64,000 bases of DNA from positions 4,464,001 through 4,528,000 of the forward strand of contig NZ_CP061281.1 in assembly GCF_014621695.1 (NCBI RefSeq). The letters run 5' to 3'. The DNA comes from Streptomyces xanthii. GTDB lineage: Bacteria; Actinomycetota; Actinomycetes; Streptomycetales; Streptomycetaceae. Shown piece after piece: positions 1-64,000 of this stretch. A program made the translations under genes and the position numbers. Numbering within the stretch: the stretch's first letter is position 1; each line of letters begins with the position of its first letter. The notes under the pieces were generated by a model. The model did not search any database and was not told the origin of the DNA. It saw nothing but the letters and a program-made list of their open reading frames with translations.

Positions 1-1
1 C

Positions 2-163
2 TACACCCACGCCATCTGGTGGGCGGTCGGCATCCTCGTCGTCTCCGCGACGATCGCCTTCTCGCTGATCAACACCGGCGTCCCGGGCAGCGGCCCCGCC
101 GCCGCATCCGGTGACACGGCGGAGGAGGCCGACGAGGTCAAGATCCCGGTGGTCGCCCACTGA
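2..163 (+). CDS. C-terminal end of an MFS drug-efflux transporter (partial)
   Basis: The reading frame enters from outside the window and closes with TGA at 161-163, leaving 53 residues. It shows one hydrophobic segment of about 18 residues (IWWAVGILVVSATIAFSLI) followed by an acidic cytoplasmic tail. This is how 14-helix DHA2/EmrB-type MFS exporters end, and the tandem arrangement with a MarR gene (tail to tail, 18 bp apart) fits a drug-exporter locus. The bulk of the gene is not visible, so substrate and subfamily are inference. The membrane tail itself is directly seen. Confidence 0.7.
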   Translation, partial: YTHAIWWAVGILVVSATIAFSLINTGVPGSGPAAASGDTAEEADEVKIPVVAH

Positions 164-181
164 CCCCCGGAGCGACCGGTT

Positions 182-676
182 CTACCTGAGCCAGGGGAGG
201 TCCGCCCCGGCCTCCTTCGGCTGAAGTCCCTCGGCGACGATCCGCATGATCTCGCCGAGGGACTTCTGCTGTTCGGGGGAGAGGCGGGCGAAGAGGGCCT
301 GGCGGACCGTCGAGACATGGCCCGGGGCGCTCTGCCGCAGCACGCCGAGCCCCTCGTCGGTGAGCACCGCGAACTGGCCGCGCTTGTCCGACGGGCAGTC
401 CTCGCGCCGCACCCACCCGTTCTTCTCCAGGCGCGCGATCGCGTGCGAGAGGCGGGAGCGGGTGATCTTGGACTGGATGGCCAGTTCGGTCATCCGCAGC
501 CGGCGGTGCGGGGCCTCGCTGAGGGTGACGAGCAGGCCGAAGTAGATGTGCGGCATCTTCGCGTCGCGCTGCAGTTGCCGGTCCAGGTGATCCTCGAGGA
601 GCGTGGTGGCATGCAGGTACGCACGCCAGGTGCGCTGCTCGTCGTCGGTCAGCCACTGCGGCTCTGCGCTCTCCAT
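182..676 (-). CDS. MarR-family transcriptional regulator
   Basis: A 164-residue winged-helix regulator. The MarR core is clear: a recognition region reading ELAIQSKITRSRLSHAIARL, then the wing with D-x-R-x3-V/L as SDKRGQFAVLTDEG, between dimerisation helices at both ends. The ATG at 676 is preceded by GGGAG at 11 nt. A GTG at 706 is an alternative start that would add 10 residues. It is divergent from the dioxygenase gene at 804. The 97-127 bp between them holds two palindromes, so it probably represses itself and the dioxygenase. MarR regulators beside DODA-type dioxygenases usually respond to phenolic or oxidant ligands; that ligand class is inference. Confidence 0.9.
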   Translation of the reverse strand: MESAEPQWLTDDEQRTWRAYLHATTLLEDHLDRQLQRDAKMPHIYFGLLVTLSEAPHRRLRMTELAIQSKITRSRLSHAIARLEKNGWVRREDCPSDKRGQFAVLTDEGLGVLRQSAPGHVSTVRQALFARLSPEQQKSLGEIMRIVAEGLQPKEAGADLPWLR

Positions 677-717
677 GACTCCATCGTCTCCCTTGCCAGG
701 ACTCACCCCAAGCTTCC

Positions 718-735
718 TTCTTGAATATTAAACAA
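718..735. promoter_or_regulatory. Candidate MarR operator 1 (AT-rich palindrome)
   Basis: The 18-mer TTCTTGAATATTAAACAA is an imperfect palindrome centred on AATATT inside an unusually AT-rich patch between the divergent MarR and dioxygenase genes. Its half-site TTGAA recurs in the perfect palindrome at 767-778, which supports a shared binding protein. Confidence 0.5.
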
Positions 736-766
736 ACAACGATTACTTTTGGCAGTGGCTGGACGC

Positions 767-778
767 TTGAAACTTCAA
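767..778. promoter_or_regulatory. Candidate MarR operator 2, TTGAA-N2-TTCAA
   Basis: A perfect palindrome TTGAAACTTCAA lies 25 bp upstream of the dioxygenase GTG. The TTGAA/TTCAA half-site spacing is typical of MarR-family operators. Its position would block the dioxygenase promoter or early elongation. Confidence 0.6.
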
Positions 779-803
779 ACTTTCTGACTCGCTGGAGGCT
801 GCC

Positions 804-1589
804 GTGACCGCACCCGCGCCGGAGCGCATGCCCGCGCTGTACCTTTCCCACGGCGCGCCGCCGCTCGCCGACGACGCCCTGTGGACCGGCCAGCTCGCGT
901 CCTGGTCGGCCGACCTGCCGCGCCCCAAGGCGATCCTGATGGTCTCCGCGCACTGGGAGGAGGCCCCGCTCGCCCTCGGCGCCACCGAGACCGTGCCGCT
1001 CGTCTACGACTTCTGGGGCTTCCCCGAGCACTACTACCAGGTCCAGTACGCGGCTCCGGGCGCGCCGGAACTGGCCGAATCCGTACGCAAGCTGCTGCGG
1101 GCCCCCGGCATCCCCGTGCAGGACGTGCCCGACCGGGGACTGGACCACGGCGCGTACGTGCCGCTCGTCGAGATGTACCCCGACGCCGACATCCCGGTCC
1201 TCCAGGTCTCCATGCCGACGCTCGACCCGCACAAGCTCATGGAGATCGGCCGGCGGCTCGCCCCGCTCCGGGACGAGGGCGTCCTGATCGTCGGCTCCGG
1301 GTTCTTCACGCACAACCTGGCCGCGCTGCGGCAGGGCGGCATCCCGTCCTGGTCGGTCGAGTTCGACGACTGGGGGCACCGGGCGCTCGACGCGGGAGAC
1401 GTGGACGCGCTGCTGGACTTCACGCACAAGGCGCCGGCCGGCAATCTGGCCCATCCGCGTACGGAGCACTTCGCGCCGCTGTTCGTGACGATGGGCGTCG
1501 CCGACGCGGGGGGTGAGCTCGGGGATCAGCGCTCGGTGATCGACGGATTCTGGATGGGGCTGGCGAAGCGGTCCGTCCAGTTCGGCTGA
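804..1589 (+). CDS. DODA-type extradiol aromatic ring-opening dioxygenase
   Basis: A 261-residue protein of the LigB/YgiD/DODA family, non-haem Fe(II) or Zn enzymes that cleave catecholic rings, including DOPA, next to a hydroxyl. Family metal ligands are visible: the early His of LYLSHGAPP, the His of SAHWEE, the DHGAYVPL motif (Asp-His) and the late His of GSGFFTHNL. Length matches the family (about 260). GTG at 804 has GGAGG five bases upstream, so the start is secure. It is divergent from a MarR regulator with palindromes between them, implying induction by an aromatic or oxidative signal. The true substrate is unknown. Confidence 0.9.
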   Translation: MTAPAPERMPALYLSHGAPPLADDALWTGQLASWSADLPRPKAILMVSAHWEEAPLALGATETVPLVYDFWGFPEHYYQVQYAAPGAPELAESVRKLLRAPGIPVQDVPDRGLDHGAYVPLVEMYPDADIPVLQVSMPTLDPHKLMEIGRRLAPLRDEGVLIVGSGFFTHNLAALRQGGIPSWSVEFDDWGHRALDAGDVDALLDFTHKAPAGNLAHPRTEHFAPLFVTMGVADAGGELGDQRSVIDGFWMGLAKRSVQFG

Positions 1590-1616
1590 GCTCGCGTCGC
1601 GGGCGGGTGCGGTCCC

Positions 1617-1808
1617 GGTGGGGGCTGGTCGCGCCCCGCGGCGGAGCCGCTGATGGACACAGCCCCGCGCCCCTGAGATGCAGGCGCTGCGCGCTGCATT
1701 TCCCCGATCCAAGGCGCGGGGAGCCTCTTATCGGGGAAGGCGCGGCGAAGCCGCATGCCTTCAGGGGCGCGGGGAACTGCGCGACCAGCCCCCACCGGCC
1801 CGCAGCCC
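1617..1808. repeat. Dispersed palindromic intergenic repeat, copy A (full length)
   Basis: Two inverted halves face each other. Each half carries a GGGGCGCGGGGA block (or complement) followed by a short variable hairpin and ends in CCCCGATC or GATCGGGG. The 3' half ends with the family signature GGGGAACTGCGCGACCAGCC. The copy fills the space between the dioxygenase and questin-oxidase-like genes, both ending into it, so a transcript-end role is possible. Confidence 0.85.
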
Positions 1809-1818
1809 GCGACGGCGC

Positions 1819-2847
1819 CTAGGCGGGCTCGATCAGGTCGAGGGCCAGGACCGCAGCGCCCAGCGCAGCGTCCCCGCCGACCTCCAAGGCCGTGTCGGCG
1901 AACTTGATCGCGTGGTCGTTCCCGTGCGCCGCGGCCCGCGCGAAGACCTCCTCGGGCTCGGCTCCGGAGGGGACCGGCGCGGGCGCGGGCGTGGACGGCG
2001 CGTACACGGACGTCACCGCCGCACTCGCCGCCCAGGCCGCCTCCAGGGACCCGGCCCACAGCTCGCGCGGCAACGCGGGCAGCGTCCGCAGCACCGCGTT
2101 CGGCGCGGTCGCGGCGTGCACGAGCATCACCGGCGACCCCAGCGCATGCGTCCCGTACATGCGCACGGCCGCCCCGACCAGCTCCCCGAGCCGCTCGCGC
2201 GCCGCGTCCGGATCGACGGGCCCCGCCTCCGCCCACGCGGGGAACGCCGTGAGCCGGGTGAACCGCGCCCGGATCCCGCCCGACTGGTCGTCGATCCGCG
2301 GCACCGAGTCGAGCGCCCCCGCCGCGTCCGGCACGGAGGGCAGCGAGGTGAGCGGCGGCAGCGGCTGGTGCCGGGCGGCCCAGTAGCCGAGCCCGTGCGC
2401 GAGCTCGGCGAGACGCGGGGCGTTCGTCCCGGCGGGTTCGGCGAGCAGGGTGCGGACGGCGTGGCCGACCCGGATCACGGGGTGCGTGGCGCCTGCCGCG
2501 ATGCCGGGCAGCAGCCGGGGCCACCACTCGGCGAGGACGTCGCGCCAGGGCCGCTCGGTGACGGCCCGCTCGAAGAAGACGATCCAGTCCGCGAGGCGCT
2601 TGGGGTCGCCGAGGGCGCCCTGCCAGTCGTCGGCGCGGATCGGGTCGCCCGGCGCGGGCATCGCGTCGAGCCGCTCGGAGTACTGGTCGAGCCAGCGGTG
2701 CACGCGCGGCGCCTGCCCGCCCCGTACGAGGGACTCCACGGCCATCGGCCCGTGGTTGCTGAGCCAGCCGTCGAACTCCGGACCGGTGGTGTGCAGTCGC
2801 TGGAGCGCTTCGTCGAGGGTGCCAGTGGTGTCGTGGATGGTGTCCAT
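1819..2847 (-). CDS. Questin oxidase-like family protein
   Basis: 342 residues, assigned to the questin-oxidase-like family (DUF4243) by overall pattern: an N-terminal segment with HTTGPEFDGWLSNHGPMAVE, then GWL..W.FF, HP.IR.GHA and helix-rich repeats to the C-terminus. Fungal relatives perform Baeyer-Villiger-type ring cleavage of anthraquinones; bacterial members are mostly uncharacterised, so function here is inference. The ATG at 2847 has no Shine-Dalgarno sequence; TACGGT (minus strand, 2859-2854) ends six bases upstream, suggesting a leaderless transcript. The C-terminal 40 residues are Pro/Ala/Glu-rich and poorly conserved-looking. Confidence 0.75.
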   Translation of the reverse strand: MDTIHDTTGTLDEALQRLHTTGPEFDGWLSNHGPMAVESLVRGGQAPRVHRWLDQYSERLDAMPAPGDPIRADDWQGALGDPKRLADWIVFFERAVTERPWRDVLAEWWPRLLPGIAAGATHPVIRVGHAVRTLLAEPAGTNAPRLAELAHGLGYWAARHQPLPPLTSLPSVPDAAGALDSVPRIDDQSGGIRARFTRLTAFPAWAEAGPVDPDAARERLGELVGAAVRMYGTHALGSPVMLVHAATAPNAVLRTLPALPRELWAGSLEAAWAASAAVTSVYAPSTPAPAPVPSGAEPEEVFARAAAHGNDHAIKFADTALEVGGDAALGAAVLALDLIEPA

Positions 2848-2965
2848 GGCGGCACCGTAGGGGCGGCAAGAGGGGCGGCGGATCGGCCGTTGGGTCTACT
2901 CCCGGTCGTACTCCGGCTCGTCCATCTGGCCGAGGCCGCGACGAGGCATCCCTCCAGGGGCGGGT

Positions 2966-3496
2966 TTACGCGCCCGGGGCGAGGTCCTTCTCGTACCAGG
3001 CGACGTCCCAGTACCGCCCGAACTTCCGGCCGACCTCCCGGTACGTGCCGACGGGGCGGAAGCCGAAGCGGGTGTGGAGGCGGGCGGAGGCCTCGTTCGG
3101 CTGGGTGACGCCCGCGTACGCGCGGTGCACGTCCTGCCCGGCGAGCGCGGCGAACAGCGCCCCGTAGAGGAGGGAGCCGATGCCGCGACCGCCCGCGTCC
3201 GGCGCGCAGTACACGGTGGTCTCCACGGAGGTGGCGTACGCGGCCTTCGGGCGGAACGGGCTCGCCGTCGCGTATCCGAGGATCCGGCCCGAGTCGTGTT
3301 CGCGGGCAACCAGGAGTGGGTACCGGGCGTCTTCGAGGTGGGAGAGCAGCCAGGGGCGTCGCTCCTCCGGAGTGAAGACGGCCGTGTCGAAGGTGATCGG
3401 CGTCTCGCGCACGTAGTGGTTGTAGAGGTCCGTGAGGGCGCTGAGGTCTCCCTCGGTTCCCCTGCTGACCTGCACCTCTGTGGACTCCGACGGCAT
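2966..3496 (-). CDS. GNAT N-acetyltransferase, phosphinothricin acetyltransferase-like
   Basis: A 176-residue GNAT protein with the Pat/Bar layout: DLSALTDLYNHYVRETPITF at the N-terminus, acetyl-CoA loop as GGRGIGSLLYGAL, and a C-terminal FGFRPVGTYREVGRKFGRYW. Known relatives acetylate the amino group of phosphinothricin or methionine sulfone-type compounds. AAGGAG lies seven bases before ATG 3496. It is divergent from hrdD; I recall that S. coelicolor has a bialaphos-resistance bar-type gene in the same position next to hrdD, which supports orthology. Real physiological substrate is unproven. Confidence 0.9.
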   Translation of the reverse strand: MPSESTEVQVSRGTEGDLSALTDLYNHYVRETPITFDTAVFTPEERRPWLLSHLEDARYPLLVAREHDSGRILGYATASPFRPKAAYATSVETTVYCAPDAGGRGIGSLLYGALFAALAGQDVHRAYAGVTQPNEASARLHTRFGFRPVGTYREVGRKFGRYWDVAWYEKDLAPGA

Positions 3497-3567
3497 CCGG
3501 GGGCTCCTTCTCGCGCGGTGTGGCGCGACAGGGTACTGCATGATCAGAAAAAAGATGGGTCGGCTTG

Positions 3568-3593
3568 GGAATTCTGTCCGGATTCCAGTCGTT
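3568..3593 (+). promoter_or_regulatory. SigR-type promoter of hrdD (GGAAT-N18-GTT)
   Basis: GGAAT at 3568-3572 and GTT at 3591-3593 are separated by exactly 18 bases, matching the Streptomyces SigR (disulfide-stress ECF sigma) consensus. It sits 80 bp before the hrdD start. hrdD is an established SigR target in S. coelicolor. Confidence 0.8.
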
Positions 3594-3673
3594 GTTTCCT
3601 TCGGATGCCGGTCAGCCCGGGAGGGTGGACCAGCGGTCCTGCCCAGTCGACCCACCATCGCAAGGGAGCACGC

Positions 3674-4684
3674 ATGGCAACCCGTGCCGTAGCCCGTCGT
3701 AAGTCCGCCGCGTCCGGCGAGACTGATGCGGCACGCAGTGTTCGCGCCGTAGGCGGGGAGATCGCCGACCGCGACCTGGTCGGGATGTACCTCGACGAGA
3801 TCGCGCGTACACCGCTGCTCGACGCCGCCAAGGAAGTCGAGCTGTCCCAGACCATCGAGGCGGGTGTCTACGCCCAGCAGATCCTCGACGGAGAGGTCGA
3901 GGACAGCGCGGCCGCCGGCAAGGCGACCCGCGAGGAGCTGGAAGCGCTGGTCGCCGAGTCCGAGAAGGCCAAGGACGTCTTCATCAGGTCGAACCTGCGT
4001 CTGGTCGTGGCGGTCGCCCGGCGGTACCCGCGCTCGGGCCTCCCCCTGCTCGACCTGATCCAGGAGGGGAACGCGGGCCTGGTCCGCGCCGTCGAGAAGT
4101 TCGACTACCGCAAGGGCTTCAAGTTCTCCACGTACGCCACGTGGTGGATCCGCCAGGCCATCACGCGGTCCATAGCCGACCAGTCGCGCACGATCCGTCT
4201 CCCCGTCCACCTGGTCGAGGAGCTGGGCCGCATCCGCCGCGTGCAGCGCGAGTTCAACCGTGAGCACGGGCGCGAGCCCGAGCCCGCGGAGATCGCCGCC
4301 GAGCTCGACAAGACGACGCCGGAGCGGGTCACCGACGTGCTCGACTGGGCCCGCGACCCGGTCTCGCTGAACATGTCGGTGGACGACGAGGGCGAGACGC
4401 AGTTCGGCGACCTCCTCGAGGACACGTCGGCGGTGTCTCCGGAGCAGTCCGTGCTCACGCTGCTGCGCAGCGAGGAGCTGGACGATCTGATCGGGCGGCT
4501 CGACCAGCGCACGGCGTCCATCATCAAGATGCGGTACGGGATCGACGACGGCCGTGAGCGGACCCTCACGGAGGTCGGCAAGGAGCACGGGCTGACCCGT
4601 GAGCGGATCCGGCAGATCGAGAAGCACGCGCTGCTGGAGCTGAAGAAGTTGGCTCGGGACACCGGGTTCGACGCGGCGGCGTAG
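3674..4684 (+). CDS. hrdD: RNA polymerase sigma factor HrdD (group 2)
   Basis: A 336-residue sigma-70 protein lacking the long region-1 extension of the essential HrdB. Region 1.2 begins at RDLVGMYLDEIARTPLL. Regions 2.3/2.4 read GFKFSTYATWWIRQAITRSI and region 4.2 reads ERTLTEVGKEHGLTRERIRQ. These regions recognise -10 and -35 elements much like HrdB. The ATG at 3674 has AAGGGAG five bases upstream. The gene follows a SigR-type promoter and ends in a strong hairpin terminator, so it is a single-gene unit. HrdD is dispensable in S. coelicolor and its regulon is poorly defined. The identity rests on sequence pattern and on the neighbouring Pat-like gene. Confidence 0.95.
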   Translation: MATRAVARRKSAASGETDAARSVRAVGGEIADRDLVGMYLDEIARTPLLDAAKEVELSQTIEAGVYAQQILDGEVEDSAAAGKATREELEALVAESEKAKDVFIRSNLRLVVAVARRYPRSGLPLLDLIQEGNAGLVRAVEKFDYRKGFKFSTYATWWIRQAITRSIADQSRTIRLPVHLVEELGRIRRVQREFNREHGREPEPAEIAAELDKTTPERVTDVLDWARDPVSLNMSVDDEGETQFGDLLEDTSAVSPEQSVLTLLRSEELDDLIGRLDQRTASIIKMRYGIDDGRERTLTEVGKEHGLTRERIRQIEKHALLELKKLARDTGFDAAA

Positions 4685-4704
4685 CCCCTCCGGGGGAGTG
4701 CGGG

Positions 4705-4733
4705 ACGGGCGGCGCCTTCAGGGCGCCGCCCGT
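4705..4733 (+). terminator. Intrinsic terminator of hrdD
   Basis: A perfect 12-bp stem (ACGGGCGGCGCC and its complement) around a five-base loop, followed by TCTT, starting 20 bp after the hrdD stop. Confidence 0.85.
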
Positions 4734-4790
4734 TCTTGTGTGCCCCGGTTCAGCGTCTGCGGTGTGCGGCCTCGTCGCCGTCCGCGGGCC

Positions 4791-4979
4791 GGTGGGGCTT
4801 CTCGCGCAGTTCCCCGCGCCCCTGGAAGGCATGCGGCTTCGCCGCGCCTTCCCCAGATGAAAGGCACCCCGCGCCTTGATCGGGGAAATGCGGCGCGCAG
4901 CGCCTGCATTTCAGGGGCGCGGGGCTGTGACATCAGCGACTCCGCCGCGGGGCGCGAGAAGCCCCACCGGCCCGCAGCC
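4791..4979. repeat. Dispersed palindromic intergenic repeat, copy B (full length)
   Basis: Same architecture as copy A: a 5' half with CGCGCAGTTCCCCGCGCCCC, an internal hairpin around GGCATGCGGCTTCGCCGCGCC, a central TTGATCGGGGAAATGC, and a 3' half with TTTCAGGGGCGCGGGG. It lies between the hrdD terminator and the WYL-regulator gene. Confidence 0.85.
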
Positions 4980-5018
4980 GCGCGTACGACCTACTGCGGC
5001 ACCCCGGAGCGCAATGAC

Positions 5019-6017
5019 CTACCCCGGAACCGCGGAGCGCACCCGCTCCCCCAGCTGCCGTACCGCCGAGACGAGGGCCTCGGGTCCCCGGACCCGGAAC
5101 TCGACCCCCGTCATCGCCAGCCGCACCGCCATCCACTCCACCGACTCGGAGACCCGGCCCCGCAGCACACACCCCTCCCCGCCCGGCAAGGGCATCGGCT
5201 CGCCCACCCAGGACGGGACCCGCGTCGCGACGACCTCGACCGGGGCGAGGAACTCGACGTCCAGCTCGTAGTCCCCGCCCGCCGCGGCCCCGCGGGCGGA
5301 GGACATCGACCGCTGGACGTACCGTGCCGCATCCCCCTCCGGCACCTCCCGCGGAGCGAACCGCGCCCCGGTCGCGAACGGCTCCGACACCCGGTCGACC
5401 CGGAACGTGCGCCAGTCCGCGCGGTCCAGGTCGAACGCCACGAGGTACCAGCGGCGCCCCGTCGACACGAGCCGGTACGGCTCGGCCAGGCGCCGGGTCT
5501 CGGTGCCGTCGGCCGCCCGGTAGTGGAAGCGCAGCCGCTCCGAACCGGCCGCCGCGGACGCGATCACGGTGAGCGTCTCGGGCGCGATCGTCGCCCCGTC
5601 GCCCGAGGTCAGCGGGATCGTGGCGGCCTGCAGTGTGGAGACGCGGTGCCGCAGCCGCGACGGCAGCACCTGCTCCAGCTTGGCGAGGGCTCGTACGGAC
5701 GCCTCCTCGACCCCTTCGACGGCGTGCCCGGCCCCGGCCCGCAGCCCGACCACGATGGCGACGGCCTCCTCGTCGTCGAGCACCAGGGGAGGCAGCGCCT
5801 TGCCGGCGACGAGCCGGTAGCCGCCGTCGGCGCCCATGGTGGCCTGCACCGGGTAGCCGAGTTCGCGCAGCCGGTCGATGTCACGGCGCACGGTGCGGCG
5901 CGAGACGTGGAGCCGTTCGGCGAGTTCGCCGCCGGGCCATTCGCGCGGCGTCTGCAGGAGCGAGAGGAGTTGGAGCAACCGGGCCGGGGTGTCGGTGGAG
6001 GAGCTCGTCTTCGTCAT
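5019..6017 (-). CDS. WYL-domain transcriptional regulator (YafY/DeoR-type HTH)
   Basis: 332 residues. A DeoR-like winged helix occupies roughly residues 10-65 (ELAERLHVSRRTVRRDIDRL). A central helical linker follows, then a WYL domain in which the WYL signature reads RWYLVAFDL. A C-terminal WCX-like domain ends the protein. WYL proteins sense nucleic-acid or nucleotide ligands in some systems and often regulate neighbours. It is divergent from an MFS exporter with only 61 bp between; an inverted repeat GTAGG-N11-CCTAC in that gap is the likely operator. GGAG is very close (2 nt) to the ATG; CATTCT-N6-ATG alternatively suggests leaderless expression. Confidence 0.9.
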   Translation of the reverse strand: MTKTSSSTDTPARLLQLLSLLQTPREWPGGELAERLHVSRRTVRRDIDRLRELGYPVQATMGADGGYRLVAGKALPPLVLDDEEAVAIVVGLRAGAGHAVEGVEEASVRALAKLEQVLPSRLRHRVSTLQAATIPLTSGDGATIAPETLTVIASAAAGSERLRFHYRAADGTETRRLAEPYRLVSTGRRWYLVAFDLDRADWRTFRVDRVSEPFATGARFAPREVPEGDAARYVQRSMSSARGAAAGGDYELDVEFLAPVEVVATRVPSWVGEPMPLPGGEGCVLRGRVSESVEWMAVRLAMTGVEFRVRGPEALVSAVRQLGERVRSAVPG

Positions 6018-6037
6018 GTCTCCAGAATGCCGCCCCA

Positions 6038-6058
6038 GTAGGACATGACCTGACCTAC
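6038..6058. promoter_or_regulatory. Inverted repeat GTAGG-N11-CCTAC between WYL gene and MFS gene
   Basis: Perfect five-base arms separated by 11 bases lie over the region where the -35 of the MFS promoter should be; the -10 TACTTT is at 6067-6072. The likely binder is the adjacent WYL regulator. This is inference from position. Confidence 0.45.
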
Positions 6059-6078
6059 ATACCTTCTACTTTCTTCCC

Positions 6079-7674
6079 ATGACCTCAACCGCTGCCGCCG
6101 CCGGCACCACCACAGAAGCCTCCGGGCCTGCCGACCGCAGGCGCTGGTTCGCCCTGGCCATCGTGATGACGGCGGCCTTCATGGACCTCGTCGACGTCAC
6201 GATCGTCAACATCGCCCTGCCGACCATCAAGGCGGACGAGGGCGCCACCACCGGCCAGATCCAGTGGATCACCGCCGGATACGCGCTCGCGTTCGCCGCC
6301 CTGCTCATCACGGGCGGGCGGCTCGGCGACATCTTCGGCCGCAAGCGGCTGTTCCTGCTGGGGATCATGGGCTTCACCGTCGCCTCGGCGCTGTGCGGCT
6401 TCGCGGCGAACCCGGAGATGCTGGTCGCCTCGCGCATCCTGCAGGGCGGCATGGCGGCGATGATGGTGCCGCAGGTCCTGTCGATCGTGCACGCCACCTT
6501 CCCGGCGCACGAGCGCGGCAAGGTCTTCGGCCTGTTCGGCGCGATCGTCGGCCTCGGCGCGGTGTCGGGTCCGCTGCTCGGCGCGCTCCTGACGGAGTGG
6601 AACATCGCGGGCCTGGAGTGGCGCCCGATCTTCCTGATCAACCTGCCGGTCGGCATCGCCGCCCTGATCCTCGGCTCGCGCGTCATCACCGAGTCCAAGG
6701 CCCCGACGGCCCTCAAGCTGGACCTCGTCGGCGTCGTCCTGGTCACCCTCGCGATGCTGGCGCTCGTCTACCCGCTAACCCAGGGCCGCGAGAACGACTG
6801 GCCGGTCTGGGGCTACGTGATGATGGCGGCCTCCGTCGTGATCGTCGCCGTGCTGATCGCGTACGAGAAGGCGAAGACGCGGCGGGACGGTTCGCCGCTG
6901 ATCGAGCTGTCGCTGTTCCGGGTGAAGAGCTTCGCGGCGGGCATCGCCGTGCAGACCGTCTTCGGCATCACCACCGGCATCTTCTTCCTGACCTGGACCC
7001 TCTACATGCAGATGGGCCTCGGCTGGAGCGCGCTGCGGGCCGGTCTGACCGGTGTCCCGTTCTCGATCGCGGTGTCCGTCGCGGCCGGTGTCTCGGTGCA
7101 GAAGCTGGTGCCCCGCTTCGGCCGCAAGGTCCTGCAGGCCGGCGCGCTGACCATGGCCGCGGGCGTCCTGATCTACGTCTTCGAGGCCGGCCACTACGGC
7201 CTGGACATCGCGTCCTGGCAGATGGCGCTGCCGCTGGTCGTGATGGGCCTCGGAATGGGCCTGATCGTGGCGCCGCTGACCGACGCGGTGCTGTCCGAAG
7301 TTCCGCGCGAGCACGCCGGTTCGGCCTCCGGCCTCATCAACACCGTGATGCAGATGGGCAACGCGCTGGGCCTGAGCCTGGTCTCCGTCGTCTTCTTCAA
7401 CGTCGTCGAGGACCGCTTCGCGCAGGGCGCGGGCAACGCGGCGTTCATCGACGGCTTCCGCAACGCGCTCGTCTGGGCGGCCGTCATCCTCGTAGGAATC
7501 TTCCTCCTGATGTTCGCCCTGCCGAAGCGGGCGCCGCAGGCGTCATCGGAGGATGGGGACGGAGCGAGCGGCGAAGCCGCGGCTCCCAGGGGCGCGGGGC
7601 TGAATCCGACAGCGGCTCCGCCGCGGAGCACGACCGGCCACGACGAGCCCCGCACCGGCGAACTCATCGGCTGA
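6079..7674 (+). CDS. MFS multidrug transporter, DHA2/EmrB-QacA type (14 helices)
   Basis: 531 residues with about 14 membrane segments. DHA2 landmarks are present: motif D1 near the first helix (FMDLVDVTIVNIALPTI), motif A as GGRLGDIFGRKRLFLLG, and motif C in helix 5 (GAIVGLGAVSGPLLGALL). It probably exports hydrophobic drugs by proton antiport under control of the divergent WYL regulator. TACTTT ends six bases before the ATG and no Shine-Dalgarno is visible, so a leaderless mRNA is likely. The last roughly 38 residues, after SSEDGDG, are encoded by a copy of the dispersed repeat (7566-7659). That tail is repeat-derived rather than a conserved transporter feature. Confidence 0.92.
   Translation: MTSTAAAAGTTTEASGPADRRRWFALAIVMTAAFMDLVDVTIVNIALPTIKADEGATTGQIQWITAGYALAFAALLITGGRLGDIFGRKRLFLLGIMGFTVASALCGFAANPEMLVASRILQGGMAAMMVPQVLSIVHATFPAHERGKVFGLFGAIVGLGAVSGPLLGALLTEWNIAGLEWRPIFLINLPVGIAALILGSRVITESKAPTALKLDLVGVVLVTLAMLALVYPLTQGRENDWPVWGYVMMAASVVIVAVLIAYEKAKTRRDGSPLIELSLFRVKSFAAGIAVQTVFGITTGIFFLTWTLYMQMGLGWSALRAGLTGVPFSIAVSVAAGVSVQKLVPRFGRKVLQAGALTMAAGVLIYVFEAGHYGLDIASWQMALPLVVMGLGMGLIVAPLTDAVLSEVPREHAGSASGLINTVMQMGNALGLSLVSVVFFNVVEDRFAQGAGNAAFIDGFRNALVWAAVILVGIFLLMFALPKRAPQASSEDGDGASGEAAAPRGAGLNPTAAPPRSTTGHDEPRTGELIG
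7566..7659. repeat. Dispersed repeat, copy C, inside the MFS coding sequence
   Basis: Half-length copy: CGGCGAAGCCGCGG hairpin, AGGGGCGCGGGGCTGAAT, then CAGCGGCTCCGCCGC and a CACGACGAGCCCC end, all recognisable from copies A, B and F. It is read in frame as the C-terminal tail of the MFS protein before the stop at 7672-7674. Confidence 0.75.
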
Positions 7675-7710
7675 CCCACGGCGGTGGACGACCCCGCGCC
7701 CCCGGAGGGG

Positions 7711-9021
7711 TCAGGCGCTGGACCGGGCGACCTGGTCCAGCGCCTCCAGCACGTCCGCCGGGACCCCCGTGGGCGCGACCGCCCGCGGGATCCGCTCGCG
7801 TATCTCGCTGCGCACGGTGGGCCAGGACCGCAGCCCCACGGGGTGGAACTCGGCGTTCGGCATCTGGTCGACGAACGGCCACAGCGCCTGCTGCGACTTG
7901 TCGTTGCGCAGGTGCTGCGAGCCCGAGATGGTCACCGGCAGGGTCTGCGTCGCGGCGCCCTTCGCCGAAGCGGTCTCCTGGCCGTAGAGGTGGGTCAGGA
8001 AGGCGCCGGCCTCCTTGGCGTGGCCCCTGGCCTTGAAGACGAGCATCCAGGCGTTGAGTCCGACCGGCGCCGCCGCCCCGTCCCCGGCCCGCTTGGGGAA
8101 CGGGGCGGTGGCGTACGGCAGCCGCGCCTTGGCCGCCGCGCCGAGCAGCACGGGGTGGGCGATGAGCATGCCGGCGCGGCCCTTCATGAACTCCGCGTAG
8201 GCGGCGGTGCGGGTGAGCTTCGCCGGGTCGGCGCCCGCGAGGCCGGGCTTGACGAGCTCGTCGCGCAGCCAGGTCAGGGTCGCCTGGTTCTCGGCGGAGC
8301 CGAAGTCGTAGCCGCCCAGCTGGGAGTAGCCGCCGCCGCCCGCGACCAGCCACGCGAGCAGCTCGTCCTCCGAGGCCTCGGGGCCGAACTGCAGCGCGTA
8401 CGGCGTGGGGACGCCGGAGGCCTTCAACGCCTTGGCGGCGGCGAGGAGTTCGGCCCAGGACCCGGGCGGCCCGTCGATGCCGGCCCGCTCGAACAGCGCC
8501 GTGTTGTAGAAGAGGCGCGGGGTGCTGGCGAAGATCGGGATGGCGTACTGGACGTAGCCGGACTTGCCCGCGTCGGCGAACGACGAGATGAAGTCGGCCT
8601 GCGTCGGCACGTCGAAGAGGTCCTCGACCGCGTACAGGTCGCCGGGTTCGGCGTACGGCGCGAAGATGTTGCTCAGCGCGATGTCGGGGGCGCGGCCGTC
8701 CTTGACGCGGCGGGCGATGACGCTGTCGAGCTTGAGGAAGGGGATCCGCTCGATCTCGACCTTGATGTTCGGGTGCTTCTTCTCGAACGTCTCGGCGACG
8801 GTGTCCCACTGGTCGCCGATGGAGGCGCCGACGCTCTTGTCGTAGCTCGCCACCATGAGGTTGAGGGTCACGCCGTCGCCGTCGTCACCACTGTCGTCCG
8901 AGCCGCCGCAGCCGCTCATGGCCAGGGCACCCGCCCCGGTCAGGCCCGCCGTCTGAATCAGGAACTGCCGCCGCCGCACCGCACTCGCCCCGCTCGGGTC
9001 TCTTGGATCTGCCGAAGCCAT
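7711..9021 (-). CDS. Extracellular solute-binding lipoprotein (ABC sugar-type)
   Basis: 436 residues. The signal region RRRQFLIQTAGLTGAGALAMSGC has a lipobox (MSGC) and an RR-x-F stretch compatible with Tat export. The mature part is a family-1 solute-binding fold: NLMVASYDKS, KHPNIKVEIERIPF, APDIALSNIFAPYAEPGDL, and FASTPRLFYNTALFERAGI. Such proteins deliver sugars or related solutes to ABC permeases. No permease or ATPase gene lies beside it, so it is an orphan binding protein or shares a distant permease. ATG 9021 was chosen because the preceding in-frame GTG (9063) overlaps twin palindromes. No good ribosome-binding site is seen. Confidence 0.88.
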   Translation of the reverse strand: MASADPRDPSGASAVRRRQFLIQTAGLTGAGALAMSGCGGSDDSGDDGDGVTLNLMVASYDKSVGASIGDQWDTVAETFEKKHPNIKVEIERIPFLKLDSVIARRVKDGRAPDIALSNIFAPYAEPGDLYAVEDLFDVPTQADFISSFADAGKSGYVQYAIPIFASTPRLFYNTALFERAGIDGPPGSWAELLAAAKALKASGVPTPYALQFGPEASEDELLAWLVAGGGGYSQLGGYDFGSAENQATLTWLRDELVKPGLAGADPAKLTRTAAYAEFMKGRAGMLIAHPVLLGAAAKARLPYATAPFPKRAGDGAAAPVGLNAWMLVFKARGHAKEAGAFLTHLYGQETASAKGAATQTLPVTISGSQHLRNDKSQQALWPFVDQMPNAEFHPVGLRSWPTVRSEIRERIPRAVAPTGVPADVLEALDQVARSSA

Positions 9022-9069
9022 CTGCGCACGTGAACGTCGCGTGTGATCGCCGCACGCGACCACCGGACA

Positions 9070-9088
9070 CGATCACCGGAGGTGATCG
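9070..9088. promoter_or_regulatory. Palindrome CGATCAC-N5-GTGATCG, copy 1
   Basis: Perfect seven-base arms, spacer CGGAG, 49-67 bp upstream of the solute-binding-protein start. An identical-arm copy lies at 9119-9137. Candidate operator for an unidentified regulator. Confidence 0.6.
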
Positions 9089-9118
9089 CCGGACGCGACC
9101 ACGGGACGCGATCGCCGA

Positions 9119-9137
9119 CGATCACTGAACGTGATCG
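9119..9137. promoter_or_regulatory. Palindrome CGATCAC-N5-GTGATCG, copy 2
   Basis: Same arms as copy 1 with spacer TGAAC; centres of the two copies are 49 bp apart. The region between them holds further GATCGCCG half-sites. It lies between the solute-binding protein and the divergent TetR gene. Confidence 0.6.
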
Positions 9138-9155
9138 GACATCACTTTTGCGCCA

Positions 9156-9172
9156 GTGGCACATTGTGACAC
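9156..9172. promoter_or_regulatory. Candidate TetR operator GTGGCACATTGTGACAC
   Basis: A 17-mer palindrome with one mismatch pair (GTG-CACA-t-TGTG-CAC), ending 20 bp before the TetR start codon and covering the expected -35 region. Autoregulation by the downstream TetR protein is the simplest reading. Confidence 0.55.
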
Positions 9173-9191
9173 ACAGGCATACCATGACTTC

Positions 9192-10689
<1,498 letters not shown>

Positions 10690-10716
10690 TCCCACCCGCC
10701 CCTCAGGGGCGGAACC

Positions 10717-10753
10717 AAGGGCCCGGCTCCCCGACGACGGGGGTCGGGCCCTT
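10717..10753 (+). terminator. Terminator of the TetR-SDR operon
   Basis: AAGGGCCCG pairs with CGGGCCCTT, with a second inner CCCC/GGGG pairing around GACGAC; it starts 27 bp after the SDR stop. Confidence 0.8.
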
Positions 10754-10958
10754 CGGCGTGCGTTCAGGCGGCACGCGGCCGCTGGTTCGACCCGCCACGG
10801 TGGACATCGTGTGGCACGAGCACGACGCCTGACGCCGTTCAGCACCGACGCGAGTCTTCTGCAGGCGGCTTCCTGGCGGGCCACGGCCTACGTCCCGTGT
10901 TGCGATATACGTCACGGTCCGGGACCAAAGGCCCGGACTGTGGTGTTCACTGGGCCGT

Positions 10959-11204
10959 ATGCCTGAGCACGTGTCGATCCTTCAGCAGGTGGGCCTCGCG
11001 ATCCTCGCGGTCGTGACGGTGGCCTGGGTGGTCGGTCTGGTGCGGCTCGTCCGCACCGTCGCCTTCGCCCCGCGGGGCCCCGCGCGGCTGCCGATGGGGG
11101 CGCTGCCCGCCCAGTCGCAGGCGCCCGCCCTGGAGTCGGTGCCGCTCACGGCCGACGAACAGGACGCGTTCGCCGGGCTCGTGCGGCAGTTCAGCCGCCG
11201 CTGA
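10959..11204 (+). CDS. Small single-pass membrane protein, unknown function
   Basis: 81 residues, not recognised. One strongly hydrophobic segment (QQVGLAILAVVTVAWVVGLV, about residues 9-28) precedes a basic, proline-containing cytoplasmic part and a charged C-terminal helix (TADEQDAFAGLVRQF). Third codon positions are GC-rich as in neighbours. No ribosome-binding site is obvious at ATG 10959. Its 3' end overlaps the converging DUF6227 gene by 14 bp. Confidence 0.7.
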   Translation: MPEHVSILQQVGLAILAVVTVAWVVGLVRLVRTVAFAPRGPARLPMGALPAQSQAPALESVPLTADEQDAFAGLVRQFSRR

Positions 11205-11973
11205 GCCGGACCCGGTCCGCCGCGCGGTGCTCGATCGCGGCGCGGGCCGCTTCCTGCGTCAGGTAGACCTCGCACATGTGCCGGCCGTCCCGCGTCGCCG
11301 TGTGCTCGACCTCCCAGAGGCTGACCTCGCAGCCGTCGCGCAGCAGGAACGCGTGCTCGTACAGCGCGAAGCCCTGGCTGAGTCTGCGGCCGAACGCCTG
11401 CGTGATCTCGTGCGCGCACGCGTCGCGCAGCAGCCGGGCCGTGCCGGGGCCGGGCCGGGTCGCCGCGTCCGGGTTCTCCGCGCGGCGCAGCAGGCGGCGG
11501 GCGTGGTCGACGGAGCTGTCCGGGTCGGCGGGGCCGAAGCTGTGGCCGCGCGGCGCGACCGCCTGGAGCTGGAGCGGGAGCACCGGCGTCTGGAGGGTGA
11601 AGTCCGGCGCGGACTCCGGGGGCAGCGGCAGCCGGCCGGTCGCCAGGTGCAGCTCGTCCTCGGTCACGTAGACCTCGTGCTGGGGCATGCGGTCCCGCCC
11701 CGTGTTGTGGACGAGCTCCCAGAGGGTGAGCGGGCTTCCGTCGGCGAGCAGCCAGGTGTGCCGGTACGTCTCCCGGTGCAGGCCGGCGCTGTGGTGCGCG
11801 GAGTGCAGGGTGCTGTCGTAGGCGAGGGCGCTGTCGAGGCGGGCCAGGATGTCGTCGGGGAGCTCGAAGGAGTTGAGCGCGCGCCCGAGCAGGCCGCTGA
11901 GCTGCCCGTCGGGCGACGTGTGCGACGCGAGGTCGGACAGAGGGTCGGGCACATGGTCGTACGGAACGCTCAA
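11191..11973 (-). CDS. DUF6227-family protein (Streptomyces-specific)
   Basis: 260 residues; recognised as a conserved actinobacterial protein without known function (DUF6227). It contains an internal duplication: YRHTWLLADGSPLTLWELVH / EVYVTEDELHLATG near residues 70-110 resembles YEHAFLLRDGCEVSLWEVEH / EVYLTQEAARAAIE near 205-250. The start is TTG at 11973, supported by GGGAGG four to five bases upstream. No membrane segment or signal is present, so it is cytoplasmic. The duplication suggests two copies of one small alpha/beta domain. Confidence 0.8.
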   Translation of the reverse strand: MSVPYDHVPDPLSDLASHTSPDGQLSGLLGRALNSFELPDDILARLDSALAYDSTLHSAHHSAGLHRETYRHTWLLADGSPLTLWELVHNTGRDRMPQHEVYVTEDELHLATGRLPLPPESAPDFTLQTPVLPLQLQAVAPRGHSFGPADPDSSVDHARRLLRRAENPDAATRPGPGTARLLRDACAHEITQAFGRRLSQGFALYEHAFLLRDGCEVSLWEVEHTATRDGRHMCEVYLTQEAARAAIEHRAADRVRLSGG

Positions 11974-12094
11974 GGCACCTCCCGGGATTGCTTCGTGTCA
12001 CCTTGTGGGTGCATACCGTAGCCCCTCGCTCGGACATCGGCCTCTGAAATGGCAAACGCGGAGCGGGATTTGGGAATCCTGCCTGCACAACGCG

Positions 12095-12125
12095 GGGGCC
12101 GCGCGGGAGGTTCCCGCGCGGCCCC
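12095..12125 (-). terminator. Terminator of the L,D-transpeptidase gene
   Basis: Perfect 13-bp stem (GGGGCCGCGCGGG and complement) with a five-base loop, 24 bp beyond the minus-strand stop codon at 12149. Confidence 0.85.
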
Positions 12126-12148
12126 TGGTCTTTCCCCTGTGTCCTGGG

Positions 12149-13342
12149 TCAGGCGGCGCTGCCGGCCGTCCACTCGCTCCACGGCATGTTCCAGCCGTTG
12201 AGGCCGTTGTCCGGGGAGATCGTCTTGTCGTGGGAGTTCTTCACGACGACTACGTCACCGACGAGCGAGTTGTCGTAGAACCACTTGGCGGTGGTGTCGC
12301 CGCCCGCGCCCCGCACGTCCTGGAGTCCGACGCAGCCGTGGCTGGTGCCCTGCGCGCCGAAGATGCCGGGCGAGCTCCAGTAGTTGCCGTGGATGAACGT
12401 GCCGGACTGCGACAGGCGCATCGCGTGCGGCACGTCGGCGATGTCGTACTCGCCACCGAAGCCGACCGTCGACCCGTTCATCCGCGTCTGCACGAACTTC
12501 TCGGAGATGACCATCTGGCCGTTGTAGGTGGGGTGGTCGGCGCTGCCGGTGGAGACGGGGACGGTCTTGAGGGTCTGGCCGTCGCGGACCACGGTCATCT
12601 TCTGCGTGTTCGCGTCGACGGTGGCGACCTGGGAGCGGCCGACGGTGAAGGTGACCGTCTTCTTCTGGACGCCGTGGATGCCGTTGGCGCCCTCGACCCC
12701 GTCGAGGTCGATCTTCATGGTGACCTTGGAGCCGGCCTTCCAGTACTCCTCGGGCCGGAAGTCGAGCCGCTGCTCGCCGAACCAGTGGCCGACCACCTGC
12801 TGGCCGCTGCTGGACGTCACCTTGATGCCCGACTGCACGGCCTTCTTGTTCGTGATCACCTTGTCGAAGGTGAACGAGACCGGCATGCCGACGCCGACCG
12901 TCGTCCCGTTGTCCGGGGTGTAGGTGCCGATGAAGCTGTTGCCGGTCGAGACCGTGGTGAAGATGGAGTTGGCGGCGGCCGTCTCGCCCCCGGCGTCCTT
13001 CGCGGTCGCGGAGATCCGGTACTTGGTGCCGCGCTCCAGCTGCTCCTTGGGCTTCCAGGTCGCCCCGTCGGCGCTGATCGTGCCGGGGACCTCGGCGCCG
13101 TCCGCCGATGTCGTCATCTTCACCGTGGTCAGCTTGCCGCCGCTGACCTTGACCCCGGTCGCGTTGATGGACGCCCCCGTGGAACCGTCCTTCGCCGAGA
13201 TCGTGATGCGCGGCGCGCCCTTCGGGTCACCGCCCTTGCCGTCGGTGTCGTTGTCGGCCTTCGCGCTGCCGCCGCAGGCCGTGAGGGCCAGTGCACCGAC
13301 GGCGACGGCGGCGCATACGGTGGCTATGTTCTGCCTTCTCAC
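12149..13342 (-). CDS. L,D-transpeptidase lipoprotein with Ig-like domains
   Basis: 397 residues. A lipoprotein signal ends in the lipobox LTAC at residues 20-23. Two Ig-like domains follow (about 45-135 and 140-235), then a YkuD catalytic domain with HGNYW and the S-H-G-C-V-G-L active-site motif carrying the nucleophilic Cys. These enzymes form 3-3 peptidoglycan cross-links and are the target of carbapenems. The layout matches mycobacterial LdtMt2-type enzymes and the Ldt known near hrdD in S. coelicolor. GTG 13342 has AGGAGCAGG just upstream. It is a single-gene unit with its own terminator. Confidence 0.95.
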   Translation of the reverse strand: MRRQNIATVCAAVAVGALALTACGGSAKADNDTDGKGGDPKGAPRITISAKDGSTGASINATGVKVSGGKLTTVKMTTSADGAEVPGTISADGATWKPKEQLERGTKYRISATAKDAGGETAAANSIFTTVSTGNSFIGTYTPDNGTTVGVGMPVSFTFDKVITNKKAVQSGIKVTSSSGQQVVGHWFGEQRLDFRPEEYWKAGSKVTMKIDLDGVEGANGIHGVQKKTVTFTVGRSQVATVDANTQKMTVVRDGQTLKTVPVSTGSADHPTYNGQMVISEKFVQTRMNGSTVGFGGEYDIADVPHAMRLSQSGTFIHGNYWSSPGIFGAQGTSHGCVGLQDVRGAGGDTTAKWFYDNSLVGDVVVVKNSHDKTISPDNGLNGWNMPWSEWTAGSAA

Positions 13343-13587
13343 GGCCTGCTCCTGTTCGTGTGGTTCATCTCGTTGATCCGGTGTGTGGAGAGAGCGCGAG
13401 ACGACCGGAGGGGTTCCCTCCGCTTCCTGTGAAGGCAGCCACAGGGACAGTCCTGTGACGAAGCGCGGACTCTGTCACGGGAACCCCCACGAGGAGCCCG
13501 TACGAGAGGCCCCTGCGAGGAGCCGCCCGAGAGTGCCCGTTGAGAGCCGCACGGAGACCGAGGGCGCCCCCGCCCGAGACGCCCCGC

Positions 13588-14784
13588 TCAGCCGTACAGC
13601 TCCGAGTACGACAGATACACGCGCCCGGCACCGCCGCCGTCACCGTCGCGGTCGCCGCGCACCGACTCCGCCGCCCGCACCGCCCGCACGATCGCCCGGG
13701 TCACGAGATCCGCCCCCGCCGCGAGGATCTCGTTGAGCGCGAGCGGGTTCGCGGCGTCCAGCGGCCGCTCCCCGGTCGCGAGGGCGAAGACCGTGTCGCC
13801 GTCGTTCAGCAGATGCACCGGCCGCACCGCCCGCGCGATCCCGTCGTGCGCGGTCCCCGCCACCTTCTGAGCCTGCGCCCGGCTCAGGTCCGCGTCCGTG
13901 GCGACGACGGCGAGCGTCGTGTTCAACGTGGCCGGCCCGGACGCGGGGCCCGACGCAGGGCCGGACGCCGGCTCAGGCCCGGACGCCAAATCGGACTCGG
14001 AAGCCAAATCGGGCTCGGGTGCCGGATCGGGTTCGGTGAGCGGAGCCGGTCCGTTCGCCGCGCGCGCCGCCGCCAGCCGCTCACCCGCCGCCGCGTGCAC
14101 CGCCGCGTCCGGATACGCCACCGGCCCACGCCCCGCGAAGAACTCCCCGTACAGCGCCCCCGTCCCCGGGTCCACCGCCGAGCCGGCCGCGTTGGCCACC
14201 ACCAGGGCAGCGACCGTGATCCCGGAGTCGAGCAGTACGGACGCCGTGCCGATGCCGCCGCGCAGCCCGCCGACGAGCGTGCCCGTGCCCGCGCCGACGC
14301 TGCCCTCGGCCACCGGGGCGCCGACCGGGCTCGCCGCCGCGGACTCCACAGCGGCCCGGCCCGTCGCCGCGTCCGGGCGGGCCCGCCAGTCGCCGCCCCG
14401 GCCCAGGTCGAAGACACAGGCCGCCGGCACCACGGGCACGACCTGCCCCGGCCCGCCCACCGGCACCCCGCGCCCCTGCTCCTCCAGCCACGCCATCACG
14501 CCCGACGCCGAGTCGAGCCCGAACGCGCTGCCGCCCGTCAGCACCACAGCCTCGACCCGCTGCACCAGATTGCGCGGGTCCAGCGCGTCCGTCTCCCGGG
14601 TGCCGGGGCCGCCACCGCGCACGTCGACCGCGGTGACCGCACCGCCCTCGGGCGCGAGCACGACCGTCGTCCCGGTCAGCCACCCGTCGCCGCGGCGGGT
14701 GGCGTGCCCCACGCGCAGGCCGGGCACGTCGGTCAGGGCGTCGTTGCGGGCCGGCCTGCCGCCCGTCGTCGATTCCGTCGTCAT
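13588..14784 (-). CDS. P1-family (DmpA/NylC-like) Ntn peptidase
   Basis: 398 residues. Family landmarks: LTDVPGLRVGHATRRGDGW and TGTTVVLAPEGG at the N-terminus, VVLTGGSAFGLDSASGV, and GSVGAGTGTLVGGLRGGIGT. The maturation site is N-T-T-L-A-V-V-A-T-D-A; by analogy with NylC, cleavage falls between Asn288 and Thr289, and Thr289 becomes the catalytic N-terminal nucleophile. Substrates of relatives range from D-aminopeptides to nylon oligomers; here it is unknown. Immediately before the nucleophile lies an expanded Pro/Ala/Gly/Ser/Glu-rich linker (about residues 246-286), coded by degenerate short repeats. ATG 14784 has AGGG close upstream. Confidence 0.9.
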   Translation of the reverse strand: MTTESTTGGRPARNDALTDVPGLRVGHATRRGDGWLTGTTVVLAPEGGAVTAVDVRGGGPGTRETDALDPRNLVQRVEAVVLTGGSAFGLDSASGVMAWLEEQGRGVPVGGPGQVVPVVPAACVFDLGRGGDWRARPDAATGRAAVESAAASPVGAPVAEGSVGAGTGTLVGGLRGGIGTASVLLDSGITVAALVVANAAGSAVDPGTGALYGEFFAGRGPVAYPDAAVHAAAGERLAAARAANGPAPLTEPDPAPEPDLASESDLASGPEPASGPASGPASGPATLNTTLAVVATDADLSRAQAQKVAGTAHDGIARAVRPVHLLNDGDTVFALATGERPLDAANPLALNEILAAGADLVTRAIVRAVRAAESVRGDRDGDGGGAGRVYLSYSELYG

Positions 14785-15002
14785 GCGCCCTGCGTACCAC
14801 GACAGTTGACCCCGGCCGTGCTTCTTCCACATTGGCTTCGCCGCGGCGCTCCCGGTGCCGATCAAGGCGGCGTGGACCAGTCTGTGGGTGGTTCTCCGCC
14901 TGCGGGGGCGCCGAGCCCCGGGCTGATCCCGCCCCGCCGGCCGGTCGAGCCGGGAGGATCACGCTCTCATCGCGCTCCGCACCCGCGACGTACCCTGGAG
15001 CC

Positions 15003-15191
15003 ATGAGCGACACCCCGAAGCCCGCCCCCGAGCCGCGCGACCCCAAGGCCGCGCTGATCTTCGACGATCCGCTGTCGGCGCAGTCCTCCGACGACACGGA
15101 CCGGGGGTGGGGCGAACGGCCGGCCGCCGGTGACAACAGCGCCGCCGACCTGGCCCGGTTCCTCGACGAGAAGCCGCCCCACCACCTCTGA
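15003..15191 (+). CDS. Small conserved acidic protein, unknown function
   Basis: 62 residues, not assigned. It is hydrophilic with KAALIFDDPLSAQSSDDTDR in the middle and ends ARFLDEKPPHHL. I recall similar short proteins next to mscL in other Streptomyces, which is why I regard it as real. TACCCT ends six bases before ATG 15003, suggesting a leaderless transcript; a GGAG also sits only two bases upstream, too close to act well. It converges on mscL with a seven-base gap. Confidence 0.7.
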   Translation: MSDTPKPAPEPRDPKAALIFDDPLSAQSSDDTDRGWGERPAAGDNSAADLARFLDEKPPHHL

Positions 15192-15198
15192 AGAGCCG

Positions 15199-15657
15199 CT
15201 ACGACTCGGAGTGACCCGAGCCGCGCTGCGCCACGAGGGCGTCGCGGATCTCCTTGAGGACCTCCAGCTCGGAGACCTCGATCACCTCGTGGGTGCCTTC
15301 CTTCGCCGCCTCGATGTTGGCCTTGCGGGCCAGGTACTTCGCCATGGGCAGCACCATCAGGAAGTACACGACGGCCGCCGTGATGATGAAGCTGAGCGTG
15401 GCGCTGAGGACGGTGCCCCAGAGGATCTCGATCCCGCCCTCGCCGCTGCAGTCGCCCTTCAGGCAGGACTTGTAGTTGTCCAGGTCGGATGTGCCGAAGG
15501 CGCCGACGATCGGGTTGATCACACCCTTGACCACCGCGTTCACGATGTTGGTGAACGCCGCGCCGATCACGACCGCGACCGCCAGGTCGATCACATTGCC
15601 GCGCATCAGGAAGGCTTTGAAGCCTTCCCACACGCCCGGCTGCTTCTTCTCGCTCAC
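15199..15657 (-). CDS. mscL: Large-conductance mechanosensitive channel MscL
   Basis: 152 residues. The family N-terminal amphipathic helix and first transmembrane segment read GFKAFLMRGNVIDLAVAVVIGA; the periplasmic loop carries a Cys pair (CLKGDC); the second helix is TLSFIITAAVVYFLMVLP; a C-terminal charged helical bundle follows. The homopentamer opens under membrane tension to release solutes during hypo-osmotic shock. I chose GTG 15657 because AGAGAGG lies seven bases upstream and relatives begin MSEKK; an in-frame GTG at 15675 is the alternative. Confidence 0.96.
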   Translation of the reverse strand: MSEKKQPGVWEGFKAFLMRGNVIDLAVAVVIGAAFTNIVNAVVKGVINPIVGAFGTSDLDNYKSCLKGDCSGEGGIEILWGTVLSATLSFIITAAVVYFLMVLPMAKYLARKANIEAAKEGTHEVIEVSELEVLKEIRDALVAQRGSGHSES

Positions 15658-15774
15658 CAGAAGGCCTCTCTTCACATGTGCAGGTTGTGGTGCAAACGCC
15701 CCCGCAACCTACGACAGTTCGGGTCAGACCTGTCCAATCCGGTAACTCGATCGGGGGACTTGACGGGATTCTGG

Positions 15775-16350
15775 TCACCAGACCGTCACCGCCAGCCTGG
15801 ACACGGCCCCCGCTCCCGCGAGCCGCGCGGCGACAGGGCGCTCCACCCTCAGCACGACCAACGCCCCGCCCCCGTCCGGGGTTTCGCCCGAAAATGCGTC
15901 GGGTACGGACGCGACCCGGGCGCCGGACGCGAGGACCCGGGCTCCGGGCTTCCCGTCGGTCCGTGCCGCGACCACGTCCACCCGGTCGCCCGGCCGCAGC
16001 AGGCGCGCCGCCGCCGCGTCCGCGATCCGCACCGGAGCCGACACCGTCACGGCGGGAGGCCGCGCCGGCCCGCGCGCGGTCCGGGCTGGCGGCGCCTGCG
16101 CCCGCTGATGACCGTCCCCGGCGCCGGACGAGGGCACCGCGGCGACCAGGGCCGCCGCGGTCAGGGCGAGCCCGGCGGCGAGGACCGGCCCGCTGCGGCG
16201 CGGCCCGCCGCGACCGGCGCGCGGTCGTCCGCCGCGTACGCGCACGGGAGGGAAGGGCGGCACCTCGGACGTCGGGGGAGTGGGCGTGGACGCGGATGGG
16301 GGAGAGCTGAGCCCGTAGGGGCCGGGTGCTGCTGCGGACACGGTGGTCAC
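15775..16350 (-). CDS. CpaB/RcpC-like membrane protein with SAF domain
   Basis: 191 residues. A Pro-rich cytoplasmic leader (about 1-50) is followed by a membrane helix (SGPVLAAGLALTAAALVAAVP) and an extracytoplasmic part with the SAF/RcpC pattern AAAARLLRPGDRVDVVAAR and GALVVLRVERPVAARLAG. CpaB proteins belong to Flp/Tad pilus assembly, but no other tad genes are nearby, so a pilus role is unproven. Start is GTG 16350 with AGGCG close upstream. Confidence 0.8.
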   Translation of the reverse strand: MTTVSAAAPGPYGLSSPPSASTPTPPTSEVPPFPPVRVRGGRPRAGRGGPRRSGPVLAAGLALTAAALVAAVPSSGAGDGHQRAQAPPARTARGPARPPAVTVSAPVRIADAAAARLLRPGDRVDVVAARTDGKPGARVLASGARVASVPDAFSGETPDGGGALVVLRVERPVAARLAGAGAVSRLAVTVW

Positions 16351-16523
16351 CGCCTGCGGATCGGTTCGGGTCGGACGGACACCGCGTCCGTCTCGTCGAC
16401 CACGATCCGCTCCGGCGAAGGATCCCGCCGGGCCCCGTGTGCTACCGGCCGGTTGTGGACAACTCCCTCACCCGAACGTGAAGTTCACCGACGTCGTCCG
16501 GCCGGGGAAGCCGGACGGGCGGA

Positions 16524-17378
16524 TCACGGCAGCCGGATCCCGGGGTCCATGCCGCCGAGTGCCCCGACGCACAGGCAGTCCCGCTCCTGCGTCGCCGGCA
16601 GCCCCGCGACCGCGTCGAACAGCACGGTCCGCAGCCGGTCCACGTTCGCCGCGAACACCTTGAGCACCTCGTCGTGCGAGACGCCCTCGCCGCTCTCCGC
16701 GCCCGCGTCCAGGTCCGTGACCAGGGTCAGCGAGGTGTAGCAGAGCTCCAGCTCACGGGCGAGCATCGCCTCCGGGTGCCCGGTCATGCCGACCACGGAC
16801 CAGCCCATCGAGGCGTGCCAGCGCGACTCGGCGCGGGTCGAGAAGCGCGGCCCCTCGACGACGACGAGGGTCCCGCCGTCCACCGGCTCCCAGCCCTTGC
16901 CGCGGGCCGCCTCCACCGCCACCCGGCGCCCGGCCGGGCAGTACGGGTCGGCGGGCGAGACGTGCACGACGTTCGGCACGGTCCCGTCGGGCAGCGGCAG
17001 CCCGTCGAAGTAGCTCTGCACCCGGGACTTCGTGCGGTCCACGAACTGGTCCGGGATCAGCAGCGTGCCGGGCCCGTACTCGGGCACCAGGCCGCCCACC
17101 GCGCACGGTCCGAGCACCTGGCGCACGCCGACCGAGCGCAGCGCCCACAGGTTCGCCCGGTAGTTGATCCGGTGCGGCGGCAGGTGGTGGCCGCGGCCGT
17201 GGCGGGGCAGGAAGGCGACGCGGCGGCCGGCGATCTCGCCGAGGAAGAGCGAGTCGCTCGGCGGCCCGTAGGGGGTGTCCACCTGGATCTCGGTCACGTC
17301 GTCCAGGAAGGAGTAGAAGCCGGAGCCGCCGATCACGCCGATCTCGGCCCCGGTGCTGGTGTTCGCGTTCGTCGCCAT
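16524..17378 (-). CDS. mtnP: S-methyl-5'-thioadenosine phosphorylase
   Basis: 284 residues of the PNP/MTAP family. Motifs: IGVIGGSGFYSFLDD at the phosphate-binding N-terminus, FLPRHGRGHHLPPHRINYRA, and the base-binding region EGPRFSTRAESRW followed by GMTGHPEAMLARELELCY. It splits methylthioadenosine to adenine and methylthioribose-1-phosphate in the methionine salvage route. The ATG at 17378 has no Shine-Dalgarno; TAGTGT ends seven bases before it, implying a leaderless mRNA. A GTG 18 bases upstream is possible but poorly placed. Confidence 0.95.
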   Translation of the reverse strand: MATNANTSTGAEIGVIGGSGFYSFLDDVTEIQVDTPYGPPSDSLFLGEIAGRRVAFLPRHGRGHHLPPHRINYRANLWALRSVGVRQVLGPCAVGGLVPEYGPGTLLIPDQFVDRTKSRVQSYFDGLPLPDGTVPNVVHVSPADPYCPAGRRVAVEAARGKGWEPVDGGTLVVVEGPRFSTRAESRWHASMGWSVVGMTGHPEAMLARELELCYTSLTLVTDLDAGAESGEGVSHDEVLKVFAANVDRLRTVLFDAVAGLPATQERDCLCVGALGGMDPGIRLP

Positions 17379-17410
17379 GGTCAGCACACTAACCAAGGGC
17401 GGGACGCCGA

Positions 17411-17440
17411 AGACCCTGCCGTCCGGGGACGACAGGGTCT
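17411..17440 (-). terminator. Terminator of the fmdB-like gene
   Basis: AGACCCTG at 17411-17418 pairs with CAGGGTCT at 17433-17440, and the inner CGTCC pairs with GGACG after a one-base mismatch. It starts 20 bp beyond the fmdB-like stop codon on the minus strand. Confidence 0.8.
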
Positions 17441-17459
17441 CGTAAGGCGTGGGTCCGGG

Positions 17460-17783
17460 TCAGGCCGCGGACGAGGAGCTCGACGAGCTCGTCGAACCGG
17501 AGGAGGCCGTCGAGGACGACTTGGACTCCGAGGACGAGGACGACGAAGAGGTCGACGTCGTGGAGGCGGGCTTCGACGACGACGCAGGGCTGCTGCTCGA
17601 CGAGGAGCCGCGGCTGTCGTTGCGGTAGAAGCCGGAGCCCTTGAAGACGATGCCGACGGCCGAGAACACCTTCTTCAGGCGGCCACCGCAGTTCGGGCAC
17701 TCGGTCAGGGCGTCGTCGGTGAACTTCTGCACCGCCTCGAGGCCCTCGCCGCACTCGGTGCACTGGTACTGGTAAGTCGGCAC
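17460..17783 (-). CDS. FmdB-family zinc-ribbon protein, probable redox-regulated chaperone (Ruc-like)
   Basis: 107 residues. The N-terminal third is an FmdB zinc ribbon with Cys8-x2-Cys11 and Cys29-x2-Cys32; the remaining part from about residue 60 is an almost pure Ser/Thr/Ala/Lys tail and should be disordered. M. tuberculosis Rv0991c (Ruc) has the same build, is an oxidation-activated chaperone and belongs to the HrcA regulon. Here a CIRCE element directly precedes the gene, strengthening that parallel. GTG 17783 has AGGAGGAA seven bases upstream. Chaperone function in this organism is inference. Confidence 0.85.
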   Translation of the reverse strand: MPTYQYQCTECGEGLEAVQKFTDDALTECPNCGGRLKKVFSAVGIVFKGSGFYRNDSRGSSSSSSPASSSKPASTTSTSSSSSSSESKSSSTASSGSTSSSSSSSAA

Positions 17784-17795
17784 TGTGTCTTCCTC

Positions 17796-17822
17796 CTGGC
17801 ACTCTCACTCAATGAGTGCTAA
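17796..17822 (-). promoter_or_regulatory. CIRCE element (HrcA operator) of the fmdB-like gene
   Basis: On the minus strand the site reads TTAGCACTC-N9-GAGTGCCAG, matching the CIRCE consensus TTAGCACTC-N9-GAGTGCTAA at 16 of 18 arm positions. It lies between a -10-like TATAGA (17834-17829) and the ribosome-binding site, the usual place for HrcA control. Confidence 0.9.
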
Positions 17823-17852
17823 CGACGCTCTATAGTGGCCTATTCCTCGGGA

Positions 17853-19136
17853 TCAGTCCACCGTCACCGGCACTCGGTGACCGACACCACGTGCCACGGT
17901 GCGCCCGACGGACGGCGGGACGAGCCGCGTACGCAGCAGGAACATGACCGCCAGGGCCAGCACCGTGCCGCCCATCGGCACCAGGAATCCCGCACCGTCC
18001 CACAAGCGGTCCTCGAGCTGACCGGCGACCGTGACGGCCGCCGCCTGGCCCAGCGCGACCGCCCCGGTCAGCCAGGTGAAGGCCTCGGTGCGGGAGCCCG
18101 CGGGGACGATCTTCTCGACGAGCGTGTACCCGGTGATCAGGGCGGGCGCGATGCACACGCCGACCAGCAGGCCGAGCCCGGCGAGCAGCACCACGGACTG
18201 GGCCGCCCACAGGCCGGAGGCCATCAGGGCGAGCGCCGTGTAGGACACCAGGAGGCGGCGCTGGGGGGCGGCCTTCCAGGCGACGGCGCCGCAGACGATG
18301 CCCGAGAGCATGTTGCCCGCGGCGAAGATCCCGTAGAGGACGCCGTTCATGCCGGGCTCGCCGATGGACTCCGTGTAGGCGGCGAGCGAGACCTGCATGC
18401 CGCCGAAGACGGCGCCGATGCCGAGGAACGTGACGATCAGCACGCGTACGCCGGGGACGCGCAGCGCGGAGGAGTGATCCACGCGCGCGTGGCCCGCGAG
18501 GGCGCTCACGGGCGGCTGGGTGCCCTTCTGGGCGGCGAAGAGGAGGCCGCCGACCAGGGTGAGGGCGGCCTCGGTGAGCAGGCCGGCGGCCGGGTCGACG
18601 CCCGTGCACAGGGCGGTCGCGAAGAGCGGGCCGAGCACGAAGGTGAACTCGTCGGTGACGGATTCGAAGGCGGCCGCGGTCTGCATCAGGGGCGAGCCCT
18701 GCAGGCGCACGCCCCAGCGGGCCCGCACCATGGGGCCGATCTGCGGCGTGGAGGCGCCCGTGGGCACCGCGGCGAGGAACAGGGTCCACGTGGGCGCCCC
18801 GGACAGCGCGAGGGCCGTCAGGGTCGCGCCGGACGCGGAGTGCACCAGGACGCCGGGCAGCAGGACGGCGCGCTGGCCGAAGCGGTCGGCGAGCTTGCCG
18901 CTGTAGGGCGCGAACAGCGCCATGGAGACACCGGTCGTGGCGGACACGGCGCCCGCCGTGCCGTAGGAGCCGGTGGTGTGCTGGACGAGCAGCACGATCG
19001 AGATGGTCAGCATCGCGAACGGCTGGCGGGCCGCGAAGCCCGGGAGCAGGAACGTCCAGGCGCCGCGGGTGCGCAGCAGTTGTCCGTAGCCCGGGCGCTT
19101 GCCGGTGGTGTCGGTGACCGTGGCCTTCTGTGGCAC
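17853..19136 (-). CDS. MFS transporter (12 helices), unknown substrate
   Basis: 427 residues with about 12 membrane segments. Motif A appears as GKLADRFGQRAVLLPGV after helix 2. The protein resembles drug-resistance carriers of the AraJ/YdhP kind, but no substrate marker is visible. GTG 19136 has AAAGG nine bases upstream. It sits just upstream of the CIRCE-controlled fmdB-like gene on the same strand, separated by 69 bp containing a separate promoter, so the two are probably not one operon. Confidence 0.88.
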   Translation of the reverse strand: MPQKATVTDTTGKRPGYGQLLRTRGAWTFLLPGFAARQPFAMLTISIVLLVQHTTGSYGTAGAVSATTGVSMALFAPYSGKLADRFGQRAVLLPGVLVHSASGATLTALALSGAPTWTLFLAAVPTGASTPQIGPMVRARWGVRLQGSPLMQTAAAFESVTDEFTFVLGPLFATALCTGVDPAAGLLTEAALTLVGGLLFAAQKGTQPPVSALAGHARVDHSSALRVPGVRVLIVTFLGIGAVFGGMQVSLAAYTESIGEPGMNGVLYGIFAAGNMLSGIVCGAVAWKAAPQRRLLVSYTALALMASGLWAAQSVVLLAGLGLLVGVCIAPALITGYTLVEKIVPAGSRTEAFTWLTGAVALGQAAAVTVAGQLEDRLWDGAGFLVPMGGTVLALAVMFLLRTRLVPPSVGRTVARGVGHRVPVTVD

Positions 19137-19385
19137 GGCCGTCGCCTTTCTGCCGCCTGGTAGTGCCCCGCCGCCCGGTCGGGGCGTGGGGCACCGAGAG
19201 CCGTCCTCGTGCGCCGGGAACCGAGTGATACTGCGGTCCGCGCCAGGAGAGGCCCTGGGCCGTGCAGAAGCGGAGCGCCGGGCTGCGGGGCCGGGCGCGG
19301 GTGCTGCAAGGGGACCGCGGCCGCTTTGCGGTCGCGCCGGCTCTACGTCAGGCAGAGTCGGTGGTACGTGGTGTGTGCCCCCATA

Positions 19386-20888
19386 TTACCGGGAGGTCCC
19401 GCCTCCCGTGCCCAGCCAGCCGGCGAGCTTGCCGCCGTGGGCGACGGCCCGCAGACGTGCCTCGGCCGCGTCCCGCACCGGGTCGGTGGCGACGACGAGG
19501 AGCTCGTCGCCCTGCCGCAGCACGGTGGTGGGGGCCGGTACGAAGGAGGCGGCGTCGCGGACGACGAGGGTGACGGCGGCGCCCTTGGGGAGCCGCAGCT
19601 CGCCGACCTCCACGCCGTGCATCCGGGATCCCTCGGGGATCGCGATGGACAGCAGATGGCCGCGCAGCCGCTCCAGGGGCGCCGATTCGATGCCGAGGTC
19701 GGCGGCCTCCGCGGAGTCGCCGAGCCGCAGCTTGCGGGCCAGCCAGGGCAGTGTGGGGCCCTGGATCAGGGTGTAGACGACGACCAGGACGAAGACGATG
19801 TTGAAGATGCGGCGGCTGTCGGCGACGCCGGTCACCATCGGGATCGTCGCCAGGATGATGGGCACCGCGCCGCGCAGCCCGGCCCAGGACATGAGGGCCT
19901 TCTCCTGCCAGGGCATCCGGAACGGCGCCAGGCTGAGGACGACCTCCAGGGGGCGCGCCACCATGGTGAGCACGAGGCCGATGACCAGGGCGGGCACGAT
20001 GTCGTCGGCGAGCTCGTGCGGCGTGACGAGCAGGCCGAGCAGGACGAACATGCCGATCTGCGCGATCCAGCCGAGCCCCTCGGCGAAGCCGCGGGTGGCG
20101 GGCCAGTGGGGCAGCTTGGCGTTGCCCATCACCATGGCGGCCAGGTAGACGGCGAGGAAGCCGCTGCCGTGGGCCAGGGCGCCCGCCGCGTAGGCGGTGG
20201 TGGCGATGGCCATGACGGCGATCGGGTAGAGGCCGGAGGCGGGCAGCGCGACATGGCGCAGCCCGTAGGAACCGAGCCAGCCGACGGCGAGGCCGATCGC
20301 GGCGCCGATGGTCAGCTCCAGGGCGATCTCGCCGATCAGGTGGTACCAGTGCTCGACGGGGCCCGCGGTGGAGAACGCGACGACGAGGATGACCACAGGG
20401 GCGTCGTTGAAGCCGGACTCGGCCTCCAGGACGCCCGTCACCCGCGAGGGCAGGGGCACCTTGCGCAGGACGGAGAAGACGGCCGCCGCGTCCGTGGAGG
20501 ACACCACCGCGCCGATGATCAGGGACTGCCGCCATTCCAGGCCCACCAGGTAGTGCGCGCCGGCGGCCGTGACCCCCACGCTCACCGCGACGCCCACGAG
20601 CGACAGCGCGGCCGCCGCCGGGAGCGCCGGTCTGATCTCCTTCCACTTCGTGCCCAGACCGCCCTCGGCCAGGATCACGACGAGCGCCGCGTACCCGATG
20701 ACCTGGGTCAGCTCGGCGTTGCTGAAGGAGACGTTGCCGATGCCGTCCTGGCCCATGGCGATGCCGATGCCGAGGTACAGGAGCAGGCTGGGCAGCCCGC
20801 TGCGCGAGGAGATGCGCACCGCGGCGACCGCGATGAGCAGCACGAGCGCGCTGACGAGCAGGAGCTGGTTGAGGTGGTCGACAGTCAG
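19386..20888 (-). CDS. Potassium/proton (CPA1) antiporter with TrkA-C domain, CTG start
   Basis: 500 residues if translation starts at CTG 20888. About 12 helices carry the CPA signatures LAEGGLGTKWKE and AVVSSTDAAAVFSVLR, then ESGFNDAPVVILVV with the ND ion-binding pair. A cytosolic TrkA-C domain (about 405-475) should bind nucleotide. Family members exchange K+ or Na+ for protons. The first ATG/GTG (20843) would cut into the first helix. CTG 20888 restores 15 residues (LTVDHLNQLLLVSAL) and has GAAGGAA six bases upstream, so I favour it. Confidence 0.9.
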   Translation of the reverse strand: MTVDHLNQLLLVSALVLLIAVAAVRISSRSGLPSLLLYLGIGIAMGQDGIGNVSFSNAELTQVIGYAALVVILAEGGLGTKWKEIRPALPAAAALSLVGVAVSVGVTAAGAHYLVGLEWRQSLIIGAVVSSTDAAAVFSVLRKVPLPSRVTGVLEAESGFNDAPVVILVVAFSTAGPVEHWYHLIGEIALELTIGAAIGLAVGWLGSYGLRHVALPASGLYPIAVMAIATTAYAAGALAHGSGFLAVYLAAMVMGNAKLPHWPATRGFAEGLGWIAQIGMFVLLGLLVTPHELADDIVPALVIGLVLTMVARPLEVVLSLAPFRMPWQEKALMSWAGLRGAVPIILATIPMVTGVADSRRIFNIVFVLVVVYTLIQGPTLPWLARKLRLGDSAEAADLGIESAPLERLRGHLLSIAIPEGSRMHGVEVGELRLPKGAAVTLVVRDAASFVPAPTTVLRQGDELLVVATDPVRDAAEARLRAVAHGGKLAGWLGTGGGTSR

Positions 20889-21096
20889 GGGCCGTTCCTT
20901 CCGCGAGGTGCTTCGCAGGGGTCGATGTGGGGGGAGTTACTTCGTTACCTTACCTAATCGTTAACGGTTCCTTGACGGTCGGGCCCTCACCGCGCACCCC
21001 GTAGGTGGCTCCTTCCTGACTCCGCGTCCGGGCCCGGATCGCACTGCTCGTATGGTTGCTCCAGCCAGCAGCCCGCGAAGGACAGCAAGGATCGCG

Positions 21097-23865
21097 ATGC
21101 CCTCCTCCAGTAATGCCTCTTCCGGCGGCCAGACCGGCAGGAAGAAGGGGCGCCGAGCCCGACTGATCGTGATCGTCCTGGTGTTGGCCGTTCTCGCGGG
21201 CATCGGGTACGGCGCGTACTGGGGCGTCGACAGCGTGCGCGCCTCGCTGCCGCAGACGACGGGCTCCGTCCGGATCGACGGTCTCGACGGGCCGGTCCAG
21301 GTCAAGCGGGACGATCACGGCATCCCGCAGATCTACGCCTCCTCGGACGAGGACCTGTTCATGGCGCAGGGCTTCGTGCAGGCGCAGGACCGCTTCTACG
21401 AGATGGACGTGCGCCGCCATACGACCTCCGGTCGGCTCTCCGAGATGTTCGGCAAGGGCCAGGTCAAGACCGATGAGTTCCTGCGGACCCTGGGCTGGCA
21501 CCGGGTCGCGCAGGAGGAGTACGACTCCAAGCTCGCGCCGGAGACGAAGAAGTACCTCCAGGCGTACGCCAAGGGGGTCAACGCCTACCTGGCGGGCAAG
21601 AGCGCCAAGGAGATCTCCGCGGAGTACGTGGCCCTCGGCTTCGAGAACGACTACAAGCCGCAGAAGTGGACGCCGGTCGACTCCGTGGCCTGGCTCAAGG
21701 CCATGGCCTGGGACCTGCGCGGCAACATGCAGGACGAGATCGACCGCTCGCTGATGACGAGCCGCCTCGACAAGAAGCAGATCGCCGACCTGTACCCGGC
21801 CTACCCGTACGACCGGAACAAGCCGATCGTGCAGGAGGGCGGCTACGACGAGGCCACGGGCACGTACGAGCAGGCGTCCACGGGCGCCGGCCGGCAGGGC
21901 TCCGGGGGCGGCCAGGGGGCCGGTACGGGCCTCACGGGCGGCGCGCAGGCCCCCGAGGGCACCGGCGGGCTCGAGAGCCAGCTGGGCGGCCTCGCGGACG
22001 TCCTGGACCGGATCCCCGACTCCGCGGGCCTCGGCCCGAACGGCAACGGCATCGGCTCCAACTCCTGGGTGGTCTCCGGCGACCACACCATCACCGGCAA
22101 GCCGCTGCTCGCCAACGACCCGCACCTCGCGCCGCAACTGCCGTCCGTCTGGTACCAGATGGGCCTGCACTGCACGAGCCTTTCGGCCAAGTGCCAGTAC
22201 GACGTGGCGGGCTACACCTTCGCGGGCATGCCCGGCGTGGTCATCGGCCACAACCAGGACATCGCCTGGGGCCTGACGAACTCGGGCGCCGACGTCACCG
22301 ACCTGTACCTGGAGAAGTTCAGCGGCGACGGCTACCTGTACGGCGACAAGACCGTGGCCTTCAAGACGCGCAAGGAGGTCATCAAGGTCGCCGGCGGCGA
22401 CGACAAGACGATCACCATCCGCGAGACGAACAACGGCCCGCTGCTCTCCGACCGCAACGACGAGCTCGTCAAGGTCGGCAAGAAGGCCCCCGTCGGCACC
22501 ACGGCCCCCGACCGCGGTGACGGCTACGGCATCGCGCTGCGCTGGACCGCCCTGGACGCGGGCAACACGATGGACGCCGTCTTCGGCATCGACCGCGCCT
22601 CGGACTGGACCGAGTTCCGCAAGGCCGCCGCCGACTTCCAGGTGCCCTCGCAGAACCTCACGTACGCCGACACCGAGGGCCACATCGGCTACCAGCTGCC
22701 CGGCCGCATCCCGACCCGCGGCGAGGGCGACGGCTCGCTCCCCTCGCCCGGCTGGGACCCCAAGTACCGCTGGACCGGCTTCATCAAGCAGGACGAGCTG
22801 CCCTACGAGTACGACCCGAAGCGCGGCTACATCGTCACCGCCAACCAGGCGGTCGTCGGCAAGGACTACCCGTACACGCTGACGACCGACTGGGGCTACG
22901 GCACGCGCAGCCAGCGCATCACCGACCTGATCAAGTCGAAGATCGACGGCGGCGGCAAGATCTCCACCGACGACATGCGCACCATGCAGATGGACAACAG
23001 CAGCGAGATCGCCAAGCTGCTCGTGCCCTACCTGCTGAAGATCGACGTCAAGGACAAGTACGTCCGCGAGGCCCAGCAGCTCCTGGAGAACTGGGACTAC
23101 ACCCAGAACCCGGACTCGGCGGCGGCCGCCTACTTCAACTCGGTGTGGCGCAACGTCCTGAAGCTCGCCTTCGGCAACAAGCTCCCCAAGGAGCTGCGCG
23201 TCAAGGGCCAGTGCCTGAGCGTCGCCCCGGTCGACAACACCGGCCCGGCCGACGACGACCGCCGGGTGCGCGAGTGCGGCCAGCGGGACGCGGACTCGGC
23301 GCAGCCGGACGGCGGCGACCGCTGGTTCCAGGTCGTGCGGAACATCCTCAAGGACGAGAACAACGCCTGGTGGCAGGCTCCGAAGACGCGCACCGACGCG
23401 GCGACGGACACCCGCGACCAGCTGTTCGCCCGCGCCATGGAGGACGCCCGCTGGGACCTGACGGCCAAGCTGGGCAAGGACATCGACACCTGGAGCTGGG
23501 GCCGGCTGCACCAGCTGGAACTCAAGAACCAGACGCTCGGCACGGCGGGCCCGGGCTGGCTGCAGTACGTGCTCAACCGCGGCCCCTGGAAGCTCGGCGG
23601 CGGCGAGGCGGCCGTGAACGCGACCGGCTGGAACGCGGCGGGCGGCTACGGCGTGAGCTGGGTGCCGTCGATGCGGATGGTGGTGAACCTGGAGGACTTC
23701 GACAAGTCGAAGTGGATCAACCTGACCGGTGCCTCCGGCCACACCTTCAGCTCGCACTACACGGACCAGACGCAGAAGTGGATCGACGGCGAGCTGCTGC
23801 CGTGGCGCTTCACGGACAAGGCGGTCGAGGACGACACCTCGGACACGCTCGTCCTGAAGGGCTAG
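21097..23865 (+). CDS. Penicillin acylase-family (S45) Ntn hydrolase
   Basis: 922 residues. An N-terminal membrane anchor or signal (about 22-42, preceded by RKKGRRAR) is followed by the alpha chain (GPVQVKRDDHGIPQIYASS), a Gly-rich linker (about 265-300), and the beta chain beginning at Ser321 in GIG-SNSWVVSG, the expected self-cleavage point and N-terminal nucleophile. Downstream NDPHL and the Asn-rich core fit the fold. Relatives cleave penicillins, aculeacin or acyl-homoserine lactones. The ATG has AGCAAGG six bases upstream. Substrate is undetermined; quorum-signal or lipopeptide deacylation is only a possibility. Confidence 0.93.
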   Translation: MPSSSNASSGGQTGRKKGRRARLIVIVLVLAVLAGIGYGAYWGVDSVRASLPQTTGSVRIDGLDGPVQVKRDDHGIPQIYASSDEDLFMAQGFVQAQDRFYEMDVRRHTTSGRLSEMFGKGQVKTDEFLRTLGWHRVAQEEYDSKLAPETKKYLQAYAKGVNAYLAGKSAKEISAEYVALGFENDYKPQKWTPVDSVAWLKAMAWDLRGNMQDEIDRSLMTSRLDKKQIADLYPAYPYDRNKPIVQEGGYDEATGTYEQASTGAGRQGSGGGQGAGTGLTGGAQAPEGTGGLESQLGGLADVLDRIPDSAGLGPNGNGIGSNSWVVSGDHTITGKPLLANDPHLAPQLPSVWYQMGLHCTSLSAKCQYDVAGYTFAGMPGVVIGHNQDIAWGLTNSGADVTDLYLEKFSGDGYLYGDKTVAFKTRKEVIKVAGGDDKTITIRETNNGPLLSDRNDELVKVGKKAPVGTTAPDRGDGYGIALRWTALDAGNTMDAVFGIDRASDWTEFRKAAADFQVPSQNLTYADTEGHIGYQLPGRIPTRGEGDGSLPSPGWDPKYRWTGFIKQDELPYEYDPKRGYIVTANQAVVGKDYPYTLTTDWGYGTRSQRITDLIKSKIDGGGKISTDDMRTMQMDNSSEIAKLLVPYLLKIDVKDKYVREAQQLLENWDYTQNPDSAAAAYFNSVWRNVLKLAFGNKLPKELRVKGQCLSVAPVDNTGPADDDRRVRECGQRDADSAQPDGGDRWFQVVRNILKDENNAWWQAPKTRTDAATDTRDQLFARAMEDARWDLTAKLGKDIDTWSWGRLHQLELKNQTLGTAGPGWLQYVLNRGPWKLGGGEAAVNATGWNAAGGYGVSWVPSMRMVVNLEDFDKSKWINLTGASGHTFSSHYTDQTQKWIDGELLPWRFTDKAVEDDTSDTLVLKG

Positions 23866-23921
23866 CTTCCTGAAGAGCCGGCGTCCTTGAAGAAGGCGCC
23901 CTCGAAGAAGCGTCCTTGAAG

Positions 23922-23951
23922 AAGGGGCCCCACGCGCGCGTGGGGCCCCTT
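23922..23951. terminator. Bidirectional terminator between acylase and 5-FCL genes
   Basis: A perfect 13-bp stem AAGGGGCCCCACG/CGTGGGGCCCCTT with a CGCG loop. The A-rich and T-rich ends allow termination of both converging genes. Confidence 0.88.
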
Positions 23952-23957
23952 CGGCGT

Positions 23958-24593
23958 TCATGTGAAGCGCCGCGCCCCTGAAGGCGTCACGACCGCGTCC
24001 ACCGCCTTGTCGTGCTCCTCCGTGGGCACCTCGTCGAGGACCTCGCGGTCGTAGAGCAGCACCACCAGGTCGGGCCGGACACCGGCGGCCTCCAGGCGGG
24101 CCAGGACGCGGTCGTACGAGCCTCCGCCCCGGCCGAGCCGCTTCCCGCGCGCGTCCACGGCGAGGCCGGGCAGCAGGACGACGTCGGCCTCCAGGACGGC
24201 GTCGGGGCCGAGCCGCGGCCCCGCGGGCTCCAGGAGGGCCATCTTGCCCGCGTGTTCGACACGGGCCAGCGAGCCGGGTCCCTCGTAGGCGCCCCAGTCG
24301 AGGTCGTTGTCGGCGAGCAGGACGGGCAGCAGGACGCGGGTGCCGCGGGCCCGCAGGGCGTCCAGGAGGGTGCCGGTGCCGGGCTCGCCGCCGACGGACA
24401 CGTACGCGGCGACCGTGCGGGCCGAGGCGAGTGCCTCCAGCTCCAGGGCGCGGCGGGCGAGAACCGTCTCCGTCTCCCGCACGTCATCCACAGTCAACGC
24501 TCTCCTCACCGCGAGGAGCTCTCGTCGCAACGTGCGCTTGTCAGGGTGAGCGCCACGCGGGTCACTCGGTGGCCGGCTCATGGGCTGACTCAT
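23958..24593 (-). CDS. 5-formyltetrahydrofolate cyclo-ligase
   Basis: 211 residues. Family features: DKRTLRRELLAVRRAL at the N-terminus, YVSVGGEPGT, DVVLLPGLAVDARGKRLGRG and the ATP/folate loop GRGGGSYDR. It converts 5-formyl-THF to 5,10-methenyl-THF with ATP in one-carbon metabolism. It is divergent from galU, an arrangement widespread in Actinobacteria. ATG 24593 or an internal ATG at 24581 could initiate; no strong ribosome-binding site distinguishes them. Confidence 0.94.
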   Translation of the reverse strand: MSQPMSRPPSDPRGAHPDKRTLRRELLAVRRALTVDDVRETETVLARRALELEALASARTVAAYVSVGGEPGTGTLLDALRARGTRVLLPVLLADNDLDWGAYEGPGSLARVEHAGKMALLEPAGPRLGPDAVLEADVVLLPGLAVDARGKRLGRGGGSYDRVLARLEAAGVRPDLVVLLYDREVLDEVPTEEHDKAVDAVVTPSGARRFT

Positions 24594-24675
24594 GTGCGGT
24601 TCGCAAACCTCTCTTTATCCACGCGTATATGGACCATCAAAGCGGACCCACAGATTCCGCCCATAGTCGCCGGAT

Positions 24676-25590
24676 ATGGTGACGGGCATGACTGACTCGC
24701 ACACCAGGATCACCAAGGCTGTCATCCCTGCCGCGGGCCTCGGCACCCGGTTCCTGCCCGCCACCAAGGCGACTCCCAAGGAGATGCTCCCGGTGGTGGA
24801 CAAGCCGGCGATCCAGTACGTGGTCGAAGAGGCCGCCTCCGCGGGTCTCGACGACGTGCTCATGATCACGGGCCGCAACAAGCGCCCGCTCGAGGACCAC
24901 TTCGACCGCAACTACGAACTGGAGTCCGCCCTCCAGAAGAAGGGCGACGCGGGCCGCCTGGCCAAGGTCCAGGAGTCCAGCGACCTGGCCACCATGCACT
25001 ACGTCCGCCAGGGCGACCCCAAGGGCCTGGGCCACGCCGTCCTGTGCGCCGCCCCCCACGTGGGCGACGAGCCCTTCGCGGTCCTGCTCGGTGACGACCT
25101 CATCGACCCCCGCGACCCGCTCCTCGCCCGCATGGTCGAGGTCCAGGAACGGCACGGCGGCAGCGTCATCGCCCTCATGGAGGTCGAGCCGTCCCAGATC
25201 CACCTCTACGGCTGCGCCGCGGTCGAGCCCACCGGCGACGGTGACGTCGTGAAGGTCACCGACCTCGTGGAGAAGCCCGAACCGGCCGACGCCCCGTCCA
25301 ACTACGCGATCATCGGCCGCTACGTCCTGGACCCCCACGTCTTCGACATACTGCGCAAGACCGAGCCCGGCCGCGGCGGCGAGATCCAGCTCACCGACGC
25401 CCTCCAGCAGCTCGCCGCGGACGAGAAGGTCGGCGGCCCCGTCCACGGCGTCGTCTTCAAGGGACGCCGCTATGACACCGGCGACCGTGGAGACTATCTG
25501 CGGGCCATTGTCAGACTCGCGTGCGAACGTGAGGACCTGGGCCCCGACTTCCGGACCTGGCTTCGCAGTTACGTCACCGAGGAGATGTAG
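24676..25590 (+). CDS. galU: UTP-glucose-1-phosphate uridylyltransferase
   Basis: 304 residues of the nucleotidyltransferase family: PAAGLGTRFLPATKATPKEM (activating Lys region), VVDKPAIQYVVEEA, LLGDDLI (metal Asp) and GRRYDTGDRGDYLRA at the C-terminus. It makes UDP-glucose for wall polymers, trehalose and glycolipids. Start could be ATG 24676 (TAGTCG ends six bases before, hinting at leaderless expression) or ATG 24688. The stop is followed after four bases by the TTG of moeA, so the two are co-transcribed. It heads the galU-moeA-moaC-mog-GNAT-sepX cluster. Confidence 0.96.
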   Translation: MVTGMTDSHTRITKAVIPAAGLGTRFLPATKATPKEMLPVVDKPAIQYVVEEAASAGLDDVLMITGRNKRPLEDHFDRNYELESALQKKGDAGRLAKVQESSDLATMHYVRQGDPKGLGHAVLCAAPHVGDEPFAVLLGDDLIDPRDPLLARMVEVQERHGGSVIALMEVEPSQIHLYGCAAVEPTGDGDVVKVTDLVEKPEPADAPSNYAIIGRYVLDPHVFDILRKTEPGRGGEIQLTDALQQLAADEKVGGPVHGVVFKGRRYDTGDRGDYLRAIVRLACEREDLGPDFRTWLRSYVTEEM

Positions 25591-25594
25591 GACC

Positions 25595-26944
25595 TTGAGC
25601 AGCGCGACCACGCCCTCCAGCAGTCACGGCCACCTCTGGTCGGTCGACGAGCACCTGGAGGACATCCTCAGCACCGTCCACCCGCTCGACCCCATCGAGC
25701 TGCAACTCCTCGACGCCCAGGGCTGCGTGCTCGTCGAGGACGTGACGGTGCCGGTCTCGCTGCCCCCGTTCGACAACAGCTCGATGGACGGCTATGCGGT
25801 GCGCGTCGCCGATGTCGCGGGCGCGAGCGAGGAGTTCCCCGCCGTGCTGACCGTGATCGGCGACGTCGCGGCCGGCCAGTCCGAGCAGCCCACGGTCCGC
25901 CCCGGCCAGGCCGCCCGCATCATGACCGGCGCCCCGCTGCCGCCCGGCGCCGAGGCCGTCGTCCCCGTCGAGTGGACCGACGGAGGGCTCGGCGCGGGTC
26001 CCGTCAGCACCATGACGGCCCACAGCGCCGCCCCGGAGGGCGCCTCCGGCGAGGTCCGCGTCCACCGCGCCGCCCAGGAGCGCGCGCACGTCCGCGCGCG
26101 CGGCAGCGACGTCAAGGCGGGCGACCGCGCCCTCTCCGCCGGCACCGTGCTCGGCCCGCCGCAGATCTCCCTGCTCGCCGCGATCGGCCGCGGCACCGTC
26201 CGCGTACGCCCGCGCCCGCGCGTGGTCGTCGTCTCCACCGGCAGCGAGCTCGTCCAGCCCGGCGAGCCCTTGGCCCAGGGCCAGATCTACGACTCGAACA
26301 GCTTCGCCCTGACCGCCGCCGCGCGGGACGCCGGAGCCATCGCCTACCGGGTCGGCGCGGTCGCCGACGACGCCGAGACGCTGCGCTCCACGATCGAGGA
26401 CCAGCTGATCCGCGCCGACCTCGTCGTCACCACGGGCGGCGTCAGCGTCGGCGCGTACGACGTCGTCAAGGAGGCGCTCTCCGCGATCGGCGACCCCGAC
26501 GACGAGGACGGCATCGGCGCGGGCGGCGGCGTCGAGTTCCGCAAGCTCGCCATGCAGCCCGGCAAGCCGCAGGGCTTCGGCTCCATCGGCCCCGACCACA
26601 CCCCGCTGCTCGCCCTGCCGGGCAACCCGGTCTCCTCGTACGTCTCCTTCGAGCTGTTCGTGCGCCCCGCGATCCGCAGCCTCATGGGGCTGCCCGCGGG
26701 CCAGGTGCACCGGCCGCAGGTCCGCGCGAAGCTCACCGCCGACAAGGCGCTGACCTCGCCGGCCGGCCGCCGCCAGTTCCTGCGCGGCGCCCACGACCCC
26801 GCGACCGGCACCGTCACCCCGGTCGGCGGCGCCGGCTCCCACCTCGTCGCCGCCCTCGCCCACGCGGACGCCCTGATCGTCGTCCCCGAGGCCACCACCT
26901 CCGTGGAGCCCGGCACCCAGGTCGACGTCGTGCTGCTGAGCTGA
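25595..26944 (+). CDS. moeA: MoeA/gephyrin-family protein, probable Glp divisome factor
   Basis: 449 residues, starting at TTG 25595 with AGGAGA and TAGGAC upstream. The MoeA domains are all present: NSSMDGYAVR, RIMTGAPLPPGAEAVVPVEW, RARGSDVKAGD, VVVVSTGSELVQPGE, IYDSN, TTGGVSVGAYD and AMQPGKPQGFG. Classical MoeA inserts molybdate into molybdopterin. The E. coli K-P-G-K-P motif reads Q-P-G-K-P here. In Corynebacterium a MoeA homologue encoded near galU and a membrane partner gene (Glp with GlpR) binds FtsZ; GlpR is homologous to Streptomyces SepX, which lies 2 kb downstream here. A division role, alone or with Moco synthesis, is therefore a serious alternative. Confidence 0.9.
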   Translation: MSSATTPSSSHGHLWSVDEHLEDILSTVHPLDPIELQLLDAQGCVLVEDVTVPVSLPPFDNSSMDGYAVRVADVAGASEEFPAVLTVIGDVAAGQSEQPTVRPGQAARIMTGAPLPPGAEAVVPVEWTDGGLGAGPVSTMTAHSAAPEGASGEVRVHRAAQERAHVRARGSDVKAGDRALSAGTVLGPPQISLLAAIGRGTVRVRPRPRVVVVSTGSELVQPGEPLAQGQIYDSNSFALTAAARDAGAIAYRVGAVADDAETLRSTIEDQLIRADLVVTTGGVSVGAYDVVKEALSAIGDPDDEDGIGAGGGVEFRKLAMQPGKPQGFGSIGPDHTPLLALPGNPVSSYVSFELFVRPAIRSLMGLPAGQVHRPQVRAKLTADKALTSPAGRRQFLRGAHDPATGTVTPVGGAGSHLVAALAHADALIVVPEATTSVEPGTQVDVVLLS

Positions 26945-27043
26945 GCGTCTGCCCTCCCCTCCGGGGCGCGCGGTAGCGTGTCGCGCACAAACTGTCCGGC
27001 GCGCCGCACCGCGCACGGCTCGGATCGGGAGCGCCACAGCACC

Positions 27044-27523
27044 ATGAGCACTTCGCAGGACCGACTGACCCACATCGACGAGGCGGGCGCCGCCCGCATG
27101 GTCGACGTGTCGGAGAAGGCCGTCACCGCGCGCACGGCCCGCGCCAGCGGGCGGGTCCTCGTCTCGCCGCGCGTGATCGAACTGCTGCGCGGCGAGGGCG
27201 TTCCCAAGGGCGACGCCCTCGCGACCGCCCGCATCGCGGGGATCATGGGCGCCAAGCGCACCCCCGACCTCATCCCGCTGTGCCACCCGCTGGCCGTCTC
27301 CGGGGTGAAGCTCGACCTGTCGGTGGCCGACGACGCGGTGGAGATCCTCGCCACCGTGAAGACCACGGACCGTACGGGCGTCGAGATGGAGGCCCTCACG
27401 GCGGTCTCCGTCGCCGCGCTCACCGTGGTCGACATGATCAAGGCCGTCGACAAGGGCGCCGTCATCTCGGACGTGCGCGTCGAGGAGAAGACGGGCGGCA
27501 AGTCCGGGGACTGGCACCGATGA
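27044..27523 (+). CDS. moaC: Cyclic pyranopterin monophosphate synthase MoaC
   Basis: 159 residues, full family length. Motifs include [33 protein letters not shown], the LCHP-centred [12 protein letters not shown] and the catalytic region [16 protein letters not shown] followed by DMIKAVDK. MoaC converts the MoaA product to cPMP in molybdopterin synthesis. ATG 27044 has GGGAG about 11 bases upstream. A possible separate promoter (-10 TAGCGT at 26974-26979) lies in the 99-bp gap after moeA. moaA is not in the window. Its stop overlaps the next ATG (ATGA). Confidence 0.95.
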
Positions 27524-28071
27524 GCGACACGTACCGCGCCCTGGTGGTCACGGCGTCCAACCGCGCCGCGGCCGGCGTCTACGAGGACAAGGGCGGCCCC
27601 CTGATCGCCGCCGGACTCGGCGCGATGGGCTTCGCCGTCGAGGGCCCCCAGGTCGTCCCGGACGGCGACCCCGTGGAGGCCGCGCTGCGCGCCGCCGTCG
27701 AGGCCGGCTACGACGTCGTGGTCACCACCGGCGGCACCGGCATCTCGCCCACCGACCGCACCCCCGAGGCCACCGCCCGCGTCCTGGACCGGGAGATCCC
27801 GGGCATCCCGGAGGCGATCCGCGCGTACGGCCGGGAGAAAGTGCCCACGGCCGCGCTCTCCCGTGGCCTCGCGGGCCTGGCCGGGCGCACACTGATCGTG
27901 AACCTGCCGGGTTCGAGCGGAGGCGTGAAGGACGGGCTCGCCGTCCTCGGGCCGCTGCTCACGCACGCCGTCGACCAGATCCGCGGCGGCGACCACCCCA
28001 GACCCGACGCCGGTCCGGACGACGGGCCGGACGCCGGGCCCGATGCCCACGCCCCCGGGGGTGCGCACTGA
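27520..28071 (+). CDS. mog: MogA/MoaB-family molybdopterin adenylyltransferase
   Basis: 183 residues. MogA/MoaB fold: [40 protein letters not shown], the [17 protein letters not shown] loop and [16 protein letters not shown]. It should adenylylate molybdopterin before molybdate insertion. Coupled to moaC by an ATGA overlap. After about residue 160 comes a low-complexity Asp/Pro/Gly tail ([18 protein letters not shown]), probably disordered and variable. Its stop overlaps a potential CTG start of the acetyltransferase. Confidence 0.93.
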
Positions 28072-28736
28072 ACAGCCCGTCCTGGCCCGTGGTCCTGGCG
28101 GAGGGCGATGTCGTCCTGCGCCCCATAAGGCTGCGCGACCAGCGCGCCTGGCGCGAGGTGAACCGGCGCAACCGCGACTGGCTGCGCCCCTGGGAGGCGA
28201 CGATCCCGCCGCCCACGCCCAGCGGCCCGATCACCCACCGCCCGACGTACCGTCAGATGGTCCGCCACCTGCGCGGGGAGGCGAACGCGGGCCGGATGCT
28301 GCCCTTCGTCATCGAGTACCAGGGCCGTCTGGTGGGCCAGTTGACCGTCGCGGGGATCACCTGGGGCTCGATGTGCGCGGGCCACGTCGGCTACTGGGTC
28401 GACGAGTCCGTGGCCGGGCGCGGCGTGATGCCCACGGCCGTCGCGCTCGCCGTCGACCACTGCTTCCGCACGGTGGGCCTGCACCGCATCGAGGTCTGCA
28501 TTCGCCCGGAGAACGGGCCGAGCCGCAGGGTCGTGGAGAAACTCGGATTCCGCGAGGAGGGCCTGCGCCCCCGCTATCTCCACATCGACGGGGCCTGGCG
28601 GGACCATCTCGTGTTCGCGCTCACTGCCGAGGAGATCCCCGAAGGGCTCCTGAAGCGGTGGCGGCGCGAGCGGCGCAGCAAGACCGCAGGTCCGAGCGGC
28701 TCGAACACGCTCGACCCGGGCGCCCCCTCGAAATGA
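28068..28736 (+). CDS. RimJ/RimL-like GNAT acetyltransferase
   Basis: 222 residues from a proposed CTG start at 28068, or 215 from GTG 28089. The CTG lies in CTGA overlapping the mog stop, has GGGGG six bases upstream and adds NSPSWPV; the GTG has no Shine-Dalgarno. RimJ-type GNAT features: VVLRPIRLRDQRAWREVNRRN, YWVDESVAGRGVMPTAVAL (acetyl-CoA loop) and RPENGPSRRVVEKLGFREEG. Relatives acetylate N-terminal residues or Lys. A rimJ-like gene between moeA and sepX/glpR is conserved in Actinobacteria, so a link to division is possible. The Arg/Lys-rich C-terminus is variable. Confidence 0.9.
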   Translation: MNSPSWPVVLAEGDVVLRPIRLRDQRAWREVNRRNRDWLRPWEATIPPPTPSGPITHRPTYRQMVRHLRGEANAGRMLPFVIEYQGRLVGQLTVAGITWGSMCAGHVGYWVDESVAGRGVMPTAVALAVDHCFRTVGLHRIEVCIRPENGPSRRVVEKLGFREEGLRPRYLHIDGAWRDHLVFALTAEEIPEGLLKRWRRERRSKTAGPSGSNTLDPGAPSK

Positions 28737-28908
28737 AATAAGTGTTCGAAATTGATCGCGGATCGACCGCCGGAGGCATTAAATTCCCGCCCCGGGCGGC
28801 CGGTTGATCGCATCAGTCGCAAAAAATGCTCGAAATATCAGCCAGATCGTGCGACACACCGGCCCAATTGGCGGATGGCCTCACGCAAACCCCTCTACGG
28901 TGTGAGGC

Positions 28909-30078
28909 GTGAGCAGCAGCGGCCTCATCTACGCAGTCATCGTCGGGGCCTGGGCCGCCTACTTGGTGCCGATGTGGCTCCGTAGGCAGGACGAGCTGAA
29001 CGAAGCCCGTCCGACGGAACGCTTCAGCACCGCCATCCGGCTTCTCTCCGGCCGGGCGGGCATGGAGCGCCGATACGCCAAGGACCTGCAGGCGCGCCCG
29101 CCCGAGGCGGACGAACGGCCCGGCGCCCCGGCCGACCCGGACGCGACCACCGACGCGGTGGACGTCCGGGCCTTCGTCGCGCCCGCGGCAGGGGAGCGCA
29201 AGCCCCCCGCGCGGCGCCGCGCCCCCGAACCCGAACCGGCGCCCGAGCCGGAGCCGGCCGCCGAGCCGGAGCCGGAGGCGGCCCCGCACCCGGCCCGCCC
29301 CGCGCGCGACGGCGCCGCCGCGGCCGCGCAGGCCCGCGCTCGCCGCACCAAGGTCCTCGCGCGCCGCCGCCGCACCACGGTGCTCCTGTTCGCCGCGTTC
29401 TCCCTCGGCGCCGTCGTCGCCGGAGTCGGCGGCGTCGCCTTCCTGTGGGCGCCCGCCGCGCCGGCCCTGCTCCTGAGCGCGTACATCGTCTATCTGCGCG
29501 CCCAGGAGCGCCGCCGCTTCGCCTACGTGATGGACCGTCGCCAGGCCGAGATCGCCGCCCAGCGGCTGCGCGAGCGCCAGCCGCGCCGCCGTCAGCCGGC
29601 CGCGCAGCGCGCCGCGGCCGAGGACCTGGAGGACGGCCCAGAGGCCGTCGAGCCGGCCACCGACCCCGGGCTCGAGGCGCTCGCCGCCGACCGGCGTGCC
29701 CTCGTCGAGCAGACCGACCACGCCGAGTGGGTCGACCAGCAGCGCGAGCGGCAGGCGCGGCCCGGCGCGGGCGACAGCTGGGACCCGGTCCCGGTGCCGC
29801 TGCCCACGTACGTCACCGCGCCGGTCGCCCCGCGCGCCGGCGGCGGCATCGACTACGGCGCCCCGGAGACCTGGAGTGCGGCCCGCTCCTCCGCCGCCGA
29901 GCAGTCGGCCCCCGAGGAGCAGGAGTACGAGCGCGAGCAGACGGCGGACGACGGGCGCAGCGACGCCCGCCGCGCCGCCTCCGCCCGCCGCTCCCGCGAG
30001 CGCGGCCGCACCCCGCTCTTCGATCAGTACGACAACGGCACGGGCGCGGACGGCCGGCCGCGCGCCGCCAACGAGTGA
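28909..30078 (+). CDS. sepX: SepX (GlpR homologue), septation membrane protein
   Basis: 389 residues. An N-terminal helix (GLIYAVIVGAWAAYLVPMW) is followed by the highly conserved RRQDELNEARPTERFSTAIR block, a Pro/Glu-rich linker (about 95-135), two close helices (TTVLLFAAFSLGAVVAGVGG; FLWAPAAPALLLSAYIVYL) and a long charged, disordered C-terminus. I recognise this as Streptomyces SepX, which controls FtsZ ring stability in cross-walls and sporulation septa. Corynebacterial GlpR is the homologue and receptor for Glp. TACGGT ends seven bases before GTG 28909, suggesting a leaderless mRNA from the AT-rich 172-bp gap. Confidence 0.9.
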   Translation: MSSSGLIYAVIVGAWAAYLVPMWLRRQDELNEARPTERFSTAIRLLSGRAGMERRYAKDLQARPPEADERPGAPADPDATTDAVDVRAFVAPAAGERKPPARRRAPEPEPAPEPEPAAEPEPEAAPHPARPARDGAAAAAQARARRTKVLARRRRTTVLLFAAFSLGAVVAGVGGVAFLWAPAAPALLLSAYIVYLRAQERRRFAYVMDRRQAEIAAQRLRERQPRRRQPAAQRAAAEDLEDGPEAVEPATDPGLEALAADRRALVEQTDHAEWVDQQRERQARPGAGDSWDPVPVPLPTYVTAPVAPRAGGGIDYGAPETWSAARSSAAEQSAPEEQEYEREQTADDGRSDARRAASARRSRERGRTPLFDQYDNGTGADGRPRAANE

Positions 30079-30181
30079 TCGGCGACCGTGATCGGCGGGG
30101 TGGCCGGCCGTCCGGGCTGACCAGTCCGGGAGCGGATTTCCGAGCACCCCGATCGGGATGCTAGAGTTTCACTCGTTGCAA

Positions 30182-30255
30182 GGGCCTGTGGCGCAGTCTG
30201 GTAGCGCACCTCGTTCGCATCGAGGGGGTCTGGGGTTCAAATCCCCACAGGTCCA
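30182..30255 (+). tRNA. tRNA-Ala (anticodon CGC)
   Basis: A 74-nt cloverleaf: acceptor GGGCCTG/CAGGTCC with one G-T pair, D arm with GCGC/GCGC, anticodon stem CCTCG/CGAGG around TTCGCAT (anticodon CGC, codon GCG), and TCTGGGGTTCAAATCCCC T arm. Discriminator A30255; CCA is not encoded. It reads the very abundant GCG alanine codon and is followed by a terminator. Confidence 0.95.
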
Positions 30256-30264
30256 CCGCAATTG

Positions 30265-30294
30265 AGAACCCCGCCGGGAAACCGGCGGGGTTCT
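30265..30294 (+). terminator. Terminator of tRNA-Ala
   Basis: AGAACCCCGCCGG and CCGGCGGGGTTCT form a perfect 13-bp stem with a GAAA tetraloop, nine bases after the tRNA 3' end, then TTCG. Confidence 0.88.
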
Positions 30295-30352
30295 TCGCTG
30301 TTCCGGGCCGTTGCAGGCCGTCCCGGCCCCCCGAGGGGCCGGAACGGGCCGG

Positions 30353-30859
30353 CTAGAGCGGCTTGGCGAAGCAGCGGCTCAGTTCGTCGAAGCGGTAGTG
30401 GCCGAACTTGGCGCACGGCAGGTACCCGCTCGACGTGTAGAGCGCTATCGCCTCAGGCTGCTTGGTGCCCGTCTCCAGCACCATCCGCGTGCGCCCCGCC
30501 GCGCGGGCGTCCGCCTCCAGCGCCGCGAGGATCCGGCGGGCCAGGCCCAGGCCGCGCGCCTCCGGCGTCACGTACATGCGCTTCAGCTCGGCGTCGCCGT
30601 CCGCGTACGCCTCCTCGTTGGCGTCCTGGGTGCGCCAGCCGCCCGTGGCCAGCGGGGTGCCCTGTGCGTCGTACGCGATCAGGTACAGGCCGCGCGGGGC
30701 GTGGAACATCGTCGGGTCCAGGGGTGTGACATCCCCCTCGTCCCCGTAGCGCTCCGCGTACTCGAGCTGCACCCGGTCGTTCAGCGCGATCGCGTCGGGG
30801 TGGCCGAAGGAGACGGGGCGCAGGGTGGGCGCCAGGCTGGGCGCGGGCTGGATACTCAT
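30353..30859 (-). CDS. GNAT-family N-acetyltransferase
   Basis: 168 residues. Core GNAT elements: YLIAYDAQGTPLATGGWR, AELKRMYVTPEARGLGLARR (acetyl-CoA loop R/G-x-x-G-x-A) and MVLETGTKQPEAIALYTSSGY. No substrate indication. ATG 30859 has no Shine-Dalgarno; TACGAT (minus strand, 30872-30867) ends seven bases upstream, so it is probably leaderless. Divergent from the exonuclease III gene with only 69 bp between, and that gene also looks leaderless, so two -10 elements face outward in one compact promoter. Confidence 0.9.
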   Translation of the reverse strand: MSIQPAPSLAPTLRPVSFGHPDAIALNDRVQLEYAERYGDEGDVTPLDPTMFHAPRGLYLIAYDAQGTPLATGGWRTQDANEEAYADGDAELKRMYVTPEARGLGLARRILAALEADARAAGRTRMVLETGTKQPEAIALYTSSGYLPCAKFGHYRFDELSRCFAKPL

Positions 30860-30928
30860 ACAGGCGATCGTAACTCTATGCGTGTCGATGTGGGGAGGAC
30901 GTTTCCAGTGTGCCGGTACCGTGGCCGG

Positions 30929-31732
30929 GTGCTGACTGTGACCACTGTGAATGTGAACGGGCTGCGGGCCGCCTCCAAGAAGGGCTTCGTGGAGTGGCTG
31001 GCCGAGACCTCCGCCGACGTCCTGTGCCTCCAGGAGGTGCGGGCCGAGGCGCAGCAGCTCCCCGACGAGGTGCGCGAGCCGGAGGGCTGGCACGTCGTGC
31101 ACGCCCCGGCCGCCGCGAAGGGCCGGGCCGGTGTCTCCCTCTACACGCGGCGCGCGCCCGAGCGCGTGCAGGTGGGCTTCGGCTCCGCCGAGTTCGACAC
31201 CAGCGGCCGCTACGTCGAGGTGGACCTGCCCGGTGTCGTCGTGGCCAGCCTCTACCTGCCCTCGGGCGAGGTCGGCACGGACCGCCAGGACGAGAAGATC
31301 CGCTTCATGGACGAGTTCCTGACCTACCTCAAGAAGCTCCGCGTCCGCGCCGCCGCCGACGGCCGCGAGGTCGTGGTCTGCGGCGACTGGAACATCGCCC
31401 ACCGCGAGGCCGACCTCAAGAACTGGAAGAGCAACAAGAAGAACTCGGGCTTCCTCCCCGAGGAGCGCGAGTGGCTCGGCCGCGTCCTGGACGACGCGGA
31501 CGGCGGCTACGTGGACGTCGTCCGCGCCCTGCACCCCGAGGCCGAGGGGCCGTACTCGTGGTGGTCGTACCGGGGGCGGGCCTTCGACAACGACTCGGGT
31601 TGGAGGATCGACCTCGCCGTCGCGACTCCGGGTCTCGCGGGCAAGGCCGTGAAGGCGTACGTCGAGCGGGCGGCGACGCACGCGGAGCGGTGGAGCGACC
31701 ACGCGCCCGTGACCACGGTGTACGACCTGTAG
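30929..31732 (+). CDS. Exodeoxyribonuclease III
   Basis: 267 residues of the AP-endonuclease/exonuclease family (XthA type). Catalytic motifs: SVNVNGLRA-type TTVNVNGLRAA, CLQEVRAE (metal Glu), VVCGDWNIAHREADLKN (Asp/Asn), and WRIDLAVATPGL with SDHAPV (His) at the end. It repairs abasic sites and damaged 3' ends. GTG 30929 was chosen because relatives begin LTVTxVNVNGLR and TACCGT ends six bases before it with no Shine-Dalgarno. The gene ends in a perfect palindromic terminator. Confidence 0.94.
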   Translation: MLTVTTVNVNGLRAASKKGFVEWLAETSADVLCLQEVRAEAQQLPDEVREPEGWHVVHAPAAAKGRAGVSLYTRRAPERVQVGFGSAEFDTSGRYVEVDLPGVVVASLYLPSGEVGTDRQDEKIRFMDEFLTYLKKLRVRAAADGREVVVCGDWNIAHREADLKNWKSNKKNSGFLPEEREWLGRVLDDADGGYVDVVRALHPEAEGPYSWWSYRGRAFDNDSGWRIDLAVATPGLAGKAVKAYVERAATHAERWSDHAPVTTVYDL

Positions 31733-31764
31733 GACCTGTAGACCCGTAGGGCCTGTGAAACGGC

Positions 31765-31796
31765 GATCCCCCGACCGGGGCCCCGGTCGGGGGATC
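31765..31796. terminator. Perfect 32-bp palindrome, bidirectional terminator
   Basis: GATCCCCCGACCGGGG and its exact complement meet with no spacer, between the converging exonuclease gene and the small gene at 31829. This stem should end transcription in both directions. Confidence 0.8.
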
Positions 31797-31828
31797 GTCA
31801 GGTCCTCAAGAACGGACGCTGCGCGGGG

Positions 31829-32026
31829 TCAGCCGCGGTCCATGCGGTCCCGGGCTTCCTGGGCCTTGTCGCGCGCCTCGTCCATGCCCTGCGAGCCGCG
31901 CTCACGCGCCTCGTCCCGGGCCTGCTGCGCGCGCTCGCTCGCCTCGTCCTTGTTGCCGCCCATGGCGTCCTTGGCCTTGTTGGCGAGGTCCTCGGCCTTG
32001 TCCTGGAACTGGTCCTTGATGCCCAT
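31829..32026 (-). CDS. Small hydrophilic LEA/CsbD-like protein
   Basis: 65 residues, almost entirely charged and alanine-rich, with an 11-residue-like periodicity (DQFQDKAEDLANKAKDAMGG; EARDKAQEARDRMDRG). No hydrophobic core or Cys. It resembles LEA-like and CsbD-type stress proteins that stay unfolded or form amphipathic helices on membranes when dry; membership is by composition, not a clear motif. AGGAGTG lies nine bases before ATG 32026. Single-gene unit. Confidence 0.8.
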   Translation of the reverse strand: MGIKDQFQDKAEDLANKAKDAMGGNKDEASERAQQARDEARERGSQGMDEARDKAQEARDRMDRG

Positions 32027-32119
32027 GCTTGTTCACTCCTGTGGTGGGTGAGGGGATCGGGCTGCGACCAGCCTTGCACGGTGGGACATACCGCGCATTT
32101 CGATCACCTCACCCCCGGT

Positions 32120-32995
32120 TCAGGAGCTCCGGGTCGTCTCGTCGGCGGCGCCGCCCGCGCCCACGAGCCCCTTCGACATCCCGTCGAAGCGCCCGTCGAA
32201 GCGCCGCACCTCGCGCTGGCCGACCGCCCCGATGATCCCGGGCAGATAGCCGCGGATGCCCTGCATGCCGCGCAGCCACCACTGCGCGTACACGTGCGAG
32301 GAGCGCCGCTCGATGCCCGCCACGATCCGGTCCACGGCCGGGCCCAGCGGGTACGTCTTGTTCGCCGGCCAGGGCAGGCGCCCGCGCAGTTCGCGCATCA
32401 CGTCGTCCTGGTCCGCGCCGCGCACCATGTCCGTGTCGGTCCAGGACAGGTAGCCGACGCCCACCTTGACGCCCTTGTAGCCGACCTCGGCCCGCAGGCT
32501 GTGCGCGTACGCCTCGACGCCCGACTTCGACGCGCAGTACGCGGTCATCATCGGCGCCGGGGTGATCGCGGCGAGGGACGCGATCTGGAGCAGGTAGCCG
32601 CGCGACTCCATGAGGACGGGGAGGAAGGCGCGGGCCGTCACCGCCGAGCCGATCAGGTTGACCTCGATCACGCGGCGCCAGGCGTCCGGGTCGGAGTCCA
32701 CGAACGGGCCGCCGGTCGCGACGCCCGCGTTCGCCACCACGATGTCGACCTTGCCGAACCGCTCCTTCACCTCCTGCGCGACCCGCGCCATCGCCACGTG
32801 GTCCGTGACGTCCGCGTGCCACCAGTCGGCGTCCGAGTGCAGCCGGCCCGCGACCTGCTTGAGCTCGTCCGGCTCCAGGCCGACCAGCGCGATCTTGGCG
32901 CCGCGCGCCGAGAGCTTGCGGGCGAGGAGCTCGCCCACGCCGCGCGCCGCCCCCGTGACGACCGCGACCTGTCCTTCGAGACTGACCTTGCTCAT
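32120..32995 (-). CDS. SDR-family oxidoreductase
   Basis: 291 residues. Rossmann motif TGAARGVGELLARKL, NAG in VANAGVATGG, catalytic Ser in LLQIASLAA and Tyr/Lys in YCASKSGVEAY. The C-terminal 100 residues, with SSHVYAQWWLRGMQG, extend beyond the minimal SDR and are typical of actinobacterial SDRs paired with flavin monooxygenases. It is the last gene of a three-gene operon, coupled to the hydrolase by an ATGA overlap. Probable role: reduction or oxidation of a carbonyl/alcohol intermediate. Confidence 0.92.
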   Translation of the reverse strand: MSKVSLEGQVAVVTGAARGVGELLARKLSARGAKIALVGLEPDELKQVAGRLHSDADWWHADVTDHVAMARVAQEVKERFGKVDIVVANAGVATGGPFVDSDPDAWRRVIEVNLIGSAVTARAFLPVLMESRGYLLQIASLAAITPAPMMTAYCASKSGVEAYAHSLRAEVGYKGVKVGVGYLSWTDTDMVRGADQDDVMRELRGRLPWPANKTYPLGPAVDRIVAGIERRSSHVYAQWWLRGMQGIRGYLPGIIGAVGQREVRRFDGRFDGMSKGLVGAGGAADETTRSS

Positions 32996-33987
32996 GCGGC
33001 TTGCGCCCCTTCCTCGGACTGCACGTTCTGCTGGGACTGCTGGGACTGCACGTTCTTCTCGGGCTTCTCGGACTGCTCGGGCTTCAGGTACCGCTCGCCG
33101 AGTTCCCGGATCCTCGCCGTGACCGCCTCCGGCGCCTCGACCGGTGTCATGTGGCCGAGCCCGGCCAGTTCGGTCAGGCCCTCGCTACGCGGCAGCGCGG
33201 CCGCGATCCGCCGCGCGTGCACGGCCGGCGTCATCCGGTCGTGGGTGCCCACGAGCACGGCCGTCGGCACGGTCAGCGCCTCGACACCCGCGTCGACCTG
33301 GAGCGTCGACAGGACGTGCGACCAGCCGGCGCGCACCCCGCGCGGGCACGCGTGCACGATCCGGGCGCAGACCTCGACCTTGTCGGGCGACGAACCGGGG
33401 CCCATCGTGGCGTACTTGAGGACCTTCTTGCCGACCGGGGTGACCGGCCCGAGCGGCGCCTTCGATCCCAGGATCGCCTTGGTCAGGCGGGTCCGCAGCC
33501 CGCTCGGCGGGATCGGCACCACCGTCGACTCGGCCACCAGGCGCGAGGCGCCCGTGCTGCACAGCAGGACCGCCGCCGCGTGCTCCCGGACGCCCGGTCG
33601 CGCGGCCGCCGCCATGATCGTCATGCCGCCCATGGAGTGCCCGGCGAGCACCGCCTTCTCGCCCGGTGCGAGCGTCGCGGCGAGCACGGCCTCCAGGTCG
33701 TCGGCCAGCATGTCCACCGTGTACGGGAGCTGCGCGACGGCGGGGCTGCGGCCGTGTCCGCGCTGGTCGTACGCGATGACCCGGTGGTCGGTGGCCAGCG
33801 CCCGGATCTGCGCGGCCCAGAAGGCCGTCGAGCAGGTCCAGCCGTGCGCGAGGACCACGGCGGGCGCTCCCTCGGGCCCGTGTACCTCCGCGTGCAGCCG
33901 CGCCCCGTCCGCCGAGACGACGGTCAGTTCGCGGGCGGCGGGCGGCGGTGCGTAGGGCCCGGACGTGACGTGCGTGAGCCGGCTCAT
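32992..33987 (-). CDS. Alpha/beta hydrolase
   Basis: 331 residues. Oxyanion-hole HGW in VVLAHGWTCSTAFW, nucleophile elbow GHSMGG (Ser), acid in VGTHDRMTP (Asp) and catalytic His in GLGHMTPVEAP. A Gln/Ser/Glu-rich, low-complexity tail follows residue 300. Start ATG overlaps the monooxygenase stop (ATGA). Between a Baeyer-Villiger monooxygenase and an SDR, its natural job would be hydrolysing the ester or lactone made by the monooxygenase. Confidence 0.92.
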   Translation of the reverse strand: MSRLTHVTSGPYAPPPAARELTVVSADGARLHAEVHGPEGAPAVVLAHGWTCSTAFWAAQIRALATDHRVIAYDQRGHGRSPAVAQLPYTVDMLADDLEAVLAATLAPGEKAVLAGHSMGGMTIMAAAARPGVREHAAAVLLCSTGASRLVAESTVVPIPPSGLRTRLTKAILGSKAPLGPVTPVGKKVLKYATMGPGSSPDKVEVCARIVHACPRGVRAGWSHVLSTLQVDAGVEALTVPTAVLVGTHDRMTPAVHARRIAAALPRSEGLTELAGLGHMTPVEAPEAVTARIRELGERYLKPEQSEKPEKNVQSQQSQQNVQSEEGAQAA

Positions 33988-35546
33988 GCGGCCTCCACCT
34001 TCTTCTTCGTACGGGCGGTCTTGGTGGGTGCGGACTTCTTCGCGGCGGGCGCGGCGGGGGCGGGGCGCACGACCTCGTACTCGCCGACGTCCACATGGCG
34101 CGTGGCCTGCCGGAACTCGGTCGTGGTGCCGGGCCACACCGTGGTGTTGACGCCGTTCGCGTCCAGGTACCAGCTGTCGCAGCCGCCCGTGTTCCACACG
34201 GTGCGCTTCATGCGGTCCTGCACGCGGTTGTTCCAGCCGGTCACGGCGCTCTCGCGCGGGGTGAGGGCGACGCGGCCGCCGAGGACGTGCAACTGCCGCA
34301 TGTAGTCGGCGAGATAGTTCAGCTGGGACTCGATCATGAGGATCATCGAGGAGTTCCCGAGCCCGGTGTTCGGGCCGATGACCGTCATGAAGTTGGGGAA
34401 GCCGGCGGCGGTCGCGCCGCGCAGCGCCTTCATGCCGTTCTTCCAGGACTGCATGAGGGTGTCGCCGTCGGCGCCGACGATCCGGTCCGCGATCGGCATG
34501 TCGGTGACGTGGAAGCCGGTGCCGAAGACGATCGCGTCGACCTCGGCCTCGCTGCCGTCGGCGGCCACGAGCGTGTTCCCGCGGACCTCCTTCAGGCCGG
34601 AGGCGACGACGTCGACGTTCGGCTGCGCGAGCGCCGGATAGTACGTGTTCGACAGCAGGATCCGCTTGCAGCCGATGCGGTAGTCGGGGGTCAGCTTGGC
34701 GCGCAGCGCCGGGTCCTTGACCGCCCGGTGCATGTTCGCCCTGGCGATCCGCTCGACCAGGCCCAGCTCCTCGGGCCGCTTGGTGAACGCCTGGACCTGG
34801 AGCTCGCGGATGCCCCACAGGATGCCGCGCCGCGCCTGCGTCGTGAACGGCAGCTGCCGGTGCAGCCAGCGCTCGGCCCTGGTGATGTTCCGGTCGGCGC
34901 GCGGCATCACCCACGGGGGTGTGCGCTGGAAGAGGGTGAGCCTGCCGACCTGCTTCTGGACGGCCGGCACGATCTGGATGGCGGAGGCGCCGGTGCCGAT
35001 CACGGCGACGCGCTTGCCGCGCAGGTCGTAGTCGTGGTCCCAGCGGGCCGAGTGGAAGACCTTGCCCTCGAAGGTGTCGAGCCCCGGGATGTCCGGCACC
35101 TTCGGGTCGGACAGCGGTCCGGTGGCGGAGACGACGACGTCGGCGGTGAGGGTGCCACGGGTGGTCTCGACGACCCACCACAGCTTCTCCGCGTCCCAGC
35201 GGGCCTGCTTCACCTCGCTGTCGAAGCGGATGTGCGGCCGGATCCGGAAGACGTCGGCGACGTGCTCCAGGTAGTCGTGGATCTTCTCCTGCCCGGAGAA
35301 GGTGCGCGGCCAGTCCGGGTTCGGGGCGAAGGAGAACGAGTACAGGTGCGAGGGCACGTCGCAGGCGCACCCCGGATAGCTGTTGTCGCGCCAGGTGCCG
35401 CCGACGGCGCTCGCGCGCTCCAGGACGACGAAGTCGGTGATGCCCTCGCGCCGCAGCCGGACCGCCGCTCCGAGGCCGCCGAAACCGGACCCGATCACCG
35501 CCACCCGTACGTGCTCGTGTTCCTGCTCGGCTTCCTGCTCGGCCAT
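33984..35546 (-). CDS. Flavin-containing (Baeyer-Villiger type) monooxygenase
   Basis: 520 residues. FAD site IGSGFGGLGAAVRL, NADPH site IGTGASAIQIV, and between them the Baeyer-Villiger fingerprint F-x-G-x3-H-x3-W-D as FEGKVFHSARWD. Such enzymes insert oxygen next to a ketone to give an ester or lactone. The C-terminus has a Lys/Ala-rich tail. ATG 35546 has GGGAGG seven bases upstream. First gene of the monooxygenase-hydrolase-SDR operon, a self-contained ketone degradation route; the true substrate, perhaps steroid- or terpenoid-like, is a guess. Confidence 0.93.
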   Translation of the reverse strand: MAEQEAEQEHEHVRVAVIGSGFGGLGAAVRLRREGITDFVVLERASAVGGTWRDNSYPGCACDVPSHLYSFSFAPNPDWPRTFSGQEKIHDYLEHVADVFRIRPHIRFDSEVKQARWDAEKLWWVVETTRGTLTADVVVSATGPLSDPKVPDIPGLDTFEGKVFHSARWDHDYDLRGKRVAVIGTGASAIQIVPAVQKQVGRLTLFQRTPPWVMPRADRNITRAERWLHRQLPFTTQARRGILWGIRELQVQAFTKRPEELGLVERIARANMHRAVKDPALRAKLTPDYRIGCKRILLSNTYYPALAQPNVDVVASGLKEVRGNTLVAADGSEAEVDAIVFGTGFHVTDMPIADRIVGADGDTLMQSWKNGMKALRGATAAGFPNFMTVIGPNTGLGNSSMILMIESQLNYLADYMRQLHVLGGRVALTPRESAVTGWNNRVQDRMKRTVWNTGGCDSWYLDANGVNTTVWPGTTTEFRQATRHVDVGEYEVVRPAPAAPAAKKSAPTKTARTKKKVEAA

Positions 35547-35574
35547 CCCGGCGCCTCCCGTGCCGCGCGACTCT

Positions 35575-35590
35575 GCCAGTGAACACTGGC
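35575..35590. promoter_or_regulatory. Perfect palindrome GCCAGTGAACACTGGC
   Basis: A 16-bp perfect dyad just downstream of a TAGTCT -10-like element (minus strand, 35604-35599) and 29 bp before the monooxygenase ATG. It also lies 86 bp before the divergent MerR gene. Likely operator of the monooxygenase operon. Confidence 0.65.
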
Positions 35591-35676
35591 GCAATGGGAG
35601 ACTAGAGCAGCTCCGTACTCATGGGTAGGGGTCGGGGCGAGGAAAGTTACCGCCGGTACGACATAGGGTTCCGGCC

Positions 35677-36381
35677 GTGGGCGACGAAACGACGAGGGGC
35701 GACGGCGAGCGCGTGGACCACCGCGAGTACCGCATGGAGGAACTGGCCGAGGCGGCCGGCATCACGGTCCGCACCGTGCGCTTCTACCGCGAACGCGGCC
35801 TCATCAAGCCGCCCCGCCGCGAGGGCCGTATCGCCTGGTACGACGAGACCCACCTGGCCCGCCTGCGCACCGTGGCCGCCCTCCTGGAGCGCGGCCACAC
35901 CCTCAACGGCATCGCCGAACTCTCCGACGCCTTCGACCGCGGCCGCGACGTCGGTGAGCTCCTCGGCCTGGGCGAGCCCACCGAGGAGACCCCGGTCCGC
36001 CTCTCCGCCGCCGAACTCGCCGACCACTTCGCCGGCCAGGACACCCCGGAGAACCTCCAGGCCGCCCTCGACCTCGGCTACCTCGGCACCGACGGCGAGG
36101 AGATCGTCCACATCTCCCGCCGCCTGCTCGACGTCTCCTCGGCCCTGGTCCGCGAGGGCATCCCCCTGGCCGAGGTGCTGGCCGCGGCCGTCACCGTCCG
36201 CGAGCACGCGAACGCCCTGGCCGACCTCTTCGCCGACCTCGTCCTCGCCCACGGCACGGAGAAGGACGTCGAACGCCTGCGCCCGCTGGCCAAGTCGGTC
36301 GTCGAGGCGGAGCTGTCGCTGGCCATGGACCGCAAGACCGGCGAGGGCAGGCCCGCGGACAGGCCCGCGGACACGCACTAG
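35677..36381 (+). CDS. MerR-family transcriptional regulator
   Basis: 234 residues. MerR DNA-binding region: YRMEELAEAAGITVRTVRFY then RERGLIKPPRREGRIAWYDE, with dimerisation helix through about residue 110. The C-terminal 120 residues are an effector domain with no metal-binding Cys pattern, so it is not a metal sensor. GTG 35677 is preceded by TAGGGT with seven bases between, i.e. probably leaderless. Divergent from the monooxygenase operon, which it may regulate. Its stop shares the CTAG tetranucleotide with the stop of the converging protease. Confidence 0.9.
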   Translation: MGDETTRGDGERVDHREYRMEELAEAAGITVRTVRFYRERGLIKPPRREGRIAWYDETHLARLRTVAALLERGHTLNGIAELSDAFDRGRDVGELLGLGEPTEETPVRLSAAELADHFAGQDTPENLQAALDLGYLGTDGEEIVHISRRLLDVSSALVREGIPLAEVLAAAVTVREHANALADLFADLVLAHGTEKDVERLRPLAKSVVEAELSLAMDRKTGEGRPADRPADTH

Positions 36382-39300
36382 GTCCCGCGCGGCGGCAGCG
36401 GGGGCCGGCGGCGGTCGGGGATGTCGGAGTAGTCGGGCGGGTCGAGGGCGCCCTGTTCCTCCAGGAGGTCCAGGGCCAGGTGGACGGCGTCGTCGAGCTG
36501 GGCGTGGCGGCCCTCGGCCCAGTCCAGGGGGGTGCGCAGGGCCTCGATGTCGGGGTCGACGCCGCGGTTCTCGACGGACCAGCCGTACTCGGGGAACCAG
36601 GCCGCGTTCATCGGCACGGTGATCACCGTGCCGTCGCCCAGCTTGTAGCGGCCGGTCATGCCGACGACGCCGCCCCAGGTGCGCTGGCCGACGACGGGGC
36701 CGAGGCCGAGCAGCTTGAAGGCGGCGGTGATCATGTCGCCGTCGGAGGACGTGGCTTCGTCGGCGAGGGCGACGACCGGGCCGCGCGGGGCGTTCGAGGC
36801 GTAGGAGACGGCCTGGGCGTTGCGGGTGAGGTCCCAGCCGATGATCTTGCGGGTCAGCTTCTCGACGACGAGCTCGCTGATGTGGCCGCCCGCGTTGCCC
36901 CGTACGTCGACGATGAGGGCGGGGCGGGAGACCTCCATGCGCAGGTCGCGGTTGAACTGGGCCCAGCCGGAGCCGCCCATGTCGGGGATGTGCAGGTAGC
37001 CGCACTTGCCGCCGCTCAGCTCCCGTACGACCTCGCGGCGCTTGGCGACCCAGTCCTGGTAGCGCAGGGGGCGTTCGTCGACGAGTGGGACGACGGCGAC
37101 GCGGCGGGCGCGGCCGGCGCCTTCGCCGGGGGCCTCGGCGGGGGTGAAGGTGAGCTCGACGGTGGTGCCGCCGGAGCCGGCGAGCAGCGGGAAGGGGCCC
37201 GCGACCGGGTCGACGGGACGGCCGTCGACGTGGGTGAGGACGGCGCCCTCGCGGATGCCGGTGCCGGCCAGCGGGGAGCGGGCCTTGGAGTCGGAGGAGT
37301 CGCCGGGCAGGATCCGGGTGAGGGTCCAGCGGCCGTCGCGGCACGCGAAGTTGGCGCCGAGCAGGCCCTGGGCGCGCTGGTAGTGCGGCGGACCCTCGTT
37401 GCGCCGGGCCGCGGTGACGTAGGCGTGGGAGGTGCCGAGTTCGCCGAGGACCTCGCGCAGCAGATCGGCGAACTCGTCGGGGGACGCGACGCGTTCGAGC
37501 AGCGGCCGGTACTGGTCGAGGACGCCGGGCCAGTCGATGCCGCACATGTCGGGGGCCCAGAAGTAGGCGCGGATGATGCGGCCCGCCTCGTCGAAGGCGC
37601 CGCGCCACTCGGCGGGCGGGTCGGCCTCGTGCAGGATGCGGCGCAGGTCGATCCAGATGGTGGTGTCGTTGTCGCCGGCCTCGGTGGCGGGCACGGCGCT
37701 CAGCTCGCCCTCGTCGCCGACGACGAGCCGGGTGCCGTCGCCGCTGACCGCGAACCAGTCCATGTGGTCCACGAGTTGGGTCTTCTTGCCCTTGGCCAGG
37801 TTGAAGTGTTCGAGGGTGGGCTGCGAGGAGGTGTCGGCCGGGTTGGCGAAGGTCTCGCCGAGCGCACCGGAGATCGGCCAGCGCAGCCAGACGAGGCCAC
37901 CGCCCGCGACCGGGTGCAGCGCCGAGTACTTCGACGCGGCGACGGGGAACGGCACGACCCGGTTGGCGAGCCCCTCGATCTCCACGGTGGGGGAGCCGTC
38001 GCCGGTGTCCTCGACCGGGTCCAGGCCGCCTGCGGCGGTGCGGCCGTCGGGGGAGAGCGCGAAGGGGGACTCGGTCGCCGAGGACAGCGGTACGAGGTAG
38101 GGGCGGCAGCCGAGCGGGAAGGACAGGTCGCCGGTGTGCACGTCGTAGACCGGGTCGAAGCCGCGCCAGGACAGGAAGGCCAGATAGCGGCCGTCGCGGG
38201 TGAAGACCGGGTTCTCGTCCTCGAAGCGGCCGTTGGTGACGTCGACGATCGTGCGGTCCTTGATCCGGGCCATCTTGATCAGCCGCAGGGAGCGGCCGAT
38301 GCCCGGGTGCGACCAGGTCAGCCAGGCGCCGTCGGGGGAGAACGCGAGGTCGCGGACTGGGCCGTTCGTCGACCGGATCAGTTCGGTGACCTCGCCCCCG
38401 GACTCCTCGGACGCGTCGAGCAGCAGCACCCGTCCGTCGTTCGAGGCGATGGCGAGCAGTTCCCCGTCCGGGTCGGAGACCAGTTCCTGTACGCGGCCCA
38501 GGGCGCCGGAGGCGAGGCGGCGCGGGGCGCGGTCGCCGCTGGCTCGGGGCAGATAGGCGATCTCCACGGCGTCGTCGCCCTCGGCGTCGGTGACGTAGGC
38601 GACCTGGCCGCCGGAGCCGAGCATCTCGGGGAGCCGGACGCGGACGCCCGGGGTGTCGGCGATGGTGCGGGCGGGGCCGTCGCGGTGGGTCAGCCAGTAC
38701 AGGGAGCCGCGCACGACGACGGCGCTGGCCCGGCCGGTCTCGTCGACGGACAGCGCGTCGACGTGGTGGGCGGCCGGGACCTGGTAGCTGCGGCGGCCGG
38801 GGCGCGGGCCGCCGAGCCGCACGGTGAGGCGGCGCGGCCGTGAGTCGGGGGTGAGGGCGTCGAGGATCCACAGTTCGCCCGCGCACTGGTAGACGACGCG
38901 GGTGCCGTCGGTGGAGGCGTGCCGGGCGTAGAACGCGTCGTGGTCGGTGTGGCGGGTGAGGTCCGAGCCATCGGGGAGGCAGGAGTAGACGTTGCCGACG
39001 CCCTCGTGGTCGGAGAGGAACGCGATGCGGTCGCCGACGAACATGGGGGCGTCCAGGTGCCCGTCGAGGTCGGCGAGGATGCGCTGCCCGTGCACCCACA
39101 GGCGGCCCTGGGCGCCGCCCCGGTAGCGCTTCCAGGCGGCGGGTTCGTGGGGCGGGGTGCCGGTGAGCAGGAGGGTGCGGCGCGCGTCCCCCTCGGCGGT
39201 CGGGAAGTCGGCCACCTGGATGTCGGAGACCGGGCCCCAGGGGAGCTTGCCGCCGGGGGAGCCGTCGGTGGGGACGCTGTAGGCGAACGTGAAGTAGGAG

Positions 39301-39656
39301 AACGGTTCGCCGTGCGAGGCGACGGCCAGGATGTCGCCGTCGGGGGTCCAGCCGCGGACCTCCGTGTCGGGGCTGCCCCAGTACGTGAGCCGGCGGGCGG
39401 CTCCGCCGTCGACCGGGGCGAGGTGGATCTCGGGGTCGAGGCTGCGCCAGGTCGTGTACGCGATGTGACGGCCGTCGGGGCTGAAGCGGGGGTGGCCGAG
39501 CTTGGTGCGGTCCGCTGTCAGCCTCCAGGCGCGGGACGCTCCGCTCAAGGGGGCCAGCCATAGGTCGTCCTCGGCGACGAAGCACAGGTGCTCGCCGCTG
39601 AGGTGGGGGAAGCGGAGGTAGCCCGGGGCTGTCGGGGTCGTCTCGTCGTCCGTCAC
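36378..39656 (-). CDS. Tricorn-type protease (S41 family)
   Basis: 1092 residues, full length for the family. The N-terminal 650 residues are two beta-propellers with repeated tricorn/WD40-like strands (FSPDGRHIAYTTWRS, FSPDGAWLTWSHPG, FTRDGRYLAFLSW). A helical C1 domain, a PDZ-like domain and a C-terminal S41 catalytic domain follow. Catalytic His appears in GTSHAYV, nucleophile Ser near residue 970 in DEATSSDGDM, and the final Glu in SVENRGVDPD. Tricorn degrades proteasome-sized peptides. No signal sequence, so cytosolic. GTG 39656 has GGAAAA upstream. Tail-to-tail with MerR. Confidence 0.93.
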   Translation of the reverse strand: MTDDETTPTAPGYLRFPHLSGEHLCFVAEDDLWLAPLSGASRAWRLTADRTKLGHPRFSPDGRHIAYTTWRSLDPEIHLAPVDGGAARRLTYWGSPDTEVRGWTPDGDILAVASHGEPFSYFTFAYSVPTDGSPGGKLPWGPVSDIQVADFPTAEGDARRTLLLTGTPPHEPAAWKRYRGGAQGRLWVHGQRILADLDGHLDAPMFVGDRIAFLSDHEGVGNVYSCLPDGSDLTRHTDHDAFYARHASTDGTRVVYQCAGELWILDALTPDSRPRRLTVRLGGPRPGRRSYQVPAAHHVDALSVDETGRASAVVVRGSLYWLTHRDGPARTIADTPGVRVRLPEMLGSGGQVAYVTDAEGDDAVEIAYLPRASGDRAPRRLASGALGRVQELVSDPDGELLAIASNDGRVLLLDASEESGGEVTELIRSTNGPVRDLAFSPDGAWLTWSHPGIGRSLRLIKMARIKDRTIVDVTNGRFEDENPVFTRDGRYLAFLSWRGFDPVYDVHTGDLSFPLGCRPYLVPLSSATESPFALSPDGRTAAGGLDPVEDTGDGSPTVEIEGLANRVVPFPVAASKYSALHPVAGGGLVWLRWPISGALGETFANPADTSSQPTLEHFNLAKGKKTQLVDHMDWFAVSGDGTRLVVGDEGELSAVPATEAGDNDTTIWIDLRRILHEADPPAEWRGAFDEAGRIIRAYFWAPDMCGIDWPGVLDQYRPLLERVASPDEFADLLREVLGELGTSHAYVTAARRNEGPPHYQRAQGLLGANFACRDGRWTLTRILPGDSSDSKARSPLAGTGIREGAVLTHVDGRPVDPVAGPFPLLAGSGGTTVELTFTPAEAPGEGAGRARRVAVVPLVDERPLRYQDWVAKRREVVRELSGGKCGYLHIPDMGGSGWAQFNRDLRMEVSRPALIVDVRGNAGGHISELVVEKLTRKIIGWDLTRNAQAVSYASNAPRGPVVALADEATSSDGDMITAAFKLLGLGPVVGQRTWGGVVGMTGRYKLGDGTVITVPMNAAWFPEYGWSVENRGVDPDIEALRTPLDWAEGRHAQLDDAVHLALDLLEEQGALDPPDYSDIPDRRRPPLPPRGT

Positions 39657-39728
39657 GTGTTCATGCTTTTCCGTTGTGGGGGGTCCGGCAACCGGGGAGG
39701 GGTGTTCCGTTTCGTGGCCGGGTGCGGG

Positions 39729-39800
39729 TGGGTGGGGGCTTCTCGCGCAGTTCCCCGCGCCCCTGAAATGCAGACCCTTCGGGTCGCATTTCCCCGATCA
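39729..39800. repeat. Dispersed repeat, copy D (half length)
   Basis: Single half: CTTCTCGCGCAGTTCCCCGC, CCCCTGAAATGC, hairpin CGACCCGAAGGGTCTGC-like, ATTTCCCCGATC. Lies between the protease start and the TetR operator. Confidence 0.8.
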
Positions 39801-39819
39801 GGTGTGGCCGGGAACACGT

Positions 39820-39834
39820 ACGAAACGGTTTCGT
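39820..39834. promoter_or_regulatory. TetR operator ACGAAAC-G-GTTTCGT
   Basis: Perfect 15-bp palindrome overlapping the -35 of a promoter whose -10 is TAGATT (39852-39857, 17-bp spacing from TTTCGT). A further TTTCGTT half follows. Position indicates autoregulation of the TetR-MMPL pair. Confidence 0.75.
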
Positions 39835-39892
39835 TTCGTTAAGGGGGCGGGTAGATTCGGGGACGTAAGACGCCGAGTAGATGGGTGGCGGC

Positions 39893-40477
39893 ATGGGTGC
39901 GGAGCAAGCGCGGCGGAGTCGGATCACGCCTGAGCGTGAGGCCGAGCTGTACGGTGCCGTGCTCGATCTGCTCCGCGAGGTCGGTTACGACGCCCTGACG
40001 ATGGACGCCGTGGCGGCCCGCACCCGGTCCAGCAAGGCCACGCTCTACCGCCAGTGGGGCGGCAAGGCCGAGCTGGTCGTGAAGGCCCTGCGCCAGCAGA
40101 AGCCGCACTTCGACGAGATCGACACCGGCACCCTGCGCGGTGACCTGCATGCGACGGCCCGCCGCGAGGACGACTGTCACATGGAGCAGAACAGCGCGCT
40201 GATGCGCGGCCTGATGGTCGCCGTGCACGCCGATCCGGATCTCCTCCAGGCGTTCCGCGAGTGGATCGTCGAGCCGGAGATGTCCGCCCTCGACCGGATG
40301 CTGCGGCGGGCGGTGGAGCGGGGCGAGGTCAGCCCCGACAACCCGGCGCTCGGCTACGTGATCCACATGCTGGTCGGCGCCTTCGCCACCCGGACGCTCA
40401 TCGACGAGCTGCCACCCACCCAGGCCTATCTGGCCTCCTACATCGACGCCGTGGTCCTCCCCGCCCTCGGCGCCTGA
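39893..40477 (+). CDS. TetR-family repressor of the MMPL exporter
   Basis: 194 residues. HTH: AVLDLLREVGYDALTMDAVA then ARTRSSKATLYRQWGGKAEL; helical ligand domain with the C-terminal TetR_C-like segment GYVIHMLVGAFATRTLIDEL. ATG 39893 has GGTGG upstream; ATG 39881 is a second option. Promoter -10 TAGATT and the palindrome at 39820-39834 lie directly upstream. The MMPL gene follows after 114 bp, the typical pairing of a TetR sensor with an RND lipid or drug exporter. Confidence 0.9.
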   Translation: MGAEQARRSRITPEREAELYGAVLDLLREVGYDALTMDAVAARTRSSKATLYRQWGGKAELVVKALRQQKPHFDEIDTGTLRGDLHATARREDDCHMEQNSALMRGLMVAVHADPDLLQAFREWIVEPEMSALDRMLRRAVERGEVSPDNPALGYVIHMLVGAFATRTLIDELPPTQAYLASYIDAVVLPALGA

Positions 40478-40591
40478 CACCCACTCCCCGTAATCCCGCA
40501 GAACCCCGCACCTGACGCGCACCGCTCACGTCGTCGGGCCGATGCCCCCTGCCCAGACTCAGTCCCACGACCTGACCGGGAGTACGCCCCC

Positions 40592-42808
40592 GTGGCCACG
40601 TTCCTCTACAAACTCGGCAAGTTCGCCTTCCGGCGACGCCACTTCGTCGCCCTGATCTGGGTGGCCCTGCTCACGCTCGCCGGCGTGGGCGCCGCCACCG
40701 CACCGACCGCCGCCTCCAGTTCCTTCTCGATCCCGGGGACCGAGGCGCAGAAGGCCTTCGACCTGCTCGACCAGCGCTTCCCCGGCTCCGCCGCCGACGG
40801 GGCCACCGCCCGCGTCGTCTTCAAGGCGCCGGCCGGCGAGAAGCTCACCGACGCCGGCAACAAGGCCGACATCCAGGACACCGTCGCGCAGATCAAGGCG
40901 AGCTCGGACCAGGTGGCCTCGGTCGCCGACCCGTTCGCCGCCAAGACGGTGAGCCGGGACGGCACGATCGCCTACGCCTCGGCCTCGTACAAGGTCTCCG
41001 GCATGGAGCTGACCGACGAGGACCGCGACGCGCTGCAGGAGGTCATCGACGAGGCGCAGAAGACGGGGCTCACCGTCGAGGTCGGCGGTGACGCGCTGCA
41101 GGCCGTCCCGGAGACGGGCGCCACGGAGATCATCGGCATCGCGATCGCCGCGGTCGTCCTCGTGATCACGTTCGGCTCGCTCATCGCCGCCGGACTTCCG
41201 CTGCTCACCGCGCTCATCGGCGTCGGCATCGGCGTCTCCACGATCACGGCCCTGGCCAACGTCCTGGACCTGGGCTCCACCACCTCCACGCTCGCGATGA
41301 TGATCGGCCTCGCGGTCGGCATCGACTACGCCCTGTTCATCGTCTCCCGCTACCGCGCCGAACTGGCCGAGGGCCGCGAGCGCGAGGAGGCGGCCGGACG
41401 GGCCGTCGGCACCGCGGGCTCCGCGGTCGTCTTCGCCGGGCTCACCGTCGTCATCGCGCTGGTCGGCCTCGCCGTCGTCAACATCCCGATGCTCACCAAG
41501 ATGGGCGTGGCCGCCGCCGGCACCGTCGCCATCGCCGTGCTCATCGCGCTCACCCTCATCCCGGCGCTGCTCGGCTACGTCGGCAAGCGGGTGCACGGCC
41601 GCAAGGCCCGTAAGAACCTCGCCGCCGACGGCCCGGCCGAGGAGAAGACGAACATGGGGACCCGCTGGGCCCGCTTCGTGCTGCGCCGTCCGGTCGCCGT
41701 GCTGATCGTCGGCGTCCTCGGGCTCGGTGCCCTGGCCGCCCCGGTCGCCTCGCTGCAGCTGGGCCTGCCCGACGACGGCGTCCAGCCCACCGACACCACC
41801 CAGCGCAAGGCCTACGACCTGCTGTCCGAGGGATTCGGGCCGGGCTTCAACGGGCCGCTGCTCACCGTCGTCGACGCGCAGGGCGCGGACGACCCGAAGG
41901 CCGCCGTCGACCGTGTCGTCTCCTCGATCAAGGGGACGGAGGGCGTCGCCGCGGTCACCCCGGCCACGTTCAACAAGGCCGGTGACACCGCCATCGTCAC
42001 CGTCATCTCGAAGTACCAGCCGTCGTCGACGGAGACCGAGGACGTCGTCCACGCGATCCGCGCGGAGGGCAAGGAGATCACGAAGGACACCGGCGCCGAG
42101 CTGAGCGTCACCGGCTCGACCGCGATGAACATCGACGTGTCGCAGAAGCTCAACGACGCCCTGGTTCCCTACCTGGCGCTGGTCGTCGGCCTGGCCTTCC
42201 TGCTCCTGATGGTCGTCTTCCGCTCGGTCCTGGTCCCGCTCAAGGCGGCGCTCGGCTTCCTGCTCTCGGTGCTCGCCGCGCTCGGCGCCGTCGTGGCCGT
42301 CTTCCAGTGGGGCTGGCTCGGCTCGCTGTTCGGCGTCGAGCAGACGACCCCGATCATGTCGATGATGCCGATCTTCATGGTGGGCGTGGTCTTCGGTCTC
42401 GCGATGGACTACGAGGTCTTCCTCGTGACCCGCATGCGGGAGGCGTACGTCCACGGGGAGCGCCCGGCGCAGGCCGTCGTGACCGGGTTCAAGCACGGGG
42501 CCCGGGTGGTCACGGCCGCGGCGATCATCATGATCGCGGTGTTCGCGGGCTTCATCGGCTCCTCGGAGCAGATGATCAAGATGATCGGCTTCGGGCTCGC
42601 GATCGCCGTCTTCTTCGACGCGTTCATCGTCCGCATGACGATCGTGCCGGCGGTGCTCGCACTGCTCGGCAAGCGTGCCTGGTGGCTGCCGAAGTGGCTG
42701 GACCGGCTGCTGCCGAACGTCGACGTGGAGGGCGAGGCCCTGCGGAAGGCCGACGAAGGCGACGCCGGCAAGGACGGCGACGCGGACCGGGAGCTGGTCA
42801 GCGCCTGA
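40592..42808 (+). CDS. MMPL-family RND transporter
   Basis: 738 residues with 12 helices in two repeats, each with a large extracytoplasmic loop after the first helix. Proton-relay Asp-Tyr pairs are present: GLAVGIDYALFIVSRYR in helix 4 and GLAMDYEVFLVTRMRE in helix 10. Actinobacterial MMPL proteins export lipids, glycolipids or antibiotics. GTG 40592 has GGGAG ten bases upstream. C-terminal 35 residues are acidic and disordered. Regulated probably by the TetR protein just upstream. Confidence 0.94.
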   Translation: MATFLYKLGKFAFRRRHFVALIWVALLTLAGVGAATAPTAASSSFSIPGTEAQKAFDLLDQRFPGSAADGATARVVFKAPAGEKLTDAGNKADIQDTVAQIKASSDQVASVADPFAAKTVSRDGTIAYASASYKVSGMELTDEDRDALQEVIDEAQKTGLTVEVGGDALQAVPETGATEIIGIAIAAVVLVITFGSLIAAGLPLLTALIGVGIGVSTITALANVLDLGSTTSTLAMMIGLAVGIDYALFIVSRYRAELAEGREREEAAGRAVGTAGSAVVFAGLTVVIALVGLAVVNIPMLTKMGVAAAGTVAIAVLIALTLIPALLGYVGKRVHGRKARKNLAADGPAEEKTNMGTRWARFVLRRPVAVLIVGVLGLGALAAPVASLQLGLPDDGVQPTDTTQRKAYDLLSEGFGPGFNGPLLTVVDAQGADDPKAAVDRVVSSIKGTEGVAAVTPATFNKAGDTAIVTVISKYQPSSTETEDVVHAIRAEGKEITKDTGAELSVTGSTAMNIDVSQKLNDALVPYLALVVGLAFLLLMVVFRSVLVPLKAALGFLLSVLAALGAVVAVFQWGWLGSLFGVEQTTPIMSMMPIFMVGVVFGLAMDYEVFLVTRMREAYVHGERPAQAVVTGFKHGARVVTAAAIIMIAVFAGFIGSSEQMIKMIGFGLAIAVFFDAFIVRMTIVPAVLALLGKRAWWLPKWLDRLLPNVDVEGEALRKADEGDAGKDGDADRELVSA

Positions 42809-42827
42809 CGGTCCGGGATGTGGCCGC

Positions 42828-43202
42828 TCAGTGAGCGGCGGGCACCGGGGCGACGGCCGTGTACGTACGACGCAGGAAGCGGATCAGCGCCTTCACGTCG
42901 AACTGCACGACCGTCGCCCCGTGGTGTGCGTGGAACTCCATGACCGCCTGGACCCGGCCGCAGGGCCAGATCCGGACGTCGCCGCCGGTGGCCGGGGCGC
43001 GCAGCCCGCGTTCGAGCAGTTCGCGCGCGAAGGTCCACTCGCCGGCGTCCGGCAGGGTGACGTGGACCAGGCCGCCGGTCCAGCGGAGCACGACGGCGAC
43101 CGAGCGGGCGGCGTCGGGGGAGTCGGTGACGAGGCGGGCGCGGACGTACTGCTCGACGTACTGCTCCATGAACTGCTCCGTGAACTGCGGGGCGGCATCC
43201 AT
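42828..43202 (-). CDS. SsgA-like sporulation/cell-division protein (SALP family)
   Basis: 124 residues. The SALP signature is clear: EWTFARELLERGLRAPATGG, then GDVRIWPCGR, followed by an Ala/His-containing beta segment and IRFLRRTYTAV. SALPs steer septum placement and wall remodelling during sporulation. The central conserved part seen in SsgA/SsgB (an R-Y-D-x3-P-Y-A-V stretch) is reduced here to LRWTGGLVHVTLP. Closest in look to SsgE-like members, but I cannot assign the paralogue. Start ATG 43202 or TTG 43211. Faces away from the ECF operon. Confidence 0.82.
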   Translation of the reverse strand: MDAAPQFTEQFMEQYVEQYVRARLVTDSPDAARSVAVVLRWTGGLVHVTLPDAGEWTFARELLERGLRAPATGGDVRIWPCGRVQAVMEFHAHHGATVVQFDVKALIRFLRRTYTAVAPVPAAH

Positions 43203-43274
43203 GCCATCCAATGTCCCATATGTCCGAGATAAGTGACGAGGTGCGGGCCGCGATCAGCTGAGGGAGAGGCGCTC

Positions 43275-43291
43275 TTGCGAGCTGTTCGCAA
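43275..43291 (+). promoter_or_regulatory. Nur-box-like inverted repeat TTGCGA-N5-TCGCAA
   Basis: Perfect arms with five-base spacer GCTGT, matching the Streptomyces Nur (nickel-responsive Fur homologue) consensus TTGCAA-N5-TTGCAA except one position per half. It overlaps the expected -35 of a promoter with -10 TATCAT (43300-43305). Confidence 0.65.
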
Positions 43292-43358
43292 CAAGGCCCT
43301 ATCATCGAACGGCCGACCAGCCGGTTGGCCAGCCGCCCGAGCGCCGGAGTCCCCACCC

Positions 43359-44420
43359 ATGCATGTCCCCGACGGATTCATCAACGCGCCCGTCTCCGCG
43401 GCCGCCGGTGTCGTCGCCGCGGGTGCCGTCGCCGTGAGCCTGCGCGGAGCGCGCCGCGAGCTGGACGAGCGCACCGCACCGCTGGCCGGCCTGGTCGCGG
43501 CGTTCATCTTCGCCGTGCAGATGCTGAACTTCCCCGTCGCCGCGGGCACCAGCGGCCACCTCCTCGGCGGAGCGCTGGCCGCGATCCTCGTGGGCCCCTA
43601 CACAGGGGTCCTGTGCGTGTCCGTGGTGCTCCTGATGCAGGGCGTGCTCTTCGCCGACGGCGGCCTGACCGCGCTCGGCGTGAACATCACCGACATGGCG
43701 ATCACCACCACCGTCGTCGCCTACCTCGTCTTCCGCGGCCTGGTGAAGCTCCTGCCGCGCGGCCGCCGCTCGATCACCGTCGCGTCCTTCGTGGCCGCGC
43801 TCCTCTCGGTCCCGGCCGCCGCCCTCGTCTTCACCCTGTTCTACGCCGTCGGAGGGACCACCGACGTCTCCCTCGCCAAGGTCACCACCGCGATGGTCGG
43901 CGTCCACGTCCTCATCGGCATCGGCGAGGCCGTCATCACCGCGCTCACCGTCGGCGCCGTCGTCGCCGTCCGCCCCGACCTCGTGTACGGGGCGCGCGGA
44001 CTGACCGCGCCGCTCAAGCTGCGCGTCGGCGGCGAACTCGTCGACGCCCCCGCCGCCGCGCCCGCCCCGGCCACGTCCGGCGGCTCGCACCGCAAGCTGT
44101 GGATCACCGGCCTCGTCACCTCCCTCGTCCTCGCCGGCTTCGTCTCCTTCTACGCCTCCGCGAACCCGGACGGCCTGGAGAAGGTCGCCCACGACAAGGG
44201 CCTCGACCGGAAGACCGAGGAGCACGCCTCGGCCGACTCCCCGCTCGCCGACTACGGCGTCCGCGACGTCACGAACGCCCGGCTCTCCGGCGGCCTCGCC
44301 GGCGTCATCGGCGTCGGCGTGACCGTCGTCGCCGGATCCGCCGTCTTCTGGGCGCTGCGCAGGCGGCGTACGAGCGACGCGGCCTCGACCGAGGTCCCCG
44401 CAAAGGACCCGGTGGCCTGA
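43359..44420 (+). CDS. cbiM: ECF transporter substrate component CbiM/NikM fused to N component
   Basis: 353 residues starting MHVPDGFINAPV; the N-terminal Met-His-x-Pro-Asp-Gly motif supplies metal ligands in CbiM/NikM. Helices continue with FAVQMLNFPVAAGTSGHLLG and GVNITDMA. After about residue 240 a PDGLE-type (NikN/CbiN) domain follows, with ANPDGLEKVA and PLADYGV. It captures Ni2+ or Co2+ at the membrane. No cobalamin riboswitch precedes it, but a Nur-like box does, which favours nickel. ATG 43359 has GGAG ten bases upstream. First of three coupled genes. Confidence 0.9.
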   Translation: MHVPDGFINAPVSAAAGVVAAGAVAVSLRGARRELDERTAPLAGLVAAFIFAVQMLNFPVAAGTSGHLLGGALAAILVGPYTGVLCVSVVLLMQGVLFADGGLTALGVNITDMAITTTVVAYLVFRGLVKLLPRGRRSITVASFVAALLSVPAAALVFTLFYAVGGTTDVSLAKVTTAMVGVHVLIGIGEAVITALTVGAVVAVRPDLVYGARGLTAPLKLRVGGELVDAPAAAPAPATSGGSHRKLWITGLVTSLVLAGFVSFYASANPDGLEKVAHDKGLDRKTEEHASADSPLADYGVRDVTNARLSGGLAGVIGVGVTVVAGSAVFWALRRRRTSDAASTEVPAKDPVA

Positions 44421-44421
44421 C

Positions 44422-45183
44422 ATGGGTGCCGGTCACGCCCACCGCCTCTACCGCGCCGGAGACTCACCGGTGCACGCGCTGCCCCCGCACACCAAGCTCG
44501 CCGCCGTCTTCTGCTTCGTGATCGTCGTGGTCTCCACACCGCGCGAGGCCATGTGGGCCTTCGGCCTGTACGCGGTGCTGCTCGGCTGCGTCGCGTACGC
44601 GGCCCGCGTTCCGGCCGGCTACCTGCTCAAGCGGCTCCTCATCGAGATCCCGTTCGTCGCGTTCGCGGTGCTCATGCCGTTCGTCGCCGAGGGTGAACGC
44701 GTGCAGGTCCTCGGCCTGTCGCTCAGCGAGTCCGGCCTGTGGGGGGCGTGGAACGTGCTGGCCAAGGGCACCCTCGGTGTCGCCGCCTCGGTGCTGCTCG
44801 CCTCCACGACCGAACTGCGCGAACTGCTCCTCGGACTCCAGCGCCTCAAGCTGCCGCCGCTGCTCGTCCAGATCGCCTCGTTCATGATCCGCTACGGGGA
44901 CGTGATCACGGACGAGATGCGGCGCATGCGGATCGCCCGCGAGTCCCGAGGCTTCGAGGCCTCAGGCGTGCGCCACTGGGGCGTCCTCGCCAAGTCCGCC
45001 GGCGCCCTCTTCATCCGCTCCTACGAGCGCGGCGAACGCGTCCACCTCGCCATGGTCAGCCGCGGCTACGCGGGCACGATGCCGGTGATCGACGACGTGA
45101 CCGCCTCCCGCGCCCAGTGGACCTCCGCGCTGACGCTGCCCCTCGCCGCCCTCGTCGTATGCCTGTTGGGATGGACCCTGTGA
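44422..45183 (+). CDS. cbiQ: ECF transporter T component CbiQ
   Basis: 253 residues, about five helices (for example FCFVIVVVSTPREAMWAFGL). The two coupling motifs with Ala-Arg-Gly-like ends appear as MRIARESRGFEASG and HLAMVSRGYAGTMP, which contact the ATPases. It begins one base after the cbiM stop and overlaps cbiO. It transmits ATP-driven motion to CbiM. Confidence 0.94.
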   Translation: MGAGHAHRLYRAGDSPVHALPPHTKLAAVFCFVIVVVSTPREAMWAFGLYAVLLGCVAYAARVPAGYLLKRLLIEIPFVAFAVLMPFVAEGERVQVLGLSLSESGLWGAWNVLAKGTLGVAASVLLASTTELRELLLGLQRLKLPPLLVQIASFMIRYGDVITDEMRRMRIARESRGFEASGVRHWGVLAKSAGALFIRSYERGERVHLAMVSRGYAGTMPVIDDVTASRAQWTSALTLPLAALVVCLLGWTL

Positions 45184-45941
45184 CCGCTTCTCTGGAGGTC
45201 TCCGGCCTCGCCTTCGCCTACCCCGACGGCCACCAGGCCCTCTTCGGCGTCGACCTCACCATCGGGCGCGGCGAGCGCGTCGCCCTGCTCGGCCCGAACG
45301 GCGCCGGCAAGACGACCCTCGTCCTGCACCTCAACGGCATCCTGACCGGCGGCGCGGGCACGGTGACCGTCGCCGGCCTGCCCGTGTCGAAGAAGAACAT
45401 GGCGGAGATCCGCCGCAAGGTCGGCATCGTCTTCCAGGACCCCGACGACCAGCTGTTCATGCCGACGGTCCGCGAGGACGTCGCCTTCGGCCCGGCCGCG
45501 GCCGGCCTGAAGGGCGCCGAGCTGGAGAGCCGGGTCCACAAGGCGCTCTCGCTCGTCGGCATGGAGGAGTACGCGGACCGCCCGCCGCACCACCTCTCCT
45601 TCGGCCAGCGCCGCCGCGTCGCCGTCGCCACCGTCCTCGCGATGGAGCCGGAGATCCTCGTCCTCGACGAACCGTCCTCCAACCTCGACCCGGCCTCCCG
45701 CCGCGAACTCGCCGACATCCTGCGCTCCCTGGACGTCACGGTCCTGATGGTCACCCACGACCTGCCGTACGCCCTGGAACTCTGCCCGCGCTCCCTGATC
45801 CTCAGCGAGGGCGTCATCGCCGCCGACGGCCCGACCGCGGACCTCCTCACCGACGAGACCCTGATGCGCACCCACCGCCTGGAACTCCCCTTCGGCTTCG
45901 ACCCCCGGTCGGTCGCGGGCGCCCCCGGCCTCCCGGGCTGA
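45171..45941 (+). CDS. cbiO: ECF transporter ATPase CbiO
   Basis: 256 residues. Walker A GPNGAGKTT, Q-loop QDPDDQLF (the DDQLF form is typical of cobalt/nickel ECF ATPases), signature LSFGQRRR, Walker B ILVLDEPSS and H-loop THD. Start could be ATG 45171 or GTG 45180, the latter in a GTGA overlap with the cbiQ stop and GGGATGG five bases upstream. A single ATPase gene implies a homodimer. The C-terminal segment ends Pro/Gly-rich. Confidence 0.94.
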   Translation: MDPVTASLEVSGLAFAYPDGHQALFGVDLTIGRGERVALLGPNGAGKTTLVLHLNGILTGGAGTVTVAGLPVSKKNMAEIRRKVGIVFQDPDDQLFMPTVREDVAFGPAAAGLKGAELESRVHKALSLVGMEEYADRPPHHLSFGQRRRVAVATVLAMEPEILVLDEPSSNLDPASRRELADILRSLDVTVLMVTHDLPYALELCPRSLILSEGVIAADGPTADLLTDETLMRTHRLELPFGFDPRSVAGAPGLPG

Positions 45942-45996
45942 GGCCCGCCGGAATCAATCGCCCCGGCCCCCTGTTGCACAGCCTGTGGACATAGCA

Positions 45997-47166
45997 GTGA
46001 ACGGCACGACGGACCCCCGTTTCGAAGGCGTCGAGCGGGCCTTCGCCGAGAACTTCACGGGCCGCGGTGAGCGCGGCGCGGCCTTCGCCCTCTACGAGAA
46101 CGGGCGCAAGGTCGTCGACCTGTACGCCGGAACCCGGGACGTCGACGGCGAGGCCCCCTGGGAGCCGGGCACCGCGCAGATCATGCGGTCCGCCACCAAG
46201 GGCGTCGCCGCCGCCGCGCTGCTGCTGCTCCACCAGCGCGGGGAGCTGGACCTCGACGCGCCCGTCGGGGCGTACTGGCCCGAGTTCAAGGCCGCGGGCA
46301 AGGAGGACGCCCGGGTGCGGGACGTGCTCGCGCACCGGGCCGGAGTCCCGTCCCTGGACCGCTCGCTCACCCCGGCCGAGGCCGCCGACCCCGACCTCGG
46401 CGCCGCCGCCGTCGCCGCACAGGCCCCCGCCTGGGCGCCCGGCACCGACCACGGCTACCACGCCCAGACCTACAGCTGGCTCACCGGCGAACTCGTGCGC
46501 CGGGTCACCGGACGGTCCATCGGCGCGTTCGTCGCCGACGAGATCGCCGCGCCCGTGGGCGCCGACCTGTGGATCGGACTGCCCGCCGAGCAGGCGCACC
46601 GGGCCGGGCGAGTCGGCCCCGTCGAGGCCCCGGTCGTCCCCGGCTCCCCGCGCTCCCGCCCCAAGCGCGCCCTCGTGGAGGCGTACGCGGACCCCGCCTC
46701 GCAGACCCGCCGCGCCTTCGACTCCATCGCGCCGACCCCGGACGAGAACGACCCGGCCTACCGCGCCGCCGAACTCCCCGCCTCCAACGGCATCGGCACC
46801 GCCGACGGACTCGCCCGCTTCTACGCCTCGCTCATCGGTGAAGTCGACGGCGGACGCCGCCTGTTCACCCCGGAGACCGTACGGCTCGCCCGCACGGAGG
46901 CCTCGGCCGGACCGGACCGGGTCCTGATCGCCCCGTCCCGCTTCGGCCTCGGCTACATGCTGCACGGCGCCGCATCCCCGCTCCTCGCCCCCGGCTCCTT
47001 CGGCCACCCCGGCCGCGGCGGCGCCCTCGGCTTCGCCGACCCGGAGTCCGGCCTCGCCTTCGGCTACGTCACGAACGGCCTGCAGAAGGGCGTCACCGCC
47101 GACCCCCGCGCTCAGGCGCTGGTCAGGGCGGTGCGCGAGGCGCTGGGCCGCCACAGCGGCGCGTAG
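45997..47166 (+). CDS. Serine hydrolase, beta-lactamase class C/EstB-like
   Basis: 389 residues. SxxK as MRSATKG near residue 70, the Tyr motif in GYHAQTYSW, and a C-terminal HPGRGGALG in place of KTG, the pattern of EstB-type esterases and D-aminopeptidase relatives. No signal peptide, so cytosolic. Start uncertain: GTG 45997 matches the usual VNGTTDPRF N-terminus, with GTG 45985 as alternative. Its 3' end overlaps the converging membrane-protein gene by 55 bp. Substrate unknown. Confidence 0.9.
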   Translation: MNGTTDPRFEGVERAFAENFTGRGERGAAFALYENGRKVVDLYAGTRDVDGEAPWEPGTAQIMRSATKGVAAAALLLLHQRGELDLDAPVGAYWPEFKAAGKEDARVRDVLAHRAGVPSLDRSLTPAEAADPDLGAAAVAAQAPAWAPGTDHGYHAQTYSWLTGELVRRVTGRSIGAFVADEIAAPVGADLWIGLPAEQAHRAGRVGPVEAPVVPGSPRSRPKRALVEAYADPASQTRRAFDSIAPTPDENDPAYRAAELPASNGIGTADGLARFYASLIGEVDGGRRLFTPETVRLARTEASAGPDRVLIAPSRFGLGYMLHGAASPLLAPGSFGHPGRGGALGFADPESGLAFGYVTNGLQKGVTADPRAQALVRAVREALGRHSGA

Positions 47167-47705
47167 GCGAGCAGCAGCAGGACGGCGGCCACCGGCATCA
47201 GGTCCTTGCTCGCGAACGGCATCAGCGTCGTGGCGAACACCAGGCACGGCGACCACAGCGGCAGCCCGCGCAGCGCGAACAGGCGCAGCGTGAGCACGAT
47301 CTGGCCGACGAAGAACAGCATCGGCCCGAACGCGTAGAAGGCCGCCTCCACGCCGGGCAGCGAACCGAAGTTGTCGCTGAGCCGCGCCATCTCGGCGTGG
47401 TCGGCGGCCATCAGGCCGGTCACGATGTCGACGCCGAACTGCACGGTGAGCGCTGCCGCGCCGGCGATCCCGGTCCACAGGCCCACGGTCGCCACGCGGT
47501 CCCGGCGTCCCGCTCGGGCCCGTAGTTCCGCGAATCCTCTGACGAAGAAGGCGAGGGCGACGACGAAGCACAGATGTCCGGCGGTCCAGGCGAGCCCCGG
47601 ACCGCGCTCGCCGTCGAGGCCGTCGACGGCGCGGAGTACTCCGTAGGCGGCGAAGAGGGTGGGGCCCAGGATGAATGCGGTTCGGGGTGATGTCATGCCT
47701 CTCAT
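47112..47705 (-). CDS. Multi-pass membrane protein, unknown function
   Basis: 197 residues with five or six hydrophobic segments (FILGPTLFAAYGVLRAV; LAWTAGHLCFVVALAFFV; VATVGLWTGIAGAAALTVQF; AAFYAFGPMLFFVGQIVLTL; LMPVAAVLLLLAYAPLW). No family recognised. ATG 47705 or 47696 may initiate; neither has a well-spaced ribosome-binding site. The last 55 bp lie inside the 3' end of the serine hydrolase gene on the other strand. Confidence 0.75.
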   Translation of the reverse strand: MRGMTSPRTAFILGPTLFAAYGVLRAVDGLDGERGPGLAWTAGHLCFVVALAFFVRGFAELRARAGRRDRVATVGLWTGIAGAAALTVQFGVDIVTGLMAADHAEMARLSDNFGSLPGVEAAFYAFGPMLFFVGQIVLTLRLFALRGLPLWSPCLVFATTLMPFASKDLMPVAAVLLLLAYAPLWRPSASRTALTSA

Positions 47706-47810
47706 GCTGGCCGGGGCCGGTCCTCAACTCCCTCCGGAGGAACCCTGGTTGTCCCCTGGGGCGGCCCTGAGGGGCGGGTGGGGGATGGCCCTGTGTGTTC
47801 GCCGGGTGCG

Positions 47811-47884
47811 GGTGGTTCGTGGCTGGTCGCGCAGTTCCCCGCGCCCCTGAAATGCATGCCCTACGGGCGCATTTCCCCGATCAA
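47811..47884. repeat. Dispersed repeat, copy E (half length)
   Basis: GGTTCGTGGCTGGTCGCGCA, GTTCCCCGCGCCCCTGAAAT, a short CATGCCCTACGGGCGCAT hairpin and TTTCCCCGATCAAGG. Between the membrane protein and the VOC gene. Confidence 0.82.
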
Positions 47885-47951
47885 GGTGCGGGGTGCCTTT
47901 GCCGGGGGAAAAGGGCTGGACGCCGACCACCCCGCATGGTCGGCTGAGCCC

Positions 47952-48329
47952 ATGTCTTCTCTCGTGCGCCACATCACCTTCGACTGCGCCGACCCCTACA
48001 CCCTGGCCGGGTTCTGGGCCGCCGTCCTCGACGGCAAGGTCTCCGACGAGGACGCCCCCGGAGACCCCGAGGCCCTCGTCACCAGCGCGAACGCGGCGCT
48101 CCTCTTCGTCCGCGTCGAGGACGCCAAGACTGTCAAGAACCGGGTGCACCTCGACCTCCAGCCCCAGGACCGCACCCGCGACGAGGAGGTCGAGCGGCTG
48201 CTCGGGCTCGGCGCGAAGATCGCGGGCGACCACCGCCGCCCCGACGGCCGGGGCTGGGTGACCCTGCACGACCCCGAGGGCAACGAACTGTGCGTGGAGC
48301 GCGGCGCCGGCGAGATCGCCGCGGGCTGA
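47952..48329 (+). CDS. VOC-family (glyoxalase-like) protein
   Basis: 125 residues, single VOC module: VRHITFDCADPYTLAGFWAA at the N-terminus, FVRVEDAKTVKNRVHLDLQP centrally and WVTLHDPEGNELCVERG at the end. His/Glu metal ligands of the fold are present (His in VRHITFD, His in RVHLDL, Glu in NELCVE). Could be a dioxygenase, a glyoxalase or a resistance protein; nothing decides. Ribosome-binding site weak. Tail-to-tail with the EamA gene at a seven-base gap. Confidence 0.88.
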   Translation: MSSLVRHITFDCADPYTLAGFWAAVLDGKVSDEDAPGDPEALVTSANAALLFVRVEDAKTVKNRVHLDLQPQDRTRDEEVERLLGLGAKIAGDHRRPDGRGWVTLHDPEGNELCVERGAGEIAAG

Positions 48330-48336
48330 CGTCGCG

Positions 48337-49188
48337 TCAACCGGCGTGCAGCATCAGCCCGATGCCCGCCACCATCACGCCCGCCGCCATGATCCGCGGC
48401 ATCCCGAACCGCTCCTTGAAGAACACCGCCCCGATCGCCGCGCCCACGATGATGGACGACTCGCGCAGCGCGGAGATCGGGGCGAGCTCCGCCCGTGTCT
48501 GCGCCCACAGCACCAGCCCGTACGCGGCCACGGACAGCGCGGCGCCGAACAGCCCGCGCAGCGCGAACGGCCGCAGCGTGGCCACGAATTCACCCCGCCA
48601 CCGGTACGCCGCCCAGAGCGGGATCGCGAGGCCCTCCAGGATCATCAGCCAGGCGATGTAGCCGAGCGAGGACCCCGAGGCGCGCACCCCGAGCCCGTCC
48701 ACCACCGTGTAGGCGGCGATCGAGGCACCGGTCGCGAGGGCAGCGCCGAGCGCCGTCCAGTCCGGCCGGCGTCCCGTCCCGCGCAGCCCCCACAGGGCGA
48801 GGCCCGTCAGTCCCGCGCAGGACACCGCGACCCCGGCCGCCTGCCAGCCGCCCGGCACCTCACCGGCGAACACCGCCGCGAGGACCGTCACCAGGAGCGG
48901 CGCCGTGCCGCGCGCGATCGGGTAGGCCTGGCCGAAGTCGCCGAGCCGGAACGAGGTCATCAGGAGGCACATGTAGCCGACGTGGAGGAGCGCGGAGGCG
49001 ACCAGGTACGGCCAGGCGCCCGCGGCCGGGACCGGTGCGAACAGCGCGAGCACGAGCCCGATCAGCACCCCGCCGCCGGCGATCAGCGTGAACCCGACGA
49101 GCTTGTCGGTGATGTGGTGGGCCAGCGCGTTCCACGACGCGTGGGTGACCGCGGCGAGCAGCACCGCCGCGGTGACGAGCGGCGTCAC
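48337..49188 (-). CDS. EamA-family (DMT superfamily) transporter
   Basis: 283 residues, about ten helices in two EamA repeats; second-repeat signature SIIVGAAIGAVFFKERFGMP is diagnostic. Likely exporter of metabolites or amino acids. It starts with GTG 49188, overlapping the YbaK stop as GTGA, so it is the second gene of a two-gene operon. Confidence 0.9.
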   Translation of the reverse strand: MTPLVTAAVLLAAVTHASWNALAHHITDKLVGFTLIAGGGVLIGLVLALFAPVPAAGAWPYLVASALLHVGYMCLLMTSFRLGDFGQAYPIARGTAPLLVTVLAAVFAGEVPGGWQAAGVAVSCAGLTGLALWGLRGTGRRPDWTALGAALATGASIAAYTVVDGLGVRASGSSLGYIAWLMILEGLAIPLWAAYRWRGEFVATLRPFALRGLFGAALSVAAYGLVLWAQTRAELAPISALRESSIIVGAAIGAVFFKERFGMPRIMAAGVMVAGIGLMLHAG

Positions 49189-49706
49189 TCCCGCACGTCC
49201 ACGAGCGTCGCCCCGGCGTGCTCGACCAGCTCCTTCGGTCCCATCGGGAACACCGCGTACGGGGTGCCGGCCGCGGCCCACACCTCGTCGTGCGCGAGCA
49301 GCGAGCGGTCGGCGAGCACCCGGGTGCGCGTACGGTGCCCGAAGGGCGGGACGCCGCCGATCGCGTAACCGGTCGTCTCGCGCACCACGTCCGCCTTCGC
49401 CCGCGTCACCTTCCCGGCGCCCAGCGCCTGCCGCACCCGCTCCAGGTCGACCCGCGAGGAGCCGTCCATCAGCACGAGCACCGGCACGCCGTCGGCGGCG
49501 AAGATCAGCGACTTGCAGATCTGGCTGAGCTCGCAGCCGATCGCCGCGGCCGCCTCCTGCGCGGTGCGGGTCGCGTCCGGGAACCGCCGTACGCGCGGCA
49601 GGAGTCCGGCGAGACCCATCCCGGTCACGGCCTCGGCGAAGCGCGGGTGCGCGGCGCCCGCCTCGGCTCCCGACGCGGCTCCGGCACTGCTCTCTGTTGA
49701 CGTCAT
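49185..49706 (-). CDS. YbaK/EbsC-family aminoacyl-tRNA deacylase
   Basis: 173 residues. YbaK fold: RTAQEAAAAIGCELSQICKS (catalytic-Lys region), VLVLMDGSSRVDLERVR, and the GYAIGGVPPFGH motif that lines the active site. Relatives hydrolyse mischarged Cys-tRNA-Pro or similar. ATG 49706 has no Shine-Dalgarno; TAGCGT (minus strand, 49719-49714) ends seven bases upstream, so it is probably leaderless. Coupled to the EamA gene by a four-base overlap. Confidence 0.9.
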   Translation of the reverse strand: MTSTESSAGAASGAEAGAAHPRFAEAVTGMGLAGLLPRVRRFPDATRTAQEAAAAIGCELSQICKSLIFAADGVPVLVLMDGSSRVDLERVRQALGAGKVTRAKADVVRETTGYAIGGVPPFGHRTRTRVLADRSLLAHDEVWAAAGTPYAVFPMGPKELVEHAGATLVDVRE

Positions 49707-49774
49707 GGACGGCACGCTAACGGTCCGTGTACCGCCCATGCGACCGGGTATCGGGACGTGAGTCAGGGTGCCGT

Positions 49775-51463
49775 TCAGTCGCCGGCCAGCAGCATCTCGC
49801 GGACGACCGGACCGGCCGAGTCGCCGCCGTGGCCGCCCTGCTGCACGACCGCGGCCGCCGCGAGGTCCCCGCGCCAGGCCGTGAACCAGCCGTTGGGCTT
49901 CTTCTGCCCGTCGACCTCCGCCGAACCCGTCTTGGCGCCCATGTCCGCGCCGAGCCCCGACATCGGCTTGACCGCCGTACCCGCGACCGCCGTGTAGTGC
50001 ATCAGCTCGCGCAGATCGCCGACCGTCTTCGCGGACATCGTGCGCGACGCCTTCGCCAGCGTGCGGTGGTCGAAGTCAGGGGAGACGAGGTACGGCTGGT
50101 GGAAGGTGCCGGACTTCACGGTCGCCGCGACCGAGGCCATGTTCAGCGGGTTCATCCGCACCCCGCCCTGCCCGATCAGCGAGGCGCCCATCTGCGCCTG
50201 CGACTGCACCGGCACCGCGCCGTCGAAGCTGGACACCCCGATCGACCAGTTGTTCATCCCCAGCCCGAACACCTGCTGCGCCTGCAGCGTCAGCGAGTTG
50301 TCCTCCAGCTCGGGGGCCTGGCTGATGAACGCGGTGTTGCAGGACGCGGCGAAGCTCGCCTTGAACGTCCCGTTCTTGATCTGGAACTTGTCGTCGTTCT
50401 GGAACTTCCAGTGCCCGTACGTGAAGTACTTCGGGCACGGGTGCTTCTTGTCGACGCCCGCCAGGTTCTTCTCCAGCAGCATCGACGAAGTGATGATCTT
50501 CATCGTGGAGCCGGGCGCGAGCGAGCCCTGGAACGCCGTGTTGAACCCGGGGCTGGAGTTCGCCACCGCGAGGATCTCACCGGTCGACGGCCGCACGACC
50601 ACGACCGAGGCCTTCTCGCGCGAGGCGACCTGCTTCTCCGCCTCGGCCTGCAACGACGGACTCAGCGTCGTCCTCACCGTGCCCGGGGTGCCCTCGGAGA
50701 GGGTGAGCAGCGTCTTGTCGGGCAGCGCGTTCCCGTCCTGCGTCCTGGCCGTCGTCGCCGACTTCTTCCCCGAGTCCTTGCGCACGACGCGGAGTTCGAT
50801 GCCCGCGGTGCCGCCGGCCTTCTTCCCGTACTTCTCGCGCAGCCCGTCCACGACCGTGCCGAGCGAGGCGTACTTCTTCACGCTGAGCTCGCCGCCGTCC
50901 CGGTCCAGCGCCTTGACCGGCGGATCGCCCGCCTCGCCCGTCACCAGCCGGTCCCCGTCCCGCAGATCCGGGTGCACGACCGACGGAGCCCAGTCGACGG
51001 ACACCTTCCCGGTCTTCTTGTCCCGTACGACGGACAGCTTCGAGTCGTACGCGAACGGCTTGCTCGTCTTCTCGTACGTGACCTTCGAGGTGACGTGGAA
51101 GGGAACGGTGGCGCCCTTGCGGGTGCCCGGGGTCAGCTTCAGCTCGCTGAAGTGGGCGTCCTTCGCCAGCGCGGACAGGGCGGTCCCCGCGGCGGGGGCG
51201 TCGTCCGTGGCCGCGGCGGCGCGGGCCGTGTCGCCCTTCTCCCACGCGGACAGGAAGCGCTCGGCCGCGGCCCGGGTCTCCGCGGAGGTGGGCGGGCCCG
51301 TCCTGATCAGGGGCTTGCTGTCGGCGGCGGCCTCGCTGTCACCGTCCGCGAACACGTACGCGCCGATCCCCGCGCCGGCGGCCACGACGGCCGCGGCCGC
51401 GCCGAGCACCAGGGCGTTGGTGTTCCGGCGCGAGGGCTCGCGCCGCTTGCCTCTGGTGCCCAC
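49775..51463 (-). CDS. Class B penicillin-binding protein with MecA-N/NTF2-like domain (paralogue 1)
   Basis: 562 residues. N-terminal membrane anchor (NTNALVLGAAAAVVAAGAGI), an NTF2-like domain (about 60-170), dimer domain, then transpeptidase: SxxK as APGSTMK, SxN as AASCNTAF, KTG as GAKTGSAEV. It cross-links peptidoglycan; the MecA-like build is often less beta-lactam-sensitive. GTG 51463 has GGAGGG upstream. It lies directly after a paralogue with the same layout, evidently a tandem duplication. Confidence 0.93.
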   Translation of the reverse strand: MGTRGKRREPSRRNTNALVLGAAAAVVAAGAGIGAYVFADGDSEAAADSKPLIRTGPPTSAETRAAAERFLSAWEKGDTARAAAATDDAPAAGTALSALAKDAHFSELKLTPGTRKGATVPFHVTSKVTYEKTSKPFAYDSKLSVVRDKKTGKVSVDWAPSVVHPDLRDGDRLVTGEAGDPPVKALDRDGGELSVKKYASLGTVVDGLREKYGKKAGGTAGIELRVVRKDSGKKSATTARTQDGNALPDKTLLTLSEGTPGTVRTTLSPSLQAEAEKQVASREKASVVVVRPSTGEILAVANSSPGFNTAFQGSLAPGSTMKIITSSMLLEKNLAGVDKKHPCPKYFTYGHWKFQNDDKFQIKNGTFKASFAASCNTAFISQAPELEDNSLTLQAQQVFGLGMNNWSIGVSSFDGAVPVQSQAQMGASLIGQGGVRMNPLNMASVAATVKSGTFHQPYLVSPDFDHRTLAKASRTMSAKTVGDLRELMHYTAVAGTAVKPMSGLGADMGAKTGSAEVDGQKKPNGWFTAWRGDLAAAAVVQQGGHGGDSAGPVVREMLLAGD

Positions 51464-51577
51464 GTGTTCCCTCCGGTGGTTTGGCTGCTGTTCAGATTAG
51501 GGGGCTGGAATCGGTGCGGGGAGCCGGGTGCGCCTCTTCGCCGTAGGACTGAACGGTGGTGGTGCGACTTCGGTTTC

Positions 51578-51646
51578 GTCGTGGTTGCTCGCGCCCACGC
51601 GGCGGAGCCGCAGAGCGACACGGCCCCGCGCCCCTTCGGGGGCGCT
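51578..51646. repeat. Dispersed repeat, copy F (diverged half)
   Basis: GTCGTGGTTGCTCGCGCC, GGCGGAGCCGC hairpin arm and ACGGCCCCGCGCCCCTTCGG. Between the two PBP genes. Confidence 0.65.
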
Positions 51647-51649
51647 CGT

Positions 51650-53287
51650 TCACGGGGCGCTTCTCAGTACGGCCGCCACGATCGGGCCCGCCGCGTCGCC
51701 TCCGTGGCCGCCGCTCAGGACCATCGCCGAGGCCGCCACGTCACCGCGGTACCCCGTGAACCAGGAGTTGGACCTGCCCTGGCCGTCGACCTCCGCGGAG
51801 CCCGTCTTCGCCCCGATGTTCGGACCCAGACCCGCCATGACCTGTGTCGCCGTGCCGTAGGGGGCGGTCGCCGCGAGGTTCATCATGCGGCGCAGCTGGG
51901 ACACCGTCGCGGACGGCAGTCCCTGCGCCGTCGCCACTTGGCGGTCGTCGAGGCCCGGGGCGACGAGGACCGGCTGGTGGAAGGAGCCGGTGATCGCGGT
52001 CGACGTCACCGAGGCCAGGTTCAGCGGGTTCATCTGCACCTGGCCCTGGCCGATCATCCCGGCCGCCGCGTCCGGCCCGCCCGCCGCCGGCACCGAGCCG
52101 TCGAACGAGACGATCCCCGTCTTCCAGTCCTTGCCGAGCCCGAACCGCTGCGTCGCCTCGTCCGCGAAGTTCTGCGCGCCGAGATCGTCCGAGTACTTGA
52201 TGAAGGCCGTGTTGCAGGAGCGGGCGAAGCTGTTGGCCAGGGTGGCGCCCTCGTTCGGGGCCATGCCCTTGAGGTTGTGGAAGGTCTGGCTCATCGCGAC
52301 CGCCGAGTCGGGGCACGGCGCCGGGCCGGTCTCCGTCGTGACGCCGTGGTCGATGAGCGCCGCCGCGGTGAGGATCTTCAGCGTCGAACCGGGCGCCACA
52401 CGGCCGTTGAACGCCGCGTTGAACTCGCGCTCCGACGCGTTGGCCACCGCCAGCACCTCACCGGTCGACGCCTTCACGGCGACCACCGACGACTTCGCGT
52501 ACCGCGCGACGGCGCCCTCGGCGGCCGCCTGCGCGTTCGCGCTGAGGGTCGTGTGCAGCTTGCCCGGCCGGCCCTTGGTGAGGGTGAGCAGCGTCTTGGC
52601 GGTCTCGGTGCCGTCGGCGTTCGCGTGCTGGACGTACGTCTCGACGCCGGGGGTGCCGCCCGCCTTGTCGCCGTACCGGGAGCGCAGCTGGTCCAGGACC
52701 GGGCCGAGCGAGGGGTACTTCTTCGCGGTCAGGACGACGCCGTCGCGGTCCACGGCCTCGATGGGCGGCGCCGCGGACTCGCCGGTGAGCAGGGTGTCGC
52801 CCTCCCGCAGGTCCGGGTGGAGCACGGACGGGCTCCACTTCACCAGGGCCCGCCCGGTGGTCTCGCCGCGCACGACGGTGAGCGAGGAGTCGTAGGACAG
52901 GGTCTTCTTCTTGCCGTCGAACTCCACGGTGGCATTCACCGAGAACGGGACGCGCGCCCCGGACGGTTTGCCGGCCTTCAGCGCGGTGTGCGTGATGTGC
53001 GCGTCCTCGTGCCAGCCGCGCAGCGCCTCCCGCGCGTTCTCCGCGAAGTTGGTGAACCCGGCGGCGCCGTCCGCGTCGTTCTTCCCCCACGCCGCGAGGA
53101 ACTTCCGCGACGTCTCCTCGACCTCGTCGGCCGTCGGCGGCCCCGTGCGGTGGGCCTCCGGCCCCGCCGCGGACGAGCCGCCGTTCCCCGTGACGGCCGT
53201 GACGATGTTGTAGGCCCCGTACCCGGCTCCGCCCACCATGACGGTGAACACCCCGCCGACGATCGCGACCTTGGCCCCCTTGCGCAT
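51650..53287 (-). CDS. Class B penicillin-binding protein with MecA-N/NTF2-like domain (paralogue 2)
   Basis: 545 residues. Anchor VAIVGGVFTVMVGGAGYGAY; NTF2-like domain about 50-155; transpeptidase motifs APGSTLK, ARSCNTAF and GAKTGSAEV. AGGGGA lies five bases before ATG 53287 and a TACAGT -10 (minus strand, 53322-53317) shortly upstream. Same domain order and much shared sequence with paralogue 1 (for example VVHPDLR/VLHPDLR, WFTxxRGD). In S. coelicolor a comparable PBP pair occurs in this region; deletion phenotypes there are mild as I recall. Confidence 0.93.
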   Translation of the reverse strand: MRKGAKVAIVGGVFTVMVGGAGYGAYNIVTAVTGNGGSSAAGPEAHRTGPPTADEVEETSRKFLAAWGKNDADGAAGFTNFAENAREALRGWHEDAHITHTALKAGKPSGARVPFSVNATVEFDGKKKTLSYDSSLTVVRGETTGRALVKWSPSVLHPDLREGDTLLTGESAAPPIEAVDRDGVVLTAKKYPSLGPVLDQLRSRYGDKAGGTPGVETYVQHANADGTETAKTLLTLTKGRPGKLHTTLSANAQAAAEGAVARYAKSSVVAVKASTGEVLAVANASEREFNAAFNGRVAPGSTLKILTAAALIDHGVTTETGPAPCPDSAVAMSQTFHNLKGMAPNEGATLANSFARSCNTAFIKYSDDLGAQNFADEATQRFGLGKDWKTGIVSFDGSVPAAGGPDAAAGMIGQGQVQMNPLNLASVTSTAITGSFHQPVLVAPGLDDRQVATAQGLPSATVSQLRRMMNLAATAPYGTATQVMAGLGPNIGAKTGSAEVDGQGRSNSWFTGYRGDVAASAMVLSGGHGGDAAGPIVAAVLRSAP

Positions 53288-53436
53288 GTGCGTCCCCTCC
53301 CCAGGTTGACGCTGGGACTGTAGACACGCGTGAGGCCCCGGCGACGGGGAGTTAGGTGGATGGTGTCCGAAAGTATCCGAAGAGAGATCGAGAAAACGGC
53401 CGAAACGGGCCCAGACCCAGGTATCGGGGCCCGGGC

Positions 53437-55182
53437 TCAGACCCAGGTGTCGAGCCACATCCGAGAGCGCCACGAGTCGATCGGGATCGCGGTGCCCGTG
53501 TAGATCGGCCAGAAGTAGATGAAGTTCCACACGATCAGCAGGACCAGGACGCCCGCGCCCGCCGCACCGGCCATCCGGCGCCGTTCCGACGAGCCCGGTT
53601 TCCCGATGATCGCGCCGAGCATCATCGCCACCGCCAGACACAGGAACGGCGCGAAGACGACCGCGTAGAAGTAGAAGATCGTCCGCTCCTGGTACTGGAA
53701 CCAGGGCAGATAGCCGGCCGCGACCCCGCACAGGATCGCGCCCGCCCGCCAGTCACGCCGGAAGAACCAGCGCCACAGCACGAACAGGAGCGCGACGGCG
53801 GCCGCCCACCACAGCAGCGGGGTGCCGAGCGCCAGGACCTCGCGGGCGCACTTGTCGGCCGCGTCCGCCGGGCAGCCGTCGGTGCCGGGCGACGGCGACT
53901 CGTAGAAGTAGGAGACGGGACGGCCGTCGACGATCCAGCTCCACGGGTTCGACTGGTACGTGTGCGCCGAGGTCAGATGCGTGTTGAACTCCCACACCTC
54001 GTGCTCGTAGTGCCACAGGCTGCGCACCCAGTCCGGCAGCCACGTGAAGTGGCCGCCCTTGCCCGCGGTCACCGCCCAGTTGCGCAGATAGCCGCCCGTG
54101 CCGTCGTCCGGCGAGAGGATCCAGCCCAGCCAGGACAGCACGTACGTGCCGATCGCGACCGGCACCGTCGACAGGAACGCCCAGCCCAGGTCCCACTGGT
54201 AGGTCGCCATCCAGGGGTGCCGCGCCCCGGCCACCCGGCGCGCGCCCACGTCCCACAGGACCGTCATCAGGGCGAACGCGGCCACGTACACGAAGCCGTT
54301 CCACTTCGTCGCCGCCGCCAGGCCCAGGCACAGGCCCGCGAGCAGCCGCCACGGCCGCCACCCGAACCGGAACGTCTCCGCGATGTGCGCGTCGGGCCGC
54401 ACCAGCCCGTTCTCGTCGACCGGCAGCGCCGCCGCGAGCCGCTCCCGGCTGCGGTCCCGGTCCACGACCAGGCAGCCGAACGCCGCCAGCACGAAGAACA
54501 CGAGCACCGAGTCGAGCAGCGCGGTCCGGCTCATCACGAACGCCAGCCCGTCCACCGCGAGCAGCAGACCGGCCAGGCAGCCCAGGAACGTCGAGCGGAA
54601 GATCCGCCGCCCGATCCGGCACACCATCAGCACGCACAGCGTGCCGAGCAGCGCCGTCATGAACCGCCAGCCGAAGGGGTCGAACCCGAACAGCCACTCG
54701 CCGATCCCGATGACGTACTTGCCGACCGGCGGATGCACGACGTACGAGGCGTCGTGCGGGATCGGCACGTCGCCGTTCCTCTGGAGGATCAGGTCGTTGG
54801 CGTTCTTCGCCCAGTTGACCTCGAAGCCGCGGTGGATGATCGCCCACGCGTCCTTCGCGTAGTACGTCTCGTCGAATATCACCGCCTTCGGGCTGCCCAG
54901 GTGCCAGAAGCGCAGCAGCCCCGCGAGCAGCGTGACCAGCAGCGGCCCGGCCCAGCCGGAGAACCGGCCGAGCCCGCCCGTCGGCCACAGGCGCGAGGTC
55001 GGCGCGGGGAACGACGGCACGAGCCGCTCGAGGACACCGCCCCCGCCGTCCCGCCCCGCGTACCCGAACCGGCGCAGGCCGCGCAGCCACGACGACGGCC
55101 GCTCCGCCTCGGCGGGGTCCTGCCGGGCAGCGGCGCGCGACGGGGTCTCGGTCGGGTGGGACGACGACGCGGTATGGGTCAC
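53437..55182 (-). CDS. pmt: Protein O-mannosyltransferase
   Basis: 581 residues, GT39/PMT family with about 11 helices. The catalytic Asp-Glu sits in FDETYYAKDAW in the first extracytoplasmic loop; VVHPPVGKY and the ATKWNG motif follow. It transfers mannose from polyprenyl-phosphate-mannose to secreted proteins; in Streptomyces this includes a phage receptor and wall enzymes. GTG 55182 is preceded by TACGAT with six bases between and no Shine-Dalgarno, so it is probably leaderless. Divergent from rsmI across 62 bp. Confidence 0.96.
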   Translation of the reverse strand: MTHTASSSHPTETPSRAAARQDPAEAERPSSWLRGLRRFGYAGRDGGGGVLERLVPSFPAPTSRLWPTGGLGRFSGWAGPLLVTLLAGLLRFWHLGSPKAVIFDETYYAKDAWAIIHRGFEVNWAKNANDLILQRNGDVPIPHDASYVVHPPVGKYVIGIGEWLFGFDPFGWRFMTALLGTLCVLMVCRIGRRIFRSTFLGCLAGLLLAVDGLAFVMSRTALLDSVLVFFVLAAFGCLVVDRDRSRERLAAALPVDENGLVRPDAHIAETFRFGWRPWRLLAGLCLGLAAATKWNGFVYVAAFALMTVLWDVGARRVAGARHPWMATYQWDLGWAFLSTVPVAIGTYVLSWLGWILSPDDGTGGYLRNWAVTAGKGGHFTWLPDWVRSLWHYEHEVWEFNTHLTSAHTYQSNPWSWIVDGRPVSYFYESPSPGTDGCPADAADKCAREVLALGTPLLWWAAAVALLFVLWRWFFRRDWRAGAILCGVAAGYLPWFQYQERTIFYFYAVVFAPFLCLAVAMMLGAIIGKPGSSERRRMAGAAGAGVLVLLIVWNFIYFWPIYTGTAIPIDSWRSRMWLDTWV

Positions 55183-55195
55183 CGCGCCATCGTAG

Positions 55196-55220
55196 GGAAC
55201 CCGACTGTGCGAATCCCGTC
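55196..55220 (+). promoter_or_regulatory. SigE-type promoter upstream of rsmI (GGAAC-N16-CGTC)
   Basis: GGAAC at 55196-55200 and CGTC at 55217-55220 with 16 bases between match the Streptomyces SigE cell-envelope-stress consensus. It overlaps by position the leaderless pmt -10 on the other strand. Confidence 0.55.
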
Positions 55221-55244
55221 TGTGACCCCTGCGAGACTGGAACA

Positions 55245-56120
55245 GTGACAGGAACCGCAGATTCGACCGGAACGCTGGTACTCGCAGGAACCCCCATCGG
55301 GGCCATTTCGGACGCGCCGCCGAGGCTCGCGCAGGAGCTGGCCGTCGCCGACGTCGTCGCGGCCGAGGACACGCGGCGCATGAAGCGGCTCGCGCAGGCG
55401 CTCGGGGTGACCGTCGGCGGGCGCGTCGTGTCCTACTTCGAGGGCAACGAGTCGGCCCGCACCCCCGAGCTGGTGGAGGCGCTGGCCGGCGGGGCGCGGG
55501 TGCTGCTCGTGACCGACGCCGGGATGCCGTCCGTGTCGGACCCCGGGTACCGGCTGGTGGCCGCCGCCGTCGAGCGCGACATCCGCGTCACCGCCGTACC
55601 GGGCCCCTCGGCCGTGCTCACCGCGCTCGCGCTGTCCGGGCTGCCCGTCGACCGGTTCTGCTTCGAGGGGTTCCTGCCGCGCAAGGCGGGCGAGCGGATG
55701 GGCCGGCTCAAGGAGGTCGCCGACGAGCGCCGCACCCTCGTGTACTTCGAGGCCCCGCACCGCCTCGACGACACCCTCGCGGCGATGGCCGAGGCGTTCG
55801 GCGCCGACCGCCGGGCCGCCGTGTGCCGCGAGCTGACCAAGACCTACGAGGAGATCAAGCGGGGCCCGCTCAAGGAACTCGCCGCGTGGGCCGCCGAGGG
55901 TGTCCGCGGCGAGATCACCGTCGTCGTGGAGGGCGCCCCGGAGAAGTCCGCGGACGACGTCACCCCCGCTGAGCTGGTGCGCAGGGTCCGGGTGCGGGAG
56001 GAGGCGGGGGAGCGGCGCAAGGAGGCCATCGCCGCCGTCGCCGCGGAGGCGGGTCTGCCCAAGCGGGAAGTCTTCGATGCCGTCGTCGCGGCAAAGAATG
56101 CGGATCGAACCGCCCCATAA
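55245..56120 (+). CDS. rsmI: 16S rRNA 2'-O-methyltransferase RsmI
   Basis: 291 residues of the tetrapyrrole-methylase fold: LVLAGTPIGAISDAPPRLAQ, AEDTRRMKRL, YFEGNE, LVTDAGMPSVSDPGYRLV and PGPSAVLTALALSGL are all diagnostic. It methylates C1402 of 16S rRNA. C-terminal helical extension (RRKEAIAAVAAEAGLPKREV) is the RsmI HTH-like domain. GTG 55245 with TGGA upstream. Divergent from pmt, an arrangement also found in mycobacteria. Confidence 0.96.
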   Translation: MTGTADSTGTLVLAGTPIGAISDAPPRLAQELAVADVVAAEDTRRMKRLAQALGVTVGGRVVSYFEGNESARTPELVEALAGGARVLLVTDAGMPSVSDPGYRLVAAAVERDIRVTAVPGPSAVLTALALSGLPVDRFCFEGFLPRKAGERMGRLKEVADERRTLVYFEAPHRLDDTLAAMAEAFGADRRAAVCRELTKTYEEIKRGPLKELAAWAAEGVRGEITVVVEGAPEKSADDVTPAELVRRVRVREEAGERRKEAIAAVAAEAGLPKREVFDAVVAAKNADRTAP

Positions 56121-56135
56121 GCGCGTAAAGGACTA

Positions 56136-56317
56136 ACCTGAAAAGCAAAGCGAAGACCGGGTGCGGCGCCCTTTCGGCAGGGAAGAGCCAAATCGGCTCC
56201 AACAGTCGGCAGGTGCTTTGCGTCCGGCCCGCCGGAGGCGTCCACTGGTCGAAGGGGACGCACCCGTCCCCACGCTGCCCGAGGGCAGCGCTTGTCCAGC
56301 GGACAAGAGGAGCTGGC
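56136..56317 (+). ncRNA. Structured leader RNA, candidate riboswitch
   Basis: Within 182 bp: GCAAAGC (56145-56151) pairs with GCTTTGC (56215-56221); ACCTG (56136-56140) could pair with CAGGT (56210-56214), which together make an H-type pseudoknot. A GAGCC/GGCTC hairpin lies inside, then TCCGG/CCGGA. Three back-to-back perfect seven-base hairpins follow at 56254-56271, 56273-56290 and 56291-56307, the last running into the AAGAGGAG ribosome-binding site. A TAACCT -10 (56134-56139) would start the RNA near 56146 and exclude ACCTG. No known class was matched. Confidence 0.6.
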
Positions 56318-56803
56318 ATGAGCGAGTTCGCAGTCTCCAGGACGACCACCGGTGCCGAGACGCCCCCGATCCCCAACCGCAGCGCGGCGACCTCGATCGC
56401 CCACGAGTCGTACTCCTTCGCCTGCATGCGCTGCGGGCACGGATGGGAGCAGTCCTACGAGATCGAGCACCACGTCGACGGGGACGGGGCGGAGTTCGTG
56501 ATGTACGTGGCGAACGGCGAGCGGGTCCCGTCGCCGCTCACCCGCCCCACCTGCCTGAACTGCGGCGGACACGTCGTACGGATCATGCGGGCCGGCCGGG
56601 TCTCCTCCGTCCTCGACATCATGCAGAACCCCAAGAACCCGCAGCACCGCACGCCGCCCGCGGGGCCCGTCGAGGCGCCCGAGCCCGCGGCCGCGGAGGC
56701 CCGGAAGCCGCACGAGCACCACTGGCACCTGTCGGACCTGCTCCACCCCTTCAGCCACCACCACAAGAAGGACGCGGCCGAGACGGACGAGCCCGGTTCG
56801 TAG
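56318..56803 (+). CDS. Zinc-ribbon protein with His-rich tail, unknown function
   Basis: 161 residues. Four Cys as Cys36-x2-Cys39 and Cys79-x2-Cys82 (FACMRCGHGWEQSY and PTCLNCGGHVVRI) should bind zinc. Between them runs EIEHHVDGDG. The C-terminal third is Pro/Ala-rich and ends in a His cluster (HEHHWHLSDLLHPFSHHH). No membrane segment. AAGAGGAG is five to six bases before ATG 56318. A conserved actinobacterial protein I cannot name. The structured leader plus metal-binding residues make a metal-linked role conceivable but unproven. Confidence 0.8.
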   Translation: MSEFAVSRTTTGAETPPIPNRSAATSIAHESYSFACMRCGHGWEQSYEIEHHVDGDGAEFVMYVANGERVPSPLTRPTCLNCGGHVVRIMRAGRVSSVLDIMQNPKNPQHRTPPAGPVEAPEPAAAEARKPHEHHWHLSDLLHPFSHHHKKDAAETDEPGS

Positions 56804-56917
56804 GCCGGGGCGGGGCCGCACTCGGCCGGTCGGACCGCGGCCGGGCCGGAATCGGTGCGGCTTCGCGGGACAGGAATCGGTTCGTCGGACCGGAGGGCCG
56901 GTTCGTAGGATCGGGGC

Positions 56918-57796
56918 ATGAGCCCCAACGCCAAGGACGCCACCCCGCCCCCGCCGCCCGCGCCGCTGGACGTGCCGGTCGCCGACTCGCACACCCACCT
57001 GGACATGCAGGCGGGCACGGTCGAGGAGGCCCTCGCCAAGGCGGCGTCGGTGGGCGTGACGACCGTCGTGCAGGTGGGCTGCGACCTCAAGGGCTCGCAG
57101 TGGGCCGCCGACACCGCCGCCGCGCACGCCGCGGTCCACGCGGCCGTCGCCCTGCACCCCAACGAGGCGCCGCGCATCGTGCACGGCGACCCCGACGGCT
57201 GGTCCCGGCAGGGCGCGCGCGAGCCGCTCGGCGACGCCGGGCTCGACGCGGCGCTCGCCGAGATCGACCGGCTCGCCGCGCTGCCCCACGTCAAGGGCGT
57301 CGGCGAGACCGGCCTCGACTACTTCCGCACCGGCCCCGAGGGCAAGGCGGCCCAGGAGAAGTCCTTCCGCGCCCACATCGAGATCGCCAAGCGGCACGGC
57401 AAGGCCCTCGTCATCCACGACCGGGAGGCCCACGAGGACGTGCTGCGGGTCCTCAAGGAGGAGGGCGCCCCCGAGCGCACCGTCTTCCACTGCTACTCCG
57501 GCGACGCCGACATGGCCCGGATCTGCGCCGAGCACGGCTACTTCATGTCCTTCGCGGGCAACGTCACCTTCAAGAACGCCCAGCCGCTGCGCGACGCCCT
57601 CGAAGTCGCCCCCATGGAACTGATCCTGGTGGAGACCGACGCCCCGTTCCTGACCCCGGCGCCGTACCGCGGTCGGCCTAACGCCCCGTACCTGATTCCG
57701 GTCACGCTGCGCGCCATGGCGGCCGTCAAGGGCGTCACCGAGGAAGCCCTCTCGACCTCGGTCTCCGCCAACACGGCCCGCGCCTTCGACTACTGA
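56918..57796 (+). CDS. TatD-family metal-dependent hydrolase
   Basis: 292 residues. Motifs: DSHTHLD (metal His pair), GVGETGLDYFR, VIHDREAHED, FHCYSGD and LVETDAPFLTP. Relatives are 3'-exonucleases or DNases. TAGGAT ends six bases before ATG 56918, so the mRNA may be leaderless, although the intervening CGGGGC is weakly SD-like. The order tatD-rpfB-ksgA-ispE is conserved in Actinobacteria including M. tuberculosis. Confidence 0.94.
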   Translation: MSPNAKDATPPPPPAPLDVPVADSHTHLDMQAGTVEEALAKAASVGVTTVVQVGCDLKGSQWAADTAAAHAAVHAAVALHPNEAPRIVHGDPDGWSRQGAREPLGDAGLDAALAEIDRLAALPHVKGVGETGLDYFRTGPEGKAAQEKSFRAHIEIAKRHGKALVIHDREAHEDVLRVLKEEGAPERTVFHCYSGDADMARICAEHGYFMSFAGNVTFKNAQPLRDALEVAPMELILVETDAPFLTPAPYRGRPNAPYLIPVTLRAMAAVKGVTEEALSTSVSANTARAFDY

Positions 57797-57802
57797 AACC
57801 GG

Positions 57803-57821
57803 CACCGGCCCCGCGCCGGTG
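57803..57821 (+). terminator. Hairpin after tatD
   Basis: CACCGGC and GCCGGTG with a five-base loop, starting seven bases after the tatD stop. No T tract, but Streptomyces terminators often lack one. Confidence 0.6.
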
Positions 57822-57937
57822 ATCGCGACACCACGTAGTCGCGTCGCTTTGGAGAGTGACGACCGCTCCGCTAGGTTCTGCTCGCCCGACCCGCCCCCAC
57901 CCCGGGGGCGGACCCCTGGAGCGCCTGGAGCGTCGTC

Positions 57938-59320
57938 GTGAGCAAAGCGCCGTACGAGCCGTACGAGGATCCGTACGGTCCCGGTGGAGCCGGGGACGCG
58001 CACGGCTCCTGGGGATACGAGCCGACCGTCGTCGCACTCGACGCCCCCTGGTCCGAGCCCGTCGAGTCCGTCGGGCCCTTTGAGCCGGTCGGGCGCGTCG
58101 AAGCCCAGGCGTACGCGACCGCCACCGCCCGCACCGAGACCGCCCTGCCCCGCCAGGCGACCCCGCCCCGTCAGGCGACGCCGGGTGCCCGCCGCGCCGC
58201 GCGCCGCAAGAAGAGAGACCCGCGCCCCGACACCCTGCGCCGGCTGGTCCCCCAGGCCCTCGTCGTCGCGTTCCTCGCCGGCGGCACCTCCGCGTTCGTC
58301 GCCAACGACAAGGCCGTCCACCTCAGCATCGACGGCAAGGAACGCACCCTGCACACCTTCGCCGACGACGTCACCGAGCTGCTCGCCGACGAGGGCGTCG
58401 ACGTCGGCGACCACGACCTCGTCGCCCCGGCCCCCGGCACCGCGCTCGCCGACGGGGACGAGGTCGCCGTCCGCTACGGGCGGCCCGTGCGGCTCACCCT
58501 CGACGGACAGCGCCGCGAGGTGTGGACGACCGCCCGCACCGTCGCCGGGGCCCTCGACCAGATCGGGGTACGGGCCGAGGGGGCCTACGTGTCCACGTCC
58601 CGCTCCCGGGCCATCGGGCGGCACGGACTCGAACTCGCCGTCCGCACCGAGCGCAGCGTCACGATCATGGCCGACGGGCAGCGCCGCACCCTGCGCACCA
58701 ACGCGGCGACCGTCGGCGAGGCCGTCGACGAGGCCGGGATCACCCTGCGCGGCCAGGACACCCTGTCCGTCGCCCGTGACAGCTTCCCGCGCGACGGACA
58801 GACGATCACCGTGATGCGGGTGACCGGCCGCAAGGAGGTCCGCGAGGAACCCGTCCCCTACGAGACCGAGCGCACCCGCGACGACAGTCTCTTCGAAGGC
58901 ACGGAGGTCGTCACCCGGGCCGGCGAGACCGGGCTGCGCCGGGTCACGTACGCGCTGCGCACCGTCAACGGGGTGCGGCAGAAGCCGCGCCGGATCGCCG
59001 ACGAGCTGATCCGGGCGCCGCGGGCCCAACTCGTGCGGGTCGGCACGAAGCCGCGGCCCGCGGAGGAGACCGGGTCCGGGTCCGGCTCCGGGCTGAACTG
59101 GGGGGCGCTGGCCCAGTGCGAGTCCGGGGGGCGGCCCGGAGCGACCGACCCCAGCGGCACCTACGGGGGGCTCTACCAGTTCGACACCCGCACCTGGCAG
59201 AGCCTCGGCGGCTCGGGGCGCCCCCAGGACGCGTCCGCCGCCGAGCAGACCTACCGCGCGAAGAAGCTCTACGCCCGCCGGGGTGCCACCCCCTGGCCCC
59301 ACTGCGGCGCCCGCCTCTGA
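57938..59320 (+). CDS. rpfB: Resuscitation-promoting factor RpfB
   Basis: 460 residues. Disordered cytosolic leader, membrane helix about 102-121 (LVPQALVVAFLAGGTSAFVA), three DUF348 repeats (about 126-180, 182-237, 238-293), a G5 domain (about 296-372), a Gly/Ser linker, and the Rpf lysozyme-like domain from about 385 with catalytic Glu395 in QCESGG and Cys394/Cys456 for the disulfide. It cleaves glycan strands to restart growth or germination. GGAG seven bases before GTG 57938. No structured c-di-AMP-like leader is visible. Followed by 1.4 kb of repeats instead of ksgA. Confidence 0.96.
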   Translation: MSKAPYEPYEDPYGPGGAGDAHGSWGYEPTVVALDAPWSEPVESVGPFEPVGRVEAQAYATATARTETALPRQATPPRQATPGARRAARRKKRDPRPDTLRRLVPQALVVAFLAGGTSAFVANDKAVHLSIDGKERTLHTFADDVTELLADEGVDVGDHDLVAPAPGTALADGDEVAVRYGRPVRLTLDGQRREVWTTARTVAGALDQIGVRAEGAYVSTSRSRAIGRHGLELAVRTERSVTIMADGQRRTLRTNAATVGEAVDEAGITLRGQDTLSVARDSFPRDGQTITVMRVTGRKEVREEPVPYETERTRDDSLFEGTEVVTRAGETGLRRVTYALRTVNGVRQKPRRIADELIRAPRAQLVRVGTKPRPAEETGSGSGSGLNWGALAQCESGGRPGATDPSGTYGGLYQFDTRTWQSLGGSGRPQDASAAEQTYRAKKLYARRGATPWPHCGARL

Positions 59321-59411
59321 CCCTGGGTCGGGCCCCTCCGGGGTGAACCTGCTGCCCATGACCGCCGGCGCCTATGGGGCGGGGCCCCGCCCGGGGGTGA
59401 TGCTCACCCCC

Positions 59412-59585
59412 GGGTCCCCCGGGTCCCCGGGTCCCCGGGTCCCCCGGGTCCCCGGGTCCCCGGGTCCCCCGGGTCCCCCGGGTCCCCGGGTCCCCGGGTC
59501 CCCGGGTCCCCCGGGTCCCCCGGGTCCCCCGGGTCCCCCGGGTCCCCCGGGTCCCCCGGGTCCCCCGGGTCCCCCGGGTCCCCCC
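59412..59585. repeat. Minisatellite of GGGTCCCC(C) units
   Basis: About 20 units of GGGTCCCCC (9 bp) with seven 8-bp units in the first two thirds. In one frame 9-bp units read Gly-Pro-Pro, but the 8-bp units shift frame. G runs occur on both strands. Confidence 0.9.
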
Positions 59586-59632
59586 GGGCCCCACGACCGT
59601 CCGCACCCTTCCATCCCGGCGCCTCCGGGCTC

Positions 59633-59930
59633 CTGGGGCCCCTGCCCCTCGGGGCCCGCGCCCGTCCGGGGCCTGCCCCCCGGGGCCCGCGCCCGTCCGG
59701 GCCTCTGCCCTCGGGGCCCGCGCCCGTCCGGGGCCTGCCCCCCGGGGCCCGCGCCCGTCCGGGCCCCTGCCCTCGGGGCCCGCGCCCGTCCGGGGCCTGC
59801 CCCCCGGGGCCCGCGCCCGTCCGGGCCCCTGCCCTCGGGGCCCGCGCCCGTCCGGGCCTCTGCCCTCGGGGCCCGCGTTCGTCCGGGCCCCTGCCCCCCG
59901 GGCCCGCGTTCGTCCGGGGCCCCGGACCCA
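59633..59930. repeat. Tandem array of about nine 33-bp units
   Basis: Core CGCGCCCGTCCGGG alternates with CCTGCCC and CTCGGGGCC spacers; the last two units carry GCGTTCGTCCGGG. Unit length is divisible by three, so frames persist by arithmetic. Confidence 0.85.
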
Positions 59931-59971
59931 TGGCCCCTGCATCACCAGGCGCCCATGGCCCCGGCCCCGCG

Positions 59972-60011
59972 CCCACCCACCCGCCCCCTCCGGGGGCGTC
60001 GGCCCGGCGCC
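59972..60011 (+). repeat. 40-bp perfect inverted repeat, left arm
   Basis: Begins CCCACCCACCCGCCCCC and ends GGCCCGGCGCC. Exact complement at 60416-60455, 404 bp away. Confidence 0.92.
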
Positions 60012-60342
60012 CGGCCTTGGGCAGTACTTCAGCCCTGGACGCGCATCCAGTCGCCCCGCCTCGGGCAGAACCCCAGCCTTGGGGTGCGCTTCGGTCGGCC
60101 CCGACTTGGGTCAGCGCTCCATTGCTGGGTGCGCGTTCGGTCGCCCTGACGTTGGGCAGTCCCCCGCCGGGCCTCGGCCCCGCCAGGGGCGTTCGGCCCG
60201 ACGCCCGGCCTCGGGCACGTCCCTTCTGGGTTCGGGCAGTCTGCCGCCTGGGGCGGCACCCTGGCGCCAGGGTGCGTGATCGGGTCGGCCTCGGCTGCGG
60301 CGGCGCCGCCGTAGGGGCTGACGCATGTCGCCGACTGCTGCG

Positions 60343-60405
60343 CCGTCGTGGTTGCTCGCGCAGTTCCCCGCGCCCCTGAAGGGCGCACTTCGTGCGTCCC
60401 AGGGG
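60343..60405. repeat. Dispersed repeat, copy G (half length)
   Basis: CCGTCGTGGTTGCTCGCGCA, GTTCCCCGCGCCCCTGAA, then a GGGCGCACTTCGTGCGTCCC hairpin. It lies between the arms of the 40-bp inverted repeat. Confidence 0.82.
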
Positions 60406-60415
60406 CAGTCTGCTC

Positions 60416-60455
60416 GGCGCCGGGCCGACGCCCCCGGAGGGGGCGGGTGGGTGGG
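60416..60455 (-). repeat. 40-bp perfect inverted repeat, right arm
   Basis: Begins GGCGCCGGGCCGACG and ends GGGTGGGTGGG; exact reverse complement of 59972-60011. Confidence 0.92.
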
Positions 60456-60505
60456 AGCAGGGGGCGGGCCAGGGGCCGAAGTGCGGGCGCGTGCGGGGCC
60501 AGGCG

Positions 60506-60704
60506 CGATCCCGCGACGGGTCGGGCGTGCCCCCGGGACGGGCCGGGCGTGGTCCCGGGACGGGTCGGGCGTGCCTCCGGGAGGTGCCGGGCGTGGTCCC
60601 GGGACGGGTCGGGCGTGCCTCCGGGAGGTGCCGGGCGTGGTCCCGGGACGGGTCGGGCGGGCCCCCGGGAGGGGTCGGGTGGGCCCCCCGGGAGGGGCCG
60701 GGCG
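60506..60704. repeat. Tandem array of nine 22-bp units before ksgA
   Basis: Units such as TGGTCCCGGGACGGGTCGGG(CG) alternate with TGCCTCCGGGAGGTGCCGGG(CG); units 3-4 and 5-6 are identical pairs. Each has a central palindrome TCCCGGGA or CTCCGGGAG. Array ends 54 bp before the ksgA start. Confidence 0.9.
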
Positions 60705-60758
60705 GGGCTCGACGTGAGGGCGGGTGGGCCGGAGGCCGGGCGCGGCTACCCTTGAACG

Positions 60759-61631
60759 GTGAGCAGCACTGAGCCTCAAGGCCCCCTTTTCGGCGCCGCA
60801 GACATCCGCGAGCTGGCGGCGGCCCTCGGCGTCCGGCCCACCAAGCAGCGCGGTCAGAACTTCGTGATCGACGCCAACACGGTCCGCCGCATCGTCCGCA
60901 CCGCGGAGGTCACCGAGGACGACGTCGTGGTCGAGGTCGGCCCCGGCCTGGGCTCGCTCACCCTCGCGCTCCTGGAGACCGCCCGCCACGTCACGGCCGT
61001 GGAGATCGACGACGTCCTCGCCGCCGCGCTGCCCGCGACCGTCGCCGCCCGCATCCCGGCCAAGAAGGACGTCTTCGACCTGGTCAACATGGACGCGATG
61101 CAGGTCACCGCGCTCCCCGGCCCGCCTCCGACCGCGCTGGTCGCGAACCTCCCGTACAACGTCGCCGTACCGGTCCTGCTGCACATGCTCGCGACCTTCC
61201 CGAGCATCGAGCGCACCCTCGTCATGGTCCAGGCCGAGGTCGCCGACCGCCTCGCCGCCAAGCCCGGCAACCGCGTCTACGGCGTCCCCTCCGTGAAGGC
61301 CAACTGGTACGCGGAGGTCAAGCGGGCCGGCGCCATCGGCCGCAACGTGTTCTGGCCCGCGCCCAACGTGGACAGCGGCCTCGTCTCCCTGGTCCGGCGC
61401 ACCGAGCCGATCGCGACCTCGGCGACGAAGGAAGAGGTCTTCGCGGTCGTCGACGCCGCGTTCGCCCAGCGCCGCAAGACGCTGCGCGCCGCGCTCTCCG
61501 GCTGGGCCGGTTCCGCGGCCGCCGCCGAGGCCGCCCTCGTCGCCGCCGGCGTCTCGCCGCAGGCGCGGGGCGAGGCGCTGACCGTAGAGGAGTTCGCCCG
61601 GATCGCGGAGGCCAAGGGGGCCGCGCAGTGA
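60759..61631 (+). CDS. rsmA: 16S rRNA dimethyladenosine transferase KsgA/RsmA
   Basis: 290 residues. SAM-binding and family motifs: [58 protein letters not shown] and the [13 protein letters not shown]-terminal part. It dimethylates A1518/A1519 of 16S rRNA; loss gives kasugamycin resistance. TACCCT ends six bases before GTG 60759, so it is probably leaderless and has its own promoter, separate from rpfB. ispE is coupled by a GTGA overlap. Confidence 0.96.
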
Positions 61632-62530
61632 CCACCTCGGTGACCGTCCGCGTCCCGGCCAAGGTCAACGTCCAGCTCGCGGTGGGTCCGGCCCGCCCCG
61701 ACGGCTTCCACGACCTCGCCAACGTCTTCCTGGCCGTCGGCCTCTACGACGAGGTCACCGTCACCGAGACGGACGCCTTCTCCCTGACCTGCACCGGCCC
61801 GGGCTCCGACCAGGTCCCGCTGGACCGTACGAATCTCGCCGCCCGCGCCGCCCTCGCGCTCGCCGAGCGGCACGGGCTCGGCGACCCGAAGGTCCGTATC
61901 CACATCGCCAAGGACATCCCCGTCGCGGGCGGCATGGCGGGCGGCTCCGCCGACGCGGCCGGTGCGCTGGTGGCCTGCGACGCCCTGTGGGGCACGAACG
62001 CCTCCCGCGCCGAACTCCTCGACATCTGCGCCGAGCTGGGCAGCGACGTGCCGTTCAGCCTCGTGGGCGGGGCGGCGCTCGGCACCGGGCGCGGTGAGCG
62101 GCTCGAACCGCTCGACGTGGGCGGGGAGTTCTGGTGGGTGTTCGCCGTCGCGGACGGAGGGCTGTCGACGCCGGCCGTGTACCGGGAGTTCGACCGGCTC
62201 AGCCCGGACGCGCCCGCCCCCGTCGCGTCGCCCGCGCTGCTCGACGCGCTGCGTACCGGTGACGTCGCGGCGCTCGCCGCCTCCGTCACCAACGACCTCC
62301 AGCCCGCCGCGCTGTCCCTCTTCCCGAGCCTGAAGTCCACGCTCGACGCGGGGCGCGGGGCGGGAGCCCTGGCCGCGCTCGTGTCCGGGTCGGGGCCGAC
62401 GACGGCGTTCCTCGCTGCGGACGAGGCGGCGGCACGCGCGGTCGCCTCGGCGCTCGTCGCGTCCGGCACGTGCCGCGCGGCCCGGGTGGCCTGCTCCCCG
62501 GCACAGGGCGCCGTACTCATCTCCGGTTGA
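61628..62530 (+). CDS. ispE: 4-diphosphocytidyl-2-C-methyl-D-erythritol kinase
   Basis: 300 residues of the GHMP kinase family: [20 protein letters not shown], the ATP loop [38 protein letters not shown] and C-terminal [12 protein letters not shown]. Fourth step of the non-mevalonate isoprenoid pathway. GTG 61628 overlaps the ksgA stop, with AAGGGGG upstream, so expression depends on ksgA translation. Confidence 0.96.
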
Positions 62531-62577
62531 GTACGTCACCCCTGCCGGGCTGATCGCCGGCGCGGGACGCTACCGGC

Positions 62578-62811
62578 ATGACGCGAACCCGTCCCCGCCG
62601 TAGCCGTCGCCGCCTGCGCCGGGCCGCCGTCCCTCTGGGAGCGGCGGCCCTGGTGGGCCTGCACACGGCCATGGCCCTGCGCGGCCACCCCCTCCCGCCG
62701 CCGAACCTCGGCGGCCCGGGCCGCCTGGTACGCCCCCGCGAGGTCACTCCGTTGGTACGTCGGCGTGTGCGAGTCCGTCGTGGCTGGTCGCGCAGTTCCC
62801 CGCGCCCCTGA
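62578..62811 (+). CDS. Possible small Arg-rich membrane protein ending in repeat DNA
   Basis: 77 residues, low confidence. Twin-Arg-rich start (RTRPRRSRRRLRRAA) is followed by one hydrophobic stretch (AVPLGAAALVGLHTAMAL). GC at third positions fits coding. The last 13 or so residues (VRRGWSRSSPRP) and the stop are supplied by dispersed-repeat copy H, so the original 3' end is lost or the frame is chance. No ribosome-binding site is seen. Confidence 0.35.
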   Translation: MTRTRPRRSRRRLRRAAVPLGAAALVGLHTAMALRGHPLPPPNLGGPGRLVRPREVTPLVRRRVRVRRGWSRSSPRP

Positions 62812-62940
62812 AAGGCTGCGGCTTCGCCGCGCCTTTCCCAGATGAATGGCGCCCCGCACCCTGATCGGGGAAATGCGCCCGAAGGGCATGCATTTCAGGG
62901 GCGCGGGGAACTGCGCGAGAAGCCCCACCGGCCGCAGTCG
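62774..62940. repeat. Dispersed palindromic intergenic repeat, copy H (full length)
   Basis: Both halves present: GGTCGCGCAGTTCCCCGCGC at 62785 and its near-exact complement ending GGGGAACTGCGCGAGAAGCC. Inner hairpins are GGCTGCGGCTTCGCCGCGCC and ATGCGCCCGAAGGGCATGCA. It separates ispE from the ABC-F gene. Confidence 0.88.
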
Positions 62941-63022
62941 TGAGACAGCCCGCACCGCCCACGGCGAAAACGCACCCCCGACCCCGACTACGCTGGATGG
63001 TCGGCCCAAGGAGCGGAGCGCA

Positions 63023-64000
63023 ATGGCAGTCAATCTGGTCAACGTCGAGAACGTCTCGAAGGTCTACGGCACCCGTGCCCTCCTCGATGGCGTCTCCCTC
63101 GGCGTGCAGGAAGGCGACCGGATCGGCGTCGTGGGGCGGAACGGCGACGGCAAGACCACCCTGATCCGGATGCTCGCCAAGCTGGAGGAGGCCGACACCG
63201 GACGCGTCACGCACAGCGGCGGCCTCCACCTCGGCGTGCTCACCCAGCACGACTCCCTCGACCCCGAGGCGACGGTCCGCCACGAGGTGATCGGTGACCT
63301 CGCCGACCACGAGTGGGCGGGCAGCGCCAAGATCCGCGACGTGCTGACCGGCCTGTTCGGCGGCCTGGACCTGCCCGGCTTCCCGCAGGGCCTGGACACG
63401 GTCATCGGCCCGCTCTCCGGCGGCGAGCGCCGCCGCATCGCGCTCGCCAAGCTGCTCATCGCCGAGCAGGACCTGATCGTGCTCGACGAGCCGACCAACC
63501 ACCTGGACGTCGAGGGCATCTCCTGGCTGGCCGCCCACCTGCGCGCCCGCCGCTCCGCCCTCGTCTGCGTCACCCACGACCGCTGGTTCCTGGACCAGGT
63601 CTGCACCCGCATGTGGGACGTGCAGCGCGGCGACGTCTACGAGTACGAGGGCGGCTACTCGGACTACGTGTTCGCCCGCGCGGAGCGCGAGCGGATCGCC
63701 GCGACCGAGGAGGCGAAGCGGCAGAACCTGGTCCGCAAGGAGCTGGCCTGGCTGCGCCGCGGCGCCCCGGCCCGCACGTCCAAGCCCCGCTTCCGCGTCG
63801 AGGCGGCCAACGAGCTGATCGCCGACGTGCCCGAGCCCCGCGACAAGAGCGAGCTGATGAAGTTCGCGAACGCCCGGCTCGGCAAGACCGTCTTCGACCT
63901 GGAAGACGTCACCGTGCAGGCCGGCCCGAAGACCCTGCTCAAGCACCTGACCTGGCAGCTCGGCCCGGGCGACCGCATCGGCCTGGTCGGGGTGAACGGC
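63023..64000 (+). CDS. ABC-F family ATPase (partial, 5' part)
   Basis: 326 residues before the window ends. First ATPase domain is complete: Walker A GRNGDGKTT, signature PLSGGERRRIALAKLL, Walker B LIVLDEPTNHLD and THDRWFLDQV. A linker with charged helices (RAERERIAATEEAKRQNLVR; RRGAPARTSKPRFR) follows, then the second domain begins (KTVFDLEDVTVQAG). No membrane segments. ABC-F proteins act on the ribosome as translation factors or antibiotic-protection proteins; this one resembles Uup-type housekeeping members. AAGGAG lies nine bases before ATG 63023. Confidence 0.93.
   Translation, partial: MAVNLVNVENVSKVYGTRALLDGVSLGVQEGDRIGVVGRNGDGKTTLIRMLAKLEEADTGRVTHSGGLHLGVLTQHDSLDPEATVRHEVIGDLADHEWAGSAKIRDVLTGLFGGLDLPGFPQGLDTVIGPLSGGERRRIALAKLLIAEQDLIVLDEPTNHLDVEGISWLAAHLRARRSALVCVTHDRWFLDQVCTRMWDVQRGDVYEYEGGYSDYVFARAERERIAATEEAKRQNLVRKELAWLRRGAPARTSKPRFRVEAANELIADVPEPRDKSELMKFANARLGKTVFDLEDVTVQAGPKTLLKHLTWQLGPGDRIGLVGVNG

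Follow-up and report, generated by a model that had tools for sequence, protein, structure and literature searches.

The MoeA-family protein encoded in the window (i.e. the whole stretch of 64,000 nucleotides of Streptomyces xanthii DNA analysed here) probably does two jobs, a reading to which we give a probability of roughly 0.64 on comparative sequence evidence. It would be a molybdotransferase of Moco synthesis and, independently of Moco, a scaffold tied to a SepX/GlpR division protein, a combination that would be ancestral in Actinomycetes. In the first job, it would insert molybdenum with the adjacent MoaC and Mog as partners; in the second, it would be tied to the SepX/GlpR protein encoded downstream. 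Where a lineage gains another MoeA for Moco, or drops Moco, moaC and mog would leave the block, the active site would then decay, and the protein would stay for its second job as a "dedicated Glp", as in Corynebacterium. The bifunctional state would persist in Streptomyces and be specialised in Corynebacteriales.

The block lies on the + strand in the order galU, moeA, moaC, mog, rimJ-like, sepX, all inside 24676..30078 (Table 1). This order, as well as a TTG-started moeA four bases after galU (25595 against a galU end at 25590), had been read in the first-pass annotation and was borne out by coordinates and profile matches. The last gene, likewise taken there for SepX, a GlpR homologue, scored above the NF050099 cut-off; NCBIfam merges SepX of Streptomyces and GlpR of Corynebacterium into one family, "divisome protein SepX/GlpR", and the window SepX had no Pfam match in the profile scan. 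The RimJ-like protein scored 76.3 with the NCBIfam model of ribosomal protein S5-alanine N-acetyltransferase, below its cut-off of 190. The window holds the only moaC of the S. xanthii genome (one PF01967 match) and its only mog, PF00994 otherwise matching just the two MoeA; the FtsZ of this genome carries the tail ELDVPDFLK.

Table 1. Genes of the galU-sepX block of the window, with profile scores in bits
Feature	Coordinates	Strand	Description	Profile match (score; cut-off)
galU	24676..25590	+	UTP-glucose-1-phosphate uridylyltransferase; opens the block	TIGR01099 (344.1; 326.8)
moeA/glp	25595..26944	+	TTG start, 4 bases past galU stop; MoeA domains I-IV; catalytic motifs kept	PF03453, PF00994, PF03454; NF045515 Glp_gephyrin (570.9; 475)
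moaC	27044..27523	+	cyclic pyranopterin monophosphate synthase	TIGR00581 (210.4; 141.5)
mog	27520..28071	+	molybdopterin adenylyltransferase-like; overlaps moaC (ATGA)	PF00994 (97.9; 26.6)
RimJ-like	28089..28736 (putative start codon)	+	GNAT acetyltransferase	Acetyltransf_3 PF13302 (70.8; 25.4)
sepX (GlpR family)	28909..30078	+	GTG start; membrane divisome protein	NF050099 SepX_GlpR_2 (240.9; 150)

The window gene order is kept in 14/14 Streptomycetaceae loci examined (from 14 of 41 searched genomes, the genus members G112, G131 and G150 of the class sample being left out) and in many other families of Actinomycetes, so that the arrangement is not due to chance. Across the class-wide Actinomycetes sample, the cluster containing moaC-mog is the common arrangement; the version with these genes is probably ancestral, and their absence from the Corynebacteriales-type block appears to be a derived state. 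The earlier proposal that moaC and mog had been drawn into a division cluster of Streptomyces was rejected on this ground, the best reading being that they were not drawn in but left for elsewhere in some lineages.

The proposal that the window MoeA is Glp-type was upheld. It is a Glp orthologue by NF045515 and shares with C. glutamicum Glp a 59-row clade (SH-aLRT 99) in a quick tree of 120 rows, for which 24 of 144 alignment rows (142 + two references) had been dropped by hand, thinning close relatives. Its best PDB sequence match is C. glutamicum Glp (8bve). Neither the Glp nor the SepX identity is new, as NCBI models already name both. Hinge 2 reads RPRPRV, i.e. the Pro-rich P-R-P-R type, which was found (K variants included) in 14/14 Streptomycetaceae Glp, 6/6 Glp of family f3 (sampled relatives of C. 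glutamicum) and 48/57 other linked rows, against 5/65 non-linked rows. At hinge 1, the alignment sets HPLDPIEL of the window protein against VAPEPVRI of C. glutamicum, so that a shared Pro-rich hinge 1 is at most tentative.

At 11 positions taken as the active site of E. coli MoeA, the window protein matches the E. coli enzyme at 10 (DTRDEDDKQRS vs DTRDEDDKKRS). Titles of PDB entries record E. coli MoeA mutants at nine of these positions, i.e. at all but D259 and K275; D259E was scored as intact. The sole change, K279 to Q, is seen in many linked copies, and K275 and K279 vary even among intact ones. C. glutamicum Glp reads DTRDEGARHRS, and its motifs surrounding these residues also differ from those of the window protein (FAQAAIDGY for FDNSSMDGY, TGAVGG for TTGGVS, PGSVQ for PGKPQ). 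The intact site suggests that the window protein may have molybdotransferase activity.

The segment M361...Y369 of C. glutamicum Glp is its FtsZ/GlpR-binding loop, required there to bind both. It was not found in the 14 Streptomycetaceae Glp sequences (M361 0/14, Y369 0/14); the region is short in the window MoeA and variable in length. Family f3 Glp has both residues (6/6 each), whereas the other galU/rimJ-linked rows (n=57) have M361 in 0/57 and Y369 in 15/57; an aromatic residue occupies the rather gappy Y369 column in 19/57, including the Moco-free f41, f45, f46 and f48. A division role in most lineages thus rests on SepX synteny. AlphaFold models fitted neither the open (8bve) nor the closed (1g8l) form well: the window MoeA gave an rmsd of 7.7 to open 8bve_A and 8.8 to closed E. 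coli 1g8l_A, and the control, a mycobacterial Glp, 13.1 to 8bve_B and 13.5 to 1g8l_A. With an intact active site, the sole moaC and mog adjacent and this loop absent, the division role put forward in the first-pass annotation is plausible, and the case for a protein that may still be a molybdotransferase is no weaker.

Decay of the active site goes with the departure of moaC-mog. Among 63 Glp-clade rows, the seven-residue core is intact in 46/47 with moaC/mog adjacent, the linked exception being G144 (D142A), against 0/16 without; all 16 of the latter still stand beside rimJ. This table omits four out-of-clade rows (f44_G106_L065_4588, f17_G026_L140, f5_G137_L052 and f54_G115_L042) and has one f3 row (G138) set to unlinked by hand, G084 and G138 having a mog-like match 4.2-4.4 kb upstream. 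When every row with galU or rimJ is counted (n=77, those thinned from the tree included), the core is intact in 58/59 with moaC and 1/18 without. The one intact row without moaC is f44_G106_L065_4588, whose galU-like neighbour scores just 44 bits; f54_G115_L042 is linked and has an intact core, R350 and S371 being lost. Three kinship-independent pairs were available for contrast (sign test p 0.25). An AU test on groups named only after the trees were seen rejected a single origin of decay (p 3.5e-5). The quick tree joins decayed f3, f41, f45, f56, f57 and f60 (SH-aLRT 98), several of them on long branches that may attract, and f46/f48 and Aeromicrobium G153 fall outside; the deep grouping of decayed rows is doubtful.

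Both states occur within Aeromicrobium, A. stalagmiti having an intact Glp and A. flavum a decayed one. Named loci of Aeromicrobium type (one Propionibacteriales bacterium and one actinobacterium LLX17 included) were consistent in 20/20 cases, i.e. 11 linked and intact, nine unlinked and decayed. In a second, overlapping set, 7/7 linked copies are intact and 15/16 unlinked ones decayed, G203 being unlinked yet not decayed. Kinship-independent pairs agree in 2/3 cases (p 0.5), and one origin of decay within the genus was not rejected (AU p 0.10). Decayed Aeromicrobium Glp is retained under purifying selection, dN/dS being 0.03-0.12 in 22/24 of the within-group pairs printed. Over all Aeromicrobium pairs, decayed copies have a median of about 0.34 and intact ones of 0.35, so that neither group shows visibly stronger selection.

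Decayed copies also seem to outlive Moco synthesis. Seven MoeA-bearing genomes had no MoaC match and none over the MoaA cut-off (0/7, against 6/6 controls), and all seven keep a decayed galU-linked copy. Four of them have weaker, radical-SAM-like matches to MoaA (best 1.7e-21), and each has a single PF00384 match (E 1e-24 to 1e-30), which we infer to be NuoG. Loss of Moco in these genomes rests on MoaC, MoaA over cut-off and the lone PF00384 match in drafts of about 70-150 contigs with 98-100% stated completeness (G118 with 7% contamination). The families taken as Moco-free are f41, f45, f46, f48 and f56. This bears on the reading that the Streptomyces gene is an ordinary housekeeping MoeA which makes Moco only, the division role having arisen later, in Corynebacteriales and separately elsewhere, with SepX merely co-located. 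The intact active site, the sole moaC and mog adjacent and the missing FtsZ loop in 14 Streptomycetaceae sequences favour it; however, with several origins of decay beside rimJ and persistence in genomes without MoaC or MoaA over cut-off, it needs repeated co-options at one locus, and we regard it as unlikely.

The Moco-independent job might be real and yet not be division; the protein could, for instance, scaffold GalU, the acetyltransferase or some other product of the block. Consistent with this, galU and rimJ remain beside decayed copies in most lineages examined, and the literature yielded no binding data outside Corynebacterium. On the other hand, a SepX/GlpR-family protein follows rimJ in 9/9 profile-scanned decayed loci (2/9 above the NCBI cut-off, and weak in f45, at 39-46 bits); 11 such loci were examined, L072 being left out of the scan, and L090 (f45) had no SepX candidate directly after rimJ. 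In C. glutamicum, moreover, glp lies near glpR and Glp binds GlpR directly, according to PMC10522489. We hold a job other than division to be improbable and take division as the likely second job in Streptomyces. Within the two-job reading, the jobs might even be coupled, the open or closed state of the dimer or its molybdopterin/Moco occupancy gating engagement of SepX or FtsZ. Cofactor supply would then report to septation, moaC, mog, moeA and sepX would be kept together for that reason, and loss of the coupling would leave a plain scaffold; we offer this as a long shot.

What is new concerns the published account of Glp, which according to PMC11733289 has its enzyme role predicted lost and its genome always with a MoeA paralogue, and which misfits this genome. 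S. xanthii itself does carry two MoeA copies. The search for another moeA suggested earlier turned up one of a different type (G000:C1:3981936; NF045515 167.3 bits). This second type of Streptomyces MoeA reads DTREEDDGRPP, R350 and S371 being missing; it might be the enzyme instead, which counts against the two-job reading. Across Actinomycetes, 38/78 genomes carry a single MoeA, and the statement that Glp always has a paralogue was rejected. The sole MoeA is the galU/rimJ-linked gene beside moaC in 29 of these 38, with an intact core in 28/29, and 10/10 scanned proteins (nine of the 29 and that of Aeromicrobium endophyticum) exceed the NCBI Glp cut-off. That enzyme activity has been lost from the Streptomyces protein, leaving Moco synthesis to the other copy, is in line with the name of the NCBI model (divisome protein Glp), with at least two MoeA_N matches in 40/41 Streptomycetaceae genomes and with the enzyme loss predicted by Megrian et al. 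2025 (PMC11733289), but is very improbable given the conserved site beside moaC-mog, the single-MoeA genomes, the lack of R350 and S371 in the second type, and the intact Glp that Aeromicrobium G194 and G225 keep despite an extra MoeA of that type (by Pfam score).

Comparison with related bacteria suggests that a single protein may serve in both roles up to the point where Moco synthesis passes to another enzyme or disappears, after which its active site decays. If the two-job reading is right, moonlighting of MoeA is ancestral in Actinomycetes, with the repurposing in Corynebacteriales as its end point, and both states, perhaps with an intermediate (G203), are alive within Aeromicrobium. The NCBI model would then label as "divisome protein" the sole molybdotransferase of many actinomycetes (10/10 tested), a label under which metabolic reconstructions can miss Moco synthesis; Streptomyces moeA mutants may show division phenotypes. 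Our literature searches found no work on Streptomyces MoeA in division and, among the open-access papers searched, none naming both SepX and GlpR; Bush et al. 2022 report "metabolic enzymes" among the proteins enriched in a SepX-FLAG co-IP, and the moeA mentioned in the consulted part of PMC13118837 lies near bkd genes.

Among known systems, the window protein resembles C. glutamicum Glp (Cgl0883) in clade, P-R-P-R hinge 2 and best PDB match, and its locus recalls the galU-moeA-rimJ order of C. glutamicum relatives, seen in sampled f3 members only. In C. glutamicum Glp the catalytic motifs are altered and the FtsZ loop is present; the window protein keeps the motifs and lacks the loop, and its gene is adjoined by moaC-mog. 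With E. coli MoeA it shares domains I-IV and the 10/11 active-site residues; the E. coli protein lacks the P-R-P-R hinge and is not known to stand in a division locus. The window MoeA falls outside the eukaryotic gephyrin family, and its receptor binding is a candidate only. Gephyrin has MogA fused, where the window block has a separate, adjacent mog. Animal gephyrin, according to PMC11733289, combines Moco synthesis with the scaffolding of a membrane receptor in a single protein, and the window MoeA would be alike if our reading is right.

The six genes of the block run in one direction and their profile matches agree with the gene identities; coordinates and matches bear out the galU-moeA-moaC-mog-rimJ-sepX arrangement described in the first-pass annotation. 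The window MoeA is named 'molybdotransferase-like divisome protein Glp' by NCBIfam and the last gene of the block 'divisome protein SepX/GlpR' (SepX: Bush et al. 2022, PMC8748795, excerpts), so the main inference of that annotation, a Glp-type MoeA, is already known from public annotation and is not new. A protein search with the window MoeA scored at least 7999 candidates, at least 7998 of them at E 1e-30 or better, and Glp is the NCBI name of many among the 120 matches listed; the top-scoring named proteins there come from Streptomyces. MoaA is encoded elsewhere in the window genome, a search of which found no moaC or mog beyond the window copies; its nine PF00384 matches suggest real molybdoenzymes.

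Genes of the block, with positions in the window
Gene	Position	Strand	Basis
galU	24676-25590	+	profile
moeA	25595-26944	+	profile
moaC	27044-27523	+	profile
mog	27520-28071	+	profile
RimJ-like acetyltransferase	28089-28736	+	profile
sepX	28909-30078	+	profile

Upstream of galU lies a divergent open frame of 211 aa (23958-24593, -), which, from the mycobacterial neighbourhood, we presume could be 5-formyltetrahydrofolate cyclo-ligase. A tRNA-Ala gene (CGC anticodon; 30182-30257, +) follows about 100 bases past sepX. ARAGORN also called a tRNA-Arg within the sepX coding sequence (29208-29305, -). Rfam made no call there at its gathering threshold, so this tRNA is probably spurious, the coding DNA being rich in G+C.

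Active sites were read from an alignment of 142 MoeA-family sequences from 82 Actinobacteria genomes plus E. coli MoeA and C. glutamicum Glp, at 11 positions (E. coli numbering: D59, T100, R137, D142, E188, D228, D259, K275, K279, R350 and S371). The window MoeA reads DTRDEDDKQRS, matching E. coli at 10/11, and falls with C. glutamicum Glp in one 59-row clade of a quick tree (SH-aLRT 99), which family f50 joins at SH-aLRT 93. The first-pass interpretation was right about a Glp orthologue and missed that the enzyme's active site is kept.

Among the 63 rows of this wider Glp clade, a seven-residue core of the active site is intact in 46 of the 47 rows beside moaC/mog (the exception, from G144, has D142A) and in none of the 16 without them (Fisher p 5e-14, kinship ignored); kinship-aware contrasts number only three pairs, each of which agrees with expectation (sign test p 0.25). 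One origin for all rows with a decayed active site was rejected (AU p 3.5e-5), the group having been named after the tree was seen. Decay is mild in f3, the family of the sampled C. glutamicum relatives (7 to 8/11 positions kept), and strong in families f41, f46, f48, f56 and f57 (0 to 4/11). Within f48, one genus has an intact moaC-linked gene at a contig end (L047, G097) and another a decayed gene (L079, G109) in a genome where neither MoaC nor a full-scoring MoaA was found, a candidate second natural experiment.

MoeA matches over the cut-off were absent from 5 of 78 Actinomycetes genomes, single in 38 and multiple in 35. The sole MoeA is the galU/rimJ-linked gene with adjoining moaC in 29 of the 38 (core intact in 28) and lies outside that linkage in three (G146, G152, G155); in the other six the linked copy is decayed and MoaC absent. 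Ten proteins, nine from the 29 genomes and one from Aeromicrobium endophyticum, were scanned against the NCBI Glp model and all passed its cut-off (475) at 518-607 bits, so that the sole MoeA of genomes making molybdenum cofactor (Moco) is labelled a divisome protein. The same cut-off was reached by four of nine decayed copies scanned, one of them exactly.

MoaC was not found in seven MoeA-bearing draft genomes of five families (G090, G094, G095, G107, G109, G118 and G136), Moco loss being judged from MoaC, MoaA and PF00384. MoaA exceeded its cut-off in 0/7, against 6/6 controls, with weaker matches in four of the seven; each has a single PF00384 match. All seven carry a decayed galU-linked MoeA followed by rimJ. 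Provided that these genomes truly lack Moco, its synthesis cannot be what the decayed proteins are for. A SepX/GlpR-family protein follows rimJ in 9/9 decayed loci scanned (11 examined); only two of the nine pass the curated cut-off, and matches in f45 are weak. Five further MoaC-free genomes, of family f53, lack MoeA as well.

Genus g91, common to G153 and G103, which we infer to be Aeromicrobium, has one moaC match in each of 39 genomes. Linked MoeA copies are intact in 7/7 read and unlinked copies decayed in 15/16 (exception G203), every unlinked one in a genome with a further MoeA; coordinates alone place moaC at most 1.4 kb from the MoeA match in the other 16 linked genomes as well. Of twenty named full-gene loci, which overlap the unnamed set, 11 are linked with an intact copy and 9 unlinked with a decayed one; a 21st, L203, covers only part of the gene and has no alignment row. 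A single origin within the genus was rejected for unlinking (AU p 6e-4) and not for decay (AU p 0.10), and independent pairs went in the expected direction in 2/3 (p 0.5). Purifying selection acts on the decayed copies: by a simple counting method, 22 of 24 within-group pairs have a dN/dS of 0.03-0.12 and the remaining two (G207-G221, G207-G223) one of 0.27-0.30. Taken over all pairs, decayed and intact copies have similar median dN/dS, about 0.34 and 0.35.

Intact linked copies would do Moco work, because many genomes show no other MoeA, and decayed copies something else, because they are kept where Moco genes are missing. Both kinds share one clade and one locus, the second job apparently being retained whenever the first is lost, and the simplest history would be an ancestor performing both. 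Under that history both functions should persist in the window protein, with its intact active site and its place in a SepX block. Our best reading, with a probability of roughly 0.64, is that the window MoeA would be a two-job protein, a putative Moco enzyme with a division-type role. The mixed binding-loop pattern outside f3 and the draft state of the Moco-free genomes lower that figure slightly. That the second job is division is suggested by the C. glutamicum experiments and the SepX neighbourhood. The arrangement with moaC-mog beside moeA is probably ancestral, rather than the outcome of genes being drawn into a division cluster as initially proposed.

The enzyme role might instead be carried by a second Streptomyces MoeA. 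The proposed check for another moeA found one further MoeA-family gene in the window genome, at C1:3981936 (locus L112/L003), with active site DTREEDDGRPP and no score above the cut-off of the MoeA or Glp equivalog models. In each of the 14 Streptomycetaceae genomes read, the additional MoeA is of this type (15 copies in total), which occurs in other families too. Where a second-type MoeA adjoins moaC-mog and keeps S371, in f53 and f60, it may well be active; the Streptomyces type, however, is without R350 and S371, and Glp is intact in two Aeromicrobium genomes (G194, G225) whose extra copy is of that type by score.

The binding loop also counts against the two-job reading. C. glutamicum Glp binds the FtsZ tail via a domain IV loop, deletion of which also abolishes GlpR binding, and contacts L435, V437, P438 and F440 (Martinez et al. 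2023, PMC10522489, excerpts). The FtsZ tail of the window genome, ELDVPDFLK, is a fitting counterpart. The loop itself is missing in 14/14 Streptomycetaceae sequences read (M361 0/14, Y369 0/14); both residues are present in 6/6 of f3. The pattern outside f3 is mixed: the 57 other linked rows have M361 in none, Y369 in 15 and any aromatic in that column in 19, and the Y or W of copies from Moco-free f41, f45, f46 and f48, in a gappy column, may or may not be a shared contact. In Streptomyces the Glp contact is either made differently or non-existent.

C. glutamicum Glp differs from the window protein in its active site, DTRDEGARHRS, and its surrounding motifs are altered too. Excerpts of Megrian et al. 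2025 (PMC11733289) state at least two MoeA copies for Glp-bearing bacteria and predict a Glp that no longer acts as an enzyme and does not moonlight. What is new here is a Glp orthologue with the enzyme's active site kept, at odds with that predicted loss.
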